Positions 1 to 64,000 of a stretch of 64,000 nt of DNA are shown here, piece after piece. A program made the translations under genes and the position numbers. The stretch covers positions 682,001-746,000 of the forward strand of contig NZ_CP130322.1 of NCBI RefSeq assembly GCF_033025475.1, in the 5' to 3' direction. Positions within the stretch are counted from its first letter, which is position 1, and each line of letters begins with the position of its first letter. The stretch comes from Sphingomonas sp. C3-2. GTDB taxonomy: Bacteria; Pseudomonadota; Alphaproteobacteria; Sphingomonadales; Sphingomonadaceae. The notes under the pieces are model-generated. The model had not been told where the DNA came from, made no database searches, and saw only the letters and a program-made list of their open reading frames with translations.

Positions 1-1
1 C

Positions 2-229
2 ACCCAAAAGGGGCTTGAGGCCGAGCTGGAAAAGAAATCCAGCTTCGAGGATTTTCTGAGGCGGGCGCCCCGGCCAAACCCTTCACGCAATCTGATCACC
101 GGGCTAGTCTGCGGTGTCCGCGTCGAGGATATCGAAGACCCGCTGATGCAGGACATCCGCTATCTCGACAAACTGATCGACGAACTCGCTAGGGGCAAGG
201 CTATGGAGAAAATCCTGCGTGCCCATTAA
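2..229 (+). CDS. C-terminal fragment of an unrecognised protein
   Basis: An open frame enters from the left edge and ends at TAA 227-229, giving about 75 residues. The tail is charged and looks helical, with a run [18 protein letters not shown] near the end. No start is visible because the gene begins outside the window. I do not recognise the family and see no diagnostic motif. It points toward the COQ4-like gene that ends at 299 on the other strand, so the two genes converge. It could be a small regulatory or antitoxin-like protein, but nothing here proves that. Confidence 0.45.
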
Positions 230-245
230 AGCCATTTAGCCGGTA

Positions 246-286
246 GGCGCGCGCGCGACGCACCAGTCCACACCGCGACGCGCGCC
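246..286. terminator. GC-rich hairpin between convergent genes
   Basis: GGCGCGCG at 246-253 pairs perfectly with CGCGCGCC at 279-286 around a 25-base loop. It lies between the stop of the left-edge gene and the stop of the COQ4-like gene. There is no T-tract, so terminator function is only inferred from position. Confidence 0.3.
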
Positions 287-298
287 ATATTCAAAGTG

Positions 299-1174
299 TT
301 ATTCGGCCGCTTCGGCCTGAACCAGCTGCGCCGACTGCGCGCCTTCGCTCCACACATCCGACGCGGCAGTGGTGTCGACTTCCTCGACCCCTTTCATCCC
401 GATATAGGCCCGCGCATCCGCCTTGGTCATCCCCAGGATCGGCTCCATCTTGCGCAGGAACCAGGGGTCGGATTCGCGGCCCACGCGCATGCCGTTGGTG
501 ATGTGACGCGACATCGCCGGCCAGGTCGACGGGTAATGGATGATCGTGCGCATCAGCGTGGGCAGCGCCATGATCGCCAGCAGCGTGCTGAGCTCACCTG
601 CCAGTTCCGGATCGTCGAAATAGGCGAAATAGCCTTCGATCCGCATGAACAGCGGCGTCGTTTCGCCAAGGAAATCGAACCCTGCACCTCCCAGAAGGTG
701 ATCGAAGTCATGCGTCTGGCCTGTGCGCAGATCCCAATAATCAAGCATGGTCTGCGGCTGCCAACCGGGGTTCATCTCGATGCGCGGGTCGAGCACGATC
801 TCGAAATTGTTCGCGGTCAGATAGTGGTAATATTCCCCGCCCGCAGTGTCCGGCGCATAGGCCTTCAGGTCTTCGCGGGTGTAGGTCGAAATGAAGCGTT
901 CCTCGAAATAGTCGCCCAGTTCGGTCTTGGTCTTGCACTGATCGGCCAGCATCTCGTTGATCCGCTTTTCATCGCGGATTTCATAAAGCGCCTGGAACAG
1001 CCGCGGCAGCGCATAGGTCATCGGCATATCGCGGCCGTTCCGCCGCAGCGATTCCTGCATCACATATTCACGGACCACGGGGTGGTTGAGGAATTTCGAC
1101 GAGCTGACGAGGCGCGACGATTCCGTCGGAATCTCCTGCAGCCCGCGCATGAAATAGGGAACATTATCGTTCAT
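299..1174 (-). CDS. COQ4-like protein, paralogue A
   Basis: A 291-residue protein of the COQ4 (ubiquinone biosynthesis Coq4) family. The signature H155-D156-x2-H159-x11-E171 (GQTHDFDHLLGG...GE) is the metal-binding motif of COQ4. Family members act in ubiquinone synthesis, where COQ4 is linked to oxidative decarboxylation/hydroxylation at ring carbon C1. The ATG at 1174 is chosen because GGAGAGG sits 6 bases upstream; an ATG 15 bases further out has no such site. It follows the Rieske gene on the same strand but is separated from it by a terminator-like hairpin. A second full-length paralogue lies at 6062-6868. The catabolic context argues for a substrate other than the ubiquinone precursor; that is inference. 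Confidence 0.82.
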   Translation of the reverse strand: MNDNVPYFMRGLQEIPTESSRLVSSSKFLNHPVVREYVMQESLRRNGRDMPMTYALPRLFQALYEIRDEKRINEMLADQCKTKTELGDYFEERFISTYTREDLKAYAPDTAGGEYYHYLTANNFEIVLDPRIEMNPGWQPQTMLDYWDLRTGQTHDFDHLLGGAGFDFLGETTPLFMRIEGYFAYFDDPELAGELSTLLAIMALPTLMRTIIHYPSTWPAMSRHITNGMRVGRESDPWFLRKMEPILGMTKADARAYIGMKGVEEVDTTAASDVWSEGAQSAQLVQAEAAE

Positions 1175-1236
1175 TTCAGACCTCTCCATTCTACGCTTTA
1201 ACTGTGCCCCGGGGACTTTCCTGTTCGGGTTTTTGG

Positions 1237-1265
1237 AAAAAGGCGCCGGGGCCCAGCGCCTTTTT
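1237..1265 (-). terminator. Intrinsic terminator between Rieske and COQ4-like genes
   Basis: AAAAAGGCGC (1237-1246) and GCGCCTTTTT (1256-1265) form a perfect stem around CGGGGCCCA, with A and T tracts on the two flanks, so it could work in either direction. It lies just after the Rieske stop (1277) and before the COQ4-like start (1174). The downstream gene is therefore either read through at reduced level or has its own promoter. Confidence 0.7.
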
Positions 1266-1276
1266 CGTCCCGGTCC

Positions 1277-2470
1277 TTATTCGGCCGCCTGCGGCAGCGT
1301 GCGCCCCCGCTCCGCCGCCAGCGCGGCTTCAACATCATGGCCGATCAGGCGATCATAATTGCGGTGCATCCGCGAGACATTCTGTTCGCGGCGGCCAAAG
1401 AGCAGCGACGGCACCGCCCCCGCTTCCATCATGACCTGCGAATTGGATTGCACCTTCATATCCTCGTCCATCGCCACGCGGATGAGCAGGTCGGCGACAT
1501 AATCATCGCGCTGGCGCTCTTCCTCGGTCGGGTTGTGCCCCCAGCCATAGACGCGGAAGATGTAGTCGCATTCGCCCGGTTCGTTGCCCGGATCGCTGCG
1601 CTGGAAGAAGGCGATCATCTCGCCCACGCCAACCACGGTGTTGGGGAAGATCGCGTTGGTGGTCGAGAAATTGCAATATTCCGGCCACTCGTCTTCCGGC
1701 AGGTCCTTCAGCTTCACGATATCGGGCTGGGTCGTGATCAGCGTGTGGTGCAGCCCGCAATCGAGATGGAGGAATTGCGGCAGCGTCATCGGCCCCACCG
1801 TTTTCGGGTGCAGGAACGGGACGTGATAGCCTTCCACCCCGCCATCAACCGCGTGTTTCCAGTTGATCCGGGCCTTGGTGCGGAATTCCTTGATGAAGCG
1901 CAGGTTCTCATAATGATACCCCGCCATCACATCCTTCATCGGCCCCATGAATGCGTCGAAATCGAGCGCGCCATCGGGCTGTGGATGGATGAGGATCAGG
2001 CCGATTTCCTCGTGCACCGGCAGCGCGACCAGCCCGCGATCGTTCAGCACGCCTTCGAACGCGTCGCGGCTCGGCACCCCGATCAGGTCGCCATGCGAAT
2101 TGAAGGTCCAGGCGTGATAGGGACAGGTAAAGGTGTGGCCATGGCCGCAGCCTTCGGCCAGTTGCACCCCGCGGTGCCGGCAGGCGTTGAGAAACGCCCG
2201 CGCCTTGCCGTCCTTGCCGCGCGTCAACAGGATCGGCTTGCCCGCCAGTTCCGTCGCGTAATAATCGCCATTATTGGGGATGTCCGCCGTGTACGCGATG
2301 ACTTGCGGGCGGTTATGAAAGAACTCTTCCTTTTCCTTCAGGAAACGCGCCTTGTCGGTGAAGCGGCCGATATCCGCTTCCCAGGCCGGCTCTTCGCCAT
2401 ATTCGGTTACATCCCGGTCAATCATGTCGAGCAATTGCTTCGCTATCGCGATCCGCCGCGCACGTTCCAT
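1277..2470 (-). CDS. Rieske non-haem iron ring-hydroxylating oxygenase, alpha subunit
   Basis: A 397-residue catalytic subunit of the aromatic-ring-hydroxylating oxygenase family. The Rieske [2Fe-2S] ligands are C97-x-H99 and C116-x2-H119 (CRHRG...CPYH). The C-terminal catalytic domain has D209 followed by H216 and H221 (EGYHVPFLH), the mononuclear iron site, with an acidic stretch (MDEDMK) near residue 340 as the likely carboxylate ligand. Such enzymes hydroxylate or demethylate aromatic or alicyclic substrates using electrons from a reductase. No beta subunit, ferredoxin or reductase is adjacent, so a one-component alpha-only oxygenase fed by a distant reductase is likely. The gene lies downstream of a TetR gene with a 129-base AT-rich gap that may hold its promoter. 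The substrate is unknown. Confidence 0.9.
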   Translation of the reverse strand: MERARRIAIAKQLLDMIDRDVTEYGEEPAWEADIGRFTDKARFLKEKEEFFHNRPQVIAYTADIPNNGDYYATELAGKPILLTRGKDGKARAFLNACRHRGVQLAEGCGHGHTFTCPYHAWTFNSHGDLIGVPSRDAFEGVLNDRGLVALPVHEEIGLILIHPQPDGALDFDAFMGPMKDVMAGYHYENLRFIKEFRTKARINWKHAVDGGVEGYHVPFLHPKTVGPMTLPQFLHLDCGLHHTLITTQPDIVKLKDLPEDEWPEYCNFSTTNAIFPNTVVGVGEMIAFFQRSDPGNEPGECDYIFRVYGWGHNPTEEERQRDDYVADLLIRVAMDEDMKVQSNSQVMMEAGAVPSLLFGRREQNVSRMHRNYDRLIGHDVEAALAAERGRTLPQAAE

Positions 2471-2550
2471 GGCATCCTCTCCTCCGGACAGCGCGATTCT
2501 TGTCGGCGCTTGCCTCTGCCCGCCATTATCCCGGCGGGACGCGCAGCGGT

Positions 2551-2580
2551 CAATAATTTATACCATAGAATAATTCAAAA
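2551..2580 (-). promoter_or_regulatory. AT-rich candidate promoter/operator upstream of the Rieske gene
   Basis: An AT-rich patch in GC-rich surroundings, 81-110 bases upstream of the Rieske start. It contains two direct copies of AATAATT (2552-2558 and 2569-2575) 17 bases apart, and on the minus strand a TTGAAT 17 bases before TATTGA. It could be a promoter and a binding site for the adjacent TetR protein. This is positional inference only. Confidence 0.3.
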
Positions 2581-2599
2581 ATGCCGAAAACACGGGCTT

Positions 2600-3265
2600 T
2601 CACGGCCGTTTTGCAATCGCCCTAAGCGCGTCGAGCAAGCGCTCGACATGATAGGCAAAGAAACTGTCGAAATGGTCGGGCTGCTCGGCGAGCATGAGCA
2701 TGTCGCGCACCGGCTTGTGCAGCCGCGGATCAAGGCTTTCAACCTGCGCCGGGCTCAGGCTGTGCGGGGCCGTTCGGTTGCGGATCTCTTCGCTGATCGC
2801 GCCCATCACCGAAGTCCATATCCAGATAATCGCGCGCGAAAGCTCCGCGTCCTTGAACCCCAATTCCTGCAACGCTTCGATCAGCACCACCGAACGATCG
2901 AACCAGGCGACCGATGTGTTGCCGCCTTCCCAGGTCAACAGGCCAAGCAGTTGCGGATATCCCAGGAAAAACCGCCGCGCCGCAAAGCACCAGGCCTCGA
3001 CCCGCCGGATCGCCGGCATATCCCCGTCCACCACAGTGACGAAACCGCTGAGCAGCCTTTCAGTCAGCGCCTGAAGCAGATCATCGCGGCTGCCGAAATA
3101 GGTATAGAGCGCCATCGGCGTCACCTTCAGCGCGCGCGCCAGCCCGTTCAGCGAAAAGGCAAGGTCCGGCTCGCGCTCCAGCATATCGAGCGCGGCCATC
3201 AGGATCGCGTCCCGCGAAAGGCGCGGCGGGCGCCCCCGGCGCACTTCTTTTCCAACTAGCGTCAT
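2600..3265 (-). CDS. TetR family transcriptional regulator
   Basis: A 221-residue protein with an N-terminal TetR helix-turn-helix at about residues 15-60 (SLNGLARALKVTPMALYTYF, then GSRDDLLQAL), preceded by a basic arm containing RRGRPP. The remaining 150 residues form a helical ligand-binding domain of no recognisable specificity. It lies between the amidohydrolase and Rieske genes on the same strand, so it is the obvious candidate to control the cluster in response to a pathway metabolite. Whether it represses or activates cannot be told from sequence. Confidence 0.88.
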   Translation of the reverse strand: MTLVGKEVRRGRPPRLSRDAILMAALDMLEREPDLAFSLNGLARALKVTPMALYTYFGSRDDLLQALTERLLSGFVTVVDGDMPAIRRVEAWCFAARRFFLGYPQLLGLLTWEGGNTSVAWFDRSVVLIEALQELGFKDAELSRAIIWIWTSVMGAISEEIRNRTAPHSLSPAQVESLDPRLHKPVRDMLMLAEQPDHFDSFFAYHVERLLDALRAIAKRP

Positions 3266-3443
3266 CGTCGCGCGGCCCCGGCGCTTGCATTACCGACCTC
3301 ACACCTCATCAAGGACCACCCTCGCCACGCCGCCCGCAGAATCCCCTGATACCCCGCAGCGACGAAATTACCATGCTCAGGGTGCGCTCGGCGTTTCGCG
3401 CTCATACTCATCGGTCGCCGGCGCCCCCGGCGTCATCCCGGAC

Positions 3444-3469
3444 AGCGCCCCCGTAAGGACAGGGGCGCT
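3444..3469 (-). terminator. Hairpin after the amidohydrolase gene
   Basis: AGCGCCCC (3444-3451) pairs with GGGGCGCT (3462-3469) directly beyond the amidohydrolase stop on the minus strand. There is no T-tract, so this may be a weak or Rho-assisted terminator separating the four-gene operon from the TetR gene. Confidence 0.4.
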
Positions 3470-3475
3470 CCATTT

Positions 3476-5212
3476 TCAATGTGTTGCGGTGTAAATTTCT
3501 GTGCCGTCGCTAATCGTGCGATCGATCTTGATGCCGTCCAGATTCTTTACGCTTATCTTTAACGGATCCGCGTCGAGTACGACGAGATCGGCCTGTTTAC
3601 CGACAGCGATCGTCCCCTTTTCCTTCTCCTCGTGGATTTGCCAGGCGGCATTGCGCGTCGCCATCAGCACGGCCTCATACGGCGTGGCCGCCTCGGCTGC
3701 TCCAAGCGTAACGCCCGACCGCGTCGTCCGCGTGACCGCCGCCCAGATCAGGCGCATCATGTCCGGTGGCACCACGGGCGCGTCGTTGTGTATCGATGGC
3801 ACAAGCCCGCGGTCGATTGCGTCGCGCATCGGTGAAATCTGGGCCGCGCGGGTTTCACCAAGTGTCACATCACGGTGCCAGTCCCCCCAGTAAAAGGCGT
3901 GGGTCGCAAAAAAGCTCGGCTGGATATCGAGGTCTTTCATCCGCGCCAGCTGCCCTGCCCCAACCACCTGGCTGTGGATCGCGATCGTGCGCTCTACCGG
4001 CTTTGGCCGCGCGGCATCAGCAGCAGCCGTCACATCGATCAGCTGCTGCATCGCCGCGTCACCGTTGACGTGTGCGAAGAGCTGCCAGCGATGATCCGCC
4101 GCACGGTCGATCCAGCCGCGAAGCTCGGCATCCTCTATCTGGCGATAGCCGTGATAATCAGCCGCAAGGCCATCCGGAACGCGATGATAGGGCTCCTTCA
4201 GCCAGGCCGTCCGTCCTTGCGGCGATCCGTCGAGCATCAGCTTGATGCCCAGAATCCGCAAGCGCGCCTGCGTCTGCCGTGGCGCGCCGATGGGCATGGC
4301 CTCAAGGTTCTGCCAGGGCGCTCGGAAAAACAGCAACGCCCCCACGTCGATCTTAAGCGCGCCCCGTTCGTCTGCCGCCTTGAGCAAGGCATAGTCATCC
4401 GGCGAAGCGGCGCCATCCTGCGCGGTCGTGATACCGTAGCGGGCATACACGTCCTGCGCCTTCTTCAGGGCAGCCAGACGCTGCTCAAAGGTCAGTTTCG
4501 GCAGCAAGGCCATCAGCCGGTACATCCCGGCTTCTTCCAAAACGCCGGATGCGGTTTTTCCGTCCGCCTCGCGCCGGATCACGCCCCCGGCCGGGTTCGG
4601 CGCGTCGCGCAGCAGGCCCGCCAGTTCGAGCGCGCGGGTATTGGCCGCCGCGATATGACCAGATGCATGCAGCAGCATGATCGGCCGATCGCTTGAAACG
4701 GCATCGAGTTCCTGGCGGGTCGGATGACGCCGCTCGGAAAGCACGGCATCGTCATAGCCAAAGCCCTGCACCCATTGCCCCGCAGGAATTTTTCGCTGGG
4801 CGATGTAACCCCGCAGGGTCGACTGGAGCGAGGCGATATCGCGGACGCCAGCAACCGGCGGCGGCGACAAATTAGCAAAATCGATCATCCCCGCCAGCAT
4901 CGAAAGATGCCCATGCGCGTCGATGAAGCCCGGAAGCATCGTCTTGCCCTTGAGATCGACGATGCGGGTTCCCGATCCACGGTGCGCGAGCACCGCCTGC
5001 GTCGGCCCGACCGCCACGATCCGCCCCTGTCGGATCGCCACCGCCTGAGCAACATCCTCCGGCGCTTCCATCGTTCGGATCACGCCATTGGTGTAGATCG
5101 CATCCGCAACCTGTGCGAGCGCGGGTGCCGCCGATGTCAGCAGCATGGCCGTGACGGCGCCCATACCCAGCCATCGTAGCCGATTTTCCGAAGCAGCCTT
5201 TGGTGCGAACAT
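3476..5212 (-). CDS. Exported amidohydrolase (amidohydrolase-3 / YtcJ-like)
   Basis: A 578-residue metal-dependent hydrolase. A hydrophobic leader ending SAAPALAQ is followed by the composite beta-sandwich of the superfamily (LKGKTMLPGFIDAHGHL, the HxH metal motif near residue 100), then HASGH, HVNGD and a late HND as further candidate ligands. YtcJ-like enzymes hydrolyse amide or related bonds with loose specificity. The start at 5212 is preferred over an ATG 30 bases upstream because AAGGGAAAG lies just before it and the protein then begins close to the signal peptide. It is the last gene of the AtuA/COQ4/aldolase operon. The leader implies a periplasmic location. The substrate is unknown. 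Confidence 0.85.
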   Translation of the reverse strand: MFAPKAASENRLRWLGMGAVTAMLLTSAAPALAQVADAIYTNGVIRTMEAPEDVAQAVAIRQGRIVAVGPTQAVLAHRGSGTRIVDLKGKTMLPGFIDAHGHLSMLAGMIDFANLSPPPVAGVRDIASLQSTLRGYIAQRKIPAGQWVQGFGYDDAVLSERRHPTRQELDAVSSDRPIMLLHASGHIAAANTRALELAGLLRDAPNPAGGVIRREADGKTASGVLEEAGMYRLMALLPKLTFEQRLAALKKAQDVYARYGITTAQDGAASPDDYALLKAADERGALKIDVGALLFFRAPWQNLEAMPIGAPRQTQARLRILGIKLMLDGSPQGRTAWLKEPYHRVPDGLAADYHGYRQIEDAELRGWIDRAADHRWQLFAHVNGDAAMQQLIDVTAAADAARPKPVERTIAIHSQVVGAGQLARMKDLDIQPSFFATHAFYWGDWHRDVTLGETRAAQISPMRDAIDRGLVPSIHNDAPVVPPDMMRLIWAAVTRTTRSGVTLGAAEAATPYEAVLMATRNAAWQIHEEKEKGTIAVGKQADLVVLDADPLKISVKNLDGIKIDRTISDGTEIYTATH

Positions 5213-5271
5213 AATGTTCTTTCCCTTGATCAGAGCACGCACACAGGAACGGCCTTACCGCCGTGAACTGG

Positions 5272-6042
5272 TCAGTCGAGCACCGACGGATCCAGGCGAA
5301 TCTCGCGCCGTGCCATCGCCTCCCACAGGAACGGAAACCCCATCGGATCAGACATTTGGACGACGCGCAAGGCCTCCGGATTGGTGATCGGCTGCCCTCC
5401 CCCCAGCATCTCGACCTGCCAGGCCAGACGGCAACGATGCTCCAGCGTGATCGCGCGCAAATGCGCCTGGCGGATATTGTCGGCGACAATGAACACGCCG
5501 TGATTTTTCAGCAGCGCCCATTTTCCCTGGCCAAGCGCATCGGCGGCGGCCTGCGCCTCTTCGGCGCCATCGACGGTCCCGGCATATTCATCGTACAATA
5601 CCGGATCCTCATCGACCTGACCGGATGTCTGGTCATAGACCGGCGGCACCCGCCCGGATGCCGCCCAGACCGACCCCAAGCGCGAATGATTGTGGATCAC
5701 GACGCGCAGACTATGGCGACGCTGGTGCACGGCCAGATGGAGCCCGATGGCCGGCGTCACGTTCCATGCGCCTTCAATAACCCGCCCACTGGCATCCACG
5801 CGGATGATGTCGGATGCGGTCAGTTCGTCCCAGGCGAGTTCCCAGGGATTGACCAGAAAGCTGCCATCCGGCTCGGCCAGCGTGATGTGCCCGGCAATAT
5901 GATCGTCATAGCCTTCGCGGTGCAGCGCGCGGCATAGCAAGGCCACTTCCTGACGGGGCGTCAGATCCGGGATCAGCGGGTAACGGCCCGGCATCGGCGC
6001 CAGTTCTTCAAGTGTCGGGATGCGCCGCTTCGACATTTCCAT
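5272..6042 (-). CDS. Class II aldolase/adducin family protein
   Basis: A 256-residue class II aldolase/adducin-like protein. The zinc ligands expected in the family are visible as HNHS in the middle and H in LEHRCRLA, with the usual KNHGVFIVAD segment between them. Family members cleave phosphorylated or other hydroxy-keto acids by retro-aldol chemistry, or decarboxylate or epimerise them. The start at 6042 follows AGGAG with an 8-base spacer; an ATG 6 bases further in is possible. It lies 19 bases after the COQ4-like paralogue B and 59 bases before the amidohydrolase, in one operon. A role in carbon-carbon cleavage of a pathway intermediate is inferred. Confidence 0.85.
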   Translation of the reverse strand: MEMSKRRIPTLEELAPMPGRYPLIPDLTPRQEVALLCRALHREGYDDHIAGHITLAEPDGSFLVNPWELAWDELTASDIIRVDASGRVIEGAWNVTPAIGLHLAVHQRRHSLRVVIHNHSRLGSVWAASGRVPPVYDQTSGQVDEDPVLYDEYAGTVDGAEEAQAAADALGQGKWALLKNHGVFIVADNIRQAHLRAITLEHRCRLAWQVEMLGGGQPITNPEALRVVQMSDPMGFPFLWEAMARREIRLDPSVLD

Positions 6043-6061
6043 TTCACCCTCTCCTAAACGC

Positions 6062-6868
6062 TTAACACCACTGGGCCGATGCCGCAGCCGTATCGGCAAG
6101 CTGGACGCCCTTGATGCCCAGTGCTTCGCGCGCGGCTTCGGGGGTTAGCCCAAGCACGTCTTCGTAACGCATCATGTATAGCGGTGCCGATTCACGACCC
6201 ACCTTCGCACCGCGCTCGACGGCGTTCTGGGTGATCAGCCAGGTCTGCGGGTAATGCAGCACCGCGCGCGTGATGATCCGCGTCGATCCGAGGATGGAAA
6301 AAGCCGACAGCTCGCCCGCCAGCTCAGGGCTCATATGGACGAACAAATTGGTCAGCCGCATATAATAGGGCACGAGTTCGCCGATGAAATCGAACCCGCC
6401 GCCGCCAAGGATATGCTCCAGATCATGCGTCTGCCCGGCGCGCAGCTGGAAATATTCATAATCGTTGCGCGGCGTGAACGGCGGGACGATATCGACCTGC
6501 AGATCATTGTCGGTCAGCTGCGCGTAGAAGATGCCCCCAACCGTCTCGGGGCCGTACCCCTTCAGGTCATCAAGGCCGAAGGTTGAGATAAAGCCTTCCT
6601 TGAACCACGCGTCGAGCGCGGGATTCTGTTGGCGCTCGGCTGCGAACAGCGCGTTGATATGGTCGATGTCCTGCACCTCGCGCAGGATCTGGACGAGCTG
6701 GATCGAATCCGATGGCGTCGGAATATCGGGGCCGTTCCGGCGCAACAAATGCGTGGCCACCCAATCGCGCACCCGCGCGTCATTCAAATAGCGGGATGAA
6801 CTGACCAGCACGCTGCTGTCGGTCGAAACCGTCTCGATGCCTTTCATCAGGTACGAATAATCAGCCAT
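6062..6868 (-). CDS. COQ4-like protein, paralogue B
   Basis: A 268-residue COQ4-family protein with the metal signature H148-D149-x2-H152-x11-E164 (GQTHDLEHILGG...GE). It aligns with paralogue A along the whole length: both share LVSSS near residue 22, LRRNG, GFDF and ELAGELS. The start at 6868 follows AAGGA at good spacing and overlaps the end of the AtuA-like gene by 8 bases, which suggests translational coupling. A longer in-frame extension upstream has no ribosome site and translates as low-complexity sequence, so it is rejected. COQ4 is dimeric in other organisms, so an A/B heterodimer is possible. A direct catabolic role is inferred from the operon. Confidence 0.83.
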   Translation of the reverse strand: MADYSYLMKGIETVSTDSSVLVSSSRYLNDARVRDWVATHLLRRNGPDIPTPSDSIQLVQILREVQDIDHINALFAAERQQNPALDAWFKEGFISTFGLDDLKGYGPETVGGIFYAQLTDNDLQVDIVPPFTPRNDYEYFQLRAGQTHDLEHILGGGGFDFIGELVPYYMRLTNLFVHMSPELAGELSAFSILGSTRIITRAVLHYPQTWLITQNAVERGAKVGRESAPLYMMRYEDVLGLTPEAAREALGIKGVQLADTAAASAQWC

Positions 6869-8702
6869 GTCCATTTCCTTTGTCGGATGAAGCGGCAGCG
6901 CCCAGTTCGGCGGCCAGTGCAGCGGGAACAGGTATTGGGAAGCGCAGCAGCATCTGCGCCATCCCCTTGGCGGCAGGGTCGAGCCGCGTGCTCGCATTGA
7001 TCCCGCCGGCAAGCGCGTCGCGGACCACGAAGTTGAGCGCGTGAAAACCGGGCACGTCATAGCGATCGACACGCGGACGCTGCCCGTCCGGCCCGAGATG
7101 GCGATACCATTCGGCCACCGCCTCCGGCGTCAGCGCGGCGCGCAGATAGGGCAGATATTCGGGCTGACGCGCGATGACGGCGACGTTGAACAAATGGCCC
7201 TTGTCGCCGCTGCGCGCCCAGGCCAGCCGGACCAGATCGACAGCAACACTGCCCGGTTCGGCCGGGGTCATCGGTGCCCGCTCCGCGGCCGGGGCACCTG
7301 TCGCAATCGGCACGCCCGCTGCCACCGCCACATCCTGCGTGACGCCCGCAAAGGTCATGCGCGAGGGCACGGTCTGCTTGTCCAGAAGGAACAGGAAAGT
7401 CCCCGTCATCGGCAACACATGCGTGGCCAGATTGATCGAAGTGCCGACCGACATCCCCGAAATCCCCGCCCATTGTTCGCGCGCGAAGATTTGCGCCCCC
7501 TGCTGGTCGGGATGGTCCACCACCAGCTTGCAGATCAGTTCGCGCGTCTGCCCTTGTTGGCCGTGCGCGCCAAAGCTGGCTTCGCCACCGATCATCACCG
7601 TGTCGGTCAACGAAAAGTCGGGCAGGTTGCGCGCGCGCAGCAAAGCCCGCCCGCGCGCAAACAGCGCCTCGGCCTGGCGCGCCGCCTTTTCGGCCGCATC
7701 CTCGCCGATGATCGGCTGATAGGCGATGCTGCGCCAGCCCCCGTCAAAGGTGACGCAGACCTTGTAGCTGTCGGTCGGTGCCCGCCCGCGCGCACCGGTC
7801 ACGCGCACCCGGTCCTTGCCGATCTGCTCCAGCTTCACGTCGCTGAAGTCGCAGCGCACGTCGGCGACGATATAATCGGCAGGGTCGCTGACTTCGTAAA
7901 GCAGCTGCTCGGCCACCGTGCCGACCGACACCAGGCCACCCGTGCCTTCGGGCTTGGTGATCACCACGCTGCCATCGGCATGGCATTCGCCGATCGGGAA
8001 ACCGATATTCGCCCAGTCAGGCACATCGCGCCAATCGGTAAACGTCCCGCCGCTAACCTGCGCGCCACATTCGAGCAGATGGCCGGCCAGTGTCCCGGCC
8101 GCCAGCAGGTCGAGATCATCAGGCCCCCAGCCGAATTCATGCACCAGCGGCCCCAGCACCACCGCGCTGTCGACCACCCGTCCGGTGACGACGATATCCG
8201 CGCCCCTGGCCAGCGCCGCTGCGATCGGGAATGCACCGAGATAGGCGTTGGCGCTGATGATGTTTTCGGGAAAGGGCGCGTCCGTGAACATGTCGCGGTG
8301 GCCGGCCGCGCGCAGTTCCTCCAGCCTTGGGCGCAGGTCGTCCCCGTCGACATAGGCCACGGTGAGCGACAAGCCCGCTTCAGCGATCATCCGCTCGAGC
8401 GCCGCCGCCAGCCCGGCCGGATTGACGCCCCCGGCATTGGCAACGACCTTCAGGCCCTGCGCCGCAATCTCATTGAGATAGGGGCCGACATGCACGGTCA
8501 GAAAATCGGTCCCATAGCCTGCTGCGGGATCGGCGGCCTGCATCCGGCCGAATATCCCCATCGACCCTTCGGCGAGATAGTCGAAGATCAGATAATCAAG
8601 CCGTCCATCAGCCAATAATTGGGGTACCGAGAGCGCAGTGTCGGAAAAAGATGCCGTCGCCCCACCAATACGTATCACCCTGCCTTCGCCAGCAGCTGCC
8701 AT
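6861..8702 (-). CDS. AtuA-family (DUF1446) acyclic terpene utilization-like protein
   Basis: A 613-residue protein of the AtuA/DUF1446 family. It begins with IRIGGATASFSD, contains VVTGRVVDSAVVLGPL and ends in the separate AtuA C-terminal fold (LAWARSGDKGHLFNV near residue 500). AtuA is encoded with the acyclic terpene (citronellol/geranyl-CoA) genes of pseudomonads, but its exact reaction is not settled. Here both domains are in one polypeptide. It is the first gene of the minus-strand operon, and its stop overlaps the COQ4-like B start. None of the geranyl-CoA carboxylase genes is present, so terpene use should not be assumed; DUF1446 proteins also occur beside other acyl or keto-acid degradation genes. 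Confidence 0.85.
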   Translation of the reverse strand: MAAAGEGRVIRIGGATASFSDTALSVPQLLADGRLDYLIFDYLAEGSMGIFGRMQAADPAAGYGTDFLTVHVGPYLNEIAAQGLKVVANAGGVNPAGLAAALERMIAEAGLSLTVAYVDGDDLRPRLEELRAAGHRDMFTDAPFPENIISANAYLGAFPIAAALARGADIVVTGRVVDSAVVLGPLVHEFGWGPDDLDLLAAGTLAGHLLECGAQVSGGTFTDWRDVPDWANIGFPIGECHADGSVVITKPEGTGGLVSVGTVAEQLLYEVSDPADYIVADVRCDFSDVKLEQIGKDRVRVTGARGRAPTDSYKVCVTFDGGWRSIAYQPIIGEDAAEKAARQAEALFARGRALLRARNLPDFSLTDTVMIGGEASFGAHGQQGQTRELICKLVVDHPDQQGAQIFAREQWAGISGMSVGTSINLATHVLPMTGTFLFLLDKQTVPSRMTFAGVTQDVAVAAGVPIATGAPAAERAPMTPAEPGSVAVDLVRLAWARSGDKGHLFNVAVIARQPEYLPYLRAALTPEAVAEWYRHLGPDGQRPRVDRYDVPGFHALNFVVRDALAGGINASTRLDPAAKGMAQMLLRFPIPVPAALAAELGAAASSDKGNGHG

Positions 8703-8786
8703 GTCCCATCCGCTCCCATATTTTATATGGCGCTATGGGTAACAATTTTGCTGGCGGCAGACTGTCACACAAGTTACAATCCAAGC
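8703..8786. promoter_or_regulatory. Divergent control region of the AtuA operon and the Crp/Fnr gene
   Basis: The 84 bases between divergent starts carry two inverted repeats: CCCATA (8715-8720) with TATGGG (8734-8739), and GGTAAC (8738-8743) with GTTAC (8773-8777). The nearby TGTCACACAAGTTACA resembles half of a Crp-type site. The adjacent Crp/Fnr protein may bind here and control both genes. No promoter was proven. Confidence 0.4.
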
Positions 8787-9485
8787 ATGAAAAAAGAAGA
8801 GCGAGCCTTGGCCCTTCATGTGCTGCGACAGGTTGGATGGCTAAAGGATTACTCCTCCGCGCTCGCTGAGAATTTAGTCGCAGAAGGCAGCCTCGTGCGG
8901 CTCAACACCGGGGAATGGGCCCAAGCCGAAGGAGACGACCGGAGCGGCCTGTTCGTGGTGATCGAAGGCGTGCTCCATTCCTATTGCGCGGCACCAGGCG
9001 ACAAGGAGGTCATGATCGGCCTTGCCGGGGCGGGATCGGTGCTCGGTCATGCCACGCGCTTCAGTGGCGGCCCCCGCCTTGTCACAGCCGTTTGTGTGGA
9101 ACCCTGCATCCTCTTGGAAATATCGGAAGCGGCGCTCGAACGGGTTGCCGAATGCCAGCCCGAAATCTGGCGCGCCATCGCCGGCTTCGCCTACGCCAAT
9201 ATGCGCAGCGCCGTCCGCATGGCGGCGGAAGTGATTTCGCTGCGCCCACGCGAACGCATCGCCGCGCGCCTGCTGGCCGCCGCCGACGGCCATCGCGCAA
9301 CAGTCATGGAGCCGACCCCGATTATCCGCCTTAGCCAGGAATTGCTGGGCGAAATGACCGGCCTCACCCGCAAGACGGTGAATGTCCATCTGTCGGCATT
9401 CGAACGGGATGGGCTGATCGAGGTCGGCTATGGCCAGATCAGCCTGTGCGATTTGGAACGCTTGCGCGCCGTCGCCAACGGTTAG
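8787..9485 (+). CDS. Crp/Fnr family transcriptional regulator
   Basis: A 232-residue regulator. Residues about 20-130 form a cyclic-nucleotide-binding-type beta-barrel (GLFVVIEGVLHSY, LGHATRFSGGP), and the C-terminal winged helix contains ELLGEMTGLTRKTVNVHLSA as recognition helix. There is no Fnr-type cysteine cluster. The ATG at 8787 fits the domain start; a longer open frame upstream would read back through the divergent promoter. It diverges from the AtuA operon and converges with a cupin gene. It probably senses a pathway compound and controls the catabolic operon; this is inferred from position. Confidence 0.85.
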   Translation: MKKEERALALHVLRQVGWLKDYSSALAENLVAEGSLVRLNTGEWAQAEGDDRSGLFVVIEGVLHSYCAAPGDKEVMIGLAGAGSVLGHATRFSGGPRLVTAVCVEPCILLEISEAALERVAECQPEIWRAIAGFAYANMRSAVRMAAEVISLRPRERIAARLLAAADGHRATVMEPTPIIRLSQELLGEMTGLTRKTVNVHLSAFERDGLIEVGYGQISLCDLERLRAVANG

Positions 9486-9515
9486 ATTCCGCAAGCAAAA
9501 TACCGAGACCGGCGA

Positions 9516-10061
9516 TTAGCGCTGCGACGGTGGTCTCTCGTTTTCCCATTGCGGCATATGCCGGGCATAGGATTGGGAAACCTTCTCCCAATGCGCCGCG
9601 TCATTGCCCTTGAAATGGATGTTAAACTGCGCCGCATTGCGGAATTCCAGCAGTTCACATCCCTCATTGCCGACTTCCAGGACATAGGCTTGCTCGGCCG
9701 GGACATATATCCCGTCACCCGGGCCGAGACGCGCTGCGCCAAAGCGGGCTTCGCCTGCCAATATATAATAAATGCAATCGGCATTGTGGCTGTGGCGCGG
9801 CGATATGAAACCGGTTTTGAACCAGGCATGGCTCAGGCTGACACCCTCCTCACCTCCCGATTGGAAGAGGATTGTCGTGTGCGAGGCATCGGCTGCTCTC
9901 GGCCCTGAACCCATGATCCGCGCCAGACCGGCCATGGTTTCCGGATCGACACCATCAAAAGGCATTGTTTCGTGATCGAGAGCGACACCCTCGCCCGCAC
10001 GGAACAAGGTCATACGCTTGCGGGCGGACACAGGCGCGCCAAGGGGCGTCTCGTTGTTCAT
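9516..10061 (-). CDS. Cupin domain protein
   Basis: A 181-residue single-domain cupin. Motif 1 is visible as HSHNADCIYYILAGEARFG and motif 2 as the following GDGIYVPAEQAY, giving the metal-binding double-stranded beta-helix at residues 95-150. The start at 10061 follows GAGGCGTGC; upstream in-frame codons lack ribosome sites and translate into non-conserved sequence. It converges with the Crp/Fnr gene and lies at the edge of the catabolic cluster, so it may be a pathway dioxygenase, isomerase or sensor. No specific reaction can be named. Confidence 0.75.
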   Translation of the reverse strand: MNNETPLGAPVSARKRMTLFRAGEGVALDHETMPFDGVDPETMAGLARIMGSGPRAADASHTTILFQSGGEEGVSLSHAWFKTGFISPRHSHNADCIYYILAGEARFGAARLGPGDGIYVPAEQAYVLEVGNEGCELLEFRNAAQFNIHFKGNDAAHWEKVSQSYARHMPQWENERPPSQR

Positions 10062-10356
10062 CGCTTGCACGCCTCGATTCCTCTCTCCGATGGTCATGTA
10101 GAGTGGAAAATAGCGCAATCCATTGCCGATGAATGTAACCAGAGTTACTTTGCACGAAGGAAATGCATCGCGCAGGCCGGAATCACATCTCCGCTCGCTA
10201 CAGCGAAATCGGCCTGCCTGGAAACGGCATAACGGCAGGGAACGCGTTCGATGCCAGGCTGAAAGAGGGCATATGACGCCGCCCCAACCGGGCACGCCAA
10301 AATCCTTTATTTACATACCGGTTACGGACGCAAGCGGACGTCCCCGGAAAGATCTC

Positions 10357-10441
10357 TGGTGCCCCTGGCCGGACTCGAACCAGCATGCCTTGCGGCGTTC
10401 GATTTTGAGTCGAATGCGTCTACCAATTTCGCCACAGGGGC
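10357..10441 (-). tRNA. tRNA-Leu (anticodon CAA)
   Basis: On the minus strand the acceptor GCCCCTG at the 5' end pairs with CAGGGGC before the discriminator A and an encoded CCA (10357-10359 on the plus strand read TGG). The anticodon loop CTCAAAA gives anticodon CAA, and a variable arm of class II type is present, as expected for leucine tRNA. The gene is 85 bases long and reads UUG codons. Confidence 0.96.
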
Positions 10442-10518
10442 AGCGATTTTTTGGCCACTAGCGGACACACAGCGCCACCGCAACTCCCTGTTTCACAAAC
10501 GCCTGCGAAATAATCTGC

Positions 10519-12027
10519 TCAATTGCGCGGCGGTTGACGGCGATAGCCCAGCGCCTCGGCGATATGCGCTCTGCCCACCCCCTCGGCCCCGCTCAGGTCG
10601 GCGATGGTGCGCGCGACCCGCAATATCCGGCCATAGCCACGCGCCGAAAGCCGCATCGCTTCGGCCGCCTGCGCGAGCAGCGCCCGCCCCGCCTCGTCGG
10701 GCAGGGCATGGCGTTCGAGCACCTCGCCATCGGCCTCAGCATTGGTACGGATGCCGTGTGCGGCATAGCGCTCGGCCTGCACACCGCGCGCCCGCGCCAC
10801 GCGCGCGGCCACCTCGGCCGAGCCCTCCGCCGGCGGCGGGAGCATGAGGTCGGCCGCACTCACGCCTTGCACCTCGACATGCAGGTCGATGCGGTCGAGC
10901 AGCGGCCCCGAAATCCGCGTCTGATAATCCGCCGCACAACGCGGCGCGCGCGCGCAGGCGAGCGCGGCATCGCCCAGATGCCCGCAGCGGCACGGGTTCA
11001 TCGCGGCAACGAGTTGCACGCGCGCCGGAAAGGTCACATGCGCATTGGCGCGCGCCACGCTCACCCGCCCGGTCTCGATCGGCTGGCGCAGCGAATCGAG
11101 CACCGCGCGCTGAAATTCAGGGAGCTCGTCGAGGAAAAGCACGCCGTGATGCGCCAGGCTCACCTCGCCCGGCCGCACACGAAGCCCCCCGCCCACCAGC
11201 GCCGCCATCGACGCCGAATGGTGCGGCGCGCGGAAAGGCCGGGTCCGCAAGAGCCGCCCGTCGGTGAGTTCCCCCGCCACCGAGGCGACCATCGACACCT
11301 CAAGCGCCTCCCCCGCATCGAGCGGCGGCAATATCCCCGGCAGGCACGCCGCCATTAATGATTTCCCCGCCCCTGGCGGGCCGATCATGAGCAGATTATG
11401 AGACCCAGCTGCCGCGATCTCAAGCGCGCGCTTGGCGCTTTCCTGTCCCTTCACCTGGCGCAGATCAGGGCCCTTATACCCGGTTTCGACCTCGCCCGGC
11501 ACGGGGGCGGCAAGCGGGCCGGTGCCGCGAAAATGGTTGAGCAGCGCCAACAGGTCGGGCGCGGCGAGCACCTCTATCTCCCCCGCCCATGCCGCCTCGG
11601 CCCCTTGCGGCGCGGGGCAGATCAGCCCCATCCCCTTTTCCATCGCGTGGAGCGCGGCGAGCAGCACGCCTTGTGCACCCGCAACCCGTCCGTCGAGCGC
11701 CAGTTCGCCGACGACGACATAGGATGCCAGCGTCTCGGCATCGATCACCCCCATCGCCCCCAAAAGCGCGAGCGCGATCGGCAAATCGTAATGCGATCCT
11801 TCCTTGGGCAGATCTGCTGGGGAGAGGTTTACCGTGATCCGCTTGGGCGGCAGCGACAGCCCCATCGCCGCGATCGCCGCGCGTACGCGTTCGCGGCTTT
11901 CGGCCACCGCCTTGTCGGGAAGCCCGACGACAATGAAGCTGGGAACCCCCGGCGCCAGCTGCACCTGTGTTTCGACCGCGCGAGCCTCCAGCCCGAGATA
12001 GGCCACCGTCGAGACGATCGATACCAT
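10519..12027 (-). CDS. comM: YifB/ComM family Mg-chelatase-like AAA ATPase
   Basis: A 502-residue ComM homologue. The N-terminal Lon-protease-like domain (FIVVGLPDKAVAESRERVRAA) is followed by a Mg-chelatase AAA module with Walker A GPPGAGKS near residue 215, Walker B LFLDELPEF, and the zinc-type cysteines in NPCRCGHLGD. ComM is a hexameric helicase that extends heteroduplex during natural transformation. The ATG at 12027 follows AAGGGGG, and the protein then begins MVSIVSTVAYLG as in homologues. It stands alone, downstream of tRNA-Leu. DprA, another transformation protein, is encoded at 37151. Confidence 0.92.
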   Translation of the reverse strand: MVSIVSTVAYLGLEARAVETQVQLAPGVPSFIVVGLPDKAVAESRERVRAAIAAMGLSLPPKRITVNLSPADLPKEGSHYDLPIALALLGAMGVIDAETLASYVVVGELALDGRVAGAQGVLLAALHAMEKGMGLICPAPQGAEAAWAGEIEVLAAPDLLALLNHFRGTGPLAAPVPGEVETGYKGPDLRQVKGQESAKRALEIAAAGSHNLLMIGPPGAGKSLMAACLPGILPPLDAGEALEVSMVASVAGELTDGRLLRTRPFRAPHHSASMAALVGGGLRVRPGEVSLAHHGVLFLDELPEFQRAVLDSLRQPIETGRVSVARANAHVTFPARVQLVAAMNPCRCGHLGDAALACARAPRCAADYQTRISGPLLDRIDLHVEVQGVSAADLMLPPPAEGSAEVAARVARARGVQAERYAAHGIRTNAEADGEVLERHALPDEAGRALLAQAAEAMRLSARGYGRILRVARTIADLSGAEGVGRAHIAEALGYRRQPPRN

Positions 12028-12149
12028 TCCCCACCCCCTTTGTCGGGGCCCCCACCCCGTCAGTGCGGCGGATAGTGGCGCGGCTTCGTTGCCTTGTCGA
12101 CACGATTGCAACGCCTTGCAGATCCCACCGCCCTTCCCACATGGGGACG

Positions 12150-12458
12150 ATGAGTTGGAAGGAACGCCTTGCCGCCTTCGGGAATGATCCGCGCGTGCGC
12201 TATGCGCTGTTCCTCATCGGCCTCGCCTGTATCCTGCTCTCGCCGCTGCTCGGCGTCGTGCCCGGCCCGGGCGGGCTGGTGCTGTTCGCGGTGGGCGCCG
12301 GGCTTGCGCTCAAGAATTCGCACTGGGCCAAGAAGCGCTATGTTGCGTTCAAGCGGCGCTGGCCCAAATATGGGCGCTGGGCCGATCACAGCCTGCGCCG
12401 GCCCAGCGCACGCCGCCGCGCGGCCATTCGCCGCGCCGAAACGGCCAAAGACGATTGA
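12150..12458 (+). CDS. Small PGPGW-type membrane protein
   Basis: A 102-residue protein with one clear hydrophobic region (about residues 18-48: ALFLIGLACILLSPLLGVV then PGPGGLVLFAVGAGLAL) followed by a strongly basic tail rich in Arg and Lys. The PGPG turn between two hydrophobic halves matches the PGPGW putative transmembrane family, whose function is unknown. Two in-frame ATGs exist (12141 and 12150); the second is chosen because GGGGACG precedes it, though the spacing is short. It diverges from comM and precedes rpmH. Confidence 0.65.
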   Translation: MSWKERLAAFGNDPRVRYALFLIGLACILLSPLLGVVPGPGGLVLFAVGAGLALKNSHWAKKRYVAFKRRWPKYGRWADHSLRRPSARRRAAIRRAETAKDD

Positions 12459-12541
12459 CTCGGGCCATGGATTTCAATATCCGCCCCTCGCGTACCGGTC
12501 GCCCGCGTTGGCGGCCATTTTCTGTTTTGACGTTTGAGGTA

Positions 12542-13006
12542 ATGAGCGATGAAGCGCACCTTCCAGCCGAGCAATCTCGTTCGCGCACGCCGTCACGGCT
12601 TCCGTGCACGCATGGCCACCCCCGGTGGTCGCAATGTGATCCGTGCCCGCCGTGCACGCGGCCGCAAGGTGCTTTCGGCCTGATCACCCTTAGCCGCCGG
12701 GCCGACTTTCTGGCGGCAAACGGCGGCAAGCGCGTGCCGATGCCGGGATTCGTCCTGCTCATTCGGCCGCGCGAGGATGGCGAATCGATGATTCGCATCG
12801 GCTATACCGTGACGAAAAAGATAGGCGGCGCTGTTGTCCGGAACCGGATGAAGCGCCGTTTTCGTGCGCTTGCTCGCGAAATTCTGCCCGAACAGGGCAT
12901 TGCGGGCGCCGATCATGTGTTGATCGGTCGCGCAGGCGGAATCGAACGCGATTTCGACGTCCTGCGCCGCGATCTTGCAAAGGCACTGGCAAAGGCAAGG
13001 CGGTGA
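12542..13006 (+). CDS. rnpA: Ribonuclease P protein component, with uncertain start
   Basis: RnpA is the protein subunit of RNase P, which matures tRNA 5' ends. The conserved body runs from [12 protein letters not shown] through the RNR signature ([17 protein letters not shown]) to the end, about 105 residues. There is no ATG, GTG or TTG in frame between that body and ATG 12542, which is 7 bases upstream of the rpmH start, so the canonical reading gives 154 residues with rpmH wholly inside. The extension is rich in Pro, Arg and Cys and not obviously conserved. The GAGG site is only 2 bases before this ATG. A CTG at 12680, overlapping the rpmH stop, is the alternative start. Confidence 0.8.
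12549..12683 (+). CDS. rpmH: 50S ribosomal protein L34
   Basis: The frame from ATG 12549 encodes 44 residues beginning [18 protein letters not shown] and ending RGRKVLSA, the classic highly basic L34 sequence at full length. GAGG at 12536-12539 is 9 bases upstream, good ribosome-site spacing. It is followed by rnpA, yidD, yidC and engB in the order common in bacteria. The gene lies inside a longer open frame that continues into rnpA in another reading frame. Confidence 0.95.
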
Positions 13007-13215
13007 TCGCCCGTTTGCTCATCCTGATCGCCCGTTTGTGGCAGATCGGCCCTTCCGCCATATTGCCGCCAAGCTGCCGCTTCGCGCCGAGCTGTTCGGC
13101 CTATGCAATCACCGCCATCAGCCGCTATGGCGCCTTGAAGGGCTCCTGGCTTGCCGCCAGGCGCATCGCCCGTTGCCACCCATGGGGCGGCTCCGGCTAC
13201 GACCCTGTACCTTGA
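13003..13215 (+). CDS. yidD: Membrane protein insertion efficiency factor YidD
   Basis: A 70-residue protein with the YidD hallmark of three conserved cysteines around [17 protein letters not shown] and the C-terminal [13 protein letters not shown]. It assists YidC-dependent membrane insertion at the inner membrane. The GTG start overlaps the rnpA stop by 4 bases (GTGA), and yidC follows, so the four genes are probably cotranscribed. Confidence 0.93.
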
Positions 13216-13267
13216 CCTGGAATCTGTATCATGACCGGGACTGAATCGATGATTTGGGGGAATGACG

Positions 13268-14977
13268 TTGGATAATAATCGCAACATGATCCTGGCGATC
13301 GTGCTGTCTGCGCTCGTATTGTTCGGATGGAGCTTCGCCTCCGAGCGCTGGTTTCCAACCGCAAACCCGCCCGCGACTCAGGTGGTCGACGGCAAGCAGG
13401 TTCCGGTTGCCAATCCTGAAACGGGCAGCCCGCTGCCCAACACGCCCGCCATCATGCGCGACCGCGCCGTTGTGCTGGGCGAAAGCGCGCGCGTCGCGAT
13501 CGACACCCCCGAACTGAAGGGGTCGATCAACCTCAAGGGCGCGCGGATCGACGATCTCACCCTCACCGCCTATAACGAAACCATCGCGAAAAATTCGCCG
13601 CCGGTGCGCCTGCTGTCGCCCGCTGGCGCCAAGCACAGCTATTTCGCGGGCTTCGGCTGGGCCGGTCAGGGCACAGCGCTCCCCAATGCGGACACCGTCT
13701 GGACGCCCAGCGCCGCGACGCTTACGCCCGCCGCCCCCGTCACGCTCAGCTGGGACAATGGCCAGGGCCTGCGCTTCGAAATCGAGGTCGCGGTCGACAA
13801 GGACTATATGTTCACGGTCAAGCAGAAGGTGTCGAACACCGGCCAGGGCGCCGTCGCCACCCAGGCTTATGGCTATGTCAGCCGCGACGGCGTTTCCGCC
13901 GATCCCGACAGCTGGACCATCCACACCGGCCCGATCGGCGTGTTCAACGCCAAGGCGAACTACAGCATCAACTTCAAGGACGTGGACGAAGCCGGCAATA
14001 ACGGCGTCCAGAACGCGTCCAAGGGCGGCTGGCTCGGCTTCACCGACAAATATTGGCTGACCGCGCTCGTCCCCGATCAGAACGCCAACATGACCGGCAC
14101 CTTCCGCGTCGGTACCGACAAGAATTATCAGGCAGACTTCACCAACGAAGCCGCCATTGTCGCACCCGGCAAGGCCGTCACCACCACCAGCCGTTTCTTC
14201 GCCGGCGCCAAGGAAGTCGGCGTGCTCAACAAGCACCAGGAAGCCGGCGTTCCGCTGTTCAGCTATTCGATCGACTGGGGCTGGTTCTGGTTCTTCGAAA
14301 AGCCGTTCTTCGGCCTGCTCGACTGGCTGTTCAAGCTGTTCGGCAATTTCGGCGTCGCGATCATCTGCCTCACGCTCATCATCCGCGTGCTGATGTTCCC
14401 GATCGCGCAGAAGCAGTTCAAGTCGATGGCCGGCATGCGCGTCATCCAGCCCAAGATGAAGGCGCTGCAGGAACGCTACAAGGACGACAAGCAGAAGCTG
14501 CAGCAGGAAATGCTGGCGCTCTATCAGAAGGAAAAGATCAACCCGCTGGCAGGCTGCCTTCCGATCCTGCTGCAGATCCCGATCTTCTACGCGCTCTACA
14601 AGGTGCTGATGCTGACGATCGAAATGCGTCACCAGCCCTTCGTGCTGTGGATCAAGGATCTGTCCGCGCCCGATCCGCTGACCCCGGTCAACCTGTTCGG
14701 CCTGCTTGATTTCACGCCGCCCAGCTTCCTTGCGCTCGGCGTGCTCCCGATCCTGCTCGGCATCTCGATGTACCTGCAGTTCAAGCTCAACCCGGCACCC
14801 GCCGATCCGATCCAGCAACAGGTGTTCGGCATCATGCCCTGGGTGTTCATGTTCATCATGGCGCCGTTCGCGGCGGGTCTGCAGCTTTACTGGCTGACCA
14901 ACAACATCCTTTCGATCGCCCAGCAAAAGTGGCTCTACAGCCGCCATCCGGCGATGCAGGAGGCTGCGTCCAAGTGA
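13268..14977 (+). CDS. yidC: Membrane protein insertase YidC
   Basis: A 569-residue inner-membrane insertase/chaperone of the Oxa1 family. It has an N-terminal membrane anchor ([14 protein letters not shown]), a large periplasmic beta domain to about residue 330, then the conserved hydrophobic core with [40 protein letters not shown] and a C-terminal pair of helices. TTG 13268 is preferred over ATG 13262 because GGGGG ends at 13260, which gives 7 bases to the TTG and only 1 to the ATG; the protein then begins MDNNRN, typical of the family. engB overlaps its stop by 4 bases. Confidence 0.95.
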
Positions 14978-15618
14978 GCACCGAAGAACGCACTCCGGAA
15001 ATGATCGAGGCCGCGCGAAAGGTTTTCGCCGGCCCGGTCACCTTCCTGAAATCGGCCCCTGCCCTCAAGTTCCTGCCCGATATGGACGCGCCCGAAGTCG
15101 CGTTTGCCGGGCGGTCCAATGTCGGCAAGTCGTCGCTGCTCAACGCGCTCACCAACCGCAACAGCCTGGCGCGCACCTCGAACACGCCGGGCCGCACGCA
15201 GGAACTCAACTTCTTCGACATCGGCGATCCGCTCATTTTCCGGCTCGTCGACATGCCCGGCTATGGCTTTGCCAAGGCGCCGAAGGATCTGGTCAAGCAG
15301 TGGCGGTTCCTCGTGAACGACTTTCTGCGCGGCCGCACCACGCTGAAGCGCACGCTGGTGCTGATCGACAGCCGCCACGGCATCAAGGATGTCGATCGCG
15401 ACATCATGAAGATGCTCGACGACGCCGCCGTCAGCTACCGCCTCGTCCTCACCAAGGCGGACAAGATAAAGCCCACCGAGCTGGCCACCACGATCGAAAA
15501 GACCGCGGCCGAGGCCCGCACGCGCCCCGCCGCGCACCCCGAGATCATCGCCACGTCGAGCGAAACCGGCTTCGGCATGGCCGAACTGCGCTCGGCCGTC
15601 CTCGAATCCCTCACCTGA
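14974..15618 (+). CDS. engB: Ribosome biogenesis GTPase YihA/YsxC (EngB)
   Basis: A 214-residue GTPase with G1 [10 protein letters not shown]3 [11 protein letters not shown]4 TKAD and G5 near TSSETG. EngB assists 50S subunit assembly. The start is GTG 14974, overlapping the yidC stop in a GTGA junction; the upstream in-frame ATG at 14929 lies inside yidC and is rejected. It closes the rpmH-rnpA-yidD-yidC block. A long imperfect hairpin follows 20 bases after the stop. Confidence 0.94.
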
Positions 15619-15638
15619 TCCTCAGGCAACAGGGGCTT

Positions 15639-15687
15639 GCCCTTTCCCGGCTTTCCCGCAAAAGCGGAAAAAAGCCGGGATAAGGGC
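15639..15687 (+). other. Long imperfect hairpin after engB
   Basis: GCCCTT (15639-15644) plus TCCCGGCTTT (15645-15654) pair with AAAGCCGGGA (15671-15680) plus AAGGGC (15682-15687), with a single T bulge. Inside, CCGC (15656-15659) pairs with GCGG (15664-15667) around AAAA. That gives about 20 base pairs. It lacks a following T-tract, so it may be an mRNA stabiliser, a processing site or a Rho-independent-like terminator remnant rather than a standard terminator. Confidence 0.6.
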
Positions 15688-15738
15688 GGACACTTCTCCG
15701 CACCCCGGCCGTTAACCGGCAAAGCGTCAAGGGGTGCG

Positions 15739-16416
15739 ATGATCAAGCTCTTCATCGGAAACAAGGCCTATTCCAGCTGGTCGCTGCGCGGCTGGCTCGC
15801 GGTCCGCCAATCGGGCCTTGCGTTCGAGGAAAACGTCGTCCCGCTTTACGATCAGGATTGGGACAAGCGCCGCGAGGGGGACGAGTTCGCGCCCTCCTCG
15901 GGCAAGGTGCCGATCCTGTGGGATGACGAGATCGTCGTGTGGGACAGCCTCGCGATCGTCGAATATCTCGCCGAAAAGACCGATCCCCGCCTCTTCTGGC
16001 CCGAAGACCCCGCCGCACGCGCGATGGCGCGGTCGATGAGCGCCGAAATGCATTCGAGCTTCGCCGCGCTCCGGCGCGAGCACAGCATGAACATCCGCCA
16101 GATCTACGAACCCGTCCCGCCGTCCGACGCGGTGATGCAGGATATCGTCCGGATCATGCAGCTCTGGGCAGAGGCGCGCGCGCGCTTTGGCGGCACGGGC
16201 GATTTCCTGTTCGGCCAGTTCGGCGCGGCGGACATCATGTTCGCGCCCGTCGTCACGCGCTTCATCACCTATCAGCTTCCCGTCGCGCGCTTCGCCCAGC
16301 CCTATATGCAGGCGATCATCGACCATCCCTTCATGCAGGACTGGATCGCCGGCGCGCAGGAGGAGGAATGGGTGATCGAGCGTTTCGAGCAACTGCCCCC
16401 GCCCAAGGGGGCCTGA
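15739..16416 (+). CDS. Glutathione S-transferase family protein
   Basis: A 225-residue GST-like protein. The N-terminal thioredoxin fold contains YSSWSLRGWLA, where the serine or tyrosine near residue 11 would activate glutathione, and GKVPILWDDEIVVWDSLAIVEYLAE, the cis-proline and glutathione-gamma-glutamyl site. The C-terminal helical domain has the N-capping FLFGQFGAADIMFAPVV. Such proteins detoxify electrophiles or act as reductases. ATG 15739 is preferred because it begins exactly at the thioredoxin fold. It converges with the response regulator across a shared terminator. Confidence 0.85.
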   Translation: MIKLFIGNKAYSSWSLRGWLAVRQSGLAFEENVVPLYDQDWDKRREGDEFAPSSGKVPILWDDEIVVWDSLAIVEYLAEKTDPRLFWPEDPAARAMARSMSAEMHSSFAALRREHSMNIRQIYEPVPPSDAVMQDIVRIMQLWAEARARFGGTGDFLFGQFGAADIMFAPVVTRFITYQLPVARFAQPYMQAIIDHPFMQDWIAGAQEEEWVIERFEQLPPPKGA

Positions 16417-16436
16417 GGACCGCACCGGTCCGATAC

Positions 16437-16461
16437 GGGCGGCCAGTTGGCCGCCCTTTTT
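16437..16461. terminator. Bidirectional intrinsic terminator
   Basis: GGGCGGCCA (16437-16445) and TGGCCGCCC form a near-perfect stem with a very short loop, followed by TTTTT to 16461. It lies between the convergent GST and response-regulator genes. On the minus strand the run is less T-rich, so it works best for the GST. Confidence 0.85.
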
Positions 16462-16464
16462 CGT

Positions 16465-17172
16465 TCAGGCCGCCTTGGCCACCGGTTTCAGCACCGCGCG
16501 CAGGCGATAGCCCATGCCGTGCACCGTCAGCAGATATTTGGGCGTCTTGGGATCGGTTTCGATCTTCTCCCGCACCTTGTGGATCAGGACGCGCAGATGG
16601 CGCTGGGCGGCGGCATCGGCCTTGTCCCACAGCGCGTTCAGTATCTCGTCGGCCTCCACCGCCCGGTCCCCGCCCTTGGCGAGGATGGTGAGCAGCCGGT
16701 GTTCGTTCGCCGAGAAATAGACCAGTTCGCCGCCCACGATCGCGCACGGCTTTTCGGGGTCCAGGTCGATCATCTCGCTGCTGCCCTCGGGGCCGGGCGC
16801 CACCGGCGCGCCGGTGCGGCGCAGCGCCGCGCGGATACGCGCCAGCAATTCGCCGGGCAGGAAGGGCTTGGGCACGAAATCATCGGCGCCGCGGTCGAGC
16901 GCGGCGATCCGGTCCTTTTCGGAATCGAAGCCCGAGACGACGAGGATCGGCACCGGCGAATGCGCCCGCATGCGCGAGAGCAGCGCTTCCCCGTCCTGAT
17001 CGGGCAACCCCATGTCGAGCAGCACGGCGTCGAACCCACCGCCTTCGAACAGGGCCAGCGCTTCACGGCCGGTCTGCGCGGTCGTGCTTACGAAACCGCC
17101 AAATTCCAGTGTCGCCTCAAGCACATGCTGCAAGGCGGGATCGTCTTCGACGATGAGGACACGGGTATTCAT
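16465..17172 (-). CDS. OmpR/KdpE-type response regulator
   Basis: A 235-residue two-component regulator. The receiver domain has the acidic pair D10/D11, the phosphoacceptor D53 (LLDMGLPD), S80 and K102 (PKPF). The C-terminal winged helix contains DEILNALW, RHLRVLIHKVREKIE and YLLTVHGMGYRL, as in OmpR-class DNA-binding domains. Overall it resembles KdpE-like regulators. No histidine kinase gene is adjacent, so the partner is encoded elsewhere. The ATG at 17172 follows AGGA at a long spacing. Confidence 0.9.
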   Translation of the reverse strand: MNTRVLIVEDDPALQHVLEATLEFGGFVSTTAQTGREALALFEGGGFDAVLLDMGLPDQDGEALLSRMRAHSPVPILVVSGFDSEKDRIAALDRGADDFVPKPFLPGELLARIRAALRRTGAPVAPGPEGSSEMIDLDPEKPCAIVGGELVYFSANEHRLLTILAKGGDRAVEADEILNALWDKADAAAQRHLRVLIHKVREKIETDPKTPKYLLTVHGMGYRLRAVLKPVAKAA

Positions 17173-17304
17173 AAAAAATATGATTCCTGAAGGGATTAAT
17201 CTTTATATCACATTCAAACCAAAAATACGCATCCCCGTTGGGAATCCTCCCAATGGAAATGACCATTTTCCGAAACGCACTCGTCACGAAAAAGTCGCAC
17301 CCTT

Positions 17305-17754
17305 TCAGAATTCTGTCCCGTTTTTTCGCCGTTGCCGTCCGGTTCGCGCGTCAAGGTGCATGTCGATATCGGGGTAATGGCAGTCGCTCGCGGACGGTCG
17401 GCCGACCGCCACGAACACGCAATCGCATTCGCTTTCGTTAACAATCACATGGCCATTGCCGTCCATCTTGGGAAAGGCGGCCACATCGCCCGCGCGCAGC
17501 ATATGCCGCCCGAAATCGTCGATCAGCACCGCCTCCCCCAAAAGCATGACCACCAATTCGTCCTCGCCCTCATGCCAATGGCGCTGCGCAGACCACGCCC
17601 CCGGCTTCAACGTGACATGGCTCGCCCCGAAATCCGTAAGCCCCGTCACCGGCGCCAGCCGCCGATACCAGCGCCCCTCAACCACCCCCGCATATTCGGG
17701 CGGATAGCCCGTGGCATTGGTCTGCGGGATCGCATCGAGATCGATCTTGGGCAC
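17305..17754 (-). CDS. Cupin domain protein
   Basis: A 149-residue single cupin. The core has QRHWHEGEDELVVMLLGEAVLIDD (motif 1) and GDVAAFPKMDGNGHVIVN (motif 2), which would bind one metal ion. The start is a GTG at 17754 preceded by AGGAG. It stands alone, divergent from dapE. Proteins of this type include sugar-binding and small-molecule-binding cupins with unknown reactions; no substrate can be assigned. Confidence 0.8.
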   Translation of the reverse strand: MPKIDLDAIPQTNATGYPPEYAGVVEGRWYRRLAPVTGLTDFGASHVTLKPGAWSAQRHWHEGEDELVVMLLGEAVLIDDFGRHMLRAGDVAAFPKMDGNGHVIVNESECDCVFVAVGRPSASDCHYPDIDMHLDARTGRQRRKNGTEF

Positions 17755-17909
17755 GGCACCTCTCCTGCTCCGGGGGCGCCCAGGCTACGCCCTTTTCGTA
17801 AGCGCGTTAATCGGGCACCACGGCACGCGAAGCCGCGCTCGGCTCGGCCTGCGTGTACGCCTGTGTGTTTGCGCTAGGCAAAGCGGGCAGCCCAAGCTAG
17901 TCGGCGGGC

Positions 17910-19046
17910 ATGACCGCCAGCATCGATCCCGTCGCCCTCGCCGCGCAGCTCATTGCCTGCCACAGCGTCACCCCCGCCACGGGAAGCTCGTTCGACATAT
18001 TGGAAGCCGCGCTGCACCAGGCCGGTTTCTCCACCCACCGCTTCATCGCGGGTGAGGCGCCCGACGGGCCGGTCGAAAATCTCTTCGCCATCCGCGGCAC
18101 CGGCGCGCCGCATTTCGCCTATGCCGGGCATCTCGATGTCGTGCCGCCGGGCGAAGGCTGGAGCAGCGATCCCTTCACCCCCGAAATCCGCGGCGACATG
18201 CTCTATGGGCGCGGCGCGGTCGACATGAAGGGCTCGATCGCCGCATTCGTCGCCGCCGCCGCGCGCAAGCCGCAGCATGACGGCACGGTGAGCCTGATCA
18301 TCACCGGCGATGAGGAAGGCTCCGCCGTCTACGGCACCGTCGCGCTCATGGACTGGATGGCCGAAAACGGCCACCGCCCCGATATGTGCCTCGTCGGCGA
18401 GCCCACCTCGGTCAACCGGCTTGGCGACATGATGAAGATCGGCCGGCGGGGTTCGGTCAATATGTGGATCGAGGTCGCGGGCACGCAGGGCCATGTCGCC
18501 TATCCGCATCTGGCCGATAATCCCATTCCCGCGCTGGTGCGCATCCTGTCGCGGATCGAGGCGATCACGCTCGATACCGGCAATGACTGGTTCCAGCCCT
18601 CGAATATCGAGATCACCGATATCCATGTCGGCAATCCCGCCACCAACGTCATCCCCGCCAGCGCCAAGGCGCGGATCAGCATCCGCTTCAACGACGAGCA
18701 TAACGGCGCGGCGCTGATCGCGCGGATCGAGGCGATCTGCACCGAGGAATCGGCGCGGGCCGCGCTGGTCGGCAAGATTTCGGGCGAGGCGTTCCTGACC
18801 GCGCCGGGTCCTCTCTCAAGCCTCGTCTCCGACGCGATCGTCGCCGTCACCGGCGTCACCCCCGAACTGTCGACCACGGGCGGCACCTCGGATGCGCGCT
18901 TCCTGTCGCGGCTGTGCCCGGTCGTCGAATTCGGCCTGCCCAACGCGACGATGCACAAGCTCGACGAAGCCGCCTCGGTCGAGGATATTCGCGCCCTTGC
19001 CGATATCTTCGAAAAGGTGATCGACGCGGCCCTCACCCCCGCCTGA
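17910..19046 (+). CDS. dapE: Succinyl-diaminopimelate desuccinylase
   Basis: A 378-residue zinc peptidase-fold enzyme of lysine/diaminopimelate synthesis; it removes succinate from N-succinyl-LL-diaminopimelate in the cytosol. Metal and catalytic residues are visible in AGHLDVVPPG (H, D), YGRGAVDMKG (D), TGDEEG (catalytic E and ligand E), and the C-terminal LPNATMHKLDE (H). GGTSDARF near the end is the family substrate loop. Length matches DapE. It is a single gene here; other dap genes are not in the window. Confidence 0.94.
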   Translation: MTASIDPVALAAQLIACHSVTPATGSSFDILEAALHQAGFSTHRFIAGEAPDGPVENLFAIRGTGAPHFAYAGHLDVVPPGEGWSSDPFTPEIRGDMLYGRGAVDMKGSIAAFVAAAARKPQHDGTVSLIITGDEEGSAVYGTVALMDWMAENGHRPDMCLVGEPTSVNRLGDMMKIGRRGSVNMWIEVAGTQGHVAYPHLADNPIPALVRILSRIEAITLDTGNDWFQPSNIEITDIHVGNPATNVIPASAKARISIRFNDEHNGAALIARIEAICTEESARAALVGKISGEAFLTAPGPLSSLVSDAIVAVTGVTPELSTTGGTSDARFLSRLCPVVEFGLPNATMHKLDEAASVEDIRALADIFEKVIDAALTPA

Positions 19047-19173
19047 TCGGCGCTCGGGGGGAACGGCCGGAACCCGGATACGGCAATGACCGACCATCGA
19101 CGGCTCTCACCAAAACCTGACTGTCCGGGCTCGCCGACATTGCGGACTTTCAGCATCACGATAAGGTGAGCGG

Positions 19174-19374
19174 ATGCAGCGCCGCATCACCAATCTCACG
19201 CTCAAAATCGGCTTGCCCGTGCTGACCGGACAGTTTTTATTTGACTGGTTGAGCAGCGACTTATGGTCGGCAACGGATCATCTTCCCGAGCGAGCCATCC
19301 TTATTTTTGCTGTGTTGCTATTATGGGCAGTGTTCCGGGAACGCCGCGACCGCAAGAACCAGACCTTTTGCTAA
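19174..19374 (+). CDS. Small putative membrane protein
   Basis: A 66-residue open frame preceded by AAGGTGAGCGG, a credible ribosome site. It contains two hydrophobic stretches (ILIFAVLLLWAVF near residues 42-54, and a weaker one at 10-25) and a basic end. I do not recognise a family. It is less GC-rich than its neighbours and is flanked by copies of ACCTGACTnTCCGG (19115-19128 and 19374-19387), so it could be a recent insertion. It might also be a chance open frame. Confidence 0.45.
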   Translation: MQRRITNLTLKIGLPVLTGQFLFDWLSSDLWSATDHLPERAILIFAVLLLWAVFRERRDRKNQTFC

Positions 19375-19455
19375 CCTGACTTTCCGGACGTCCCGCCCCT
19401 TCATGCTTTCGCCTAAAACCGGACGGTCACAAGTTCCGAAACCCCTCCACGCCGC

Positions 19456-20016
19456 CTAGCTCCGATCCCGCCGGAAGATGATATACAGCGCGCCCGAGCC
19501 GCCGTGGCGCGGGTGCGCGCCGCGTACCGCCGCGATCTGCGCGGCGAAGCGCGATGCCCCCAGCCAGTCGCCCACCGCCGCGCGGATCGCGCCGCGCCGG
19601 TTGCCGCCATCGCCCCGCTCGCGCGGCGGCTTGCCGGTGATCAGCAGCACGACGCGCGCACCGCTGCGCACCGCGCGGTCAAGGCTGGCGTCGAGCAGGC
19701 GGTAAGCGGAATCGAGCGTATGGCCGTGCAGGTCGACCGCGAAATCGGGCATCACATTGCCGCGCGTCAGCCTTTTGTCCCATCCGCCATCGAGCGTCTC
19801 GCCGATCGACGGGCGCGGTGCCGGGGGCGCCATTTGCGGTTGCGGTGCCGGCGGCACGCGCCCTTTCACCCGGCGCAGCGGCTGGCCCGCCGCTGGCTCG
19901 GGCGCGGGCGGGCGCGCATCCTCGATCGCGGGTGGGCGATGAACGAGCGGGGTTACCGATGCGATCACGCGCTCCCAGAGCGCGCGTTCCTCAGCGTTTA
20001 GCTGCCGGGCCGCCAT
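19456..20016 (-). CDS. Smr domain protein (MutS2-type Smr)
   Basis: A 186-residue protein with a Pro-rich, unstructured N-terminal half and a C-terminal Smr domain containing DLHGHT near residue 93 and the ending GGSGALYIIFRR. Smr domains are nicking or RNA-cleaving modules in MutS2 and stand-alone proteins. The ATG at 20016 follows GGGGG with an 8-base spacer; a GTG 6 bases earlier has poorer spacing. The start lies 26 bases inside the 3' end of mltA, so the two are coupled. Confidence 0.85.
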   Translation of the reverse strand: MAARQLNAEERALWERVIASVTPLVHRPPAIEDARPPAPEPAAGQPLRRVKGRVPPAPQPQMAPPAPRPSIGETLDGGWDKRLTRGNVMPDFAVDLHGHTLDSAYRLLDASLDRAVRSGARVVLLITGKPPRERGDGGNRRGAIRAAVGDWLGASRFAAQIAAVRGAHPRHGGSGALYIIFRRDRS

Positions 20017-21220
20017 CGGCACTGCCCCCGGCCTGTGGCCCCTGTTTCAACCGCGCCAGCACGCCGCGCGGCAACAGCACCAGCGCCTTGCCCTTGGCGG
20101 TCATGCTGCCCGCAATTTGGCTGGCCTCGGCGCCGGCACCCCAGAATGTATCGAAGCGATTGGCGCCCTTGATCGCGCCGCCGGTATCCTGCGCCACCCA
20201 CAGCCCGTTCGCCTCGGCCCGGTCCATGGTCAGGAACACCGGCGCGCCCAGCGGCACAAAGGCGGGGTCCGCCGCCACGCTCGCCCGCGGGGTCACCGCC
20301 ACGCCCAGCGCGCCCAGCGGGCCCGCCCCGGTCAGTTCGCGGAAAAAGACATAGCTCTTGTTCTCGCGCATCAGCGCGACGCCCTTTTCAGGGTTGGCGC
20401 GCAGCCAGGCGACGATCTCGGCCATCCCCGCCTTGCCCGCTTCCAGCTCGCCGCGTTCGCGAAGGAGCTTGCCGATCGCGGTGTAATCACGGCCATTTTG
20501 CGCATCATAACCGATCCGCATCACGCCGCCGCCGGGCAGCTTCAGCCGCCCCGATCCCTGGATCTGCAAGAAGAAGAAGTCGATTGCATCGGCCGCCCAG
20601 CCAATCTCCAGCCCCTGCCCCGAAAGCGCGCCCGTCTCGATCGCGGTGCGATCATGATAGGGCACCAGCGCGCCCTGCTCCACACGGCCGCGCACGCGGC
20701 GCCCCTTCAGCTTGTCGCTGAACGTGCCAAGATCAACCTCAACCAGATCCTGCGGCCGCTTGTAGACGGGCACGGCATAGTCCGCCGACGGCGTCCGCGC
20801 ACCGGCAATCTCGGGCTCGTAATAGCCCGTGGCAAAGCCCGCACCGTCGCCAATCACGGCGCTCTCGAAATGGTCGCGGAAAAACGCGGTCGCACCGTTT
20901 GCGGGCATGCTGGCCGCGGCTGCGCATGCGGGTTGCCAGTCGGCCCCGGTGGTCAGGCCCGATCGGTCGGTGCGCTTCAACAGCACGGGGCAGCTCAGGC
21001 GAAACGCCTCCAGCGCGCGCGCCGCGCCCGGTTCGGAAATCGCCAGCCCCCCGATATCGGGGCCAGCAACAAAGCCCGCGGCCAGCGCATTGGCGGGCGC
21101 TACGGGCTTGTCCTGCGGCTTTTCAGCAGTCGGGGTTTGGGGCCGGGTTGTTGCCACCTGCGCTGCGCAGGCCGAAAGAACCAGCGCCCCCAGCGCCGGC
21201 CACGCCATGCGCAGCATCAT
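19991..21220 (-). CDS. mltA: Membrane-bound lytic murein transglycosylase A
   Basis: A 409-residue lipoprotein. The N-terminus MMLRMAWPALGALVLSAC gives a lipobox with C18 as the acylated residue. The MltA domain follows (TGYYEPEIAG near residue 130), ending with the 3D-type region FVPLGAPVFLTMDRAE, WVAQDTGGAIKG and DTFWGAG, whose aspartates act in glycosidic cleavage. It trims peptidoglycan in the periplasm at the outer membrane. The start is ATG 21220, 2 bases after the Tim44-like stop; longer in-frame extension into the upstream gene is rejected. Confidence 0.92.
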   Translation of the reverse strand: MMLRMAWPALGALVLSACAAQVATTRPQTPTAEKPQDKPVAPANALAAGFVAGPDIGGLAISEPGAARALEAFRLSCPVLLKRTDRSGLTTGADWQPACAAAASMPANGATAFFRDHFESAVIGDGAGFATGYYEPEIAGARTPSADYAVPVYKRPQDLVEVDLGTFSDKLKGRRVRGRVEQGALVPYHDRTAIETGALSGQGLEIGWAADAIDFFFLQIQGSGRLKLPGGGVMRIGYDAQNGRDYTAIGKLLRERGELEAGKAGMAEIVAWLRANPEKGVALMRENKSYVFFRELTGAGPLGALGVAVTPRASVAADPAFVPLGAPVFLTMDRAEANGLWVAQDTGGAIKGANRFDTFWGAGAEASQIAGSMTAKGKALVLLPRGVLARLKQGPQAGGSADGGPAAKR

Positions 21221-21222
21221 GT

Positions 21223-21876
21223 TCAGGCAGCCTCGTCGGTTTCTACCAGCAGCCAGTTGGGATCGTCGGAACGGACATGGCGGCTGAACGTCCAGACATC
21301 GTGCGTCGGCACGGCATCGGTCAGCGAGCCGGCAATCACATTGCCCTCGGTGTCGCGGGTAACCGCGGCGATATCCGCGTCGAAACGCACGGTCACGCGC
21401 GCCATCTGGCCGTCGAGCTGCGCTTCGGAAATCACCGCGCGCTCGATGCTGACCAGACGGTTGTCGAGCACTTCGCCCGCGTCGCGGCGATCGGCGATCG
21501 CTTCGGAAAAGGCGGTGCGCACTTCGTCGCCCGCCAGCTCGGCCAGCTGCGCCTCGTCGCCCTGCCAATAGGCTTCAAGCACCATGCGGTACGCGGCCTT
21601 CGCGCCTTCGACGAAGCGTGCGGGCTCAAAGCTCGCATCGGCCGCCGCAATCGCCTTTACCCCGCGCTCGGCGGTCGGGCCCACAATGGGGTCGGCTTCC
21701 AGCTTTGCTTCGGGGGCGATGTCGGCCATCTGGCCACCAATCGGTGCGGCACCCACGCGTTCCTCGGCGGTGCGCGGCATGGGCTGCTGCTCATGACCTG
21801 TGCGCTTGCCGAGCACTGCATAGAGCCGCAGGGCAAGAAACACCGTAATCAGCGCAAGGACAACAACCGTAACCAC
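21223..21876 (-). CDS. Tim44/TimA-like domain protein
   Basis: A 217-residue protein with an N-terminal membrane helix (TVVVLALITVFLALRLYAVLG) and a C-terminal Tim44-like domain ending DDPNWLLVETDEAA. In alphaproteobacteria such proteins (TimA) sit in the inner membrane and resemble the matrix part of the mitochondrial Tim44 import motor. The start is taken as GTG 21876 with GGAGG 4 bases upstream, because the membrane helix then starts at residue 2. It forms an operon with mltA and smr, and diverges from secB. Confidence 0.85.
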   Translation of the reverse strand: MVTVVVLALITVFLALRLYAVLGKRTGHEQQPMPRTAEERVGAAPIGGQMADIAPEAKLEADPIVGPTAERGVKAIAAADASFEPARFVEGAKAAYRMVLEAYWQGDEAQLAELAGDEVRTAFSEAIADRRDAGEVLDNRLVSIERAVISEAQLDGQMARVTVRFDADIAAVTRDTEGNVIAGSLTDAVPTHDVWTFSRHVRSDDPNWLLVETDEAA

Positions 21877-22079
21877 GAGACCTCCGTCAGAGCAGCAGAA
21901 CCCAACATAGGCGCTCCGCCCCCTAGTTTCAAATGGCGCCATAGCTGCGCTTCCATATAAAAGCGAGCGAAACCGCGCAGCCGCGCATTGCTCTCGATCT
22001 TTCCGGCTGCTACTCGCCCCGCACGCTGCGCGTATTGCGCGGCATCGGATCACCCCAATAACGACCAAGGCAGGAAAAG

Positions 22080-22586
22080 ATGTCCGAAGAAGAAGGCGTA
22101 GCTGGCGCACCGCTCGCAAATGGCGAGGATTCGCTTCCCCAGGTTGGTATCATTTCGCAATATGTTAAGGATCTGTCGTTCGAAAATCCGAACGCGCCGG
22201 CCGTGTACCAGTGGCAGGGCCAGCCCCAGATCGACGTCCAGTTCAACATCGGTTCGAACAAGGTCGGCGACGATGTCTATGAAGTCGTCCTGAAGATCGA
22301 CGTGCGCGCCACCTCGGCCGACAAGGTCGCCTTCCAGGTCGAGCTCGCTTATGGTGGTCTTTTCGGCCTGCGCAACGTGCCCGAAGACCAGCTTCAGCCC
22401 TTCATGCTCGCCGAAGCGCCGCGCATCATCTTCCCCTTCGCCCGCCGCGTCCTTGCCGATGCCGTGCGCGATGGCGGCTTCCCGCCGCTGATGCTCGAAC
22501 CCATCGATTTCGCCGCGCTTTATGTCGGCCAGCTGCAGCAGCAGGAACAGGCGCTGCAGAACGCGGACGTGGCCGGCCAGGCCTGA
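22080..22586 (+). CDS. secB: Protein-export chaperone SecB
   Basis: A 168-residue chaperone that holds preproteins unfolded and delivers them to SecA. The family features are IISQYVKDLSFENPNAP at the start, YEVVLKIDVRA in the centre and PFARRVLADAVRDGGFPP near the end. Length is normal for alphaproteobacterial SecB. The start ATG follows GGCAGG. It diverges from the Tim44-like gene, a common alphaproteobacterial arrangement. murJ follows after 35 bases. Confidence 0.95.
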   Translation: MSEEEGVAGAPLANGEDSLPQVGIISQYVKDLSFENPNAPAVYQWQGQPQIDVQFNIGSNKVGDDVYEVVLKIDVRATSADKVAFQVELAYGGLFGLRNVPEDQLQPFMLAEAPRIIFPFARRVLADAVRDGGFPPLMLEPIDFAALYVGQLQQQEQALQNADVAGQA

Positions 22587-22621
22587 TCCCGGATCGAAAC
22601 TGAGGCAAAGAGGCCGAACGC

Positions 22622-24178
22622 GTGAACCTCATCAAGTCCATGGGCACGATCGGCGGCCTGACGATGGTCAGCCGCGTTTTCGGCTTTGCGCGCGAAATGC
22701 TGATGTCGCGCATCATGGGGGCTTCGGGGGCGGCAGACGCCTTCCTCGTCGCGTTCCGCCTCCCCAACACCTTTCGCCGTCTGTTCGGCGAAGGCGCCTT
22801 TTCCGCCGGGTTCGTGCCGCTGTTCAGCCAGCGTTTTCACGGCCCCGGCGGAATGGCCGAAGCCAAGCGCTTCTCCGAAGAGGTTCTCGCCTTCTTCATC
22901 CCGACGCTGCTGCTCTTCACGCTGCTGTTCGAAGTGGCGATGCCGCTGTTCGTCTGGGCCATCGCGTCCGGCTATGCCGATGAGCCCGAAAAATTCGCGC
23001 TCACCGTGTTCCTCAGCCGGATCACCTTTCCCTATCTCCTGCTGATCAGCCTGGTGTCCTTCTTCTCGGGCATCATGAATTCGTTGACCAAGTTCGCCGC
23101 GGCCGCCTTTGCGCCTGCGCTGCTGAACGTCGCGATGCTGATCGCGCTCCTCATCGTCCCCACGGGCGGCGTGGCCAGCGCCACCGCGCTCGCCGTCGGC
23201 GTCACCGCGGGCGGCGTGCTCCAGCTGGTCTTGCTCTGGCACACCGCGCGGCGCGAGGGGGTTTCGCTGAAACTGCGCCGTCCGCGCATGACGCCGGGGG
23301 TGAAACAGTTCTTCATCGTCGTCATCCCGGCGACGCTGGGTGCGGGCGTCTATCAGATCAGCCAGCTGATCGACACCTTCTTCGCCACGCGCCTGCCCGA
23401 AGGCTCGATGTCGTATCTCAACTATTCGGATCGCCTCAACCAGCTGCCGCTCTCGGTGATCGGCACCGCGCTCGGCACCGCGATCCTGCCGCATATCAGC
23501 CGCTTCATCGCCAAGGGCGAACCCGAAGAGGCCGCGCGCGTCCAGGCGCAGGCGGTCGATCTCTCGATGCTGCTGTGCCTCCCCGCCGCGCTCGCGCTGG
23601 CGGTGGTCGCCGGCCCGCTCGTCTCGGCGATGTTCCAGGGCGGCCGCTTCACCGCAGAGGATGCGCTGATCACCGGCCATGTCCTCGCGATCGTCGCCTC
23701 GGGCCTGCCCGCCTATGTGCTGGTCAAGGTCATCACCCCGGGCTTTTATGCGCGGGAGGACACCAAGACGCCGGTCAAGACCGCCGGGATCGTGCTCCTC
23801 GCCAATATCGTGCTCAATTTCGCGCTGATCCCGCTCTTCGGCATTTACGGCCTCGCCGCCGTGATCAGCTTCTGCTCGTGGCTCAACGCCGCGATGCTCT
23901 ATGTCATCCTCAACCGCCGCGGTCATTTCCGCATCGAAGCGTGGCTCTGGGGCCGTATCGCGCGCCAGTTCGTCGCAGCGCTCGCCATGGCCGGCGCGCT
24001 CTTCGTCGTGCGTGAGATGCTCGCCGGCTGGTTCGACGGTTCGGTCGTCGAACGTCTCGCCGGCGTGGTCGCGCTGGTCGGCGTCGGCGGCGCGGTTTAT
24101 TTCATCGTTGCGTTCCTTGTCGGTGGCATGGATCGCAACGCCATTCTCGTCCTCATGCGAAAGAAAAAGGCAGTCTGA
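22622..24178 (+). CDS. murJ: Lipid II flippase MurJ
   Basis: A 518-residue membrane protein of the MVF/MOP family that flips lipid II to the periplasm for peptidoglycan synthesis. Fourteen membrane segments can be counted roughly, with family sequence [33 protein letters not shown] and [10 protein letters not shown] at the N-terminus. The start is GTG 22622 with AGAGG 8 bases upstream. Its TGA overlaps the trpS ATG by one base (TGATG), so the two are cotranscribed. Confidence 0.95.
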
Positions 24179-25188
24179 TGCGCGTCCTCTCCGGAATCCA
24201 GACCACGGGTAATCTCCACCTCGGCAATTATCTGGGCGCGATCAAGAATTGGGTGAAGATGCAGGATGAGGCCGAATGCCTCTATTTCCTTGCCGATCTT
24301 CACGCGATCACCGTCCATAACGACCCCGCCGAGCTGCGCCGCAACACGCGCGAAATGGCCGCCGCGCTGATCGCCGCGGGCATCGATCCCGAACGCTCGA
24401 CCCTGTTCAATCAGGCGCAGGTTCCTGCGCATGCCGAGCTTGCCTGGTTGCTCAACGGCACCGCGCGGATCGGCTGGATGAACCGCATGACGCAGTTCAA
24501 GGAAAAATCGGGCAAGAACCGCGAAGCCGCCAGCGTCGGCCTTTACGTCTATCCCGTGCTGATGGCAGCCGACATCCTGCTCTATCAGGCCACCCACGTC
24601 CCCGTGGGCGACGATCAGCGCCAGCATCTCGAACTGACGCGTGACATCGCGGTCAAGTTCAACGCCGATTTCGGGCGCGAGGTGTTCACCATGCCCCAGC
24701 CCTATTTCGGCGCCACCGCCACGCGCGTCATGTCGCTGCGCGATGGCAGCGCCAAGATGTCCAAGTCCGATCCGTCGGACATGAGCCGGATCAACCTCTC
24801 CGACGACAGCGATTCCGTCGCGCAGAAGGTCCGCAAAGCCAAGACCGATCCCGAGCCCCTGCCCGATACCGTCGAGGCGCTCGAGGCGCGGCCCGAGGCC
24901 CGCAACCTCGTCAACATCTATGCCAGCCTCTCCGATCAGACGCTCGAACAGGTGCTCGGCCAATATGCGGGCCAGGGCTTCGGCCAGTTCAAGCCTGCGC
25001 TCGCCGATCTGCTCGTCGAAACGCTGCGCCCGATCACGGCCCGCTTCAACGAGCTGCGCGGCGAAGGCGCCGAACTCGATGCGATCCTGCAGCGCGGCGC
25101 CGAAAAGGCACGCGCCCTTGCACAACCGACACTCGACGCGGCATATCAGGCACTTGGCCTGGTCCACGCGACCAGCCGTGCAACCTGA
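24178..25188 (+). CDS. trpS: Tryptophanyl-tRNA synthetase
   Basis: A 336-residue class I aminoacyl-tRNA synthetase that charges tRNA-Trp. The HIGH-type motif is GNLHLGNY (residues 12-19), and KMSKS appears as [11 protein letters not shown] near residue 200. [14 protein letters not shown] is the dimer and tryptophan-binding region. The length is typical of the bacterial enzyme. It is translationally coupled to murJ through a one-base overlap. Confidence 0.96.
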
Positions 25189-25271
25189 TCGACAGGCCGT
25201 GCGTTCAACGCCTATTCAGCCATAATCGGCTAAGGAATGGACGTATCGGTCTGAAAGGCAAGGATTTGGAT

Positions 25272-25925
25272 ATGACCACCCGTCGCAATTTCCTCGCGCT
25301 GGCGGCTCCCGCAGCGCTTCTCATATTGGGCGGGTGCGCCACGGGCTTCAAGGCCGATGTCGCGCGCTTTCAGGCAATGCCTGCCCCCGCCGGGCAAAGC
25401 TTCACCGTAAAGCCTGAGGATCCGAAGCTCGACGGCAGCCTCGAATTTGCGCGCTACGCCTCGCTCGTCAGCGACAACCTCGTCGAACAGGGCTATCAGC
25501 CCGCCCCCGCGCCCGACAGCGCCACGCTCGTCGTGAAGCTCGATTACGGCGTCGACAAGGGCCGCGAAAAGATCCGCAGCTCGCCCTCCACCTATGGGCC
25601 GGGCTGGTATGGTGATCCCTTCTATTGGGGCCCGTATCGCCGCTGGGGCCGCCATGGTTATATCCACGGCTTCTACGATCCCTTCATGTTCGGCGGCGGC
25701 TATAACGACGTCCAGAGCTATACCGTCTATACCGGCGGCCTCAGCATGATCATCGAACGCAAGGCCGACGGCCAGCGCGTGTTCGAAGGCAAGGCCGAAG
25801 CGATCTCGAGCAGCAACAAGCTCACCTATCTCGTCCCGAACCTGATCGAGGCGATGTTCACCAACTTCCCCGGCAATTCGGGCGAAACGGTGAAGATCAC
25901 GGTGCCGCCGCCAGCCAAGGACTGA
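25272..25925 (+). CDS. DUF4136 lipoprotein with a Tat-like leader
   Basis: A 217-residue putative outer-membrane-associated lipoprotein. The N-terminus TRRNFLALAAPAALLILGGC shows a twin-arginine-like RRNFL and a lipobox with C22. The body matches DUF4136 (EFARYASLVSDNLVEQGYQP; a Gly/Tyr-rich middle with YWGPYRRWGRHGY), a family with unknown function often found in cell envelopes. The start is ATG 25272 with AAGGA 7 bases before it; an upstream TTG is less likely. A terminator follows. Confidence 0.82.
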   Translation: MTTRRNFLALAAPAALLILGGCATGFKADVARFQAMPAPAGQSFTVKPEDPKLDGSLEFARYASLVSDNLVEQGYQPAPAPDSATLVVKLDYGVDKGREKIRSSPSTYGPGWYGDPFYWGPYRRWGRHGYIHGFYDPFMFGGGYNDVQSYTVYTGGLSMIIERKADGQRVFEGKAEAISSSNKLTYLVPNLIEAMFTNFPGNSGETVKITVPPPAKD

Positions 25926-25951
25926 GCCGGCACAGCCGCTTTTCAGCCAAC

Positions 25952-25984
25952 AAAAAAGCCCCGGTTTCCCGGGGCTTTTTTTTA
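25952..25984. terminator. Bidirectional intrinsic terminator
   Basis: GCCCCGG (25958-25964) and CCGGGGC (25969-25975) form a strong stem around a TTTC-type loop, with AAAAAA before it and TTTTTTTTT after it. It terminates the DUF4136 gene on the plus strand and dnaA on the minus strand. Confidence 0.93.
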
Positions 25985-26021
25985 TCTTTCCTGCGACCGG
26001 AAAGGCCGATGCTCTGGCGTG

Positions 26022-27431
26022 TCAGCCTTCGAGCATCCGGAGCAATGTGCGCACGTCATTGTCGATCTCGGTATCGGCTGCGCGCAGCTTCTCGATCTGG
26101 CGGACGGCGTGAATGACGGTGGTGTGGTCGCGCCCGCCAAACTTGCGGCCGATTTCGGGCAGCGAGCGCGGCGTGAGCCGCTTGGCAAGGTACATGGCAA
26201 TCTGGCGCGGACGCGCAATTGCCCGCGAACGGCGCGCCGACAGCAGGTCGTTGTGGCGCACGTCGAAATGGGTGCAGACGCGGCGCTGGATATCGTCGAT
26301 CGTCACGCGCCGCTGGCTGGCCTGCAACACCTCGGCCAGCACTTCCTGGACGAAGGGCAGCTCGATCGCGCGCGCGTTGAGCATCGAATAGGCGATGACG
26401 CGGTTCAGCGCGCCTTCCAGCTCGCGGATATTGGTGGTGATCTTCTGCGCAAGGAACTGGACGACATCCTCGGGGATCTCGGCGCTCGACGCCGCCACGC
26501 GGCGCTGCAGGATCTCAAGGCGCAGCGCATGGTCGGCGGGCTTGATATCGGCCACCAGGCCCATCGCCAGACGCGACAGGATACGCCCCTCGACGCCGTC
26601 CAGCGCCTGTGGGCTGCGATCCGCACCAATGACGAGGCGACGGCCGCTGGCCATGATCTCGTTCACGGTGTGGAGGAATTCCTCCTGCGTCGATCCCTTG
26701 CCGGCAATGAACTGCACGTCGTCGATCATCAGCAGGTCAGCCGAGCGCAGACGCGTCTTGAAGCCCAGCGTGTCGCGCGCGCGCATGGCGGAGACGAACT
26801 CGACCATGAACTTCTCGGCCGACATATAGACGACATTGGCCTTGGGGTGGCGCGCCTTGAAGGCATGGCCAATCGCATGCATCAGGTGGGTCTTGCCCTG
26901 CCCGGTGCCGCCATGGATGAACAGCGGGTTGAAGGTGACATCGCCTTCCGAAAGCGTCCGCGCGGCCCGGCATGCGAGCGCGTTGGATTCGCCGATGACG
27001 AAATTCTCGAAGGTGAAGCGCGGGTCGAGCGTGCTCGCCTCGGTCGCTGCAACGCTGTCCTCGATCGCGGGCGCAATGTCGGCGTCGGCATCCGACCGCG
27101 CTTCCATCTCGGCCGAATAGACGGCGGGCGAATCCGAATCGGCGGCAACGATCTCGACGGCGCGCACTTCGGGCGCGTGCGTGCGCCACGCAAGCGCCAG
27201 GCGCTCGGCAAAGTGCGATTCGACCCAGCGCGCCATGAACGGCGACGGCAGCACCATTTCCACGGTGCGGTCTTCGGCGCGGTAGCGGCCGAGCATGATC
27301 GGCTTCAGCCAGTGGTCGAAGGTACGGGCGCCGCAATCCCGCCGAAGCCCGGCGCGCACGGCGGACCAGGCGTCAACCAGCGCGTTCGCCACGCCGTCGC
27401 TCTCACCGCCTTGCATTTCGGGTTCCGCCAT
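26022..27431 (-). CDS. dnaA: Chromosomal replication initiator protein DnaA
   Basis: A 469-residue initiator. Domain I is at residues 15-95; a divergent linker follows; domain III has Walker A GGTGQGKT (174-181) and Walker B LLMIDDVQF; and domain IV has the DNA-binding signature GGRDHTTVIHAV. It binds DnaA boxes and loads the replisome. The start at 27431 (MAEPEM) follows AAGG at 10 bases; the longer open frame to 27512 lacks a ribosome site. No DnaA-box cluster is visible upstream, so the origin is probably elsewhere, as is common in alphaproteobacteria. Confidence 0.95.
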   Translation of the reverse strand: MAEPEMQGGESDGVANALVDAWSAVRAGLRRDCGARTFDHWLKPIMLGRYRAEDRTVEMVLPSPFMARWVESHFAERLALAWRTHAPEVRAVEIVAADSDSPAVYSAEMEARSDADADIAPAIEDSVAATEASTLDPRFTFENFVIGESNALACRAARTLSEGDVTFNPLFIHGGTGQGKTHLMHAIGHAFKARHPKANVVYMSAEKFMVEFVSAMRARDTLGFKTRLRSADLLMIDDVQFIAGKGSTQEEFLHTVNEIMASGRRLVIGADRSPQALDGVEGRILSRLAMGLVADIKPADHALRLEILQRRVAASSAEIPEDVVQFLAQKITTNIRELEGALNRVIAYSMLNARAIELPFVQEVLAEVLQASQRRVTIDDIQRRVCTHFDVRHNDLLSARRSRAIARPRQIAMYLAKRLTPRSLPEIGRKFGGRDHTTVIHAVRQIEKLRAADTEIDNDVRTLLRMLEG

Positions 27432-27784
27432 CAGGTACACGCCTTGTTCCTTGCCCCCAGAGTGCGCTTTTGCGCGTTTCCAACACACAACACGGCCCTG
27501 CAGCCGAAACACTGGATTTCAGCTGAAAAACTCTTTGATTACCGCTGCCCCCCGCGAACGATTCGGCTCATCGGGGACCTGTTTTCTAGGAAGGGAACCG
27601 GCTCCCGATCAAGGGCGGGACTGACAAATAAATGAAATAAACCGGCTTGACTCCGGAAACGCTGGACTTGCCGCCAAATCCAGGAAAACCGCCATTTTTC
27701 AGCATGTTCCGAATCATTCTGCACATTGATGTAAATTGCGAATCGCGGGATTTCCTAGACCGCCGATCGTCATCGTTCGGACAC
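27432..27784. promoter_or_regulatory. dnaA upstream region
   Basis: About 350 bases without a gene, between the dnaA start and the rpsT terminator. It is less GC-rich than the coding DNA and should hold the dnaA promoter. I found no copy of the DnaA-box consensus TTATNCACA on either strand and no long repeat, so there is no sign of an origin here. Confidence 0.55.
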
Positions 27785-27823
27785 GAAAAAATACCCGCCG
27801 TTCCGCTTGGAACGACGGGTATT
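27785..27823 (-). terminator. Intrinsic terminator of rpsT
   Basis: AATACCCGCCGTTCC (27790-27804) and GGAACGACGGGTATT (27809-27823) form a 15-base stem with one mismatch around GCTT. On the minus strand it is followed by a T run (AAAAAA on the plus strand at 27786-27791), as expected for a terminator 24 bases after the rpsT stop. Confidence 0.92.
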
Positions 27824-27847
27824 CATTTTGTTCTCGAAACGGTCGAA

Positions 27848-28111
27848 TCAGCCGAGGGCTGCAACCCGCTTCGTGAGGCGCGAGAACTTGCGCGCCGCAG
27901 TGTTCTTGTGAAGCACACCCTTGGCAACGCCACGGGCCAGTTCGGGCTGCACGCCGGCCAGAGCCGTGACTGCCTCGTCCTTGTTGCCCGATGCCAGCGC
28001 GCTCTCGACCTTCTTCACGAAGGTGCGGATGCGGCCGACGCGGTTGCCGTTAATTTCGGCGCGACGGGTGTTCCGCCGGATGCGCTTCTTTGCCTGCGGC
28101 GTATTCGCCAT
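27848..28111 (-). CDS. rpsT: 30S ribosomal protein S20
   Basis: An 87-residue, very basic protein beginning [17 protein letters not shown] and ending [11 protein letters not shown], the normal S20 sequence and length. The ATG at 28111 follows AGGACGA. It lies between dnaA and mutM on the same strand, with its own terminator downstream. Confidence 0.97.
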
Positions 28112-28207
28112 TCGTCCTGCCTCATTTATACGAAAAGAGAAGGCGCGGATTCGCCCGCACCCGGAAAGCCGCCCCAATAGCGTTCGATCGAAAGACCGTC
28201 AACGCCC

Positions 28208-29023
28208 TTAACGCTGGCACTTCCTGCAATAAAAGGTCGATCGGCCGGAGTCGACCCTGCGCAGCACCGGGCCGCCGCAACCGGGGCAATTTTCGCCCTC
28301 GCGCCCGTAAACGCGCCATTGTTTGAAAAAATAGCCCAGCTCACCATCGGGCCGGGCATAGTCTCTGAGCGTCGATCCCCCCGCCGCGATCGCCGCGTCC
28401 AGCACCTCGCGGATCGCTACCACAAGCGAATCGAGTCGCTTGCGGCTGATCGTTCCGGCCGCCCGCGTCGGCGAAATCCCCGCCATGTGCAGCGCCTCGC
28501 ACACATAGATATTGCCGAGCCCCGCGACGATCTTCTGATCGAGCAGCATCGCCTTTACCGGCGCCTGCCGCCCTGCAAAGGCGCGGTGGAGATGCGCGCC
28601 GCCAAACGCCGCGCCCAGCGGCTCAGGGCCCATCGCGGCAAAGGGCGCGAACTGCGCCACCGCCGCGGTCTCCATCAGGTCGAGCGATCCGAATCGCCGC
28701 GGGTCGTTGAGCGCGAGCATCCGTCCACTCGCCGTCTCGATCACCAGATGGTCATGCGTGCCGATATCCTCGGGGTCGATCCGCCAGCGGCCGGACATGC
28801 CAAGGTGAAACACCAGCGTGTCCCCCCGGTCGGTGTCGATCAGTCCATATTTAGCGCGTCTCGACAGCCCGATCACGCGCGCGCCGGTCAGCCGCTGGCG
28901 CAGGTCGACGGGGATCGGGCGCCTCAGATCGGCGCGGCGTGGCTCCACGCGCACCAGCTGCTCGTCCTGCAGAACCGTGGCCAGGCCGCGCACGGTGGTT
29001 TCGACTTCGGGTAACTCGGGCAT
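28208..29023 (-). CDS. mutM: Formamidopyrimidine-DNA glycosylase
   Basis: A 271-residue base-excision repair glycosylase that removes 8-oxoguanine and formamidopyrimidines. The N-terminus MPELPEVETTVRGL exposes the catalytic P2 and E3; LSRRAKYGL provides the conserved lysine near residue 58; and the C-terminal zinc finger has C-x2-C and C-x2-C (CPGCGG and YCRKC). The length is typical. It diverges from ubiE and precedes rpsT. Confidence 0.96.
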   Translation of the reverse strand: MPELPEVETTVRGLATVLQDEQLVRVEPRRADLRRPIPVDLRQRLTGARVIGLSRRAKYGLIDTDRGDTLVFHLGMSGRWRIDPEDIGTHDHLVIETASGRMLALNDPRRFGSLDLMETAAVAQFAPFAAMGPEPLGAAFGGAHLHRAFAGRQAPVKAMLLDQKIVAGLGNIYVCEALHMAGISPTRAAGTISRKRLDSLVVAIREVLDAAIAAGGSTLRDYARPDGELGYFFKQWRVYGREGENCPGCGGPVLRRVDSGRSTFYCRKCQR

Positions 29024-29170
29024 GGGAAACAGCTAGAGCGATTTCGGGCCGGGTGGAACCACCCCGCGTCCCCGAAATCACGCCATGACGCATCCGGGAC
29101 GGGTTTTCGCATCGAAATCAGTCGAGTCAGCGTTTGCTCCCGCACCCGGCGTTGGTTAGAGGAGTGCGCC

Positions 29171-29902
29171 ATGAGCGAGACCGTATCCTTCGGCTATGAA
29201 GACATCGATGCGAACGAGAAGACCGGCCGGGTCCGGCAGGTATTCTCGAGCGTGGCCCGCAATTATGACGTGATGAACGATGCCATGTCGGGGGGCATGC
29301 ACCGGCTGTGGAAGGATCGTTTCGTCCGCCGTGTAAAGCCCCGGCCCGGCGAGATGATTCTCGACATGGCGGGCGGCACCGGCGACATCGCGTTCCGCAT
29401 GCACCGTCACGGCGCGCAGATCACGGTGTCCGACATCAATCCCGAAATGCTCGGCGTCGGCATGGAACGCGCGGCCAAGCGCGGGCTTGAGGGCCTGGTC
29501 TGGTCCGAACAAAATGCCGAAACGCTCAGCTTCGATGGCAATCGCTTCGATGCGTACACGATCGCCTTCGGCATCCGGAACGTCACCCATATCCAGCAGG
29601 CGCTGGGCGAGGCGCACCGTGTGCTGAAGCGCGGCGGCCGCTTCTTCTGCCTCGAATTTTCGACGACGCTCTGGCCCGGCTTTTCGGACGTCTACGACGC
29701 CTATTCGCACAAGCTCGTCCCCAAGCTCGGCAAGCTCCTCGCCAAGGATGAGGAAAGCTATCGTTATCTGATCGAATCGATCCGCCGCTTTCCCGACATG
29801 CCCACCTTCGAGGGGATGATCAAAAAGGCCGGTTTCGTGCAAACCAAGGTCGAGCCGCTTCTGGGCGGGCTCGTCGCCATTCATAGCGGCTGGAAGATTT
29901 GA
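29171..29902 (+). CDS. ubiE: Ubiquinone biosynthesis C-methyltransferase UbiE
   Basis: A 243-residue SAM-dependent methyltransferase that methylates the ubiquinone ring. UbiE signatures are YDVMNDAMSGGMHRLWK, the SAM loop LDMAGGTGDIAF, and AYTIAFGIRNV. The ATG follows GGAG at 29160-29163. The ubiB start overlaps its stop (TTGA), so both are in one operon with coaBC and dut. This provides the core ubiquinone enzymes; the COQ4-like genes at 299 and 6062 lie far from it. Confidence 0.95.
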   Translation: MSETVSFGYEDIDANEKTGRVRQVFSSVARNYDVMNDAMSGGMHRLWKDRFVRRVKPRPGEMILDMAGGTGDIAFRMHRHGAQITVSDINPEMLGVGMERAAKRGLEGLVWSEQNAETLSFDGNRFDAYTIAFGIRNVTHIQQALGEAHRVLKRGGRFFCLEFSTTLWPGFSDVYDAYSHKLVPKLGKLLAKDEESYRYLIESIRRFPDMPTFEGMIKKAGFVQTKVEPLLGGLVAIHSGWKI

Positions 29903-31431
29903 CCCAACCGATCGTACACACTTGGCGGCTGCTCAAATGGGGCCGCACGCTCGCTCGCCACGGCGCGCTCAAGGGGATCGAGCATGATCCGCTAACCCCG
30001 CCGCGCGTCCGCCGGCTGGTCAAGCTCGCCCGCTTTGGCGCGCGCGTGCCCGAGCATCCGCAATATTCCGAAGCCTTCCAGGCGCTCGGCCCCGCCGCGA
30101 TCAAGCTCGGCCAGTCGCTCGCCACCCGCCCCGATCTCGTTGGCGAGGTCGCGGTGCAGGATCTGCTCAGGCTGCAGGACGCGCTTCCCCCCGCCCCGTT
30201 CGAACAGATCCGGGCGAGCATCGAGGAATCGCTCGGCAAGCCGCTCGAAGAGGTTTTCACCTCGATCGAGGAAACCCCCGTGGGCGCCGCCTCGATCGCG
30301 CAGGTCCACAAGGCCGTCACCACCGATGGCCGTACCGTCGCGGTCAAGGTGCTGCGCCCGGGCGTCGAGGAAGACTTCGCCGCCGCGATCGAGACCTATG
30401 AATGGGCCGCCGCCCAGGCAGAGGCGATCGGCGGCGAGCTGAAGCGGCTGCGCCCCCGGCTCGTCATCGAAACCTTCCGCCAATGGACGATGCGCGAGCT
30501 CGATCTGCGGCGCGAGGCGGCCTCCGCCTCCGAACTCGCCGAGGCGATGGAGGCCGAGCCCGGCTATCATATTCCCGAGATCGACTGGCAGCGCACCGCG
30601 CGCCGGGTGATGACGCTCGAATGGCTCGAAGGCATCAAGCTGTCGCGCCGCGACGATCTGATCGCCGCAGGCCATGATCCCAAGGAACTGGCCGCGCGCC
30701 TCGTCCGCGCCTTTCTGCGGCAGGCGATCTCCGAGGGTTTTTTCCACGCCGATCTGCATCAGGGCAATCTCTTCGTCCTGCCCAATGGCGATATCGCCGC
30801 GATCGATTTCGGCATCATGGGCCGGATCAACCGCCAGGCGCGCGTCTGGCTGGCCGAGATCCTCTATGGCCTCCTCACCGGCAATTATCGCCGCGTGGCC
30901 GAGATCCATTTCGAGGCGGGCTATGTCCCCTCGCACCACAGCGTCGATGAATTCACCACCGCGCTGCGCGCCGTGGGCGAACCCATTCGCGGCCTGTCGG
31001 TAAAGGACGTCTCGATCGGCCAGATGCTCGACGGGCTGTTCGGCATCACCCGCGATTTCGACATGCAGACCCAGCCGCACCTGCTGCTCCTGCAAAAGAC
31101 GATGGTGATGGTCGAGGGCGTCGCGCATTCGCTCGATCCCGATATCAATATGTGGGAAACTTCCGGTCCCTTCGTTCAGGACTGGATGCGCACCGAGCTT
31201 GGCCCGGAATCGGCGATTGCAGACCGGCTGATCCGCGATTTCCGTACGCTGCGCGATCTGCCCGATCTCGTTCGCCGCATCTCCGCGCATTTCCCGGCGC
31301 CGGGCGCAGCCCCGCCCGCGCCGCCGCTCAAGGAAATTCAGGTGGTCCGCATCGGCGGGGGCTGGCGTTATGCGGCAATTGCCGCCGCGTCCGCGCTGGC
31401 GGGGGCCGCGGCCATGTTCGTCCTGGGGTAA
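29899..31431 (+). CDS. ubiB: UbiB protein kinase-like ubiquinone factor
   Basis: A 510-residue atypical kinase/ATPase (ABC1/COQ8 family) needed for ubiquinone synthesis. The family motif KLGQSLATR lies near residue 70, VGAASIAQVHKA forms the nucleotide loop, and DLHQGNLF and IDFGIMG give the catalytic and metal residues. Two hydrophobic segments at the extreme C-terminus anchor it in the membrane. The TTG start overlaps ubiE in TTGA. coaBC begins 4 bases after its stop. Confidence 0.94.
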   Translation: MTQPIVHTWRLLKWGRTLARHGALKGIEHDPLTPPRVRRLVKLARFGARVPEHPQYSEAFQALGPAAIKLGQSLATRPDLVGEVAVQDLLRLQDALPPAPFEQIRASIEESLGKPLEEVFTSIEETPVGAASIAQVHKAVTTDGRTVAVKVLRPGVEEDFAAAIETYEWAAAQAEAIGGELKRLRPRLVIETFRQWTMRELDLRREAASASELAEAMEAEPGYHIPEIDWQRTARRVMTLEWLEGIKLSRRDDLIAAGHDPKELAARLVRAFLRQAISEGFFHADLHQGNLFVLPNGDIAAIDFGIMGRINRQARVWLAEILYGLLTGNYRRVAEIHFEAGYVPSHHSVDEFTTALRAVGEPIRGLSVKDVSIGQMLDGLFGITRDFDMQTQPHLLLLQKTMVMVEGVAHSLDPDINMWETSGPFVQDWMRTELGPESAIADRLIRDFRTLRDLPDLVRRISAHFPAPGAAPPAPPLKEIQVVRIGGGWRYAAIAAASALAGAAAMFVLG

Positions 31432-31435
31432 GCTT

Positions 31436-32653
31436 ATGTCCGGCAAGCGCATTCTTCTGATCGTGGGCGGCGGGATCGCGGCCTATAAGGCGTGCGAACT
31501 CATTCGCCTCATCCGCAAGGCGGGGATGGCGGTACGCTGCGTCCTCACCGATGGCGGCTCGCAGTTCATCACGCCGATGACGCTCGCCGCGCTTTCCGAG
31601 CAGCCGGTGCACACCAGCCTCTGGGATCTGAAGAACGAAGCCGAAATGGGGCATATCCGCCTCAGCCGCGAGGCTGATCTGGTCGTGGTCTGCCCGGCCA
31701 CCGCCGATCTCATGGCCAAGATGGCGAACGGCATTTCGGATAGCCTGGCCACCACGCTGCTGCTCGCCACCGACAAGCCGGTGATGGCCGTCCCCGCGAT
31801 GAACGTGCGCATGTGGCAGCACGCCGCCACCCAGCGCAACGTCCAGCGCCTGCGCGATGACGGGGTGATCGTTCTCGATCCCGATCAGGGCGCCATGGCC
31901 TGCGGCGAATATGGCCCCGGCCGCCTGCCCGAACCCGAAGCGATCATGCGCGCCATCCTCGCGCAGTTCGACGGCGGCCATGCCGCTGCCGCCCCGCGCG
32001 CCGATCTCCCGCTTGCCGGGCGTCATGTCCTCGTCACCGCCGGGCCGACGCACGAACCGATCGATCCGGTGCGCTACATCGCCAACCGCTCCTCGGGCAA
32101 ACAGGGCTATGCGATTGCCGGCGCGCTCGCCATGCTCGGCGCACGCGTCACGCTCGTCTCGGGGCCGGTCACGCTCTCCACCCCGGTCGGGGTCACCCGC
32201 GTCGATGTCGAAAGCGCGCGTGAAATGGCGGCTGCGGTCGATGCCGCCCTTCCCGCCGACGCCGCGGTCATGGTCGCCGCCGTCGCCGATTGGCGCACCG
32301 ACAGCGCCGCCGCCACCAAGATCAAGAAAACCGGGGACGGCGTTCCGCCCACCCTCAGCCTTGCCGAGAACCCTGATATTCTCGCCACGCTCTGCCGGTC
32401 GGACAAGCGCCCCGGCCTCGTCATCGGCTTTGCCGCCGAAACCAACGACGTGATCGCCCATGCCGAGGCGAAGCGCCTGCGCAAGGGCCCCGACTGGATC
32501 ATCGCCAACGATGTGTCGGGCGATGTCATGGGCGGTGATCGCAACAGCGTCCATATCGTCACCGCAGCGGGTGTCGAAAGCTGGGACGATCAGCCCAAGG
32601 ACGTCGTCGCGATGAAGATCGCCGAACGGATCGCCGCCGCGCTCGCATCCTGA
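31436..32653 (+). CDS. coaBC: Bifunctional phosphopantothenoylcysteine decarboxylase/synthetase
   Basis: A 405-residue CoA-synthesis enzyme. The N-terminal CoaC flavoprotein has GGGIAAYKACELIR, the PAMN motif in VPAMNVRMW and ACGEYGPGRLPEPE. The C-terminal CoaB domain has GPTHEPIDPVRYIANRSSGK and KIKK. It joins cysteine to 4'-phosphopantothenate and decarboxylates the product. ATG 31436 is preferred because it begins at MSGKRILL; an upstream in-frame region lies inside ubiB. Confidence 0.95.
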   Translation: MSGKRILLIVGGGIAAYKACELIRLIRKAGMAVRCVLTDGGSQFITPMTLAALSEQPVHTSLWDLKNEAEMGHIRLSREADLVVVCPATADLMAKMANGISDSLATTLLLATDKPVMAVPAMNVRMWQHAATQRNVQRLRDDGVIVLDPDQGAMACGEYGPGRLPEPEAIMRAILAQFDGGHAAAAPRADLPLAGRHVLVTAGPTHEPIDPVRYIANRSSGKQGYAIAGALAMLGARVTLVSGPVTLSTPVGVTRVDVESAREMAAAVDAALPADAAVMVAAVADWRTDSAAATKIKKTGDGVPPTLSLAENPDILATLCRSDKRPGLVIGFAAETNDVIAHAEAKRLRKGPDWIIANDVSGDVMGGDRNSVHIVTAAGVESWDDQPKDVVAMKIAERIAAALAS

Positions 32654-32722
32654 TCGCGCTTAGCGCCCTTGGGGGATCGGGCGCGGGGCGCTATGTAGCG
32701 CTACGATTCTCGAAAGGCGAAA

Positions 32723-33172
32723 ATGACCATCTCCATTTCCATGAAGCGCCTCCCCCATGGTGAGGGGCTGCCGCTTCCCAGCTACGCCACCGAACATGCC
32801 GCCGGCCTCGATGTCGTCTCGGCCGAAGACGTCACGCTCGCCCCCGGCCAGCGCCACCCGGTCGAAACCGGCTTCGCCATCGCGATTCCCGATGGCTATG
32901 AAGTGCAGGTCCGCCCCCGTTCGGGCCTCGCGCTCAAGCACGGCATCACGCTGCCCAATTCGCCCGGCACGATCGACGCCGATTATCGCGGCGAACTCAA
33001 GGTGCTGCTCGTCAATCTCGGCAACGAAACCTTCGAGATCCGGCGCGGCGATCGCATCGCCCAGCTCATCCCCGCCAAGGTCCAGCGCGCAGTGTTCGCC
33101 GAGGTCGAGGAACTGGGTGACACCGTTCGCGGCGATCGCGGCTTCGGCTCCACCGGCGTCGCAGCGCTCTAA
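32723..33172 (+). CDS. dut: dUTP diphosphatase
   Basis: A 149-residue trimeric dUTPase that hydrolyses dUTP to dUMP and keeps uracil out of DNA. All five motifs are visible: [33 protein letters not shown] and [10 protein letters not shown]. The start ATG follows GAAAGG. It follows coaBC, as in many alphaproteobacteria. Confidence 0.96.
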
Positions 33173-33181
33173 GGCCCGGTC

Positions 33182-33937
33182 ATGACGCTCAGCGACGATC
33201 AGCTTGATCGCTATGCCCGCCATATCATCCTGAAAGAGATTGGCGGGCGGGGCCAGATGAAGCTGCTCGGCGCGCATGTCGCGGTCATCGGTGCGGGCGG
33301 GATCGGCTCGCCCGCGATCCAGTATCTCGCCGCCGCCGGCATCGGGCAGTTGACGGTAATCGACGACGATGTCGTCGCGCTGTCCAACCTTCAGCGGCAG
33401 ACGATCTTTGCCACCGCCGATATCGGCCGCCCGAAAGCAAATGTCGCGGCGGAGGCGGTCGCCCGCCTCACGCCCGATACGCAGGTAACGGCCACCGCGC
33501 GGCGGATTGATGCCGAAAACGCGCCCGAACTGCTCGCGGGCGTCGATGTCGTGCTCGACGGCTGCGACAATTTCGGCACGCGCCTCGCGGTTGCCGACGC
33601 CTGTCTTGCACTGCGCATCCCGCTCGTCTCCGCCGCGGTCGGCCAGTTCGAGGGCCAGCTCGCCACCTATCGCGGCTGGGAAGCGGACAAGCCCTGCTAT
33701 CGTTGTTTTGTTGGAAACGATCCCGACCGCCCCGATATCAGCTGCGCCGATCAGGGCGTGCTCGGCGCGCTCACCGGCGTCATGGGCAGCCTCGCCGCGC
33801 TTGAGGTCGTCCGCGCCGTCACCGGTCTGGGGGAGGACAGCGCGGGCAAGCTCCTTCTCGCCGATCTCCTCCGCCTTTCCTTCCGCACGCTAAAGCTGCC
33901 CAAGGATCCCGGCTGCCCCGCCTGCGGGGCCGCCTGA
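33182..33937 (+). CDS. ThiF/MoeB/HesA-family adenylyltransferase
   Basis: A 251-residue E1-like enzyme. It has the ATP loop GAGGIGSPAIQYL, the VIDDDVVALSNLQRQTIF segment, the metal-binding pairs PCYRC and CPAC, and ISCADQGVLGALTG with the likely reactive cysteine. Such enzymes activate the C-terminus of a ubiquitin-fold sulphur carrier (MoaD or ThiS) for sulphur transfer. No carrier protein is adjacent. Its stop overlaps a DsrE-like gene by one base, so the pair is coupled. MoeB versus ThiF cannot be settled from the window. Confidence 0.88.
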   Translation: MTLSDDQLDRYARHIILKEIGGRGQMKLLGAHVAVIGAGGIGSPAIQYLAAAGIGQLTVIDDDVVALSNLQRQTIFATADIGRPKANVAAEAVARLTPDTQVTATARRIDAENAPELLAGVDVVLDGCDNFGTRLAVADACLALRIPLVSAAVGQFEGQLATYRGWEADKPCYRCFVGNDPDRPDISCADQGVLGALTGVMGSLAALEVVRAVTGLGEDSAGKLLLADLLRLSFRTLKLPKDPGCPACGAA

Positions 33938-34299
33938 TGCGCGGCCTCACCCTCCTCATCGCCACCGCCGATGCCGATCGCTTCCACGCCGCGCTTTCGG
34001 TCGGGCTGGCCAGCGCCGCCACCGGCGCGCGCACGCGGGTCTATCTCCACGGCGATGCCGTTGCGCTCGCCGCCCCGCCGCACCACGCACCTGGCGATGC
34101 CCGCTACGCCACCGCCGGCCTTCCCACGCTCGCCCAGCTTCTGGACGAAGCCCGCGCGCTCGATATGCAACTGATCTTTTGCCAATCGGGCCTTGCGCTC
34201 GCCGGGCTCGAAGCCGATGCGCTCGCCCCCGATTTCGAGGCGGGCGGGCTTGTCGGCCTCATGGCCGGGCTCGGCGAGGATCGCCTGCTCGCCTTCTGA
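33937..34299 (+). CDS. DsrE-like protein
   Basis: A 120-residue protein with a DsrE/DsrF-like Rossmann-type fold: LTLLIATADADRFHAALSVGLASAATGARTRV has the family pattern at the N-terminus, and FCQSGLALAG places a cysteine where DsrE proteins carry the sulphur-relay residue. DsrE-type proteins pass persulfide sulphur or bind small ligands. The start overlaps the adenylyltransferase stop (TGATG), which suggests they act together. A terminator follows. Confidence 0.68.
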   Translation: MRGLTLLIATADADRFHAALSVGLASAATGARTRVYLHGDAVALAAPPHHAPGDARYATAGLPTLAQLLDEARALDMQLIFCQSGLALAGLEADALAPDFEAGGLVGLMAGLGEDRLLAF

Positions 34300-34363
34300 G
34301 GCTATTCACCAAAGGCGACACTGGACACGACCGCACGTCGCCCATGTCGCGTAAAGCACCCAT

Positions 34364-34405
34364 GAAAAACGCCCGGCCTCCTCTGCGGAAACCGGGCGTT
34401 TTTTT
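34364..34405. terminator. Bidirectional intrinsic terminator
   Basis: AAAAACGCCCGG (34365-34376) and CCGGGCGTTTTTTT (34392-34405) form a stem around CCTCCTCTGCGGAAA-type loop sequence, with A and T tracts on either side. It terminates the DsrE-like gene and, on the other strand, topA. Confidence 0.88.
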
Positions 34406-34423
34406 CGTGCACTGCGTGCGCGA

Positions 34424-37072
34424 TCAGCCTTCGGCGTCGGCTGCCTTTTTCTTGGCAGGGGCCTTCTTGGCCGCAGGTTTCTTGGCTGCAGGCTTTTTCG
34501 CCGCGGGCTTCTCGCCCTCGGCCTCGCCATCCGCCTTTTTGGCCGCAGCTTTCTTGGCCGGCGCCTTTTTCGCGGGCGCTTTCTTGGCGGGTGCCTTTTT
34601 CTTGCCCTTGGCCGGGCCCTTCGCCGCCTTGTCGTCGATCAGCTGCACCGCCTGTTCGAGCGTCAGCGCATCCTTGTCCATCGTCTTGGGCAGCGTCGCG
34701 TTGGTCGTGCCGTCGGTGACATAGGGGCCAAAGCGCCCTTCCATCAGCTTGATCTCGCCCTCGGTCTGCGGGTGCTTGCCGAACACCTTCAAGGGCTCGC
34801 GCGATCCGCGTGCCCCGCGCCCGCCGCCGGCGGCCGCCTCGGCCAGCTTGACGACGGCGGCGTTCATGCCGGTCTCGAACACGTCCATGGTCGATTGCAG
34901 CCGCGCATATTTGCCGTCATGCGCCAGATAGGGGCCGAACCGCCCGATCGACGCCGTGATCGGCTTGCCGCTTTCGGGATGGTCGCCGATCGTGCGCGGC
35001 AGCGACAAGAGCTTGAGCGCCCAGTCGAGGTTAAAATCCTCGCGCGGCACGTCCTTGGGGATCGACGAACGCTTGGCGTCCTTGCCGTCGCCCATCTGGA
35101 CATAGGGTCCAAAGCGGCCCGAACGCTGGGTCACCTTCTCGCCCGTCACCGGATCCTCGCCCAGTTCAACCGGGCCGGTATCCTCGCCCGCCTCGCCGCC
35201 GCCCGGCTGGGCAAAGCGCCGCGTGAACTTGCACTCGGGATAGTTCGAACAGGCGACGAACGCACCGAACCGCCCGCCGCGCAGCGCCAGCCGGCCTTCG
35301 CCGCACGCCGGGCACATGCGCGGATCGCTGCCATCGCCCTTGTCGGGGAACAGATAGGGCTCAAGGAACTGGTCGAGCTCGGCGGTAATGTCCGACGGCT
35401 TCTGCTCCATCACCTGCGCGGTCTTGGGCTTGAAGTCGCGCCAGAACGCTTCGAGCACCGCCTGCCACTGCGCCCGCCCGCCCGAAATCTCGTCCAGCTC
35501 GTCCTCGAGCCCGGCGGTGAAGTCATACGAGACATAGCGTTCGAAAAAGCGTTCGAGGAACGCCGTCACCAGCCGCCCGCTCTCCTCGGCGAAGAAACGG
35601 TTCTTCTCGATGCGCACATAGGCGCGGTCCTTCAGCGTCTGCAGGATCGAGGCATAGGTCGACGGACGACCGATCCCCAGTTCCTCCATCCGCTTGACTA
35701 GGCTCGCTTCCGAAAAGCGCGGCGGCGGCTGGGTGAAATGCTGCTCGGCATGAACTGCCTTCTTGGCCGGCGCATCGCCCTCGTTCATGCGCGGCAGGCG
35801 GCGGCTGTCCTCGTCTTCCTGGTCGTCGCGGCCTTCCTCATAGAGCGCGAGGAAACCGGGGAAGAGCACCACCTGCCCCGTCGCGCGCAGCGCGGTCTGG
35901 CCGGTGCCATCGGTCAGCTCGACGACGGTGCGCTCCAGCCGGGCGGATGCCATCTGGCTCGCCAGCGCGCGCTTCCAGATCAGGTCATACAACCGCGCAT
36001 GATCGCCGCTTCCCACCCGGTCCTTCGAAAAATCGGTCGGGCGGATCGCTTCGTGCGCTTCCTGCGCGTTCTTCGCCTTGGTCTGATACTGGCGCGGCTT
36101 GTCGGGTACATAGCCGCCGTCATAACGGTCGGCGATGGCCTTGCGCGCGGCGGAAATGGCGCTGCCGTCCATCTGCACGCCGTCGGTACGCATATAGGTG
36201 ATCGCCCCGTCCTCATAGAGGTTCTGGGCCACCCGCATCGTATGGCTCGCCGAAAAACCGAGCTTGCGCGCGGCTTCCTGCTGCAGGGTAGAGGTCGTGA
36301 ACGGCGCGGGCGGATTGCGGCTGAGCGGCTTGGTCTCGACCGAAGCGACGCTGAAGCGCCCGGCCTCGACCGCGGCCTTGGCCTTTTCGGCATCGCCCTG
36401 ATTGCCCAGCGACAGCTTCTCGACCTTCTCGCCGTTCAGCTTGACGAGGCGCGCCAGGAACCCCTGCCCGTCCTGCTCCATATCGGCATAGACCGACCAA
36501 TATTCCTGCGGCTTGAACGCCTCGATCTCGCGCTCGCGGTCAACGACAAGGCGCAGCGCCACCGACTGGACTCGCCCGGCCGATTTCGCGCCGGGCAGCT
36601 TGCGCCACAGCACGGGGGACAGCGTGAAGCCGACAAGATAGTCGAGCGCGCGGCGCGCGCGGTACGCATCGATCAGATCCTCGTCCAGCGCGCGCGGCGC
36701 CTTCATCGCATCGGTAACCGCCGCCTTGGTGATCGCGTTGAAGGTCACGCGCTCCACATCCTTGGGCAGCACCTTCTTGGCGCGCAGCACCTCCTGCACG
36801 TGCCACGAAATCGCCTCACCTTCGCGATCAGGGTCAGTCGCGAGGATCAGTCGGTCGGCCTTCTTCGCCTCATCGGCGATGGCTTTCAGTTGCTTGCCCT
36901 TGTCGGCATAATTTTCCCACTCCATGGCAAAGCCCTGGTCGGGGTCCACCGACCCGTCCTTGGGCGGCAGGTCGCGGATATGGCCGTAAGACGCGAGAAC
37001 GCGAAAATCGCTACCAAGATATTTTTCGATGGTCTTCGCCTTGGCGGGCGATTCGACGATGACAAGCTGCAT
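34424..37072 (-). CDS. topA: DNA topoisomerase I
   Basis: An 882-residue type IA topoisomerase that relaxes negative supercoils. The Toprim domain is at the N-terminus (VIVESPAKAKTIEKYLG, then ATDPDREGEAISWH), the active tyrosine is in AITYMRTDGV near residue 300, and a zinc finger (CPACGEGRLALRGGRFGAF, then ACSNYPEC) follows near residue 590, with further C-terminal repeats. The last 70 residues are Lys/Ala/Pro repeats of the AKKAPAKK type, a histone-like tail that is common in high-GC bacteria. It is followed by dprA upstream on the same strand. Confidence 0.96.
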   Translation of the reverse strand: MQLVIVESPAKAKTIEKYLGSDFRVLASYGHIRDLPPKDGSVDPDQGFAMEWENYADKGKQLKAIADEAKKADRLILATDPDREGEAISWHVQEVLRAKKVLPKDVERVTFNAITKAAVTDAMKAPRALDEDLIDAYRARRALDYLVGFTLSPVLWRKLPGAKSAGRVQSVALRLVVDREREIEAFKPQEYWSVYADMEQDGQGFLARLVKLNGEKVEKLSLGNQGDAEKAKAAVEAGRFSVASVETKPLSRNPPAPFTTSTLQQEAARKLGFSASHTMRVAQNLYEDGAITYMRTDGVQMDGSAISAARKAIADRYDGGYVPDKPRQYQTKAKNAQEAHEAIRPTDFSKDRVGSGDHARLYDLIWKRALASQMASARLERTVVELTDGTGQTALRATGQVVLFPGFLALYEEGRDDQEDEDSRRLPRMNEGDAPAKKAVHAEQHFTQPPPRFSEASLVKRMEELGIGRPSTYASILQTLKDRAYVRIEKNRFFAEESGRLVTAFLERFFERYVSYDFTAGLEDELDEISGGRAQWQAVLEAFWRDFKPKTAQVMEQKPSDITAELDQFLEPYLFPDKGDGSDPRMCPACGEGRLALRGGRFGAFVACSNYPECKFTRRFAQPGGGEAGEDTGPVELGEDPVTGEKVTQRSGRFGPYVQMGDGKDAKRSSIPKDVPREDFNLDWALKLLSLPRTIGDHPESGKPITASIGRFGPYLAHDGKYARLQSTMDVFETGMNAAVVKLAEAAAGGGRGARGSREPLKVFGKHPQTEGEIKLMEGRFGPYVTDGTTNATLPKTMDKDALTLEQAVQLIDDKAAKGPAKGKKKAPAKKAPAKKAPAKKAAAKKADGEAEGEKPAAKKPAAKKPAAKKAPAKKKAADAEG

Positions 37073-37150
37073 GGAAACTCGTTCTGGTCCTGTTACACGT
37101 ATACGCGTGAAGCTGATGACTGCGGGCCCCTGCCGTCAAGGGCCTTTCTT

Positions 37151-38278
37151 CTAGCCCGTTCGGCTTACCTTGCCACCGGCATGTCGTTCAAGCCGTCCCG
37201 CAAGCTCCAGCTCAAGCAATATCGTCTGCACGATCGCCGCCGGCACGCCCGACTGGCGAATGATCTCATCCACCGCCACGCCCACCGTGCCAAGCAATCC
37301 GGTCACCACGCGCCGGGCCTCGTCATCGGCCTCCACGGGTACGGGTACGGGTGCCGGTTCGCGCAGCACCGGCGCGGTGGTCGGCGCCAACCGCGCAAGG
37401 CCCTGCCCCATCGGCCCGATCGCCTCGATCACATCGGCGGCGGACTGGATCAGCGTCGCGCCCTCGCGGATCAGCCCGTTGCAGCCTTGCGCACGCGGAT
37501 CGAGCGGAAAGCCCGGCACCGCCATCACCTCGCGCCCCGCCTCATTGGCCAGCCGCGCGGTGATCAGCGATCCCGATCGCGGCGCGGCCTCGACGACGAC
37601 GGTCCCCGCCGTCATTCCCGCGATGATCCGGTTGCGCCGTGGAAAATGGCGCGCCAGCGGCTCGCGCCCCGGCGGCTGTTCGGCGATCAGTACGCCCTCG
37701 CCCGCAATCGCGTCCTGCAATCCGGCATTTTCGGGCGGAAAGGCGATGTCGATCCCGCTCGCGATCACCCCCACCGTCCCGGTCTTGAGCGATCCGTTAT
37801 GCGCCGCGGTATCGATGCCGCGCGCCAGCCCCGAAACGACCAGCATCCCCGCCTCACCCAGCGCCTGCGCCAGCTCGCGGGCGAACTTGCACGCCGCCGC
37901 CGAGGCATTGCGCGCGCCGACGATCGCCACCGCCGGCCGCTCCAGCAGCGCCAGATTGCCGCGCACGATGATCGCGGGCGGCGCATCCTCCAGTTCATTG
38001 AGCAAACGCGGATAGAGCCCCGTCCCGCAGAACAGATAGCGCGCACCCAGCGTGCGCACCGCATCCACCTCGGCCTCGATCGCGGCTATCTCGGCCAGCC
38101 GCGGCGCACGGCCGCCGCCCCGCGCCGCCAGTCGGGGCAGTTCCTCGATCGCGGCCTGCGCGGTGCCGAACCGCGCGAGCAGCTGGCGATAGGTGATGGG
38201 GCCGATATTGGCGGATCGGATCAGGCGCAGCCGGGCCAGGCCGTCATCAGCCGAAACCCGGGCCGGGCCATCAGCCAT
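37151..38278 (-). CDS. dprA: DNA-processing protein DprA
   Basis: A 375-residue DprA, which loads RecA onto incoming single-stranded DNA in natural transformation. The Rossmann-fold core has [32 protein letters not shown]-like [15 protein letters not shown] and [12 protein letters not shown]. An N-terminal helical domain and a C-terminal winged helix ([27 protein letters not shown]) flank it. Its 5' end overlaps plsY by 8 bases. ComM is encoded at 10519, so two transformation proteins are present but no uptake genes are seen here. Confidence 0.95.
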
Positions 38279-38894
38279 GCGTTGGCGTGTCCTTGCCCGC
38301 AGCCTTGCCCGCGCCGATGCGCGGTTCGGTCCCGGCCAGCAGCCGGCCGATATTCTCGCGGTGCTTCCACAGCACCATCAGCGTGAAGATAAGGAACAGG
38401 ATCACCAGGTCGAACCGCCCGATCGCAGCCGCCGCCACGGGGAGCACGATCGCCGCCGTCATCCCGCCCAGCGACGAAATGCGCGTCACCGCGATCGTCC
38501 CGATCCACGCCACGGCGAACACCAGCCCGCAAATCCAGTTACAGGCCACCGCGATGCCGAACAATGTCGCCACGCCCTTGCCGCCGCGAAAACCCAGCCA
38601 TGCCGGGTAAAGGTGCCCGAAAAAAGCGCCAACCGCCGCCAGCGGGCCGCCGCCGTCGAACAGCGCAGCACCGATCAGCACGGCCACCGCGCCCTTTACC
38701 GCGTCAAGGATCAGCGTCGCCGCGGCCAGCCCCTTGCGGCCGGTGCGCAGCACATTGGTGGCCCCGATATTGCCCGACCCTATCTTGCGCAGGTCGCCCG
38801 CTCCAGTCAGGCGCGTCAGCACCAGCCCGAAGGGAATGGATCCAAGAAGATAGCCGGTCAGCAGCGCCGTTGCCGGCGCGATCCAGGGTGCCAC
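38271..38894 (-). CDS. plsY: Glycerol-3-phosphate acyltransferase PlsY
   Basis: A 207-residue membrane acyltransferase that makes lysophosphatidic acid from acyl phosphate. The motifs are [22 protein letters not shown] and FRGGKGVAT, and five hydrophobic segments follow the family pattern. The start is taken as GTG 38894 with GGAGG upstream; the longer frame to 38930 has no ribosome site. dprA overlaps its stop by 8 bases. murI diverges from it. Confidence 0.94.
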
Positions 38895-39040
38895 GAAACC
38901 TCCATTATTTGGCAGTAGGCCGCAAAACATAGAGGATTATGGCGGTCCCGCAACATAATCACGCGCGCACCGTCATGGGCGCGGACCGGCGCCTGCGCTC
39001 CTCGATTGCGCGGCCTTCCAAGCCCCCTTATGTGACGGGC

Positions 39041-39838
39041 ATGACCGACAGCCGCCCGATCCTATTCTTCGACTCCGGTGTTGGGGGGCTTTCGGTGCTC
39101 GCGCCGACCCGGCTTCTGCTGCCGCAGGCCCCCTTCGTCTATGTCGCGGACAATGCGGGCTTTCCCTACGGCATCAAGACCGAGGCCGAGATTGCGGCGC
39201 GCGTGCCCGCGCTCCTTGGCCGGCTGGCCGAACGCTATGATCCGCGCATCATCGTCATCGCGTGCAACACCGCCTCCACCATCGCGCTCGCCCATGTCCG
39301 CCATGCGCTCGAGCTGCCGATCGTGGGCACGGTGCCGGCCATCAAGCCGGCGGCGCAAAGCTCGAAATCGCGCGTCATCGGCGTACTCGGCACCGACGCC
39401 ACCGTCCGCCAGCCCTATGTCGATCGACTCTCGGCCGAATTCGCGTCCGATTGCACCGTGCTGCGCCACGGCTCGGCCGATCTCGTCCAGGCCGCCGAGG
39501 CGCGGCTGCGCGGCGAAGCGCCCGATCCTCGGATTTTCGCGCGTGCCATGGCGGGGCTTACCGATCAGCCCGGCGGCGATCGGCTCGATACCGTCGTTCT
39601 TGCCTGCACGCATTTCCCGCTGGTCGAGGCCGAACTGCGCGCCGCTGCCCCGCACCCCATTGATTTCGTTGACGGCAGCGCCGGGATCGCCCGGCGCACC
39701 GCCTATCTGACGCAGGGCCAGTCCTGGCCCGATGTCCCCGGTGACGGGCTCGCAGTCTTCACCGCCCCGCTCCCCGGCGCCGATGCGCTGGCCCCGGCCC
39801 TTGCAGCCTACGGATTATCCCGTATCGTCACGCCCTGA
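39041..39838 (+). CDS. murI: Glutamate racemase
   Basis: A 265-residue cofactor-independent racemase that makes D-glutamate for peptidoglycan. The two catalytic cysteines lie in ACNTAS (near residue 75) and CTHFPL (near residue 190), and the start MTDSRPILFFDSGVGGLS is family-like. The in-frame extension to 38939 is rejected because it translates as low-complexity sequence. It has only a weak ribosome site. It diverges from plsY. Confidence 0.93.
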   Translation: MTDSRPILFFDSGVGGLSVLAPTRLLLPQAPFVYVADNAGFPYGIKTEAEIAARVPALLGRLAERYDPRIIVIACNTASTIALAHVRHALELPIVGTVPAIKPAAQSSKSRVIGVLGTDATVRQPYVDRLSAEFASDCTVLRHGSADLVQAAEARLRGEAPDPRIFARAMAGLTDQPGGDRLDTVVLACTHFPLVEAELRAAAPHPIDFVDGSAGIARRTAYLTQGQSWPDVPGDGLAVFTAPLPGADALAPALAAYGLSRIVTP

Positions 39839-39975
39839 TCGTTCTGCTCTTTCGCTGTAATCGCGATTATCGCACAATTTGCGAAGCGTTCGCGCTGGAA
39901 ATACCCGCCATGGAAGGGTAAAGCCGGCCGGACGACAGCCAGAGGCAGACACGAACGGGTCTGAAGGGCAGAACA

Positions 39976-41190
39976 TTGGATTATCAGCGCGTATTTTCCC
40001 AGGCGATCGATCGGCTCCATGCCGAGGGGCGTTACCGGGTTTTTATCGACATCCTGCGCAACAAGGGCATGTTCCCCAATGCGCGGTGCTTTGCGGGGCA
40101 TAACGGGCCCAAGCCGATCACCGTCTGGTGCTCGAACGACTATCTCTCGATGGGCCAGCACCCCAAGGTCATCGCCGCGATGGAAGAGGCGCTGCACGAT
40201 GTCGGCGCCGGCTCGGGCGGCACCCGCAATATCGGCGGCAATACGCACTATCATATCGATCTCGAATCCGAACTTGCCGATCTGCACGGCAAACAAGGCG
40301 CGCTGATCTTCACCTCGGGCTATGTCTCGAACGAGGCGACGCTCGCCACGCTCGGCAAGATCCTGCCCGGCTGCATCATCTTTTCGGACGAACTCAACCA
40401 CGCCTCGATGATCGCGGGCATCCGCAATTCGGGCTGTGAAAAGCAGATCTTCCGCCACAATGATCTCGCGCATCTCGAAGAACTGCTGGCCGCCGCCGAT
40501 CCCGAGGCGCCCAAGCTCATCGCCTTCGAAAGCGTCTATTCGATGGATGCAGACGTCGCGCCCATCGCCGAGATCTGCGACCTTGCCGACAAATATAACG
40601 CGATCACCTATCTCGACGAGGTTCATGCCGTCGGCATGTACGGCGCGCGCGGCGGCGGCATTTCGGAACGCGACAATGTCGCCCATCGCCTGACGATCAT
40701 CGAAGGCACGCTGGGCAAGGCCTTTGGCGTGATGGGCGGCTATATCGCGGCCGACAAGACGATCATCGACGTCATCCGCTCCTATGCGCCGGGTTTCATC
40801 TTCACCACCTCGCTGTCGCCGGTGCTGGTCGCAGGCGTGCTCGCCTCGGTCCGCCACCTCAAACAGTCAAGCGTCGAGCGGGATGCCCAGCAGGCATCGG
40901 CGCAGATGCTCAAGGACATGTTCGCCGAGGCCGGTCTCCCGGTCATGCCGTCGACCACGCATATCGTGCCGCTGATGGTGGGCGATCCGGTCAAGGCAAA
41001 GCGGATCACCGATATCCTGCTCGCCGAATACGGCGTCTATGTGCAGCCGATCAATTATCCCACCGTACCGCGCGGCACCGAACGCCTGCGCTTCACCCCC
41101 GGCCCCTCGCATGACGCGGCCATGATGCGCGAGTTGACCGATGCGCTGGTCGAAATCTGGGAACGGCTGGAGCTGCGCAAGGCCGCCTGA
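39976..41190 (+). CDS. hemA: 5-Aminolevulinate synthase
   Basis: A 404-residue PLP enzyme that condenses glycine and succinyl-CoA in the C4 pathway of haem synthesis, used by alphaproteobacteria. The motifs are [15 protein letters not shown] near residue 80, [16 protein letters not shown], and [14 protein letters not shown] with the PLP lysine. The start is TTG 39976 with AAGGGCAGAACA upstream. A 37-base inverted repeat at 41213-41249 follows. Confidence 0.96.
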
Positions 41191-41212
41191 TCGCATCCCT
41201 TCGATACGCTTC

Positions 41213-41249
41213 CACTATGGCGGTCCCTGGCACAGGGGCCGCCATAGTG
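41213..41249 (+). terminator. Long hairpin after hemA
   Basis: CACTATGGCGGTCCCT (41213-41228) pairs with AGGGGCCGCCATAGTG (41234-41249) with one mismatch, around GGCAC. There is only a short T stretch (GTTTG), so it is a strong hairpin that would act with Rho or as an mRNA end. Confidence 0.6.
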
Positions 41250-41380
41250 CGTTTGGGCGCCCGCCCGCAGCACTCATCGGAAATATTTCAGAAACAAAAT
41301 GAATTGATCGATCGGCTCGATATCTGTCAGCCCGTCAATTCGTTTCTTTTTCGCGCCCCCATTTCTTAGGCCCTCCCTAG

Positions 41381-41405
41381 GGCGCTGATGCGCCTCGGCT
41401 TTTTT
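41381..41405 (+). promoter_or_regulatory. Terminator-like hairpin in the catalase leader
   Basis: GGCGC (41381-41385) and GCGCC (41390-41394) form a hairpin, followed by TCGGC and a TTTTTT run to 41405. It lies 6 bases upstream of the GGGGAGA ribosome site of the catalase gene. It could stop upstream transcription or act as an attenuator. It is inferred from form and position only. Confidence 0.35.
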
Positions 41406-41420
41406 ATCAGGGGAGACCGA

Positions 41421-42953
41421 ATGTCCCGTTTCATCATCGCGGCACTGGCCGCCAGCGTTTCGACCGGCGCCATCGCTGCCGACCCGCAATTCACGCGCGA
41501 CAATGGCGCGCCCATCGGTGAAAACCGCAACTCCAAAACCGCCGGCGATCACGGCCCGGTCCTGCTGGAGGATTCGCACCTCATCGAAAAGCTCGCGCGC
41601 TTCGACCGCGAACGCATTCCCGAACGCGTCGTCCATGCGCGCGGCACCGGTGCGCAGGGCAGCTTCAAGGCCACCGCAGACATTAGCGGCCTCACCCGCG
41701 CCTCGCTCTTCGCGCCGGGCAAGGAAACCCCGGTCTTCGTCCGTTTCTCGACCGTGATCCACGGCCTGCACAGCCCCGAAGGCATGCGCGATCCGCACGG
41801 CTTCGCGACGAAATTCTATACCGATGAAGGCAATTGGGATCTGGTCGGCAACAACCTGCCCATCTTCTTCATCCGCGATGCGATCCAGTTCCCCGACATG
41901 ATCCATGCGCTCAAACCCTCGCCGATCACGAACAAGCAGGATCCCAACCGGGTCTTCGACTTCTTCTCGGCAACGCCCGAAGCCACCAACATGATCACCC
42001 ATGTCTGGTCGAACCTCGGCACCCCGGCCTCGTACCGCACGATGGACGGCAACGGCGTCCACGCGTTCAAGCTCGTCAACGCCGAAGGCCAGACGATCTT
42101 CGCCAAGTTCCGCTGGATCAGCAAACAGGGCGTGAAAAACCTCAGCGGCGACGAAGCCGCCAAGGCGCCCTTCAACTATCTGACCGACGATCTCTACGGC
42201 GAGATCGCCAAGGGCAATTTCCCGAAATGGGATCTGATGGTCCAGACGATGAAGCCCGAAGAGTTCACGGATCTGAACTACAACCCGTTCGACGATACCA
42301 AGGAATGGCTGGGCAAGCCCTGGACCAAGATCGGCGAAATGACGCTCGACAAGATCCCGCCCAACTTCTTCGAATATACCGAACAGGTCGCGCTGGCGCC
42401 GTCGAACATGGTGCCGGGGATCGAGGCCTCGCCCGATCGCATGCTCCAGGGCCGCCTCTTCTCCTATGCGGATACGCAGCGTTATCGCCTCGGCGCCAAT
42501 GCGCAGCTGCTGCCGGTGAACAAGCCCCGCGTCGCGGTCGTAAACAACAACCAGGACGGATCGCTGAGCAGCGCGGGCCGCAATGCGGAGGTGAATTATT
42601 TCCCCGCCGCCACCGCACCCAAGGCCACCGCGAACCAGTATCGCCAGTCGCCCTATGACGTGAACGCCACGGTCGATGCCAAGCCGATTTCAAAGACCAA
42701 CAGCTTCGAACAGGCCGGCATTTTCTATCGCGGGCTTTCCGCCGACGACAAGGCGCACCTGATCAAGAACCTCACCGGCGATCTCTCGCAGGTGAAATCG
42801 GCCCGCACGCGCACGATCATGGTCAGCTATTTCTATCAGGCGGATGCCGATTACGGCACGCGCGTCGCCAAGGGCGTGAGCGTCCCGATGGCCGATGTGA
42901 TGAAGGCCGTCGCCGAATATAAGGCTGCGAACCCGCAGGAATATTCGAACTAA
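41421..42953 (+). CDS. Exported monofunctional haem catalase
   Basis: A 510-residue clade-3-like catalase that converts hydrogen peroxide to water and oxygen. H72 in VVHARGTGAQG is the distal histidine, NNLPIFFIRD holds the distal asparagine, and RLFSYADTQRYRLG carries the proximal haem tyrosine. The N-terminus MSRFIIAALAASVSTGAIAA is a Sec signal peptide, so the enzyme is probably periplasmic. The start at 41421 follows GGGGAGACCGA. It is followed after 125 bases by an ankyrin protein, a known pair (compare KatB/AnkB in Pseudomonas). Confidence 0.93.
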   Translation: MSRFIIAALAASVSTGAIAADPQFTRDNGAPIGENRNSKTAGDHGPVLLEDSHLIEKLARFDRERIPERVVHARGTGAQGSFKATADISGLTRASLFAPGKETPVFVRFSTVIHGLHSPEGMRDPHGFATKFYTDEGNWDLVGNNLPIFFIRDAIQFPDMIHALKPSPITNKQDPNRVFDFFSATPEATNMITHVWSNLGTPASYRTMDGNGVHAFKLVNAEGQTIFAKFRWISKQGVKNLSGDEAAKAPFNYLTDDLYGEIAKGNFPKWDLMVQTMKPEEFTDLNYNPFDDTKEWLGKPWTKIGEMTLDKIPPNFFEYTEQVALAPSNMVPGIEASPDRMLQGRLFSYADTQRYRLGANAQLLPVNKPRVAVVNNNQDGSLSSAGRNAEVNYFPAATAPKATANQYRQSPYDVNATVDAKPISKTNSFEQAGIFYRGLSADDKAHLIKNLTGDLSQVKSARTRTIMVSYFYQADADYGTRVAKGVSVPMADVMKAVAEYKAANPQEYSN

Positions 42954-43078
42954 CCCCAGATTGCGCGGGAGGCACCATGCCCTCCCGCGCAAAGGCTCCG
43001 GCTGCCGGGCCCTCGCGCCTACCGCCTGGATCGCGGCATCCGGGGCCACCCCATCCTCTTTCGCGAAGGACGCCCTCC

Positions 43079-43642
43079 ATGCTTGGTTTCATCATGGCCG
43101 CGCTGGCCGCTGCCTCTTCTCCCGCAGCCGAAGTCCAGCCGGTTGCGCTTCCCACCCCCGAACGGCGGCAGGAACTGCTGTTCGACGCCGCGCGCGAAGG
43201 GCGCGTGGACCTTATTCCGCTGCTCATCCGTGGCGGCGCCGATGCCAATGCGATGAACGCGCGCGGCTTCACCCCCGCGATCCTTGCCGCCTATAACGAT
43301 CAGGTCGCAGCCCTCGACACGCTGATCGCGGCGGGCGCCGATGCCTGCCGCCCCGATCGCGGACAGGGCAATACCGCGCTGATGGGCGCGGCGTTCAAGG
43401 GCGCGGATGCGGTTGCTGCCCGGCTGCTCAAGGCCGGATGCGATGTGAACGCGCGCAACAAGGCGGGGCAGACCGCGCTGATGATGGCGGCGATGCTGGG
43501 GCGCGCCGAACAGGTCAGGATGCTGCTCGCCGCCGGTGCCGATGCCGGTCTTGTCGATTTCGAAGGGCGCACCGCCCGCGCGGTGGCGGCGGTTCAGGGC
43601 CATCAGGCCGTGATCGACCTGCTCGGCGAAACGGCCCGCTGA
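43079..43642 (+). CDS. Ankyrin-repeat protein
   Basis: A 187-residue protein with a signal peptide (MLGFIMAALAAASSPA) and about four ankyrin repeats: ELLFDAAREGRVDLIPLLIRGGADAN, GFTPAILAAYNDQVAALDTLIAAG and two more up to the end, each with the TPL/ALMMAA-type turn. Ankyrin repeats mediate protein contacts. In Pseudomonas, a periplasmic ankyrin protein next to catalase KatB supports its activity. The same partnership is likely here because both carry leaders. ATG 43079 follows AAGGA. Confidence 0.85.
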   Translation: MLGFIMAALAAASSPAAEVQPVALPTPERRQELLFDAAREGRVDLIPLLIRGGADANAMNARGFTPAILAAYNDQVAALDTLIAAGADACRPDRGQGNTALMGAAFKGADAVAARLLKAGCDVNARNKAGQTALMMAAMLGRAEQVRMLLAAGADAGLVDFEGRTARAVAAVQGHQAVIDLLGETAR

Positions 43643-43650
43643 AACATGGA

Positions 43651-43685
43651 CCGGGCCGGCGCTTCGCAGCGAAGCCACCGGCCCG
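43651..43685. terminator. Nested hairpin between convergent genes
   Basis: CGGGCCGG (43652-43659) pairs with CCGGCCCG (43678-43685) and, inside, GCTTCG (43661-43666) pairs with CGAAGC (43670-43675). It lies between the ends of the ankyrin gene and the flavoprotein gene. There is no T-tract, so termination is inferred from position. Confidence 0.5.
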
Positions 43686-43698
43686 TCATTTGGCTATA

Positions 43699-44925
43699 TC
43701 AGGCAACAAGTTCCTTCAGCGGAACGCCCGCATCGGCCAGCTTGTCGCGGTCGGGCGAAATCCGGTCGATCACCAGCTTGCGGCCCTGCACATAATCCTT
43801 GGTCGCGTTGACGCAGTCGAGCGCGATCACCCGGCCCTGCTTCAGATAGACGACCGAGAAATTGCGGCTCGCCGGCTCGCCCCGCACGACGATATCGTCA
43901 TGCCCGGTCGAAAGCCCCACGGTCTGCAGCTTCAGATCATATTGGTTCGACCAGAACCACGGCACCGCGTGATAGGGCTGGCGATCGCCCATGATGCCCT
44001 TCGCCACGCACGAGGCCTGGTCATTGGCGTTCTGCACCGATTCCAGGCGGATATGCTCACCGTCGCAGAAGTCGTTGGCATGCGCCGCGCAGTCGCCGAT
44101 CGCATAGATGTCGGGCAGGCTGGTCTGGCAGAACTGGTCGACGTCAACGCCGTTGCCGCCAGTGGCGCCGGCTTCCAGCAGCGGGGCCACCGCCGGGATG
44201 ATGCCGATGCCCACGATCGCCATCTGCGCGGGGATGATCTCGCCGTCTGCCATGCGCACGCCAGTGAGCGCGCCGGCTTCGCCGACAAAGCCCGCCATCT
44301 TGGCGTCCAGCCGCACGTCCACGCCGTGCGCGCGGTGCTCTTCTTCATAGAAACGCGACAGCGGCTCGCCCGCCACGCGCGCCAGAACGCGCGGCAACGC
44401 TTCCAGAACGGTCACCTTCTTGCCGAACTTGCTGAGCACCGCCGCCGCTTCCAGCCCGATATAGCCGCCGCCAACCACGACGACATCGGTCACATGGTCA
44501 AGCGCGTCCTTCATCGCATCGGCATCGGCGCGGGTGCGCACGACATGGATGCCCTTCAGATCGGCGCCCTCGCACGGCAGCATGCGCGGCGAACCACCGG
44601 CGGCCCAGATCAGCGTGCCATAACCGATCTGCTCGCCCCCGGCGATCGTCACGGTCTTGGCGGCGGGGTCGACCTGCGTCACGCGGCGCCCGGTCAGCAT
44701 CTCGACCTTGCGCTCGCCCCAAAAGGTTGCGGGGCGGATGAGGATGCGTTCGAACGCTTTCTCGCCCGCCAGATAATCCTTGGACAGCGGCGGCCGCTCA
44801 TAGGGGATTTCGGGTTCGTCGCCGACGATCGCCACCGTGCCTTCATAACCCTGCTGGCGCAGAACAACCGCTGCCTGCGCCCCGGCATGGCCGGCACCGA
44901 CGATCAGGACGTCATAGGAAGTCAT
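43699..44925 (-). CDS. Ferredoxin-NAD(P)+ reductase-type FAD flavoprotein
   Basis: A 408-residue pyridine-nucleotide-disulphide-oxidoreductase-fold protein. FAD binds at [10 protein letters not shown] (residues 10-19); NAD(P)H binds near residue 150 at [13 protein letters not shown]; and YAIGDCAAH is the second FAD contact. The reductase C-terminal domain follows ([14 protein letters not shown]). Such proteins supply electrons to ferredoxins of Rieske oxygenases or cytochrome P450s. No partner is adjacent; the Rieske oxygenase at 1277 is in the same window but distant. The physiological partner cannot be assigned. Confidence 0.9.
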
Positions 44926-44958
44926 TGAATTTCAATCCCCTCTACCAACCGAAGGCAA

Positions 44959-44979
44959 ATGCCGGCGATCGGCCGGCAT
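44959..44979 (-). terminator. Hairpin upstream of the flavoprotein gene
   Basis: ATGCCGGC (44959-44966) and GCCGGCAT (44972-44979) form a perfect 8-base stem with a 5-base loop. It lies beyond the stop of the lipoprotein gene that ends at 45050 on the minus strand, and before the flavoprotein start. The T run is weak. Confidence 0.35.
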
Positions 44980-45049
44980 GCCGCTTATGAATCTTCAGCG
45001 TCTTCTGGACCAGAAAACCCTATCGGTCTGCAACCGCCATTTGCGGTCC

Positions 45050-45508
45050 TCAGTCGCGGCAAAAGCCCTCGCCCGCCACAATCATCAGGCAATCCGCCTT
45101 GTCAGCAAGATATTTCAGCCCCGTTTCGGCGCCCTTGGCCCGCCGCACGCGTTCTTCATGCCCACCGCGCATGAAAGTGATCGTCTCGCCAGACGCCATG
45201 CCATTATACACGCTGGTACCGTCGAGCAGGCTGATCTTCAGGACATAATGGCCCGGCTTGTCGCCCTTCGCGATATCCAGCGCCAGCCCTTCGACGCCCA
45301 CCCATTTGCCAACCCAGTCATCGGTTGGGAAACTTCCCTCCGCCGCATCGCCCGACATGTCATGGCCCGCCATGTTCGCCATATTGTGCGGCATCGCCTC
45401 CGCCGCGGCATTGCCGCTATCGGCCGCTGCCCCCGGCTGTTCGGTCTTTTGCTGGCACGCCGCGAGCAGCAACGAAGCGGCCAGCAGTGCATATCCATGA
45501 CGGCGCAT
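45050..45508 (-). CDS. Hypothetical lipoprotein
   Basis: A 152-residue protein with the leader MRRHGYALLAASLLLAACQQ, giving a lipobox with C18. After a Met/His/Asn-rich linker (MPHNMANMAGHDMSG) comes a small beta domain containing WVGKWVGVEGLALDIAKG and ending with two cysteines (DKADCLMIV and GEGFC). I do not recognise the family. The His/Met-rich linker may bind metal, such as copper; this is inference. The start ATG 45508 fits the signal peptide. It diverges from rpiB. Confidence 0.75.
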   Translation of the reverse strand: MRRHGYALLAASLLLAACQQKTEQPGAAADSGNAAAEAMPHNMANMAGHDMSGDAAEGSFPTDDWVGKWVGVEGLALDIAKGDKPGHYVLKISLLDGTSVYNGMASGETITFMRGGHEERVRRAKGAETGLKYLADKADCLMIVAGEGFCRD

Positions 45509-45677
45509 AACGGCTCTCCTTGCATCAGGGTATTTGATTGCCGCGCGAACAGACCAAAGCACGGCGCCCCTGTCCATATGCTTCGCTATGCGGCATTCTT
45601 AGCGGGTGGTGTTTCCGGCCCGGCTGGCCTAGAGAGCCCGCGTCCGACTCATCAGATTTCTTTGCAGGAGCGCAGCC

Positions 45678-46130
45678 ATGCGTATCGCCCTCGCATCCGA
45701 TCATGCCGCTGTCGAGCTGAAGACCCTCCTTGTGGAATGGGCTCGCGCGCAGGGGCATGAGGTTGCGGACCTCGGCCCTGAAACCGCCGATCGCGTCGAC
45801 TATCCCGATTATGGTTACAAGCTGGCCGATCACATCGCCGCTGGCAAGGCCGATTTCGGCGTCGCGCTGTGCGGCTCGGGGATCGGCATCTCGATCGCCG
45901 TCAACCGCAACCCCGCCTGCCGCTGCGCATTGGTGTCGGACAATCTGTCCGCCCGCCTCGCGCGGGAGCACAACAACGCGAACGTGATCGCGATGGGCGC
46001 GCGGCTGATCGGCCCCGATACTGCCAAGGACTGCCTCGCCGCATTCCTCGCCACCAATTTCGAAGGCGGTCGTCATGGCGGCCGCGTTGACAAGCTTTCC
46101 AATCCCACCCTCGTGAAGGAGCCCGCATGA
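45678..46130 (+). CDS. rpiB: Ribose-5-phosphate isomerase B
   Basis: A 150-residue isomerase of the pentose phosphate pathway that interconverts ribose 5-phosphate and ribulose 5-phosphate. [23 protein letters not shown] (with the catalytic cysteine) and [16 protein letters not shown] are diagnostic. The start follows AGGAG. glyA overlaps its stop by 4 bases (ATGA), so it leads the rpiB-glyA-nrdR-trmJ operon. Confidence 0.95.
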
Positions 46131-47440
46131 GCACCAATCCCGCCCCTTTGAGCGACGTACAGCCCGCAGGCTATTTCACCCGCACCCTCGCTGAATCCGA
46201 TCCCGCGGTGTTCGCCGGCGTCCGGCACGAACTGGAGCGTGAACAGCACCAGATCGAACTGATCGCCTCGGAAAACATCGTCTCGCGCGCCGTTCTCGAA
46301 GCGCAGGGCTCGGTGTTCACCAACAAATATGCCGAAGGCTATCCGGGCAAGCGCTATTATCAGGGCTGCGCGCCGTCGGATGAAGTCGAAACGCTCGCCA
46401 TCGAACGCGCGAAAAAGCTGTTCAACTGCGGCTTCGCCAACGTCCAGCCGCACTCGGGCGCGCAGGCGAACGGCGCGGTCATGCTCGCGCTCACCAAGCC
46501 CGGCGACACGATCATGGGCCTCTCGCTCGACGCTGGCGGCCACCTCACCCACGGCGCGCGTCCGGCGCTGTCGGGCAAGTGGTACAATGCCGTGCAATAC
46601 GGCGTGCGCGCCGACGATCACCTGATCGATTTCGATCAGGTCGAAAAGCTGGCCAAGGAAAACAAGCCCGCGCTTATCATCGCTGGTGGTTCGGCCTATC
46701 CGCGCCACATCGATTTCGCGCGCTTCCGCGCGATTGCCGATGAAGTCGGCGCGCTGTTCATGGTCGATATGGCGCATTTCGCCGGCCTCGTCGCGGGCGG
46801 CGTCCACCCCAGCCCGTTCGAACATGCGCATGTCGTCACCACCACGACGCACAAGACGCTGCGTGGCCCGCGCGGCGGCATGATCATGACGAACGACGAA
46901 GCGATCTCGAAGAAGATCAATTCGGCGGTCTTCCCCGGCCTCCAGGGCGGCCCGCTGATGCACGTCATCGCGGCCAAGGCGGTTGCCTTCGGTGAAGCGC
47001 TGCAGCCCGACTTCAAGAACTACGCCGCAGCTGTCGTCGAAAACGCCAAGGTTCTGGCCGCGACGCTCAAGGAACGCGGTGCAGACCTCGTTTCGGGTGG
47101 CACCGACACGCACCTCGCGCTCGTCGATCTGCGTCCGCTCGGCGTCACCGGCAAGGATGCCGACGAAGCGCTCGAGCGTTCGGCCATCACCTGCAACAAG
47201 AACGGCATTCCGTTCGATCCGCTGCCGCCGACGAAGACCAGCGGCATCCGCGTCGGTTCGCCCGCCGGCACCACGCGCGGCTTCGGCACCGCCGAATTCC
47301 GCGAAATCGGCAACATGATCGCCGATGTGCTCGACGGTCTGAAGGCCAAGGGCGAGCATGGCGATCCGGCGGTCGAAGCCGACGTCAAGGCCCGCGTCCG
47401 CACGCTGTGCGATCGCTTCCCGATCTATCCGGGGGCGTAA
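46127..47440 (+). CDS. glyA: Serine hydroxymethyltransferase
   Basis: A 437-residue PLP enzyme that converts serine and tetrahydrofolate to glycine and methylene-tetrahydrofolate. [19 protein letters not shown] near residue 40 and [15 protein letters not shown] with the PLP lysine near residue 245 are the signatures. It overlaps rpiB by 4 bases and is followed 3 bases later by nrdR. Confidence 0.97.
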
Positions 47441-47443
47441 TCG

Positions 47444-47905
47444 TTGAAGTGTCCCTTCTGCAGTCATGATGACAGTCAGGTGAAGGACAGCCGCCCGACC
47501 GAGGACGGCGCCGCAATTCGTCGGCGCCGTCAGTGCGAGGGCTGCGGCGCGCGCTTCACCACCTTCGAGCGCATTCAGTTGCGCGAACTGACGGTGGTGA
47601 AGAGCGAGGGACGCCGCGAAGCGTTCGACCGCGACAAGCTCCAGCGGTCGCTCATGATCGCCTGCCGCAAGCGGGCGATCGATCCGTCGCGGCTCGAACG
47701 GCTCGTCTCCGCGATCCAGCGGCAGATCGAAACCAGCGGCGAGAGCGAGGTCAGCGCGGCCACGCTCGGCGGCATGGTGATGGATGGGCTGAAGGCGTTG
47801 GACAGCGTCGCCTATATCCGCTTCGCCTCGGTTTATAAGGATTTTACCGAGGCCAAGGATTTCGAAGATTTTGCCGGCAGCGTGAAAGACATAGGCAGCA
47901 AGTGA
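47444..47905 (+). CDS. nrdR: Transcriptional repressor NrdR
   Basis: A 153-residue repressor of ribonucleotide reductase genes. The N-terminal zinc ribbon has CPFC and [13 protein letters not shown], and the ATP-cone domain follows ([34 protein letters not shown]). The start is TTG 47444. It is 3 bases downstream of glyA. It binds NrdR boxes in response to nucleotide levels; none were sought outside the window. Confidence 0.96.
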
Positions 47906-48642
47906 CGATGACCGAGACTATATCGGCGGCCCCCGTGCCCGCAATCGTGCTCGTGCGCCCCCAGCTGGGCGAAAATATCGGCAAGGCCGCACGCGCCATG
48001 CTCAATTTCGGGCTCGCCGAAATGCGTCTCGTGTCGCCGCGCGATGGCTGGCCCAATCCCGCCGCTGGCCCCGCCGCCTCGGGCGCGGATATCGTGCTCG
48101 AAGGCGCCAAGGTCTATGAAAGCGTCGCCGACGCCGTGGCCGATTGCCAGAATGTCTACGCTACCACCGTGCGCAAGCGCGGGGTAACCAAGCCGGTGGT
48201 GACGCCCGAGGTCGCCGCGCGCGAGATCCGCGCCACCACGGGCAAGTCGGCGATCCTGTTCGGCCCCGAACGCTCGGGGCTCGAGACCGACGATGTCGCG
48301 CTTGCACGCACGATCATCACCGTTCCGATCAATCCCGAATTCGGCTCGCTCAACCTTGCCCAGGCGGTCATCCTGTGCGCCTATGAATGGTCGAAGGGCG
48401 AAGCGCTCGCCAGCCCGCCCAGCGTCGAACTGGATCCCCCTGCCCCGCAGGACGAACTTGAGGGCATGATCGGCCAGCTCGAAACCATGCTCGATGGTGC
48501 AGGCTATTTCTTCCCGCCCGATCGCATTCCCGCCACCAAGCGGACGCTGCGCACGCTGCTCACCAAGCCCGGCTGGAACAGCAACGAAGTGCGCACGCTG
48601 CGCGGGGTGCTCTCCAGCCTCGCCAATCCGCGCGCGCGCTAG
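47902..48642 (+). CDS. trmJ: tRNA/rRNA methyltransferase of the TrmJ family
   Basis: A 246-residue SPOUT-class methyltransferase. The three family motifs are visible: [20 protein letters not shown] at the start, [16 protein letters not shown] in the centre, and [17 protein letters not shown] with the knot region near residue 150. TrmJ methylates the 2'-O of position 32 in tRNA. The GTG at 47902 overlaps the nrdR stop (GTGA); an ATG 6 bases later is an alternative. The last base lies 3 bases past the stop of the small gene on the opposite strand. Confidence 0.93.
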
Positions 48643-48782
48643 GCTTCCTGCACCAGCCCCTTGGGGATGCACCAGCCCCAATCGGCATAGCATTTGCGGA
48701 TCGCGTCGTGGAGGACATGCAGATTCTCCGAATCATCGTCCGCCCGGTCCACGCGCCCGTTTCTCCGGTCAGCTCCGTTCAT
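48639..48782 (-). CDS. Possible 47-residue small protein overlapping the chorismate mutase end
   Basis: An ATG at 48782, inside the last codons of the chorismate mutase gene (overlap in a different frame), opens a 47-codon frame ending in [16 protein letters not shown], whose hydrophobic and aromatic content looks more protein-like than a random frame. It stops just inside the trmJ stop on the other strand. I do not recognise a family. Overlap of the mutase stop suggests translational coupling. It may be a chance frame. Confidence 0.35.
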   Translation of the reverse strand: MNGADRRNGRVDRADDDSENLHVLHDAIRKCYADWGWCIPKGLVQEA

Positions 48783-49077
48783 CAAACCGGTCCATCTCAT
48801 AAGCGATGGACGCTTCCACCAGTTCTTCCCACAACATGCCTGCAATTTCGGGCGGATAGCCGAGTTCGGCCGCGTGCGCGCGGACATTGGCGATCACCTG
48901 CGCCTTGCGCGGCTCGTCACGCACCATGCCGCGCTCGGGCTTGATGCGCGCGGCCGCCTGCATGAAGCGGAAACGTTCGGCCAGCAACTCGGACAGGTCC
49001 CGGTCAATCGAATCAACGCCGGCGCGGACCTCCGCCATCGTGGTGCATTCTTCGGCTGCTTTGCGAGTCTCGGTCAT
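48769..49077 (-). CDS. Chorismate mutase (AroQ type)
   Basis: A 102-residue AroQ-class chorismate mutase that converts chorismate to prephenate for phenylalanine and tyrosine synthesis. The helical pattern and key residues are visible: VDSIDRDLSELLAERF near residue 22 (the active-site Arg/Glu helix), ARIKPERG and EEL in the C-terminal helix. It is a stand-alone small domain. The ATG at 49077 is chosen; an internal ATG 13 codons later is possible. Confidence 0.85.
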   Translation of the reverse strand: MTETRKAAEECTTMAEVRAGVDSIDRDLSELLAERFRFMQAAARIKPERGMVRDEPRKAQVIANVRAHAAELGYPPEIAGMLWEELVEASIAYEMDRFDERS

Positions 49078-49257
49078 GCGCGTCTCTTAACGCGGGACAC
49101 GCCCCTGTCCATCTTCCCCTGCCTATCTTGACGTCCCGAGGGGGATCGGCCATAGGCGCGGTTCGCAATTGGCCCCGCACCCCGGTGAAGCGGTGGCCCT
49201 ACCCTTTGGGTAGCGCGGTTCCGGGGACATTTGAAACACGCAATTGAAGGACAGATC

Positions 49258-49872
49258 ATGTCGAAGCGCAACAGCGCCAAGTACAAGCTCGACCGCCGCA
49301 TGGGCGAAAACATCTGGGGTCGCCCGAAGAGCCCGGTCAACAAGCGCGAATACGGCCCCGGCCAGCACGGTCAGCGCCGCAAGGGCAAGATGTCGGACTT
49401 CGGCATTCAGCTCCGCGCCAAGCAGAAGCTCAAGGGCTACTACGGTGAAGTCACCGAAAAGCAGTTCAAGAAGGCCTATTTCGAAGCAGCCCGCATGAAG
49501 GGCGACACCGGTCAGAACCTGATCGGCCTGCTCGAACGCCGCCTTGACGCGATCGTCTACCGCGCAAAGTTCGCGCCGACGATCTTCTCGGCTCGCCAGC
49601 TCGTTTCGCACGGCCACATCTTTGTGAACGGCGTTCGCTGCAACATCGCTTCGCGTCAGGTTAAGCCCGGCGACGAAATCACCCTCGGCAAGAAGGCGCA
49701 GGAAATGGCGCTCGTTCTCGAAGCACAGAGCCTCGCAGAACGCGACATCCCTGACTACGTCGCTGTCGACGGCGCCGCAAAGGTCACCTTCACGCGCGTC
49801 CCGACGCTCGACGAAGTGCCCTATCCGGTGAAGATGGAACCGAACCTCGTCGTCGAATTCTATTCGCGCTGA
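49258..49872 (+). CDS. rpsD: 30S ribosomal protein S4
   Basis: A 204-residue primary ribosomal protein. The start [21 protein letters not shown], the [12 protein letters not shown] loop and the S4 RNA-binding domain ([17 protein letters not shown]) are all typical. The ATG at 49258 follows GAAGG at 49246-49250. It is monocistronic with a strong terminator 22 bases after the stop. Confidence 0.97.
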
Positions 49873-49894
49873 TCGGTTCTTCACAGAACAGAGA

Positions 49895-49922
49895 AAGGGC
49901 GGCCATTGGCCGCCCTTTTTTT
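49895..49922. terminator. Intrinsic terminator of rpsD
   Basis: AAGGGCGGCCA (49896-49906) and TGGCCGCCCTT form a strong stem with a minimal loop, followed by a TTTTTTT run. It lies 22 bases after the rpsD stop. Confidence 0.92.
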
Positions 49923-50060
49923 GTGCGTCTCGCCGCGACACTCCCTTCATTCTCATGTCGCCTGTGTCCCAGCACCCATGCGCTTGCGACCGCGGCCACG
50001 GAATGCCATGAGGCGCTCAACATTTTCGGCTGAACGCCAGCCGCCTGCACATCTATTGGG

Positions 50061-51050
50061 ATGAAATTCATGACGCTTCGCCAGCCGCCCGAATGGGCGC
50101 CGCATGACCGTGTTTGGATCGGCTTTCCAAGCCATGAAGAAGAATGGCCGGGCGTGATCGACGCCGCCCGCCGCGAAGTGGCTGCCTTCGCAAATGCGGT
50201 GCATGCCGGTGGTGCAGGCGAAACCGTTCACCTCGTGGCGGCGGATGCCCCATCGGCCGAGGCCGCACGCGCGCTTGTCGAAGACGGTGTCGTGGTTGAG
50301 CAAAAGCCCTTCGGCGACATCTGGTTGCGCGACACCGGCCCCATCATCATCGGCCAGGGCGCCGCGCGCCAGGCCCGTGATTTCGGCTTCAACTGCTGGG
50401 GCGGCAAGTTCGAGCTTCCGGGCGATAATGAAATCGGCGGGCTGCTGGCGAACAGCATCGGCATGCCCCCGCTGCGCTGCGATTGGGTGTTCGAAGGCGG
50501 CGCCATCGACACCGACGGCACGGGCCTTGTCGTGACCACCGAGCAATGCCTGCTCAACCCCAATCGCAACGCCGATCTCAGCCGCGCCGATATCGAAGCG
50601 CGACTGGCAGCCGAACTGGGGCTGGACCGGGTGCTCTGGCTGGGCGACGGGCTCGTGAACGATCACACCGACGGCCATGTGGATAACCTTGCCCGCTTCG
50701 TCGGCGAAAACCTGCTCGCACTCCCCGTTCCAGCAGGTGACGACGATCCGAACATCGCCATTTACGCCGATGCGCGCACACGCGCCGAAGCCTTTGGCGT
50801 GCAGGTGGTGGGCATCCCCTCCCCCGGTCGCCTCGAACGCGGTGGCGAGGTGATCCCGGCAAGCTATATGAACTTCTATATCGGCAACGCCGCCGTCGTC
50901 GTGCCGGTTTACGGCGCCCCCAATGACGATGCCGCTATCGCGGCCTTTGCAGAGCTGTTCCCGGGCAGAAAGGTTGTCGGCCAGCGTGCCGATCATATCT
51001 TGACCGGTGGTGGAAGCTTCCACTGCATCAGCCAGCAGGTGCCCGCATGA
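50061..51050 (+). CDS. aguA: Agmatine deiminase
   Basis: A 329-residue enzyme of the guanidino-group-modifying superfamily. It hydrolyses agmatine to N-carbamoylputrescine. The catalytic cysteine is in GGGSFHCIS near the C-terminus, and DIWLRDTGPI, the HTDGHVDN loop and the final Gly-rich strand are conserved. Two ATGs exist close together (50061 and 50070); no strong ribosome site separates them. aguB overlaps its stop (ATGA), which supports the pathway assignment. Confidence 0.93.
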   Translation: MKFMTLRQPPEWAPHDRVWIGFPSHEEEWPGVIDAARREVAAFANAVHAGGAGETVHLVAADAPSAEAARALVEDGVVVEQKPFGDIWLRDTGPIIIGQGAARQARDFGFNCWGGKFELPGDNEIGGLLANSIGMPPLRCDWVFEGGAIDTDGTGLVVTTEQCLLNPNRNADLSRADIEARLAAELGLDRVLWLGDGLVNDHTDGHVDNLARFVGENLLALPVPAGDDDPNIAIYADARTRAEAFGVQVVGIPSPGRLERGGEVIPASYMNFYIGNAAVVVPVYGAPNDDAAIAAFAELFPGRKVVGQRADHILTGGGSFHCISQQVPA

Positions 51051-51895
51051 CCGAGATGAAAGTTGCCGCGCTTCAATTGCCGCTGACCGATGATATCGAC
51101 ACCAACATCGCCGCCGTCTCCGCATTGGTGCGCGAAGCGGCCGCCAAGGGTGCCAATATCATCCTGCCGCCCGAATTGTTCGAAGGGCATTATTTCTGCC
51201 AGGTCGAGGACGAGGCCCTGTTTTCGCGCGCCCGGCCGACCGAGGAGCACCCGGCCGTGCTGGCGATGCAAAAGCTCGCCGCCGAACTGAAGATCTATAT
51301 CCCCACCAGCTTCTTCGAAGCCGATGGCCCGCACCATTATAACAGCCTCGCCATGATCGACGACGAAGGCGCGATCATGGGCGTCTACCGCAAAAGCCAC
51401 ATTCCCGATGGCCCGGGCTATGAAGAAAAATATTATTTCCGCCCGGGCAACACCGGGTTCAAGGTGTGGAAAACCCGCTACGGCACCATTGGCGTCGGCA
51501 TCTGCTGGGACCAATGGTATCCCGAATGCGCGCGGGCGATGATGCTGATGGGCGCAGAGGTACTCTTCTATCCCACCGCCATCGGCTCCGAGCCCTATGA
51601 CGCCGATCTCGACACCAGCCGGATGTGGCAGCGCGCGATGATCGGCCACAGCGTATCGAACGTCGTCCCCGTCATCGCCTCCAACCGGATCGGCGATGAA
51701 AACGGCCAGAAATTCTACGGCCACAGCTTCATCACCAATGAATGGGGCGATTTCGAAGGCAATTTCGGTCCCGACGAAACCGGCGTTCTGGTCGCACGCA
51801 TCGATCTGGAGCGCGCGCGCAAGCACCGCGCGGGCATGGGCTTTTTCCGTGATCGCCGCCCCGAACTCTATCACAGGCTGGCACAGGACATCTGA
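51047..51895 (+). CDS. aguB: N-carbamoylputrescine amidase
   Basis: A 282-residue nitrilase-superfamily enzyme that converts N-carbamoylputrescine to putrescine, ammonia and carbon dioxide. The Glu-Lys-Cys triad is visible: LPPELFEG (E), YRKSHIPDGPGYEEKYYF (K) and GVGICWDQWYPECARAM (C). The start ATG overlaps the aguA stop. The two genes together give the agmatine route to putrescine. Confidence 0.94.
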   Translation: MTEMKVAALQLPLTDDIDTNIAAVSALVREAAAKGANIILPPELFEGHYFCQVEDEALFSRARPTEEHPAVLAMQKLAAELKIYIPTSFFEADGPHHYNSLAMIDDEGAIMGVYRKSHIPDGPGYEEKYYFRPGNTGFKVWKTRYGTIGVGICWDQWYPECARAMMLMGAEVLFYPTAIGSEPYDADLDTSRMWQRAMIGHSVSNVVPVIASNRIGDENGQKFYGHSFITNEWGDFEGNFGPDETGVLVARIDLERARKHRAGMGFFRDRRPELYHRLAQDI

Positions 51896-51978
51896 GCCCG
51901 GATTTTTTCGTGCTTTTCTAAATCGGTTGATCCATCCTGCAGGCAAATCATCGAAGAACCTGCAGGGAGGATCACCGA

Positions 51979-52272
51979 ATGACCGTTGCCCGCCATTATA
52001 TCATGCACGCCGCCGAAGGGCAGGATGCGATTCTGGAAACCGCGCTGCGCCAACTGGCCGATGTCGTCCGTGGCATTCCCGGAAATGAGGGCGTCGAACT
52101 GCTTCGCGACATCGGCAATGAACGCCGCTTCGTCTTCATCGAAAAATGGGAAAGCGTCGACGCGCACAAAGCCGCCGGCCAGCACGTTCCCAAGGAAACC
52201 TTCGCGCCGGTGATGGGCGCGCTCGATGGCCCGCCGGACGGCAGCTATCTGGATTATCTCAGCACGGTCTAA
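51979..52272 (+). CDS. Antibiotic-biosynthesis-monooxygenase (ABM) fold protein
   Basis: A 97-residue small alpha/beta-barrel protein with the ABM/dimeric ferredoxin-like pattern: HYIMHAAEGQDAILETALRQLADVV, then RRFVFIEKWESVDAHKAAGQHVP. Members include quinol monooxygenases that oxidise aromatic substrates without cofactor, but most are of unknown function. The start follows GGGAGG. Its last 14 bases overlap the 3' end of the uracil-DNA glycosylase gene. Confidence 0.8.
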   Translation: MTVARHYIMHAAEGQDAILETALRQLADVVRGIPGNEGVELLRDIGNERRFVFIEKWESVDAHKAAGQHVPKETFAPVMGALDGPPDGSYLDYLSTV

Positions 52273-52918
52273 GGGCCATAGCCTGCTCGAACACGGCTTC
52301 GAACATCTCCGCCGTAAGCCGCCCGGTCCCCGTATTGAGGCGCGAGCAGTGATAGCTGTCGATCAGCCATTCCCCGCGCGGAAGGCGATGCACGGCGCCG
52401 TGTTCAAACCGCAACTTGGGCAGCTTGCCGCCCAGCATCTTGACCGTTGACTGGTGCGCGATCTGCCCCAGCGCGAGAAAAACCCGCGCCTTTGGCAAAG
52501 CTTCTCGCTCGGCCCGCAGGAATGTTCGGCAGGTCCGGATCTCCTCGGGCATCGGCTTGTTGTGCGGCGGCACGCACTTTACCGCATTCAACAACATAAC
52601 GCCGTTAAGCCTGATAGCGTCCATCGGGTCCGCGCCATATTCGCCATCGACAAAACCGAATTTCGCCAAGGTCGCGAACAGCAATCTACCCGCCTCATCG
52701 CCCGTAAAGGCCCGGCCAGTTCGGTTCGCGCCGTGCAACCCGGGCGCAAGGCCAACAATGGTCAGCCATGCCTCCGGGTCGCCAAACGCTGGAACGGGGG
52801 CGTTCCACCATTTGGGTTGGGCAATGCGCTGCTCTTCCCGATACGCAGCAAGGCGGGGGCATAATGTGCAGTCCGGTGCAGGCTGGACCGCGTTCAGGGG
52901 GTTTTCTTCAATCATCAT
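52259..52918 (-). CDS. Uracil-DNA glycosylase, family 5-like
   Basis: A 219-residue iron-sulphur uracil-DNA glycosylase. The N-terminal C17 and C20 (CTLC) and later cysteines in AVKCVPPHNKP and TCRTFL are the likely [4Fe-4S] ligands. GLAPGLHGANRTGRAFTGDEAG is motif A and SYHCSRLNTGTGRLT motif B of the UDGb group. It removes uracil and deaminated bases from DNA. The start diverges from folK 14 bases away. Confidence 0.86.
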   Translation of the reverse strand: MMIEENPLNAVQPAPDCTLCPRLAAYREEQRIAQPKWWNAPVPAFGDPEAWLTIVGLAPGLHGANRTGRAFTGDEAGRLLFATLAKFGFVDGEYGADPMDAIRLNGVMLLNAVKCVPPHNKPMPEEIRTCRTFLRAEREALPKARVFLALGQIAHQSTVKMLGGKLPKLRFEHGAVHRLPRGEWLIDSYHCSRLNTGTGRLTAEMFEAVFEQAMALRPC

Positions 52919-52932
52919 TCCGCGATAAGCGC

Positions 52933-53448
52933 ATGGACGTGACCCTTACAAGCTATGCCATCGCGCTGGGATCGAACCGGGCCTTCAAAGGCTATCACAA
53001 GCCCCGCCACGTCCTCGCCGCAGCAATCGCAGCACTCCGCGGACAGGGCATTACGATCCTTGCCCTTTCACCGATCATGGAAACCGCTCCGATCGGCCCC
53101 TCCTCCCGCAAGTTCGCCAATGGGGCCGCACTTATCGAAACCCGCGACACTCCCGACGCGCTGCTCCGGCGCCTCAAGGCGCTTGAACGTTCCTTTGGTC
53201 GCCGCGCCGGCCAGCGCTGGGGCGCCCGCACGCTCGATCTCGACATCATTCTCTGGAGCGGCGGAGCCTGGCGCTCGCCAGGCCTTATAATTCCGCACCG
53301 CCTCTATGCCGAACGGCTGTTCGTGCTGGCCCCGCTGGCCCATGTTGCCCCACGCTGGCGCGATCCCCGCAACGGTCGGCACGTGCTGCAAAATTTTAAG
53401 CGCCTGGAGCGTAAAACCCCGGTTGACCGCAGCCGCCCATCCCCCTAG
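52933..53448 (+). CDS. folK: 2-Amino-4-hydroxy-6-hydroxymethyldihydropteridine pyrophosphokinase
   Basis: A 171-residue folate-synthesis kinase that transfers pyrophosphate from ATP to the pterin. IALGSNRAFKGYH is the substrate loop, and RRAGQRWGARTLDLDIILW is the family signature with metal-binding aspartates. The ATG at 52933 begins directly at the start of the conserved domain. It is followed after 18 bases by tRNA-Lys. Confidence 0.93.
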   Translation: MDVTLTSYAIALGSNRAFKGYHKPRHVLAAAIAALRGQGITILALSPIMETAPIGPSSRKFANGAALIETRDTPDALLRRLKALERSFGRRAGQRWGARTLDLDIILWSGGAWRSPGLIIPHRLYAERLFVLAPLAHVAPRWRDPRNGRHVLQNFKRLERKTPVDRSRPSP

Positions 53449-53466
53449 TGGAGACCGCCTTGGTGA

Positions 53467-53542
53467 GGGCCGTTAGCTCAGTCGGTAGAGCAACTGACTT
53501 TTAATCAGTAGGTCGCTGGTTCGAATCCAGCACGGCTCACCA
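53467..53542 (+). tRNA. tRNA-Lys (anticodon TTT)
   Basis: A complete 76-base tRNA. The acceptor GGGCCGT pairs with ACGGCTC through one G-T pair, followed by A and an encoded CCA. The anticodon loop CTTTTAA within CTGA...TCAG gives TTT, the lysine anticodon. The T-arm is GCTGG TTCGAAT CCAGC. The gene marks the junction between core and accessory DNA. Confidence 0.96.
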
Positions 53543-54028
53543 AGGAAATCAACGAATTGAGCGATTTCACCCTAACCCCGACAATATCTAGCAACCACAT
53601 AGCAACCACCGCAGGTAGTAAGGGAGAGCAATCCATCTTACCCTGTCGACAAAGGTTCGCGGGGCCTTGAAAAAGGAGTAAACTAGAGGTGTGGGGGCCG
53701 TAGGTTAGAATCCCTTCGCCCAGACCAATAAATCAATATTTTAGTGTGAAATTGTGCCGTCCATCTCTGCCCACATTTGACACCCTTCGCTCACATCGTC
53801 ATTGCGAACTTCTGAGCCCCGAAGCTGATCAATCTGATCACGGCGCGAACCAATCCAACCCCATGCAGCCTCACAACAAAGCGAGAGTCAACGCGGCGCA
53901 AATTATTGCTGATACGCTCGCAATCCCTTGAATCCGTACAGGCGTTCACCGTGGATAAAGATTAACGCGCTCAGGCTGGCGCAAGGCGATGCTTTCTATT
54001 CTTGCCAGCGTCTCCAGCCCGGGCCTGA
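53543..54028. other. Gene-poor junction after tRNA-Lys
   Basis: About 490 bases with no convincing gene. Just after the tRNA, TAGCAACCAC occurs twice with 2 bases between (53590-53598 and 53601-53609), and the DNA becomes less GC-rich. A stretch at 53695-53727 resembles the 3' end of a tRNA (GGTTAGAATCCCTTCGCCCAG then ACCA) but lacks a pairing 5' half. The best reading is a scar or attachment-type region at an island boundary. No integrase gene is present. Confidence 0.5.
53590..53609 (+). repeat. Tandem TAGCAACCAC repeat
   Basis: Two copies of the nonamer AGCAACCAC-type motif lie 11 bases apart directly after tRNA-Lys. They could be arm sites for a lost tyrosine recombinase or remains of an integrase end. 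Only the repeat itself is shown by sequence. Confidence 0.35.
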
Positions 54029-55639
54029 TCACCTCGAACGCACGAAGCCTTCATAATTATTCTCGATCGCATCCGTACACGCGGCTGAATATTGTGGGAA
54101 CCCACCAACATAGATCATGAACCCGCCCTTCTTTCCTTCGATATTTTTGCCATTATACCAAGATTCGGCGAGTCTATGCACAGTGCCCTCGGATATCTTA
54201 TCGACATGGTCATGCCATCGATTTTCGGCCTCAAGAGTCGCCTCGATCCTCGCATAACCCTCCCTCCCCATATCGTCGATCACGCAGGCAGCCCAGTTGA
54301 CCTGCCATTCACCCGTCGTGATCATCTGGGCCTGGGCTGCCGGAGTGGTCGGGCCATGGATCATGAAAAGATTGGGGAAACCGGCAATCATGGCACCAAG
54401 ATAGGTAGTAGGCCCGTCGGACCATTTTTCCGCCAGCGTTAACCCTTCAACGCCTTCAATATCGATCCGCAACATGGCCCCGGTAATTGCGTCAAAGCCG
54501 GTGGCGGTAACGATTACATCGAGATCATACTCCGCTTTGGCCGTGCGCAGACCCAATGACGTATATGCGATGATCGGATCCGATTTCACGTCCACAAGCG
54601 TGACGTTGTCCCGGTTGTACATCTCATAATAGCCATTATCGACACAGAGCCGCTTGCCACCGATGGGATAGGTCGTAGGGCAAAGTAACTCAGCTGTGTG
54701 CGGAGACTTCACTGTCTCTCGAATCTTCTTGCGAACGAATTCGGACACGACTTCGTTCGCCGCCACATCAGTCATTACATCCTTGAACACCACGAGCAGT
54801 TGCATCGCCTTCTTCGAATTCCATGCCTGCTCCATCATCGCCTCCTGCTGCTCCGGCGTGCAGTCGTGCGCAGAAACATCGGAATATTCTACCAGGGAAG
54901 CGCCATAATAACCCAGCATCTGCTTTCGCCGCTCGGCATAGTCGCTCTTCCATTCCCTTTCATATTCCGTATCCAGCGGTCGGTTACCCGATGGCATGCT
55001 GAAGACGGGCGTGCGCTGGAAAACAAATAGATGCTCGGCCTGTTCCGCTATGAGGGGCGCGGCCTGAATGCCCGTCGAACCCGTACCGATCAGGCCGACG
55101 CGCTTGCCCGACAGATCCAGTCCTTCTCGCGGCCATTGCGTCGTGTGATAGATGTCACCGGTGAACGCCTCGCGTCCCGACCAGTTGGGGGTATTGGGGA
55201 CGGTCAAGCTGCCGGTCGCCGCGATCACGTACCGACAAATAACCTCGTCCCCGTTGTCAGAATGAACATGCCAGCGGTTCGTCGCCACGTCGAACCGCAT
55301 CTTCTTCACCATCGTGGAAAGCCGGATATGCTCGCGCAACCCAAAACGATCCGCGACATGGTTGGCGTACCGCTCGAGATCGGGCTGAGCGGAAAAATAT
55401 TCCGGCCAGCGCCACTCCTGCTGCAAGGCCTCGTCAAAACTGTACGAATATTCGACGCTTTGAATATCTACCCGTGCGCCGGGGTAACGGTTCCAGTACC
55501 ATGTGCCTCCTACACCATCGCCGGCTTCGAAACACAGGACATCATAATCCTTCCGCAGACGATGGACAGCATACATCCCCGAAAAGCCTGCACCGATGAT
55601 AACAATATCGACATTCTTGACCGAAGCATTGTCTTGCAC
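54029..55639 (-). CDS. Baeyer-Villiger-type flavin-containing monooxygenase
   Basis: A 536-residue class B flavin monooxygenase. FAD loop GAGFSG (residues 16-21), the type I Baeyer-Villiger fingerprint FTGDIYHTTQWP (159-170) and NADPH loop GTGSTG (185-190) are all intact, as is ATGFD near residue 395. Such enzymes insert oxygen next to a ketone to give an ester or lactone, using NADPH and O2. It is the most downstream gene of the cluster and is separated from the sulfatase gene by 226 non-coding bases, so it may have its own promoter. The ketone substrate is unknown. Confidence 0.92.
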   Translation of the reverse strand: MQDNASVKNVDIVIIGAGFSGMYAVHRLRKDYDVLCFEAGDGVGGTWYWNRYPGARVDIQSVEYSYSFDEALQQEWRWPEYFSAQPDLERYANHVADRFGLREHIRLSTMVKKMRFDVATNRWHVHSDNGDEVICRYVIAATGSLTVPNTPNWSGREAFTGDIYHTTQWPREGLDLSGKRVGLIGTGSTGIQAAPLIAEQAEHLFVFQRTPVFSMPSGNRPLDTEYEREWKSDYAERRKQMLGYYGASLVEYSDVSAHDCTPEQQEAMMEQAWNSKKAMQLLVVFKDVMTDVAANEVVSEFVRKKIRETVKSPHTAELLCPTTYPIGGKRLCVDNGYYEMYNRDNVTLVDVKSDPIIAYTSLGLRTAKAEYDLDVIVTATGFDAITGAMLRIDIEGVEGLTLAEKWSDGPTTYLGAMIAGFPNLFMIHGPTTPAAQAQMITTGEWQVNWAACVIDDMGREGYARIEATLEAENRWHDHVDKISEGTVHRLAESWYNGKNIEGKKGGFMIYVGGFPQYSAACTDAIENNYEGFVRSR

Positions 55640-55865
55640 GTCTTCACTCCAGGGAATCTGACTATTTATTCGCGATGTACGACGGCGGCCTCATGCACCG
55701 ACGCCTTCAGTTGTTCGTTACCATTTGAGCAGGCGTATTTTTCCAGCGTCCAAAAGCGCAGGCTACATCCTCCAGACGCCCCGTTTTCGCTTGAGCGCGA
55801 TGGCACCCCTTATCGCCCGCGCCGGGAACAGTCGTGCGCTAAGGACCACTCAATGGAGGCTGCCA

Positions 55866-58208
55866 TCAGCCCCTAGGGACGACTTCGAGTCTGTGGATTT
55901 CGCCCTTGAATGCGGCGTGACCTTCATATTCGCCCGTCACCAGCGTCCCGGAGTCCAGACCGACGTCAAAAGTGTCCGTCACTTCGGCTGGCATCACCAG
56001 CGCCCGTTCGATCCGGCCCGATGCGACTTCTCGGTCGTTGACGCTGATGCGCATCTGCCCGCCGCTCCCCGGCCCCTTGTCCGCCGCGAAATCATAGCGG
56101 ACGATCGCCGTGCCCGCGGGAATGCGGTCACGCCCAGCGACGCGGAAGACGCGGTCGGCCTGGGTCGATCCGGCCATGGTGACGGTCGGCCGCCCGTCCT
56201 TCAGATAAAAGCTCCAGCCGCCGAAATGGCCGCCCAGCGCCGCCAGCACACCGTCCTGCGCGCCGCTTGCAGTCCGGATGTCGGCGGTCAGGGTGAAGCT
56301 GCCCGACAGACGCGGCGCGTAATCGCTGGGAATGCTTATATTCTTGCCCCAATAGACATAGCGGCTCTTGGGTTTAGCCGCGCCCATCACAGCCGCCGCG
56401 CGCTTGTTGACCTGATCGTCGACCGGGAAGACGTTGTTGCGTTCGGCTTCCGTCGCGAACAGCGCCTTCATCTCGGCCAGTTTCTGCGGATAGACACGGG
56501 CGAGATCGCGGCTCTGCGAGAAATCCTTGTCCAGATTATAAAGTTCCCACGGCCAGTCCGGGATCGGCGTGCCCTTGCGGTTATAGCCGATATTCTGCGG
56601 CGTGGTGCCGGCCCACCAGCCGTCATGATAGATGCCGCGATTGCCGATCAGCTCGAAATATTGCGTGTGCCGCTGCCCCGCCGCCCTGGCGTCGGCAAAG
56701 CTGTAGCCCATCGCCACGCCGTCCATCCGCCGTTGCCGCGCGCCGTTCACGACATCGGGCTGGGGCAAGCCCGCCGCCTCCAATATAGTCGGCGCGATGT
56801 CGACGACATGGTGGAATTGCGTGCGCAGCCCCCGTTCCTTGATATGGTCCGGCCAGGAGATGACCAGACCATTGCGGGCACCGCCCAGATGCGAGGCATA
56901 GGTCTTGGTCCATTGGAAGGGCGTCCCCATCGCCCAGGCCCAGCCCGCCGGATAATTTTCATTGGAGCGCGGCCCGCCCAACTCGTCCAGCCGCGCCAGC
57001 AGCTCCGGCTCGCTTTCCTTCGCGCCGTTGAAGAAGGTGCCGATCATGTTCACGTCGCCGTCGACGCCCGCTTCAGCCGAGCCGCCATTGTCGCCCTCGA
57101 TGAAGATGACGAGGGTGTTGCCGAACTCGCCCATGCGTTCCAACTCATCGATGAGGCGGCCGAACTGCGCGTCCTGATAGGCGAGCATCCCCGCATAAAC
57201 TTCCATCATCCTCGCGCTGATCTGTCGCCGCGCGGGCGTCAGGCTCGCCCAGGCGGGAATATAGGCGGGGCGCGGCGTCAGGCCTGTGTTGCCCGGAATG
57301 ACGCCCATCCGTTTTTCCCGCGCCAGGGTTTCGGTCCTGACCTGGTCCCAGCCCTGGTCGAACATCCCCTTGAACCTGGCGATCCAGTCGGCGGGGGCCT
57401 GATGCGGAGCGTGCGCCGAGCCGGGGGCAAGGTAGATGAAGAAGGGTTTGTCCGCATCGGCTGCCTGCTGGTTGTGAATCCAGTCTAGCGCATCGTCGAC
57501 CAGCATCTTGTCCAGCAGCTCGTCCTTCGCGCCGTGGACCGGCGTGGTGCCACGATAGAGGGTCGGCGAGAACTGGTTGGTCTGCCCGCCGACGAAGCCG
57601 TAGAAATATTCAAAGCCCAGCCCGGTCGGCCACTGGTCGAACGGCCCGGCGCGCGAGGTCGCGCCTGGCTGGATATTATGATGCTTGCCGAACATCGCCG
57701 TGTTGTAGCCGTTCAGGCGCAGCGTTTCGGCCACCGTCGCCGCGCTTTTGGGGATCACGCCGTTATAGCCGGGGAAGCCCATGGCGAAATCGGTGATCGC
57801 GCCCGTGCCGACCACATGGGAATTCCGCCCGGTCAGCAGTGCCGCGCGCGTGGGCGAACACATGGCGGTGGTGTGGAAGCGATTATATTTGAGCCCGCCC
57901 GACGCCAGCCTGTCCAGATTGGGTGTCGGGATCGGCCCGCCGAAGGTCGACGCCGCGCCAAAGCCGACGTCGTCGGTCAGCACCAGCAGCACGTTGGGCG
58001 CGCCCGCCGGGGCCTTCACCGTCTCGGCAGCGGCGGGAACGGACTCAGCGGCGGTCGGACCGATCTTGCCCGCGAAGGGTTGCAACGGCCTGGGCAGAAT
58101 GACTTCGCCGCCCGGGGCCGCGCTGCCCTGAACGGGAACCCCGACGCAAACCAGGCCAATCAACGCCGTCGGCACGAACCATTGCCGTGAACCCAAACTG
58201 TGCCGCAT
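55866..58208 (-). CDS. Exported arylsulfatase (formylglycine type)
   Basis: A 780-residue sulfatase. After a signal peptide the core begins with PNVLLVLTDDVGFG (metal-binding aspartates near residues 79-80), and the formylglycine signature CSPTRAALLTG has the modified cysteine at about residue 117. A long C-terminal beta domain follows from residue 615. Sulfatases hydrolyse sulfate esters. The start at 58208 is preferred because GGAGAGG precedes it. The leader places it in the periplasm. A formylglycine-generating enzyme is needed and is not in the window. It lies 51 bases after the alcohol dehydrogenase gene, in the same operon. Confidence 0.92.
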   Translation of the reverse strand: MRHSLGSRQWFVPTALIGLVCVGVPVQGSAAPGGEVILPRPLQPFAGKIGPTAAESVPAAAETVKAPAGAPNVLLVLTDDVGFGAASTFGGPIPTPNLDRLASGGLKYNRFHTTAMCSPTRAALLTGRNSHVVGTGAITDFAMGFPGYNGVIPKSAATVAETLRLNGYNTAMFGKHHNIQPGATSRAGPFDQWPTGLGFEYFYGFVGGQTNQFSPTLYRGTTPVHGAKDELLDKMLVDDALDWIHNQQAADADKPFFIYLAPGSAHAPHQAPADWIARFKGMFDQGWDQVRTETLAREKRMGVIPGNTGLTPRPAYIPAWASLTPARRQISARMMEVYAGMLAYQDAQFGRLIDELERMGEFGNTLVIFIEGDNGGSAEAGVDGDVNMIGTFFNGAKESEPELLARLDELGGPRSNENYPAGWAWAMGTPFQWTKTYASHLGGARNGLVISWPDHIKERGLRTQFHHVVDIAPTILEAAGLPQPDVVNGARQRRMDGVAMGYSFADARAAGQRHTQYFELIGNRGIYHDGWWAGTTPQNIGYNRKGTPIPDWPWELYNLDKDFSQSRDLARVYPQKLAEMKALFATEAERNNVFPVDDQVNKRAAAVMGAAKPKSRYVYWGKNISIPSDYAPRLSGSFTLTADIRTASGAQDGVLAALGGHFGGWSFYLKDGRPTVTMAGSTQADRVFRVAGRDRIPAGTAIVRYDFAADKGPGSGGQMRISVNDREVASGRIERALVMPAEVTDTFDVGLDSGTLVTGEYEGHAAFKGEIHRLEVVPRG

Positions 58209-58259
58209 TCGCCTCTCCATATTATCGCTTTGCCCCTTCAGCTTTTATTGGGGGGGCGG

Positions 58260-59288
58260 TTATGCTCTTGTCGGGTCGATCAGCACCTTGCACTGGCCGG
58301 TGGCCGTGCGCAGCGCCTCGAATGTCTCGGGCAGCTGCGCAAAACCGACCGTCTGCGTGTGCATCGGCGTAACCTTCGCCTCTCCGCGCGCGATCAGATC
58401 GATCACCTGCTCGAAATCCCTTTCGGTATAGCATTGGGCGAACTGGATGCTGACTTCCTTGCTGAAACCGACCAGCGGGGTAATGCTGTCCTCACCGAAA
58501 CACACGCCGGCCACCACCACCCGGCCACGGACGCCCGCCAGCTGTATGGCCTGCTGGATGAGGCCAGGAATGCCGACGCATTCGAACACAACATGCGGGG
58601 AGCTGCCGGTCAACGCGCGGAAACGGGTGGCGACATCTTCCGCCTTTGGATCGATCGTCGCCGTCGCGCCCAGTTCCGTCGCCAGCGTCCGGCGGGTCAC
58701 GGCGGGTTCGCTGACGACGACATGCGCCGCCCCCGCCAGCCGGGCGAACAGCGTGACCGCCGCGCCGATCGGCCCAGCGCCGATTACTAGGACCCCTTCG
58801 CCCTTCTTGATCGCTCCCATTTCGACCGCGTGATACGCGACCGCGAGCGGCTCGATCATGCCCCCTTCGTCGATCGAAACTCCGCTCGGCAACCGCTGGA
58901 GCATCGACGCGCGAGCAACGACGAACTCCGCATAGGCGCCAGGTCTGTTCGCCTGCGTGCCAGTGAACTGCACTTGCGAACAGAGCGCGGGCAAGTCCAT
59001 GTCGCAAGCATCGCAATGACAGCAGGCGTGGATCGGCAGCGCCGTCACCCGGTCACCAACCCGCCAGTCGCCTTTGACCTCGCGACCGAGAGCGACGATC
59101 TCGCCCGCGAATTCATGCCCCAGCACGGTGCCCGTCGCTACCGCGCCGTACTGAGTGATATGGAGGTCGGAGCCGCAGATGCCAGCGCGCCCTACCCCAA
59201 TGATAACCTCATCCGCTTCGGGCGTGGGATCGGCCATCGACCCCACCAAAAGCGGTTTCCCCATTTCCTGAAAGAAGGCAGCGCGCAT
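58260..59288 (-). CDS. Zinc-dependent alcohol dehydrogenase (MDR family)
   Basis: A 342-residue medium-chain dehydrogenase. The catalytic zinc ligands are C38 and H58 (with E59), and the structural zinc cysteines are C89, C92, C95 and C103. NAD(P) binding is at GAGPIGAAVTLFA near residue 170. It oxidises a secondary or primary alcohol to a carbonyl with NAD(P)+. It lies between the broken dehydrogenase and the sulfatase, so the likely substrate is the alcohol released by desulfation. This is inference. Confidence 0.9.
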   Translation of the reverse strand: MRAAFFQEMGKPLLVGSMADPTPEADEVIIGVGRAGICGSDLHITQYGAVATGTVLGHEFAGEIVALGREVKGDWRVGDRVTALPIHACCHCDACDMDLPALCSQVQFTGTQANRPGAYAEFVVARASMLQRLPSGVSIDEGGMIEPLAVAYHAVEMGAIKKGEGVLVIGAGPIGAAVTLFARLAGAAHVVVSEPAVTRRTLATELGATATIDPKAEDVATRFRALTGSSPHVVFECVGIPGLIQQAIQLAGVRGRVVVAGVCFGEDSITPLVGFSKEVSIQFAQCYTERDFEQVIDLIARGEAKVTPMHTQTVGFAQLPETFEALRTATGQCKVLIDPTRA

Positions 59289-59329
59289 GATCTCACTCCT
59301 CTATCTTAGCGCTGATACCCGACGCGCGA

Positions 59330-59728
59330 TCACAGACCGCCATCAGCGGAAGTGCCACGAAATTGACGTAGTTTGTGTCGGCGGAGGCAAGGAGCAACAT
59401 CCCGTCGCGGTCTCATCGGGGGGAGTCACAACGCGCATAGGATTCGATTTCTGCGCGGGTCTGCTTGCCGCTTTCGGTCGCCTCGCACCGGGTGAGCAGA
59501 ACTTGGTGGCGGCGCTGCCGTGTCGGTAGGATTGATACCGACCGGAAGAACAGCGCCCGTGAAGCCTTGCTCGTTCACCCTCGCAGCGATCAGTTCGTCC
59601 GTCGCCACGTCTCGCGAGGCGGAAATGACGTTGCTACCCTCACATGCGAATTTGACGATGATGCCGCAGCCAATCTCATCACTGCCACCGGTCGCTATGA
59701 CCGCCTTGCCCTTCAAGCCGCAATCCAT
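59330..59728 (-). pseudogene. Broken short-chain dehydrogenase/reductase
   Basis: The start (MDCGLKGKAVIATGGSDEIG) is the Rossmann N-terminus of an SDR, with a good AAGGGAATACTCAG site, 13 bases after the receptor stop. It continues only to about GINPTD. Some 130 bases later the typical SDR end appears in pieces: NPMRVVTPPDETATG, then in a shifted frame MLLLASADTNYVNFVALPL, then in another shift DGGL and a stop. The catalytic Ser-Tyr-Lys centre is absent, so roughly half the gene is deleted and at least two frameshifts are present. It is a remnant, not an active enzyme. Confidence 0.8.
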
Positions 59729-59741
59729 CTGAGTATTCCCT

Positions 59742-61901
59742 TCAGAATTTCATGCTGATATCGACGCCCATGCTGCGGGGCTCGCCGAACATTGCCGCCG
59801 CGACATCGCCGAGCGCGAAATGGTTACGGTAATAGTTCACGTTGGTAAGGTTACGCCCCCACACCGCCACCCGCAGACCTTCGACGCCCAGCACATTGGT
59901 CAGACCCAGACGGGCGCCGAGCAGACCATAGGCATGTGTGATGATCTTGGGATCGCTGGCGACGCCGAAATATTTATCCTGCCACGCATAGTTGACGTTC
60001 GCCTCAACAATGCCGACAGACGTTTCTGGAGACTTGTAATCGGCACCTAGCGTGAAGCTGTTCTTGGGAGCATGCTGGAAATTGAAATTTGACGTTATGT
60101 CGTTACCACCCAGATCGACGACCTTCTTATATTTCGGGTTCGTGTATCCGTAGCTGCCGCTTATGGTCATCCCGTCGAACAGAAGCGCCATCAGATCAGC
60201 TTCGAAGCCCTGCGTTACAGCACTACCAGCATTGATGATATCGAAGATACGCGGGTTGAATGGATCGAAGACGTTGGTTTGGATATCCTTATACTTGCTA
60301 TGATAGGCTGCGACGTTGAACCGAATGCGGCGATCGAAAAATTCTGATTTGAAGCCAGCTTCGTAAGACATCAGCGATTCAGGCTTGAATCCTGCTGCAA
60401 ATGTCGCGGGTGTGCTAGCGGTCGGGTTGAACCCACCGGTACGGTAGCCCCGCGTGATTTTCGCGTAAACATTGGCGTCCTGATTGACGTCGAACTGGAT
60501 CGTACCCGTGGGACTGAAGTCGTTGAATCCCTTTTTACCGCTGCCTTCCAGCACGAGCACGGTCGCACCGCCCGGCGGCGTGCGTGTCGACAGGACGGTT
60601 GCCTCCCGTTCATCGCGTGACCAGCGGGCGCCGACCGTGATGTGCAGCCGTTCGTCCATGAAACGAGGCGTCCAAGTCGCCTGGCCGAAGACCGCATAGG
60701 CCGTGTTCTCCCATGTCGAGTGCCGGGGATTGTAACCGCTTGGCATCAGGGAATTGTCGTCACCGAAACCGGATTCTCTGAAATAATAGAGGCCGCCGAC
60801 ATATTTGACGCTGTCATCGAATAAGTCGCCGATCAACTGCAACTCTTCACTGAACTGCTCCTGATTGGTCGAATTGGTATTTGAAAATGGCAGAAACGCT
60901 CGAACCGGACCGGGGTTATAAACCTGATTTGTATTGTCGTTCAGCCGCCGGTAACCGGTGATGGACTTGATCGTCAGGCTGGAATTGATGTCATAGATCA
61001 ACGTCAGATTATGCCCCTGCACCTGCGTGTTGCCGGGTCGCAGGACGAAGAGGCCGGAGCTTGCAGTGCGAGACAGCGTTCCTTCGGCGGGGTAGAGCGG
61101 CACCGACTGGCTGAAGGTCGATGTGTCGTCGATCCATGACGAGTCGTAAGTGTAGCGCGCCTCGAAGGCGTCGGTCGGCTGCCACCGCAGCGCGGCCCGA
61201 ACAGCCTCGCGGTCAACATCGCCGAAACGACCCTCGCCAGGACCTAGATTCCTGACAAATCCGTCCTTCTTCACGCGTAGATAGGTAAGTTCGGCGGCAG
61301 CCGTTTCGCCGAACGGGATGTTTATCGAGCTGCGCGAGCGGAACTCGCTAAAGCTGCCGAAACTTAGGCTCTGCTGGGCGCTAAAGTCACCGAGCTGCGG
61401 CGCCTTTGAGATGAAATTGATGGCACCGGCGGTCGCGTTTCGGCCATAGAGCGTGCCCTGCGGACCACGCAGCACTTCGATCCGCTCCAGTTCAGCCAAC
61501 TCATTGGCTAGCCCTTGCCCCTTGGCGACATATACGCCGTCCACATAGACTGCGACGGGGTTATCACGTGTCTGGGTCGCCGCCGGTTCACCGATGCCAC
61601 GAATAGTGACTCGCAGCGTCGTACCCGTGTTTGGATGCGGGGAAACCTGCATATTTGGCACCGCAGAGCTTAGGTCCGCGAGCGAAACGACACGCTTCGC
61701 TTCCAGAGCTCCGACATCCAGCGCCGAGATCGAGATCGGCGTATCCTGTAGCGATTCAGCGCGCTTTTGCGCCGTCACGACGATATCGGCCAGACCGCGG
61801 CTGTCGCCGTCCGCCTCTTGCGCGGCCAAGTCGGCGGATTGCGCGAGCGCCGGCGCCTGAAACGCAGCCGTCACCATCAGAGTCATCAGAAACCGCTTCA
61901 T
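59742..61901 (-). CDS. TonB-dependent outer-membrane receptor
   Basis: A 719-residue receptor with a Sec signal (MKRFLMTLMVTAAFQAPALAQ). The TonB box region is DIVVTAQKRAESLQDTP, a common sphingomonad form. The plug domain follows (RGIGEPAATQTRDNPVAVYVDG, LRGPQGTLYGRNATAGAINF), and a beta-barrel ends in aromatic F at the C-terminus. Such receptors move large or rare substrates across the outer membrane with energy from TonB. It starts the minus-strand operon and is divergent from the chimeric regulator, so it is the likely uptake step for the cluster substrate. Confidence 0.93.
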   Translation of the reverse strand: MKRFLMTLMVTAAFQAPALAQSADLAAQEADGDSRGLADIVVTAQKRAESLQDTPISISALDVGALEAKRVVSLADLSSAVPNMQVSPHPNTGTTLRVTIRGIGEPAATQTRDNPVAVYVDGVYVAKGQGLANELAELERIEVLRGPQGTLYGRNATAGAINFISKAPQLGDFSAQQSLSFGSFSEFRSRSSINIPFGETAAAELTYLRVKKDGFVRNLGPGEGRFGDVDREAVRAALRWQPTDAFEARYTYDSSWIDDTSTFSQSVPLYPAEGTLSRTASSGLFVLRPGNTQVQGHNLTLIYDINSSLTIKSITGYRRLNDNTNQVYNPGPVRAFLPFSNTNSTNQEQFSEELQLIGDLFDDSVKYVGGLYYFRESGFGDDNSLMPSGYNPRHSTWENTAYAVFGQATWTPRFMDERLHITVGARWSRDEREATVLSTRTPPGGATVLVLEGSGKKGFNDFSPTGTIQFDVNQDANVYAKITRGYRTGGFNPTASTPATFAAGFKPESLMSYEAGFKSEFFDRRIRFNVAAYHSKYKDIQTNVFDPFNPRIFDIINAGSAVTQGFEADLMALLFDGMTISGSYGYTNPKYKKVVDLGGNDITSNFNFQHAPKNSFTLGADYKSPETSVGIVEANVNYAWQDKYFGVASDPKIITHAYGLLGARLGLTNVLGVEGLRVAVWGRNLTNVNYYRNHFALGDVAAAMFGEPRSMGVDISMKF

Positions 61902-62083
61902 ATCACCCCCTCCTCAGGATTTTTTTCCTCCGCCCAGTGTCTACGCTTGGGTCGGACGCTTAGTGACCATGCCGCTGATCCTATAAAGCGTGATCTCCTC
62001 CAGCATCCCCAATTATGATTATTCAAATTTTTATAAATTTCCGAAATTTTCTGATGAACGTATTATTAAATCTATCTTTTCAT

Positions 62084-62098
62084 ATCATTTGTAATGAT
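62084..62098. promoter_or_regulatory. Perfect 6-3-6 palindrome in the divergent promoter
   Basis: ATCATTTGTAATGAT is a perfect palindrome with a 3-base centre, in an AT-rich region between the receptor and regulator genes. It lies 85 bases from the regulator start and 182 from the receptor start. ATTTGTAA (62087-62094) recurs inverted as TTACAAAT at 62123-62130. It is a good candidate operator. Binding is not shown. Confidence 0.5.
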
Positions 62099-62183
62099 CA
62101 GAAACTTCTATTTGTTTGTGAGTTACAAATATTGATCGCATGATCGATGATGAGACCCAATTTGCCGCGGAGGACAAACGCAC

Positions 62184-63713
62184 ATGGCGAGCGATTTCCA
62201 GCTTAATGACGACGAACGAGCGCGCCTTGAGGAGATTGCAAAATCGCCGCATTCTCCGCCGTCACTCGCGCAGCGATCGAAGATCATCTTGGCCTCGGCG
62301 CTTTCCAATGCGTCCGCCATAGACATTGCCCAACAGCACGGCGTGTCACCGGCAACCGTCCGCCGGTGGCGGCGGCAATTTTCAATTCTCGGATCGGAGG
62401 GCCTGGCCGATGCGCAACGATCCGGCGCGCGCCGCCAGATCAGCGATGCCATGCGGGCGAGAATAGCCGAGCTCCATGCCGCCGGGCGCGATACGCGTCG
62501 GATCGCGCGGAACATCGGAGTTAGCCAAAGCTCTGTCTCCCGTATCCTCCGACAGATGAAACCCGCCGTCGGTGCGAATACAGAGGCTCCCGCGCCGGAC
62601 ATCAGCGCACTAATACGGGAATTATTCGAGAGCCTTGCCGACACCACGCCGTTGGCCAGATTCCTCAAATCTCTCCAAAATAAAACAAATTCATTTTATT
62701 GCGGACTACTTGTTTTTTCCAATAAAAGCATGAAACCCAGCTTCATACTAGCCGATGGTCAACCATTGGAAGGTGAATTGCCGTATATTGAAAAATATTA
62801 TAAGAAAGAATTACTATTATCACTTCCAGAAGGAAAAGTCATTACTTCAAGTGACTTATTTTCATACGATGAATTTCATGGAAGTGAATTATATCAAGAA
62901 TATTTAAAGGAATATGGCGTTGGCCATATTCTCGGCATGGATATCGGTACAGTTCGCGGCGTTGCCGGAAATTTCCGGCTCGCGCGACTGGAAAGCGACG
63001 AAGACTTCGGGGCACGCGAACGCGCGTTGTGCGAGGCGCTGATTCCCTATTTGAGGGCCGCGCTGAACATCCTCGTCATGCGTCTCGACATGGAGGCGGA
63101 AAAGGAAGCCCTGTCGGCCACCGTGTCCGGGATGTCCGTGGGCAGTATTCTGGTCGATCCGGACGGCGTGGTCTTGGAGGCGAATCCACCTGCCTTGGCG
63201 ATATTGGATCAACACGACGGCCTGATACTAACGAACAACAGGTTGGTCCTAGATGAACCGGCCAAATCCCGGCTACTTCATGACCTGATCCGCAAAAATG
63301 CTGAAAGGAAGAATAATTTCTCGGCATCGGGGTCCGCGCGTGCCATGATGGTTGAGCGCCCGTCAGGACGAGAAAGCATCAGCCTAATCGTCCGGCCCGG
63401 TTCTGGCGCGAAGCAATTGGCGATCCGGCAGACCGCACTTATCCATCTGGTCGATCCGGCGCGGCCCCGCACTTCCGTGATCGACGCCCTGATTCATTTG
63501 TACGGACTAACCCCCGCCGAAGCAAAGGTAGCGCTGTTCCTTTCCAACGGCAATTCCATCGCCGAAACCGCGCGCGCTAGCACGACGAGCCAAAATACGA
63601 CCCGGTCCCATATCCGATCGATCTTCTCAAAAATGGGAATCAATCGTCAGTCGGAACTTATCAGAACCGTTCTGATCAGCGTTGCCATGCTTCCCATGCA
63701 GACTCAGCCCTAG
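62184..63713 (+). CDS. Chimeric regulator: IS630-like HTH fused to a LuxR-type regulator
   Basis: A 509-residue protein. Residues 1-125 are transposase-like: an opening like IS630-family proteins (LNDDERARLEEIAK), a helix-turn-helix at 44-66 (DIAQQHGVSPATVRRW) and a second at 93-123 (DTRRIARNIGVSQSSVSRIL). Residues 140-300 are GAF-like, 310-425 PAS-like (SVGSILVDPDGVVLEANPPAL), and 438-497 are a LuxR-type DNA-binding domain (LTPAEAKVALFLSNGNSIAE). Codons 163-245 are strongly AT-rich. The ATG at 62184 follows GGAGG at 10 bases. It is divergent from the receptor, so it likely controls that operon. The stop lies against an IS element. Confidence 0.85.
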   Translation: MASDFQLNDDERARLEEIAKSPHSPPSLAQRSKIILASALSNASAIDIAQQHGVSPATVRRWRRQFSILGSEGLADAQRSGARRQISDAMRARIAELHAAGRDTRRIARNIGVSQSSVSRILRQMKPAVGANTEAPAPDISALIRELFESLADTTPLARFLKSLQNKTNSFYCGLLVFSNKSMKPSFILADGQPLEGELPYIEKYYKKELLLSLPEGKVITSSDLFSYDEFHGSELYQEYLKEYGVGHILGMDIGTVRGVAGNFRLARLESDEDFGARERALCEALIPYLRAALNILVMRLDMEAEKEALSATVSGMSVGSILVDPDGVVLEANPPALAILDQHDGLILTNNRLVLDEPAKSRLLHDLIRKNAERKNNFSASGSARAMMVERPSGRESISLIVRPGSGAKQLAIRQTALIHLVDPARPRTSVIDALIHLYGLTPAEAKVALFLSNGNSIAETARASTTSQNTTRSHIRSIFSKMGINRQSELIRTVLISVAMLPMQTQP

Positions 63714-64000
63714 AGGCTCACTCCTAGCCATGCCCCCTCACGCAGCCCATGACGGCGCCCGTCTCGTCGCGGTCCTTAGGCGGCGTGGACAAATTTGAGC
63801 CAGTATCTGGCAGTGGCAAGATGGACCATGCCGAGGAAGCTGTTGGCCAGTTGGTCGTAACGGATGGCGATCGCACAGTTGATCTTGAGGTGGCCGAACA
63901 TGCGCTCGATGTGGTTGCGCTGCTTGTAGAGCGCCCTGTCGTATTCGATCTTCACACGGCGGTTTGACCTGCCGGGGATGACGGCATCGTCCTTCCGTTT
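63714..64000 (-). mobile_element. IS5-family insertion sequence, partial at the window edge
   Basis: The region directly after the regulator stop carries the 3' end of an IS5-type transposase reading leftward, with a short non-coding end (63714-63775). The sequence from about 63714 (AGGCTCACTCCTAGCC) is the likely terminal repeat region. The other end and the target duplication lie outside the window, so the precise boundary is unknown. Confidence 0.7.
63776..64000 (-). CDS. IS5-family transposase, C-terminal part
   Basis: A frame on the minus strand enters from the right edge and ends at TAA (63776-63778), giving 74 residues. It contains YKQRNHIERMFGHLK, the conserved Y-x2-R-x3-E region with the last catalytic glutamate of IS5-type DDE transposases, followed by RYDQLANSFLGMVHLATARYWLKF and the end VHAA. 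The rest lies outside the window. Confidence 0.85.
   Translation of the reverse strand, partial: KRKDDAVIPGRSNRRVKIEYDRALYKQRNHIERMFGHLKINCAIAIRYDQLANSFLGMVHLATARYWLKFVHAA

Follow-up and report, generated by a model that had tools for sequence, protein, structure and literature searches.

The gene at 62184–63713 (+) of the 64 000-nucleotide stretch of DNA analyzed in this study (the window) encodes a 509-amino-acid protein in which the DNA-binding head of an IS630-type transposase is joined to a GAF-like/PAS-like/GerE regulator, and this architecture is established. The fusion is real and conserved, and it is probably functional. Judged from its sequence, the protein is a regulator with a transposon-derived second DNA-binding domain. 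Furthermore, four other genomes keep both the fusion and two upstream DNA sites, so that the fusion looks less like an accident than like the durable re-use of a piece of a transposon.

The open reading frame is uninterrupted from the ATG at 62184 to the stop codon at 63713 and is preceded by GGAGG (62169–62173), 10 nt 5' of the ATG, in line with the good ribosome site and the unbroken joint described in a first-pass annotation of this DNA. The head spans residues 5–125 (62196–62558, +) and consists of a leader helix, a first helix–turn–helix (HTH1, residues 26–74, 62259–62405, HTH_23), a linker (residues 73–86, 62400–62441, GLADAQRSGARRQI) equivalent to the R.GRPR/R.GAPR linker of IS630 transposases and 64–86% identical among orthologues, and a second helix–turn–helix (HTH2, residues 88–125, 62445–62558). 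The first 125 residues had been described as IS630-type, on which profiles, tblastn and alignment agree. The Pfam matches are HTH_23 (1.2e-16, residues 26–74), HTH_32 (9.8e-11, residues 58–122) and HTH_29 (8.3e-11), and the NCBIfam IS630 transposase profile matches residues 31–125 at 1.7e-12 (profile positions 2–108 of 299). In tblastn searches of plasmids with the head alone, annotated IS630 transposases were ∼35–39% identical over residues 3–123/125; the best row, at 41% identity, was without annotation. Class- and family-wide searches with the head gave resolved matches that were mostly IS630-type transposases of ∼340–390 amino acids with DDE sequence downstream, the DDE part 3' of the head matches being recognized by eye. 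One match (L070) resembles an IS481-type element, and each of the four heads that were scanned matches IS481 as well as IS630, the former less well. Matches in other long open frames (L094–L096) were set aside as transposase-like or spurious frames and not regulator fusions, and no second match to the head was found elsewhere in the window's genome. The full-family IS630 profile NF033545 scores 45–47, below its cut-off of 100, and the DDE domain is absent; the fused protein is best classified as carrying an IS630-type head only, and not as an IS630 transposase. The AF2 model of the head has seven helices (pLDDT 88), and its top Foldseek matches are Cbp1, TnsB, SETMAR, Mos1, Tc3 and Pax-6, none of them at E ≤ 0.001.

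Alignment of the head with IS630 transposases is colinear through the leader helix, HTH1, the GAPR linker and HTH2, with seven residues absent just before HTH2. It is owing to this shortening that HTH2 looked like a second, resolvase-like element in the first-pass annotation, whereas it is actually the second half of the IS630 head. A separate resolvase module for residues 88–125 was rejected because HTH_7 reached 20.3 bits, below its cut-off of 23.8, and the stretch aligns with IS630 HTH2. HTH1 and HTH2 together form one bipartite domain, and the three DNA-binding elements proposed earlier are therefore reduced to two DNA-binding domains. When the whole fused proteins were aligned together with IS630 heads, the second HTH was misplaced onto GerE; heads and bodies were for this reason aligned separately.

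The head is followed by a variable inter-domain linker (residues 127–139, 62562–62600; low pLDDT, 0–36% identity among orthologues), a GAF-like or autoinducer-binding-like sensor domain (residues 140–300, 62601–63083), a PAS-like domain (residues 318–425, 63135–63458) and a GerE (LuxR-type) DNA-binding domain (residues 436–500, 63489–63683). Pfam places GerE at residues 442–495 (E = 1.5e-11, 44.2 bits against a cut-off of 23.5), and it was found in all four orthologues scanned. The AF2 model of the full protein has a mean pLDDT of 82 and shows the GAF-like domain, a long helix (residues 277–316), the PAS-like domain and GerE. According to Foldseek, the first sensor domain resembles the ligand-binding domain of VqsR (TM 0.70 on the target), and the best matches of the second include VqmA (PAS-HTH). 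The N-terminal sensor that LuxR/FixJ regulators require is thus represented, in the predicted structure, by the GAF-like and PAS-like domains. Structure prediction had been proposed as a check; with the open frame and the GerE match, the models bear out the earlier claim that one frame joins the head to a complete GAF/PAS-like LuxR-type regulator. The G+C content falls sharply inside the gene at 62670–62912 (codons 163–243) to 30%, with a GC3 of 21%, other parts having 57–62%. The same dip is weaker in the orthologues, and this GAF-like stretch is poorly conserved (42–52% identity).

A search for homologues with the same domain order had also been proposed, and full-length fused orthologues (L012, L040, L060 and L127) were identified in four further genomes of the same family, namely G062, G134 (Croceicoccus estronivorus MH-B5), G457 and G1044. 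The domain order and length are the same in all five genomes, which represent three genera, and the three orthologues measured are 56–67% identical. The fused gene is absent from the window's four congeners searched and present in two of 94 genomes of the genus of G457, so that its distribution is rare and patchy; phage records and viral contigs yielded no relative. Many headless proteins, including nine matches in the window's genome, align with residues ∼139–503 at no more than ∼34% identity and have no head. In a body tree built without the head columns, a branch with 100/100 support sets the four fused rows known at that stage apart from the 30 headless rows, and in the head tree the heads of all five genomes group together (100/99). 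The fused proteins are thus one clade beside headless LuxR relatives, for which a single fusion event suffices.

The head residues are 50–65% identical while synonymous change is near saturation. Between the window protein (P0001) and L060, the head has a dN of 0.25 and a dS of 1.04, comparable to the other domains; the linker at residues 127–139 is free to vary, unlike the head and the sensor domains. Both head and body are under purifying selection, and the retention of the head under such selection in five genomes makes it very probable that it is translated and selected, which supports the exaptation of a transposase head put forward in the annotation. The same order and length across three genera and the purifying selection also refute a chance event or assembly artefact by which, in a single genome, a fragment of a transposon came to be read in the frame of a regulator. 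An IS5-type transposase gene just 3' of the fused gene would speak for that explanation, but its probability is negligible.

Conservation within the head is uneven. Four orthologues show no variation in the second recognition helix (SQSSVSRI) or in most of the linker, and the leader region (residues 5–44) is among the least conserved portions. The latter would fit a head that serves assembly, through oligomerization or contact with RNA polymerase or another protein, and not DNA recognition, as would the ability of transposase heads to take part in synapsis; however, the invariant recognition helix and the largely invariant linker argue against such a role, which is considered improbable. A separate question, compatible with the main model, is whether the head was taken directly from a transposase or from an IS630-type HTH protein that stood alone and had been domesticated before. 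A 151-amino-acid head-only protein in another genome of the same family (L113, 1444–1899, −; IS630 8.8e-20, no DDE domain) may be such a domesticated protein and clusters with the heads of the fused proteins (93/91), although this grouping involves long branches and just 129 columns. Moreover, it may instead be a truncated transposase, and its second HTH is without the shortening present in the fused heads; the indirect route is rated rather unlikely.

The fused genes sit in a variable catabolic and uptake island. In the window, the TonB-dependent receptor gene that had been noted as divergent from the regulator lies at 59742–61901 (−) and is the likely target. On the same strand are a zinc alcohol dehydrogenase gene 3' of the receptor (58260–59288, −) and a gene for a sulfatase of 784 amino acids (55866–58220, −). 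The receptor is 74% identical to that divergent from the orthologue in L059, the sulfatase is 72–75% identical to its L059 counterpart, and the alcohol dehydrogenase is 62% identical to one divergent from the orthologue in L058. Genes for a TauD dioxygenase, an MFS transporter, a TPP enzyme, an amidohydrolase, SDRs and a PQQ dehydrogenase lie near the orthologues. Sulfate esters or steroids as substrates are only a guess, based on the enzymes present and the named species. In G457 the divergent TonB receptor gene is internally deleted to a short remnant (L060, 1–268, −). A 100-amino-acid frame at 59426–59728 (−), which has no Pfam match at 1e-5, resembles the truncated start of a short-chain dehydrogenase that is intact in L059. 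On the other side, the IS5-type (DDE_Tnp_1) transposase gene (63776–64000, −) ends ∼60 bp past the regulator gene.

Comparison of the regions upstream of the fused genes revealed two common islands, box A and box B, the former lying about 100–120 nt upstream of the latter. In the window, box A is a 22-bp dyad-like element (62003–62024, +; GCATCCCCAATTATGATTATTC) lying ∼100 nt 5' of the TonB receptor start. The dyad, GCATnnTCC-N4-GGAnnATGC, is conserved in the first four fused loci, and the fifth (G1044) has a copy with two mismatches; the poorest dyad of the set is that of the window. Genome-wide, box A was sought by pattern searches; a reversed-pattern control was strikingly low and was set aside because the reversed pattern holds stop-codon-rich words. 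A further exact match in G062 lies 95 nt before another TonB receptor gene; the adjoining gene encodes a PQQ dehydrogenase that shares 80% identity with one from the cluster of C. estronivorus. This dehydrogenase gene is itself preceded by a weaker A/B pair of similar spacing, and a search beside this second A/B place for a relic of the fused gene found none. Box-A-like dyads (shuffle p ≤ 0.01) also lie upstream of four among the five closest headless relatives (L091, L092, L014 and L055), a modest result given that 4/44 loci reached p ≤ 0.01 against 1/44 coding controls and that L091 and L092 are close relatives. Given this occurrence before headless genes, box A is probably the ancestral LuxR/GerE site. 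In two genomes (L106, 4698; L107, 4812), a common dyad, CATCACCCATTTGGGTTATGC, lies just before the gene preceding a headless LuxR relative and is perhaps the operator of that relative.

Box B (62120–62131, +; GAGTTACAAATA) is a 12-bp element 64 nt upstream of the fused gene and is the only exact match in the window's genome. Each of the four genomes searched has exactly one match to GAGTTAYAAATA, always before the fused gene, and among the 98 loci examined exact box B is confined to the fused loci. G1044, which was found after the motif had been fixed and had no part in defining it, has box B where it was predicted to be, 64 nt from the start codon on the upstream side. Across the five genomes, 11 of the 12 columns are invariant and the flanks are unconserved, with three scattered invariant columns elsewhere in an ungapped comparison of 110 nt. 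In each of the five, box B lies 52–64 nt 5' of the start codon of the full-length gene and is the sole sharply conserved near-upstream element, which argues against transcripts beginning inside the gene. The idea that an internal start leaves the head untranslated, which had been named as fatal to the first-pass reading, thus appears improbable on this ground and on that of head conservation.

In the simplest reading, box B serves the head or arrived together with it, and may be its DNA site. The new operator choice through the head that had been suggested earlier thereby becomes a specific hypothesis that is still unproven. The length of box B, 12 bp, counts against it, since bipartite heads of the Tc1/mariner type cover about 20–26 bp of DNA. 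Descent of box B from the terminal repeat of an IS630 element was also considered but found no support, since the repeats of the two IS630 elements in which repeats were found do not resemble it. As the fused genes are orthologues, shared ancestry alone could preserve both head and box B. The main rival is a core promoter, because TATAAATA lies inside box B at a −10 position, 52–64 nt before the start codon, in an AT-rich intergenic region. The fusion would then still be real and conserved, but box B would be only a −10 region, the head would bind elsewhere or aid non-specific or AT-rich binding, and all specific control would pass through GerE at box A. However, the whole of GAGTTAYAAATA is conserved, well beyond a hexamer, with no conserved −35 region; there is a single exact match per genome; and in G062 a one-mismatch copy occurs upstream of another gene, close to a copy of box A. 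The core-promoter explanation is held to be less probable than not.

In the proposed model, a single ancestral fusion would have attached the whole bipartite DNA-binding domain from the N terminus of an IS630-type transposase, comprising leader helix, HTH1, GAPR linker and HTH2 but not the DDE catalytic domain, to a LuxR-type regulator of a sphingomonad that has GAF-like and PAS-like sensor domains, giving a regulator with two DNA-binding domains. GerE, probably as a dimer, would read box A and exert ligand-responsive control over the divergent TonB-receptor and catabolic (sulfatase) genes. The transposase head would read box B beside the regulator's own start, leading to autoregulation, and the protein might bridge the roughly 115 bp that separate the boxes. 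The pairing of domains with boxes is inferred, as are the bridging, the ligand and the sign of regulation; the model as a whole (one fusion, GerE and box A controlling the TonB-receptor genes, and the head and box B autoregulating) is judged slightly more probable than its negation.

Compared with known systems, the head is closest to those of IS630 transposases (Tc1/mariner superfamily), with which it is colinear over residues 5–124 at ∼26–41% identity, with the same leader helix, HTH1, GAPR/GRPR linker and HTH2; it differs in lacking the DDE domain, in having seven residues fewer before HTH2 and in being joined to a regulator. The body aligns with sphingomonad GAF-like/PAS-like LuxR (GerE) paralogues, which have no head and lie outside the clade of the fused set. 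Eukaryotes offer well-documented examples of transcription factors derived from transposases. In the open-access papers searched, no fusion of a DDE-transposase head to a bacterial LuxR regulator was found, and DDE-transposase DNA-binding domains joined to bacterial sensor-regulators seem scarce. Another transposon protein turned bacterial transcription factor is TldR, which derives from the transposon protein TnpB. However, TldRs are RNA-guided transcription factors (PMC13418256) and belong to an unrelated protein family. The Ner/SfsB case likewise involves a mobile-element HTH recruited into host regulation, here of carbon metabolism, but as a whole phage regulator and not as a transposase head on a host regulator; LuxR goes unmentioned in the review that describes it, which covers the recruitment of mobile elements in prokaryotes (PMC8987985). 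The fused family combines a single fusion event with headless outgroups and a pair of candidate sites that differ in phylogenetic spread, so that promoter rewiring by a captured transposon domain in bacteria becomes directly testable. In SETMAR and Pax, which have Tc1/mariner-type or paired DNA-binding domains, a bipartite domain of the Tc1/mariner type is similarly re-used beside another module; the fold matches are weak. Both are eukaryotic, and SETMAR retains the transposase catalytic domain, unlike the present protein, which is bacterial, of the ligand-sensing LuxR type and still equipped with its own DNA-binding domain. That it is a bacterial counterpart of these host–transposase fusion factors, the head adding a second, once-per-genome operator (box B) to the ancestral dyad operator (box A) to give a bivalent, self-wired catabolic-island regulator that persists across genera, is a possibility rated just short of even.
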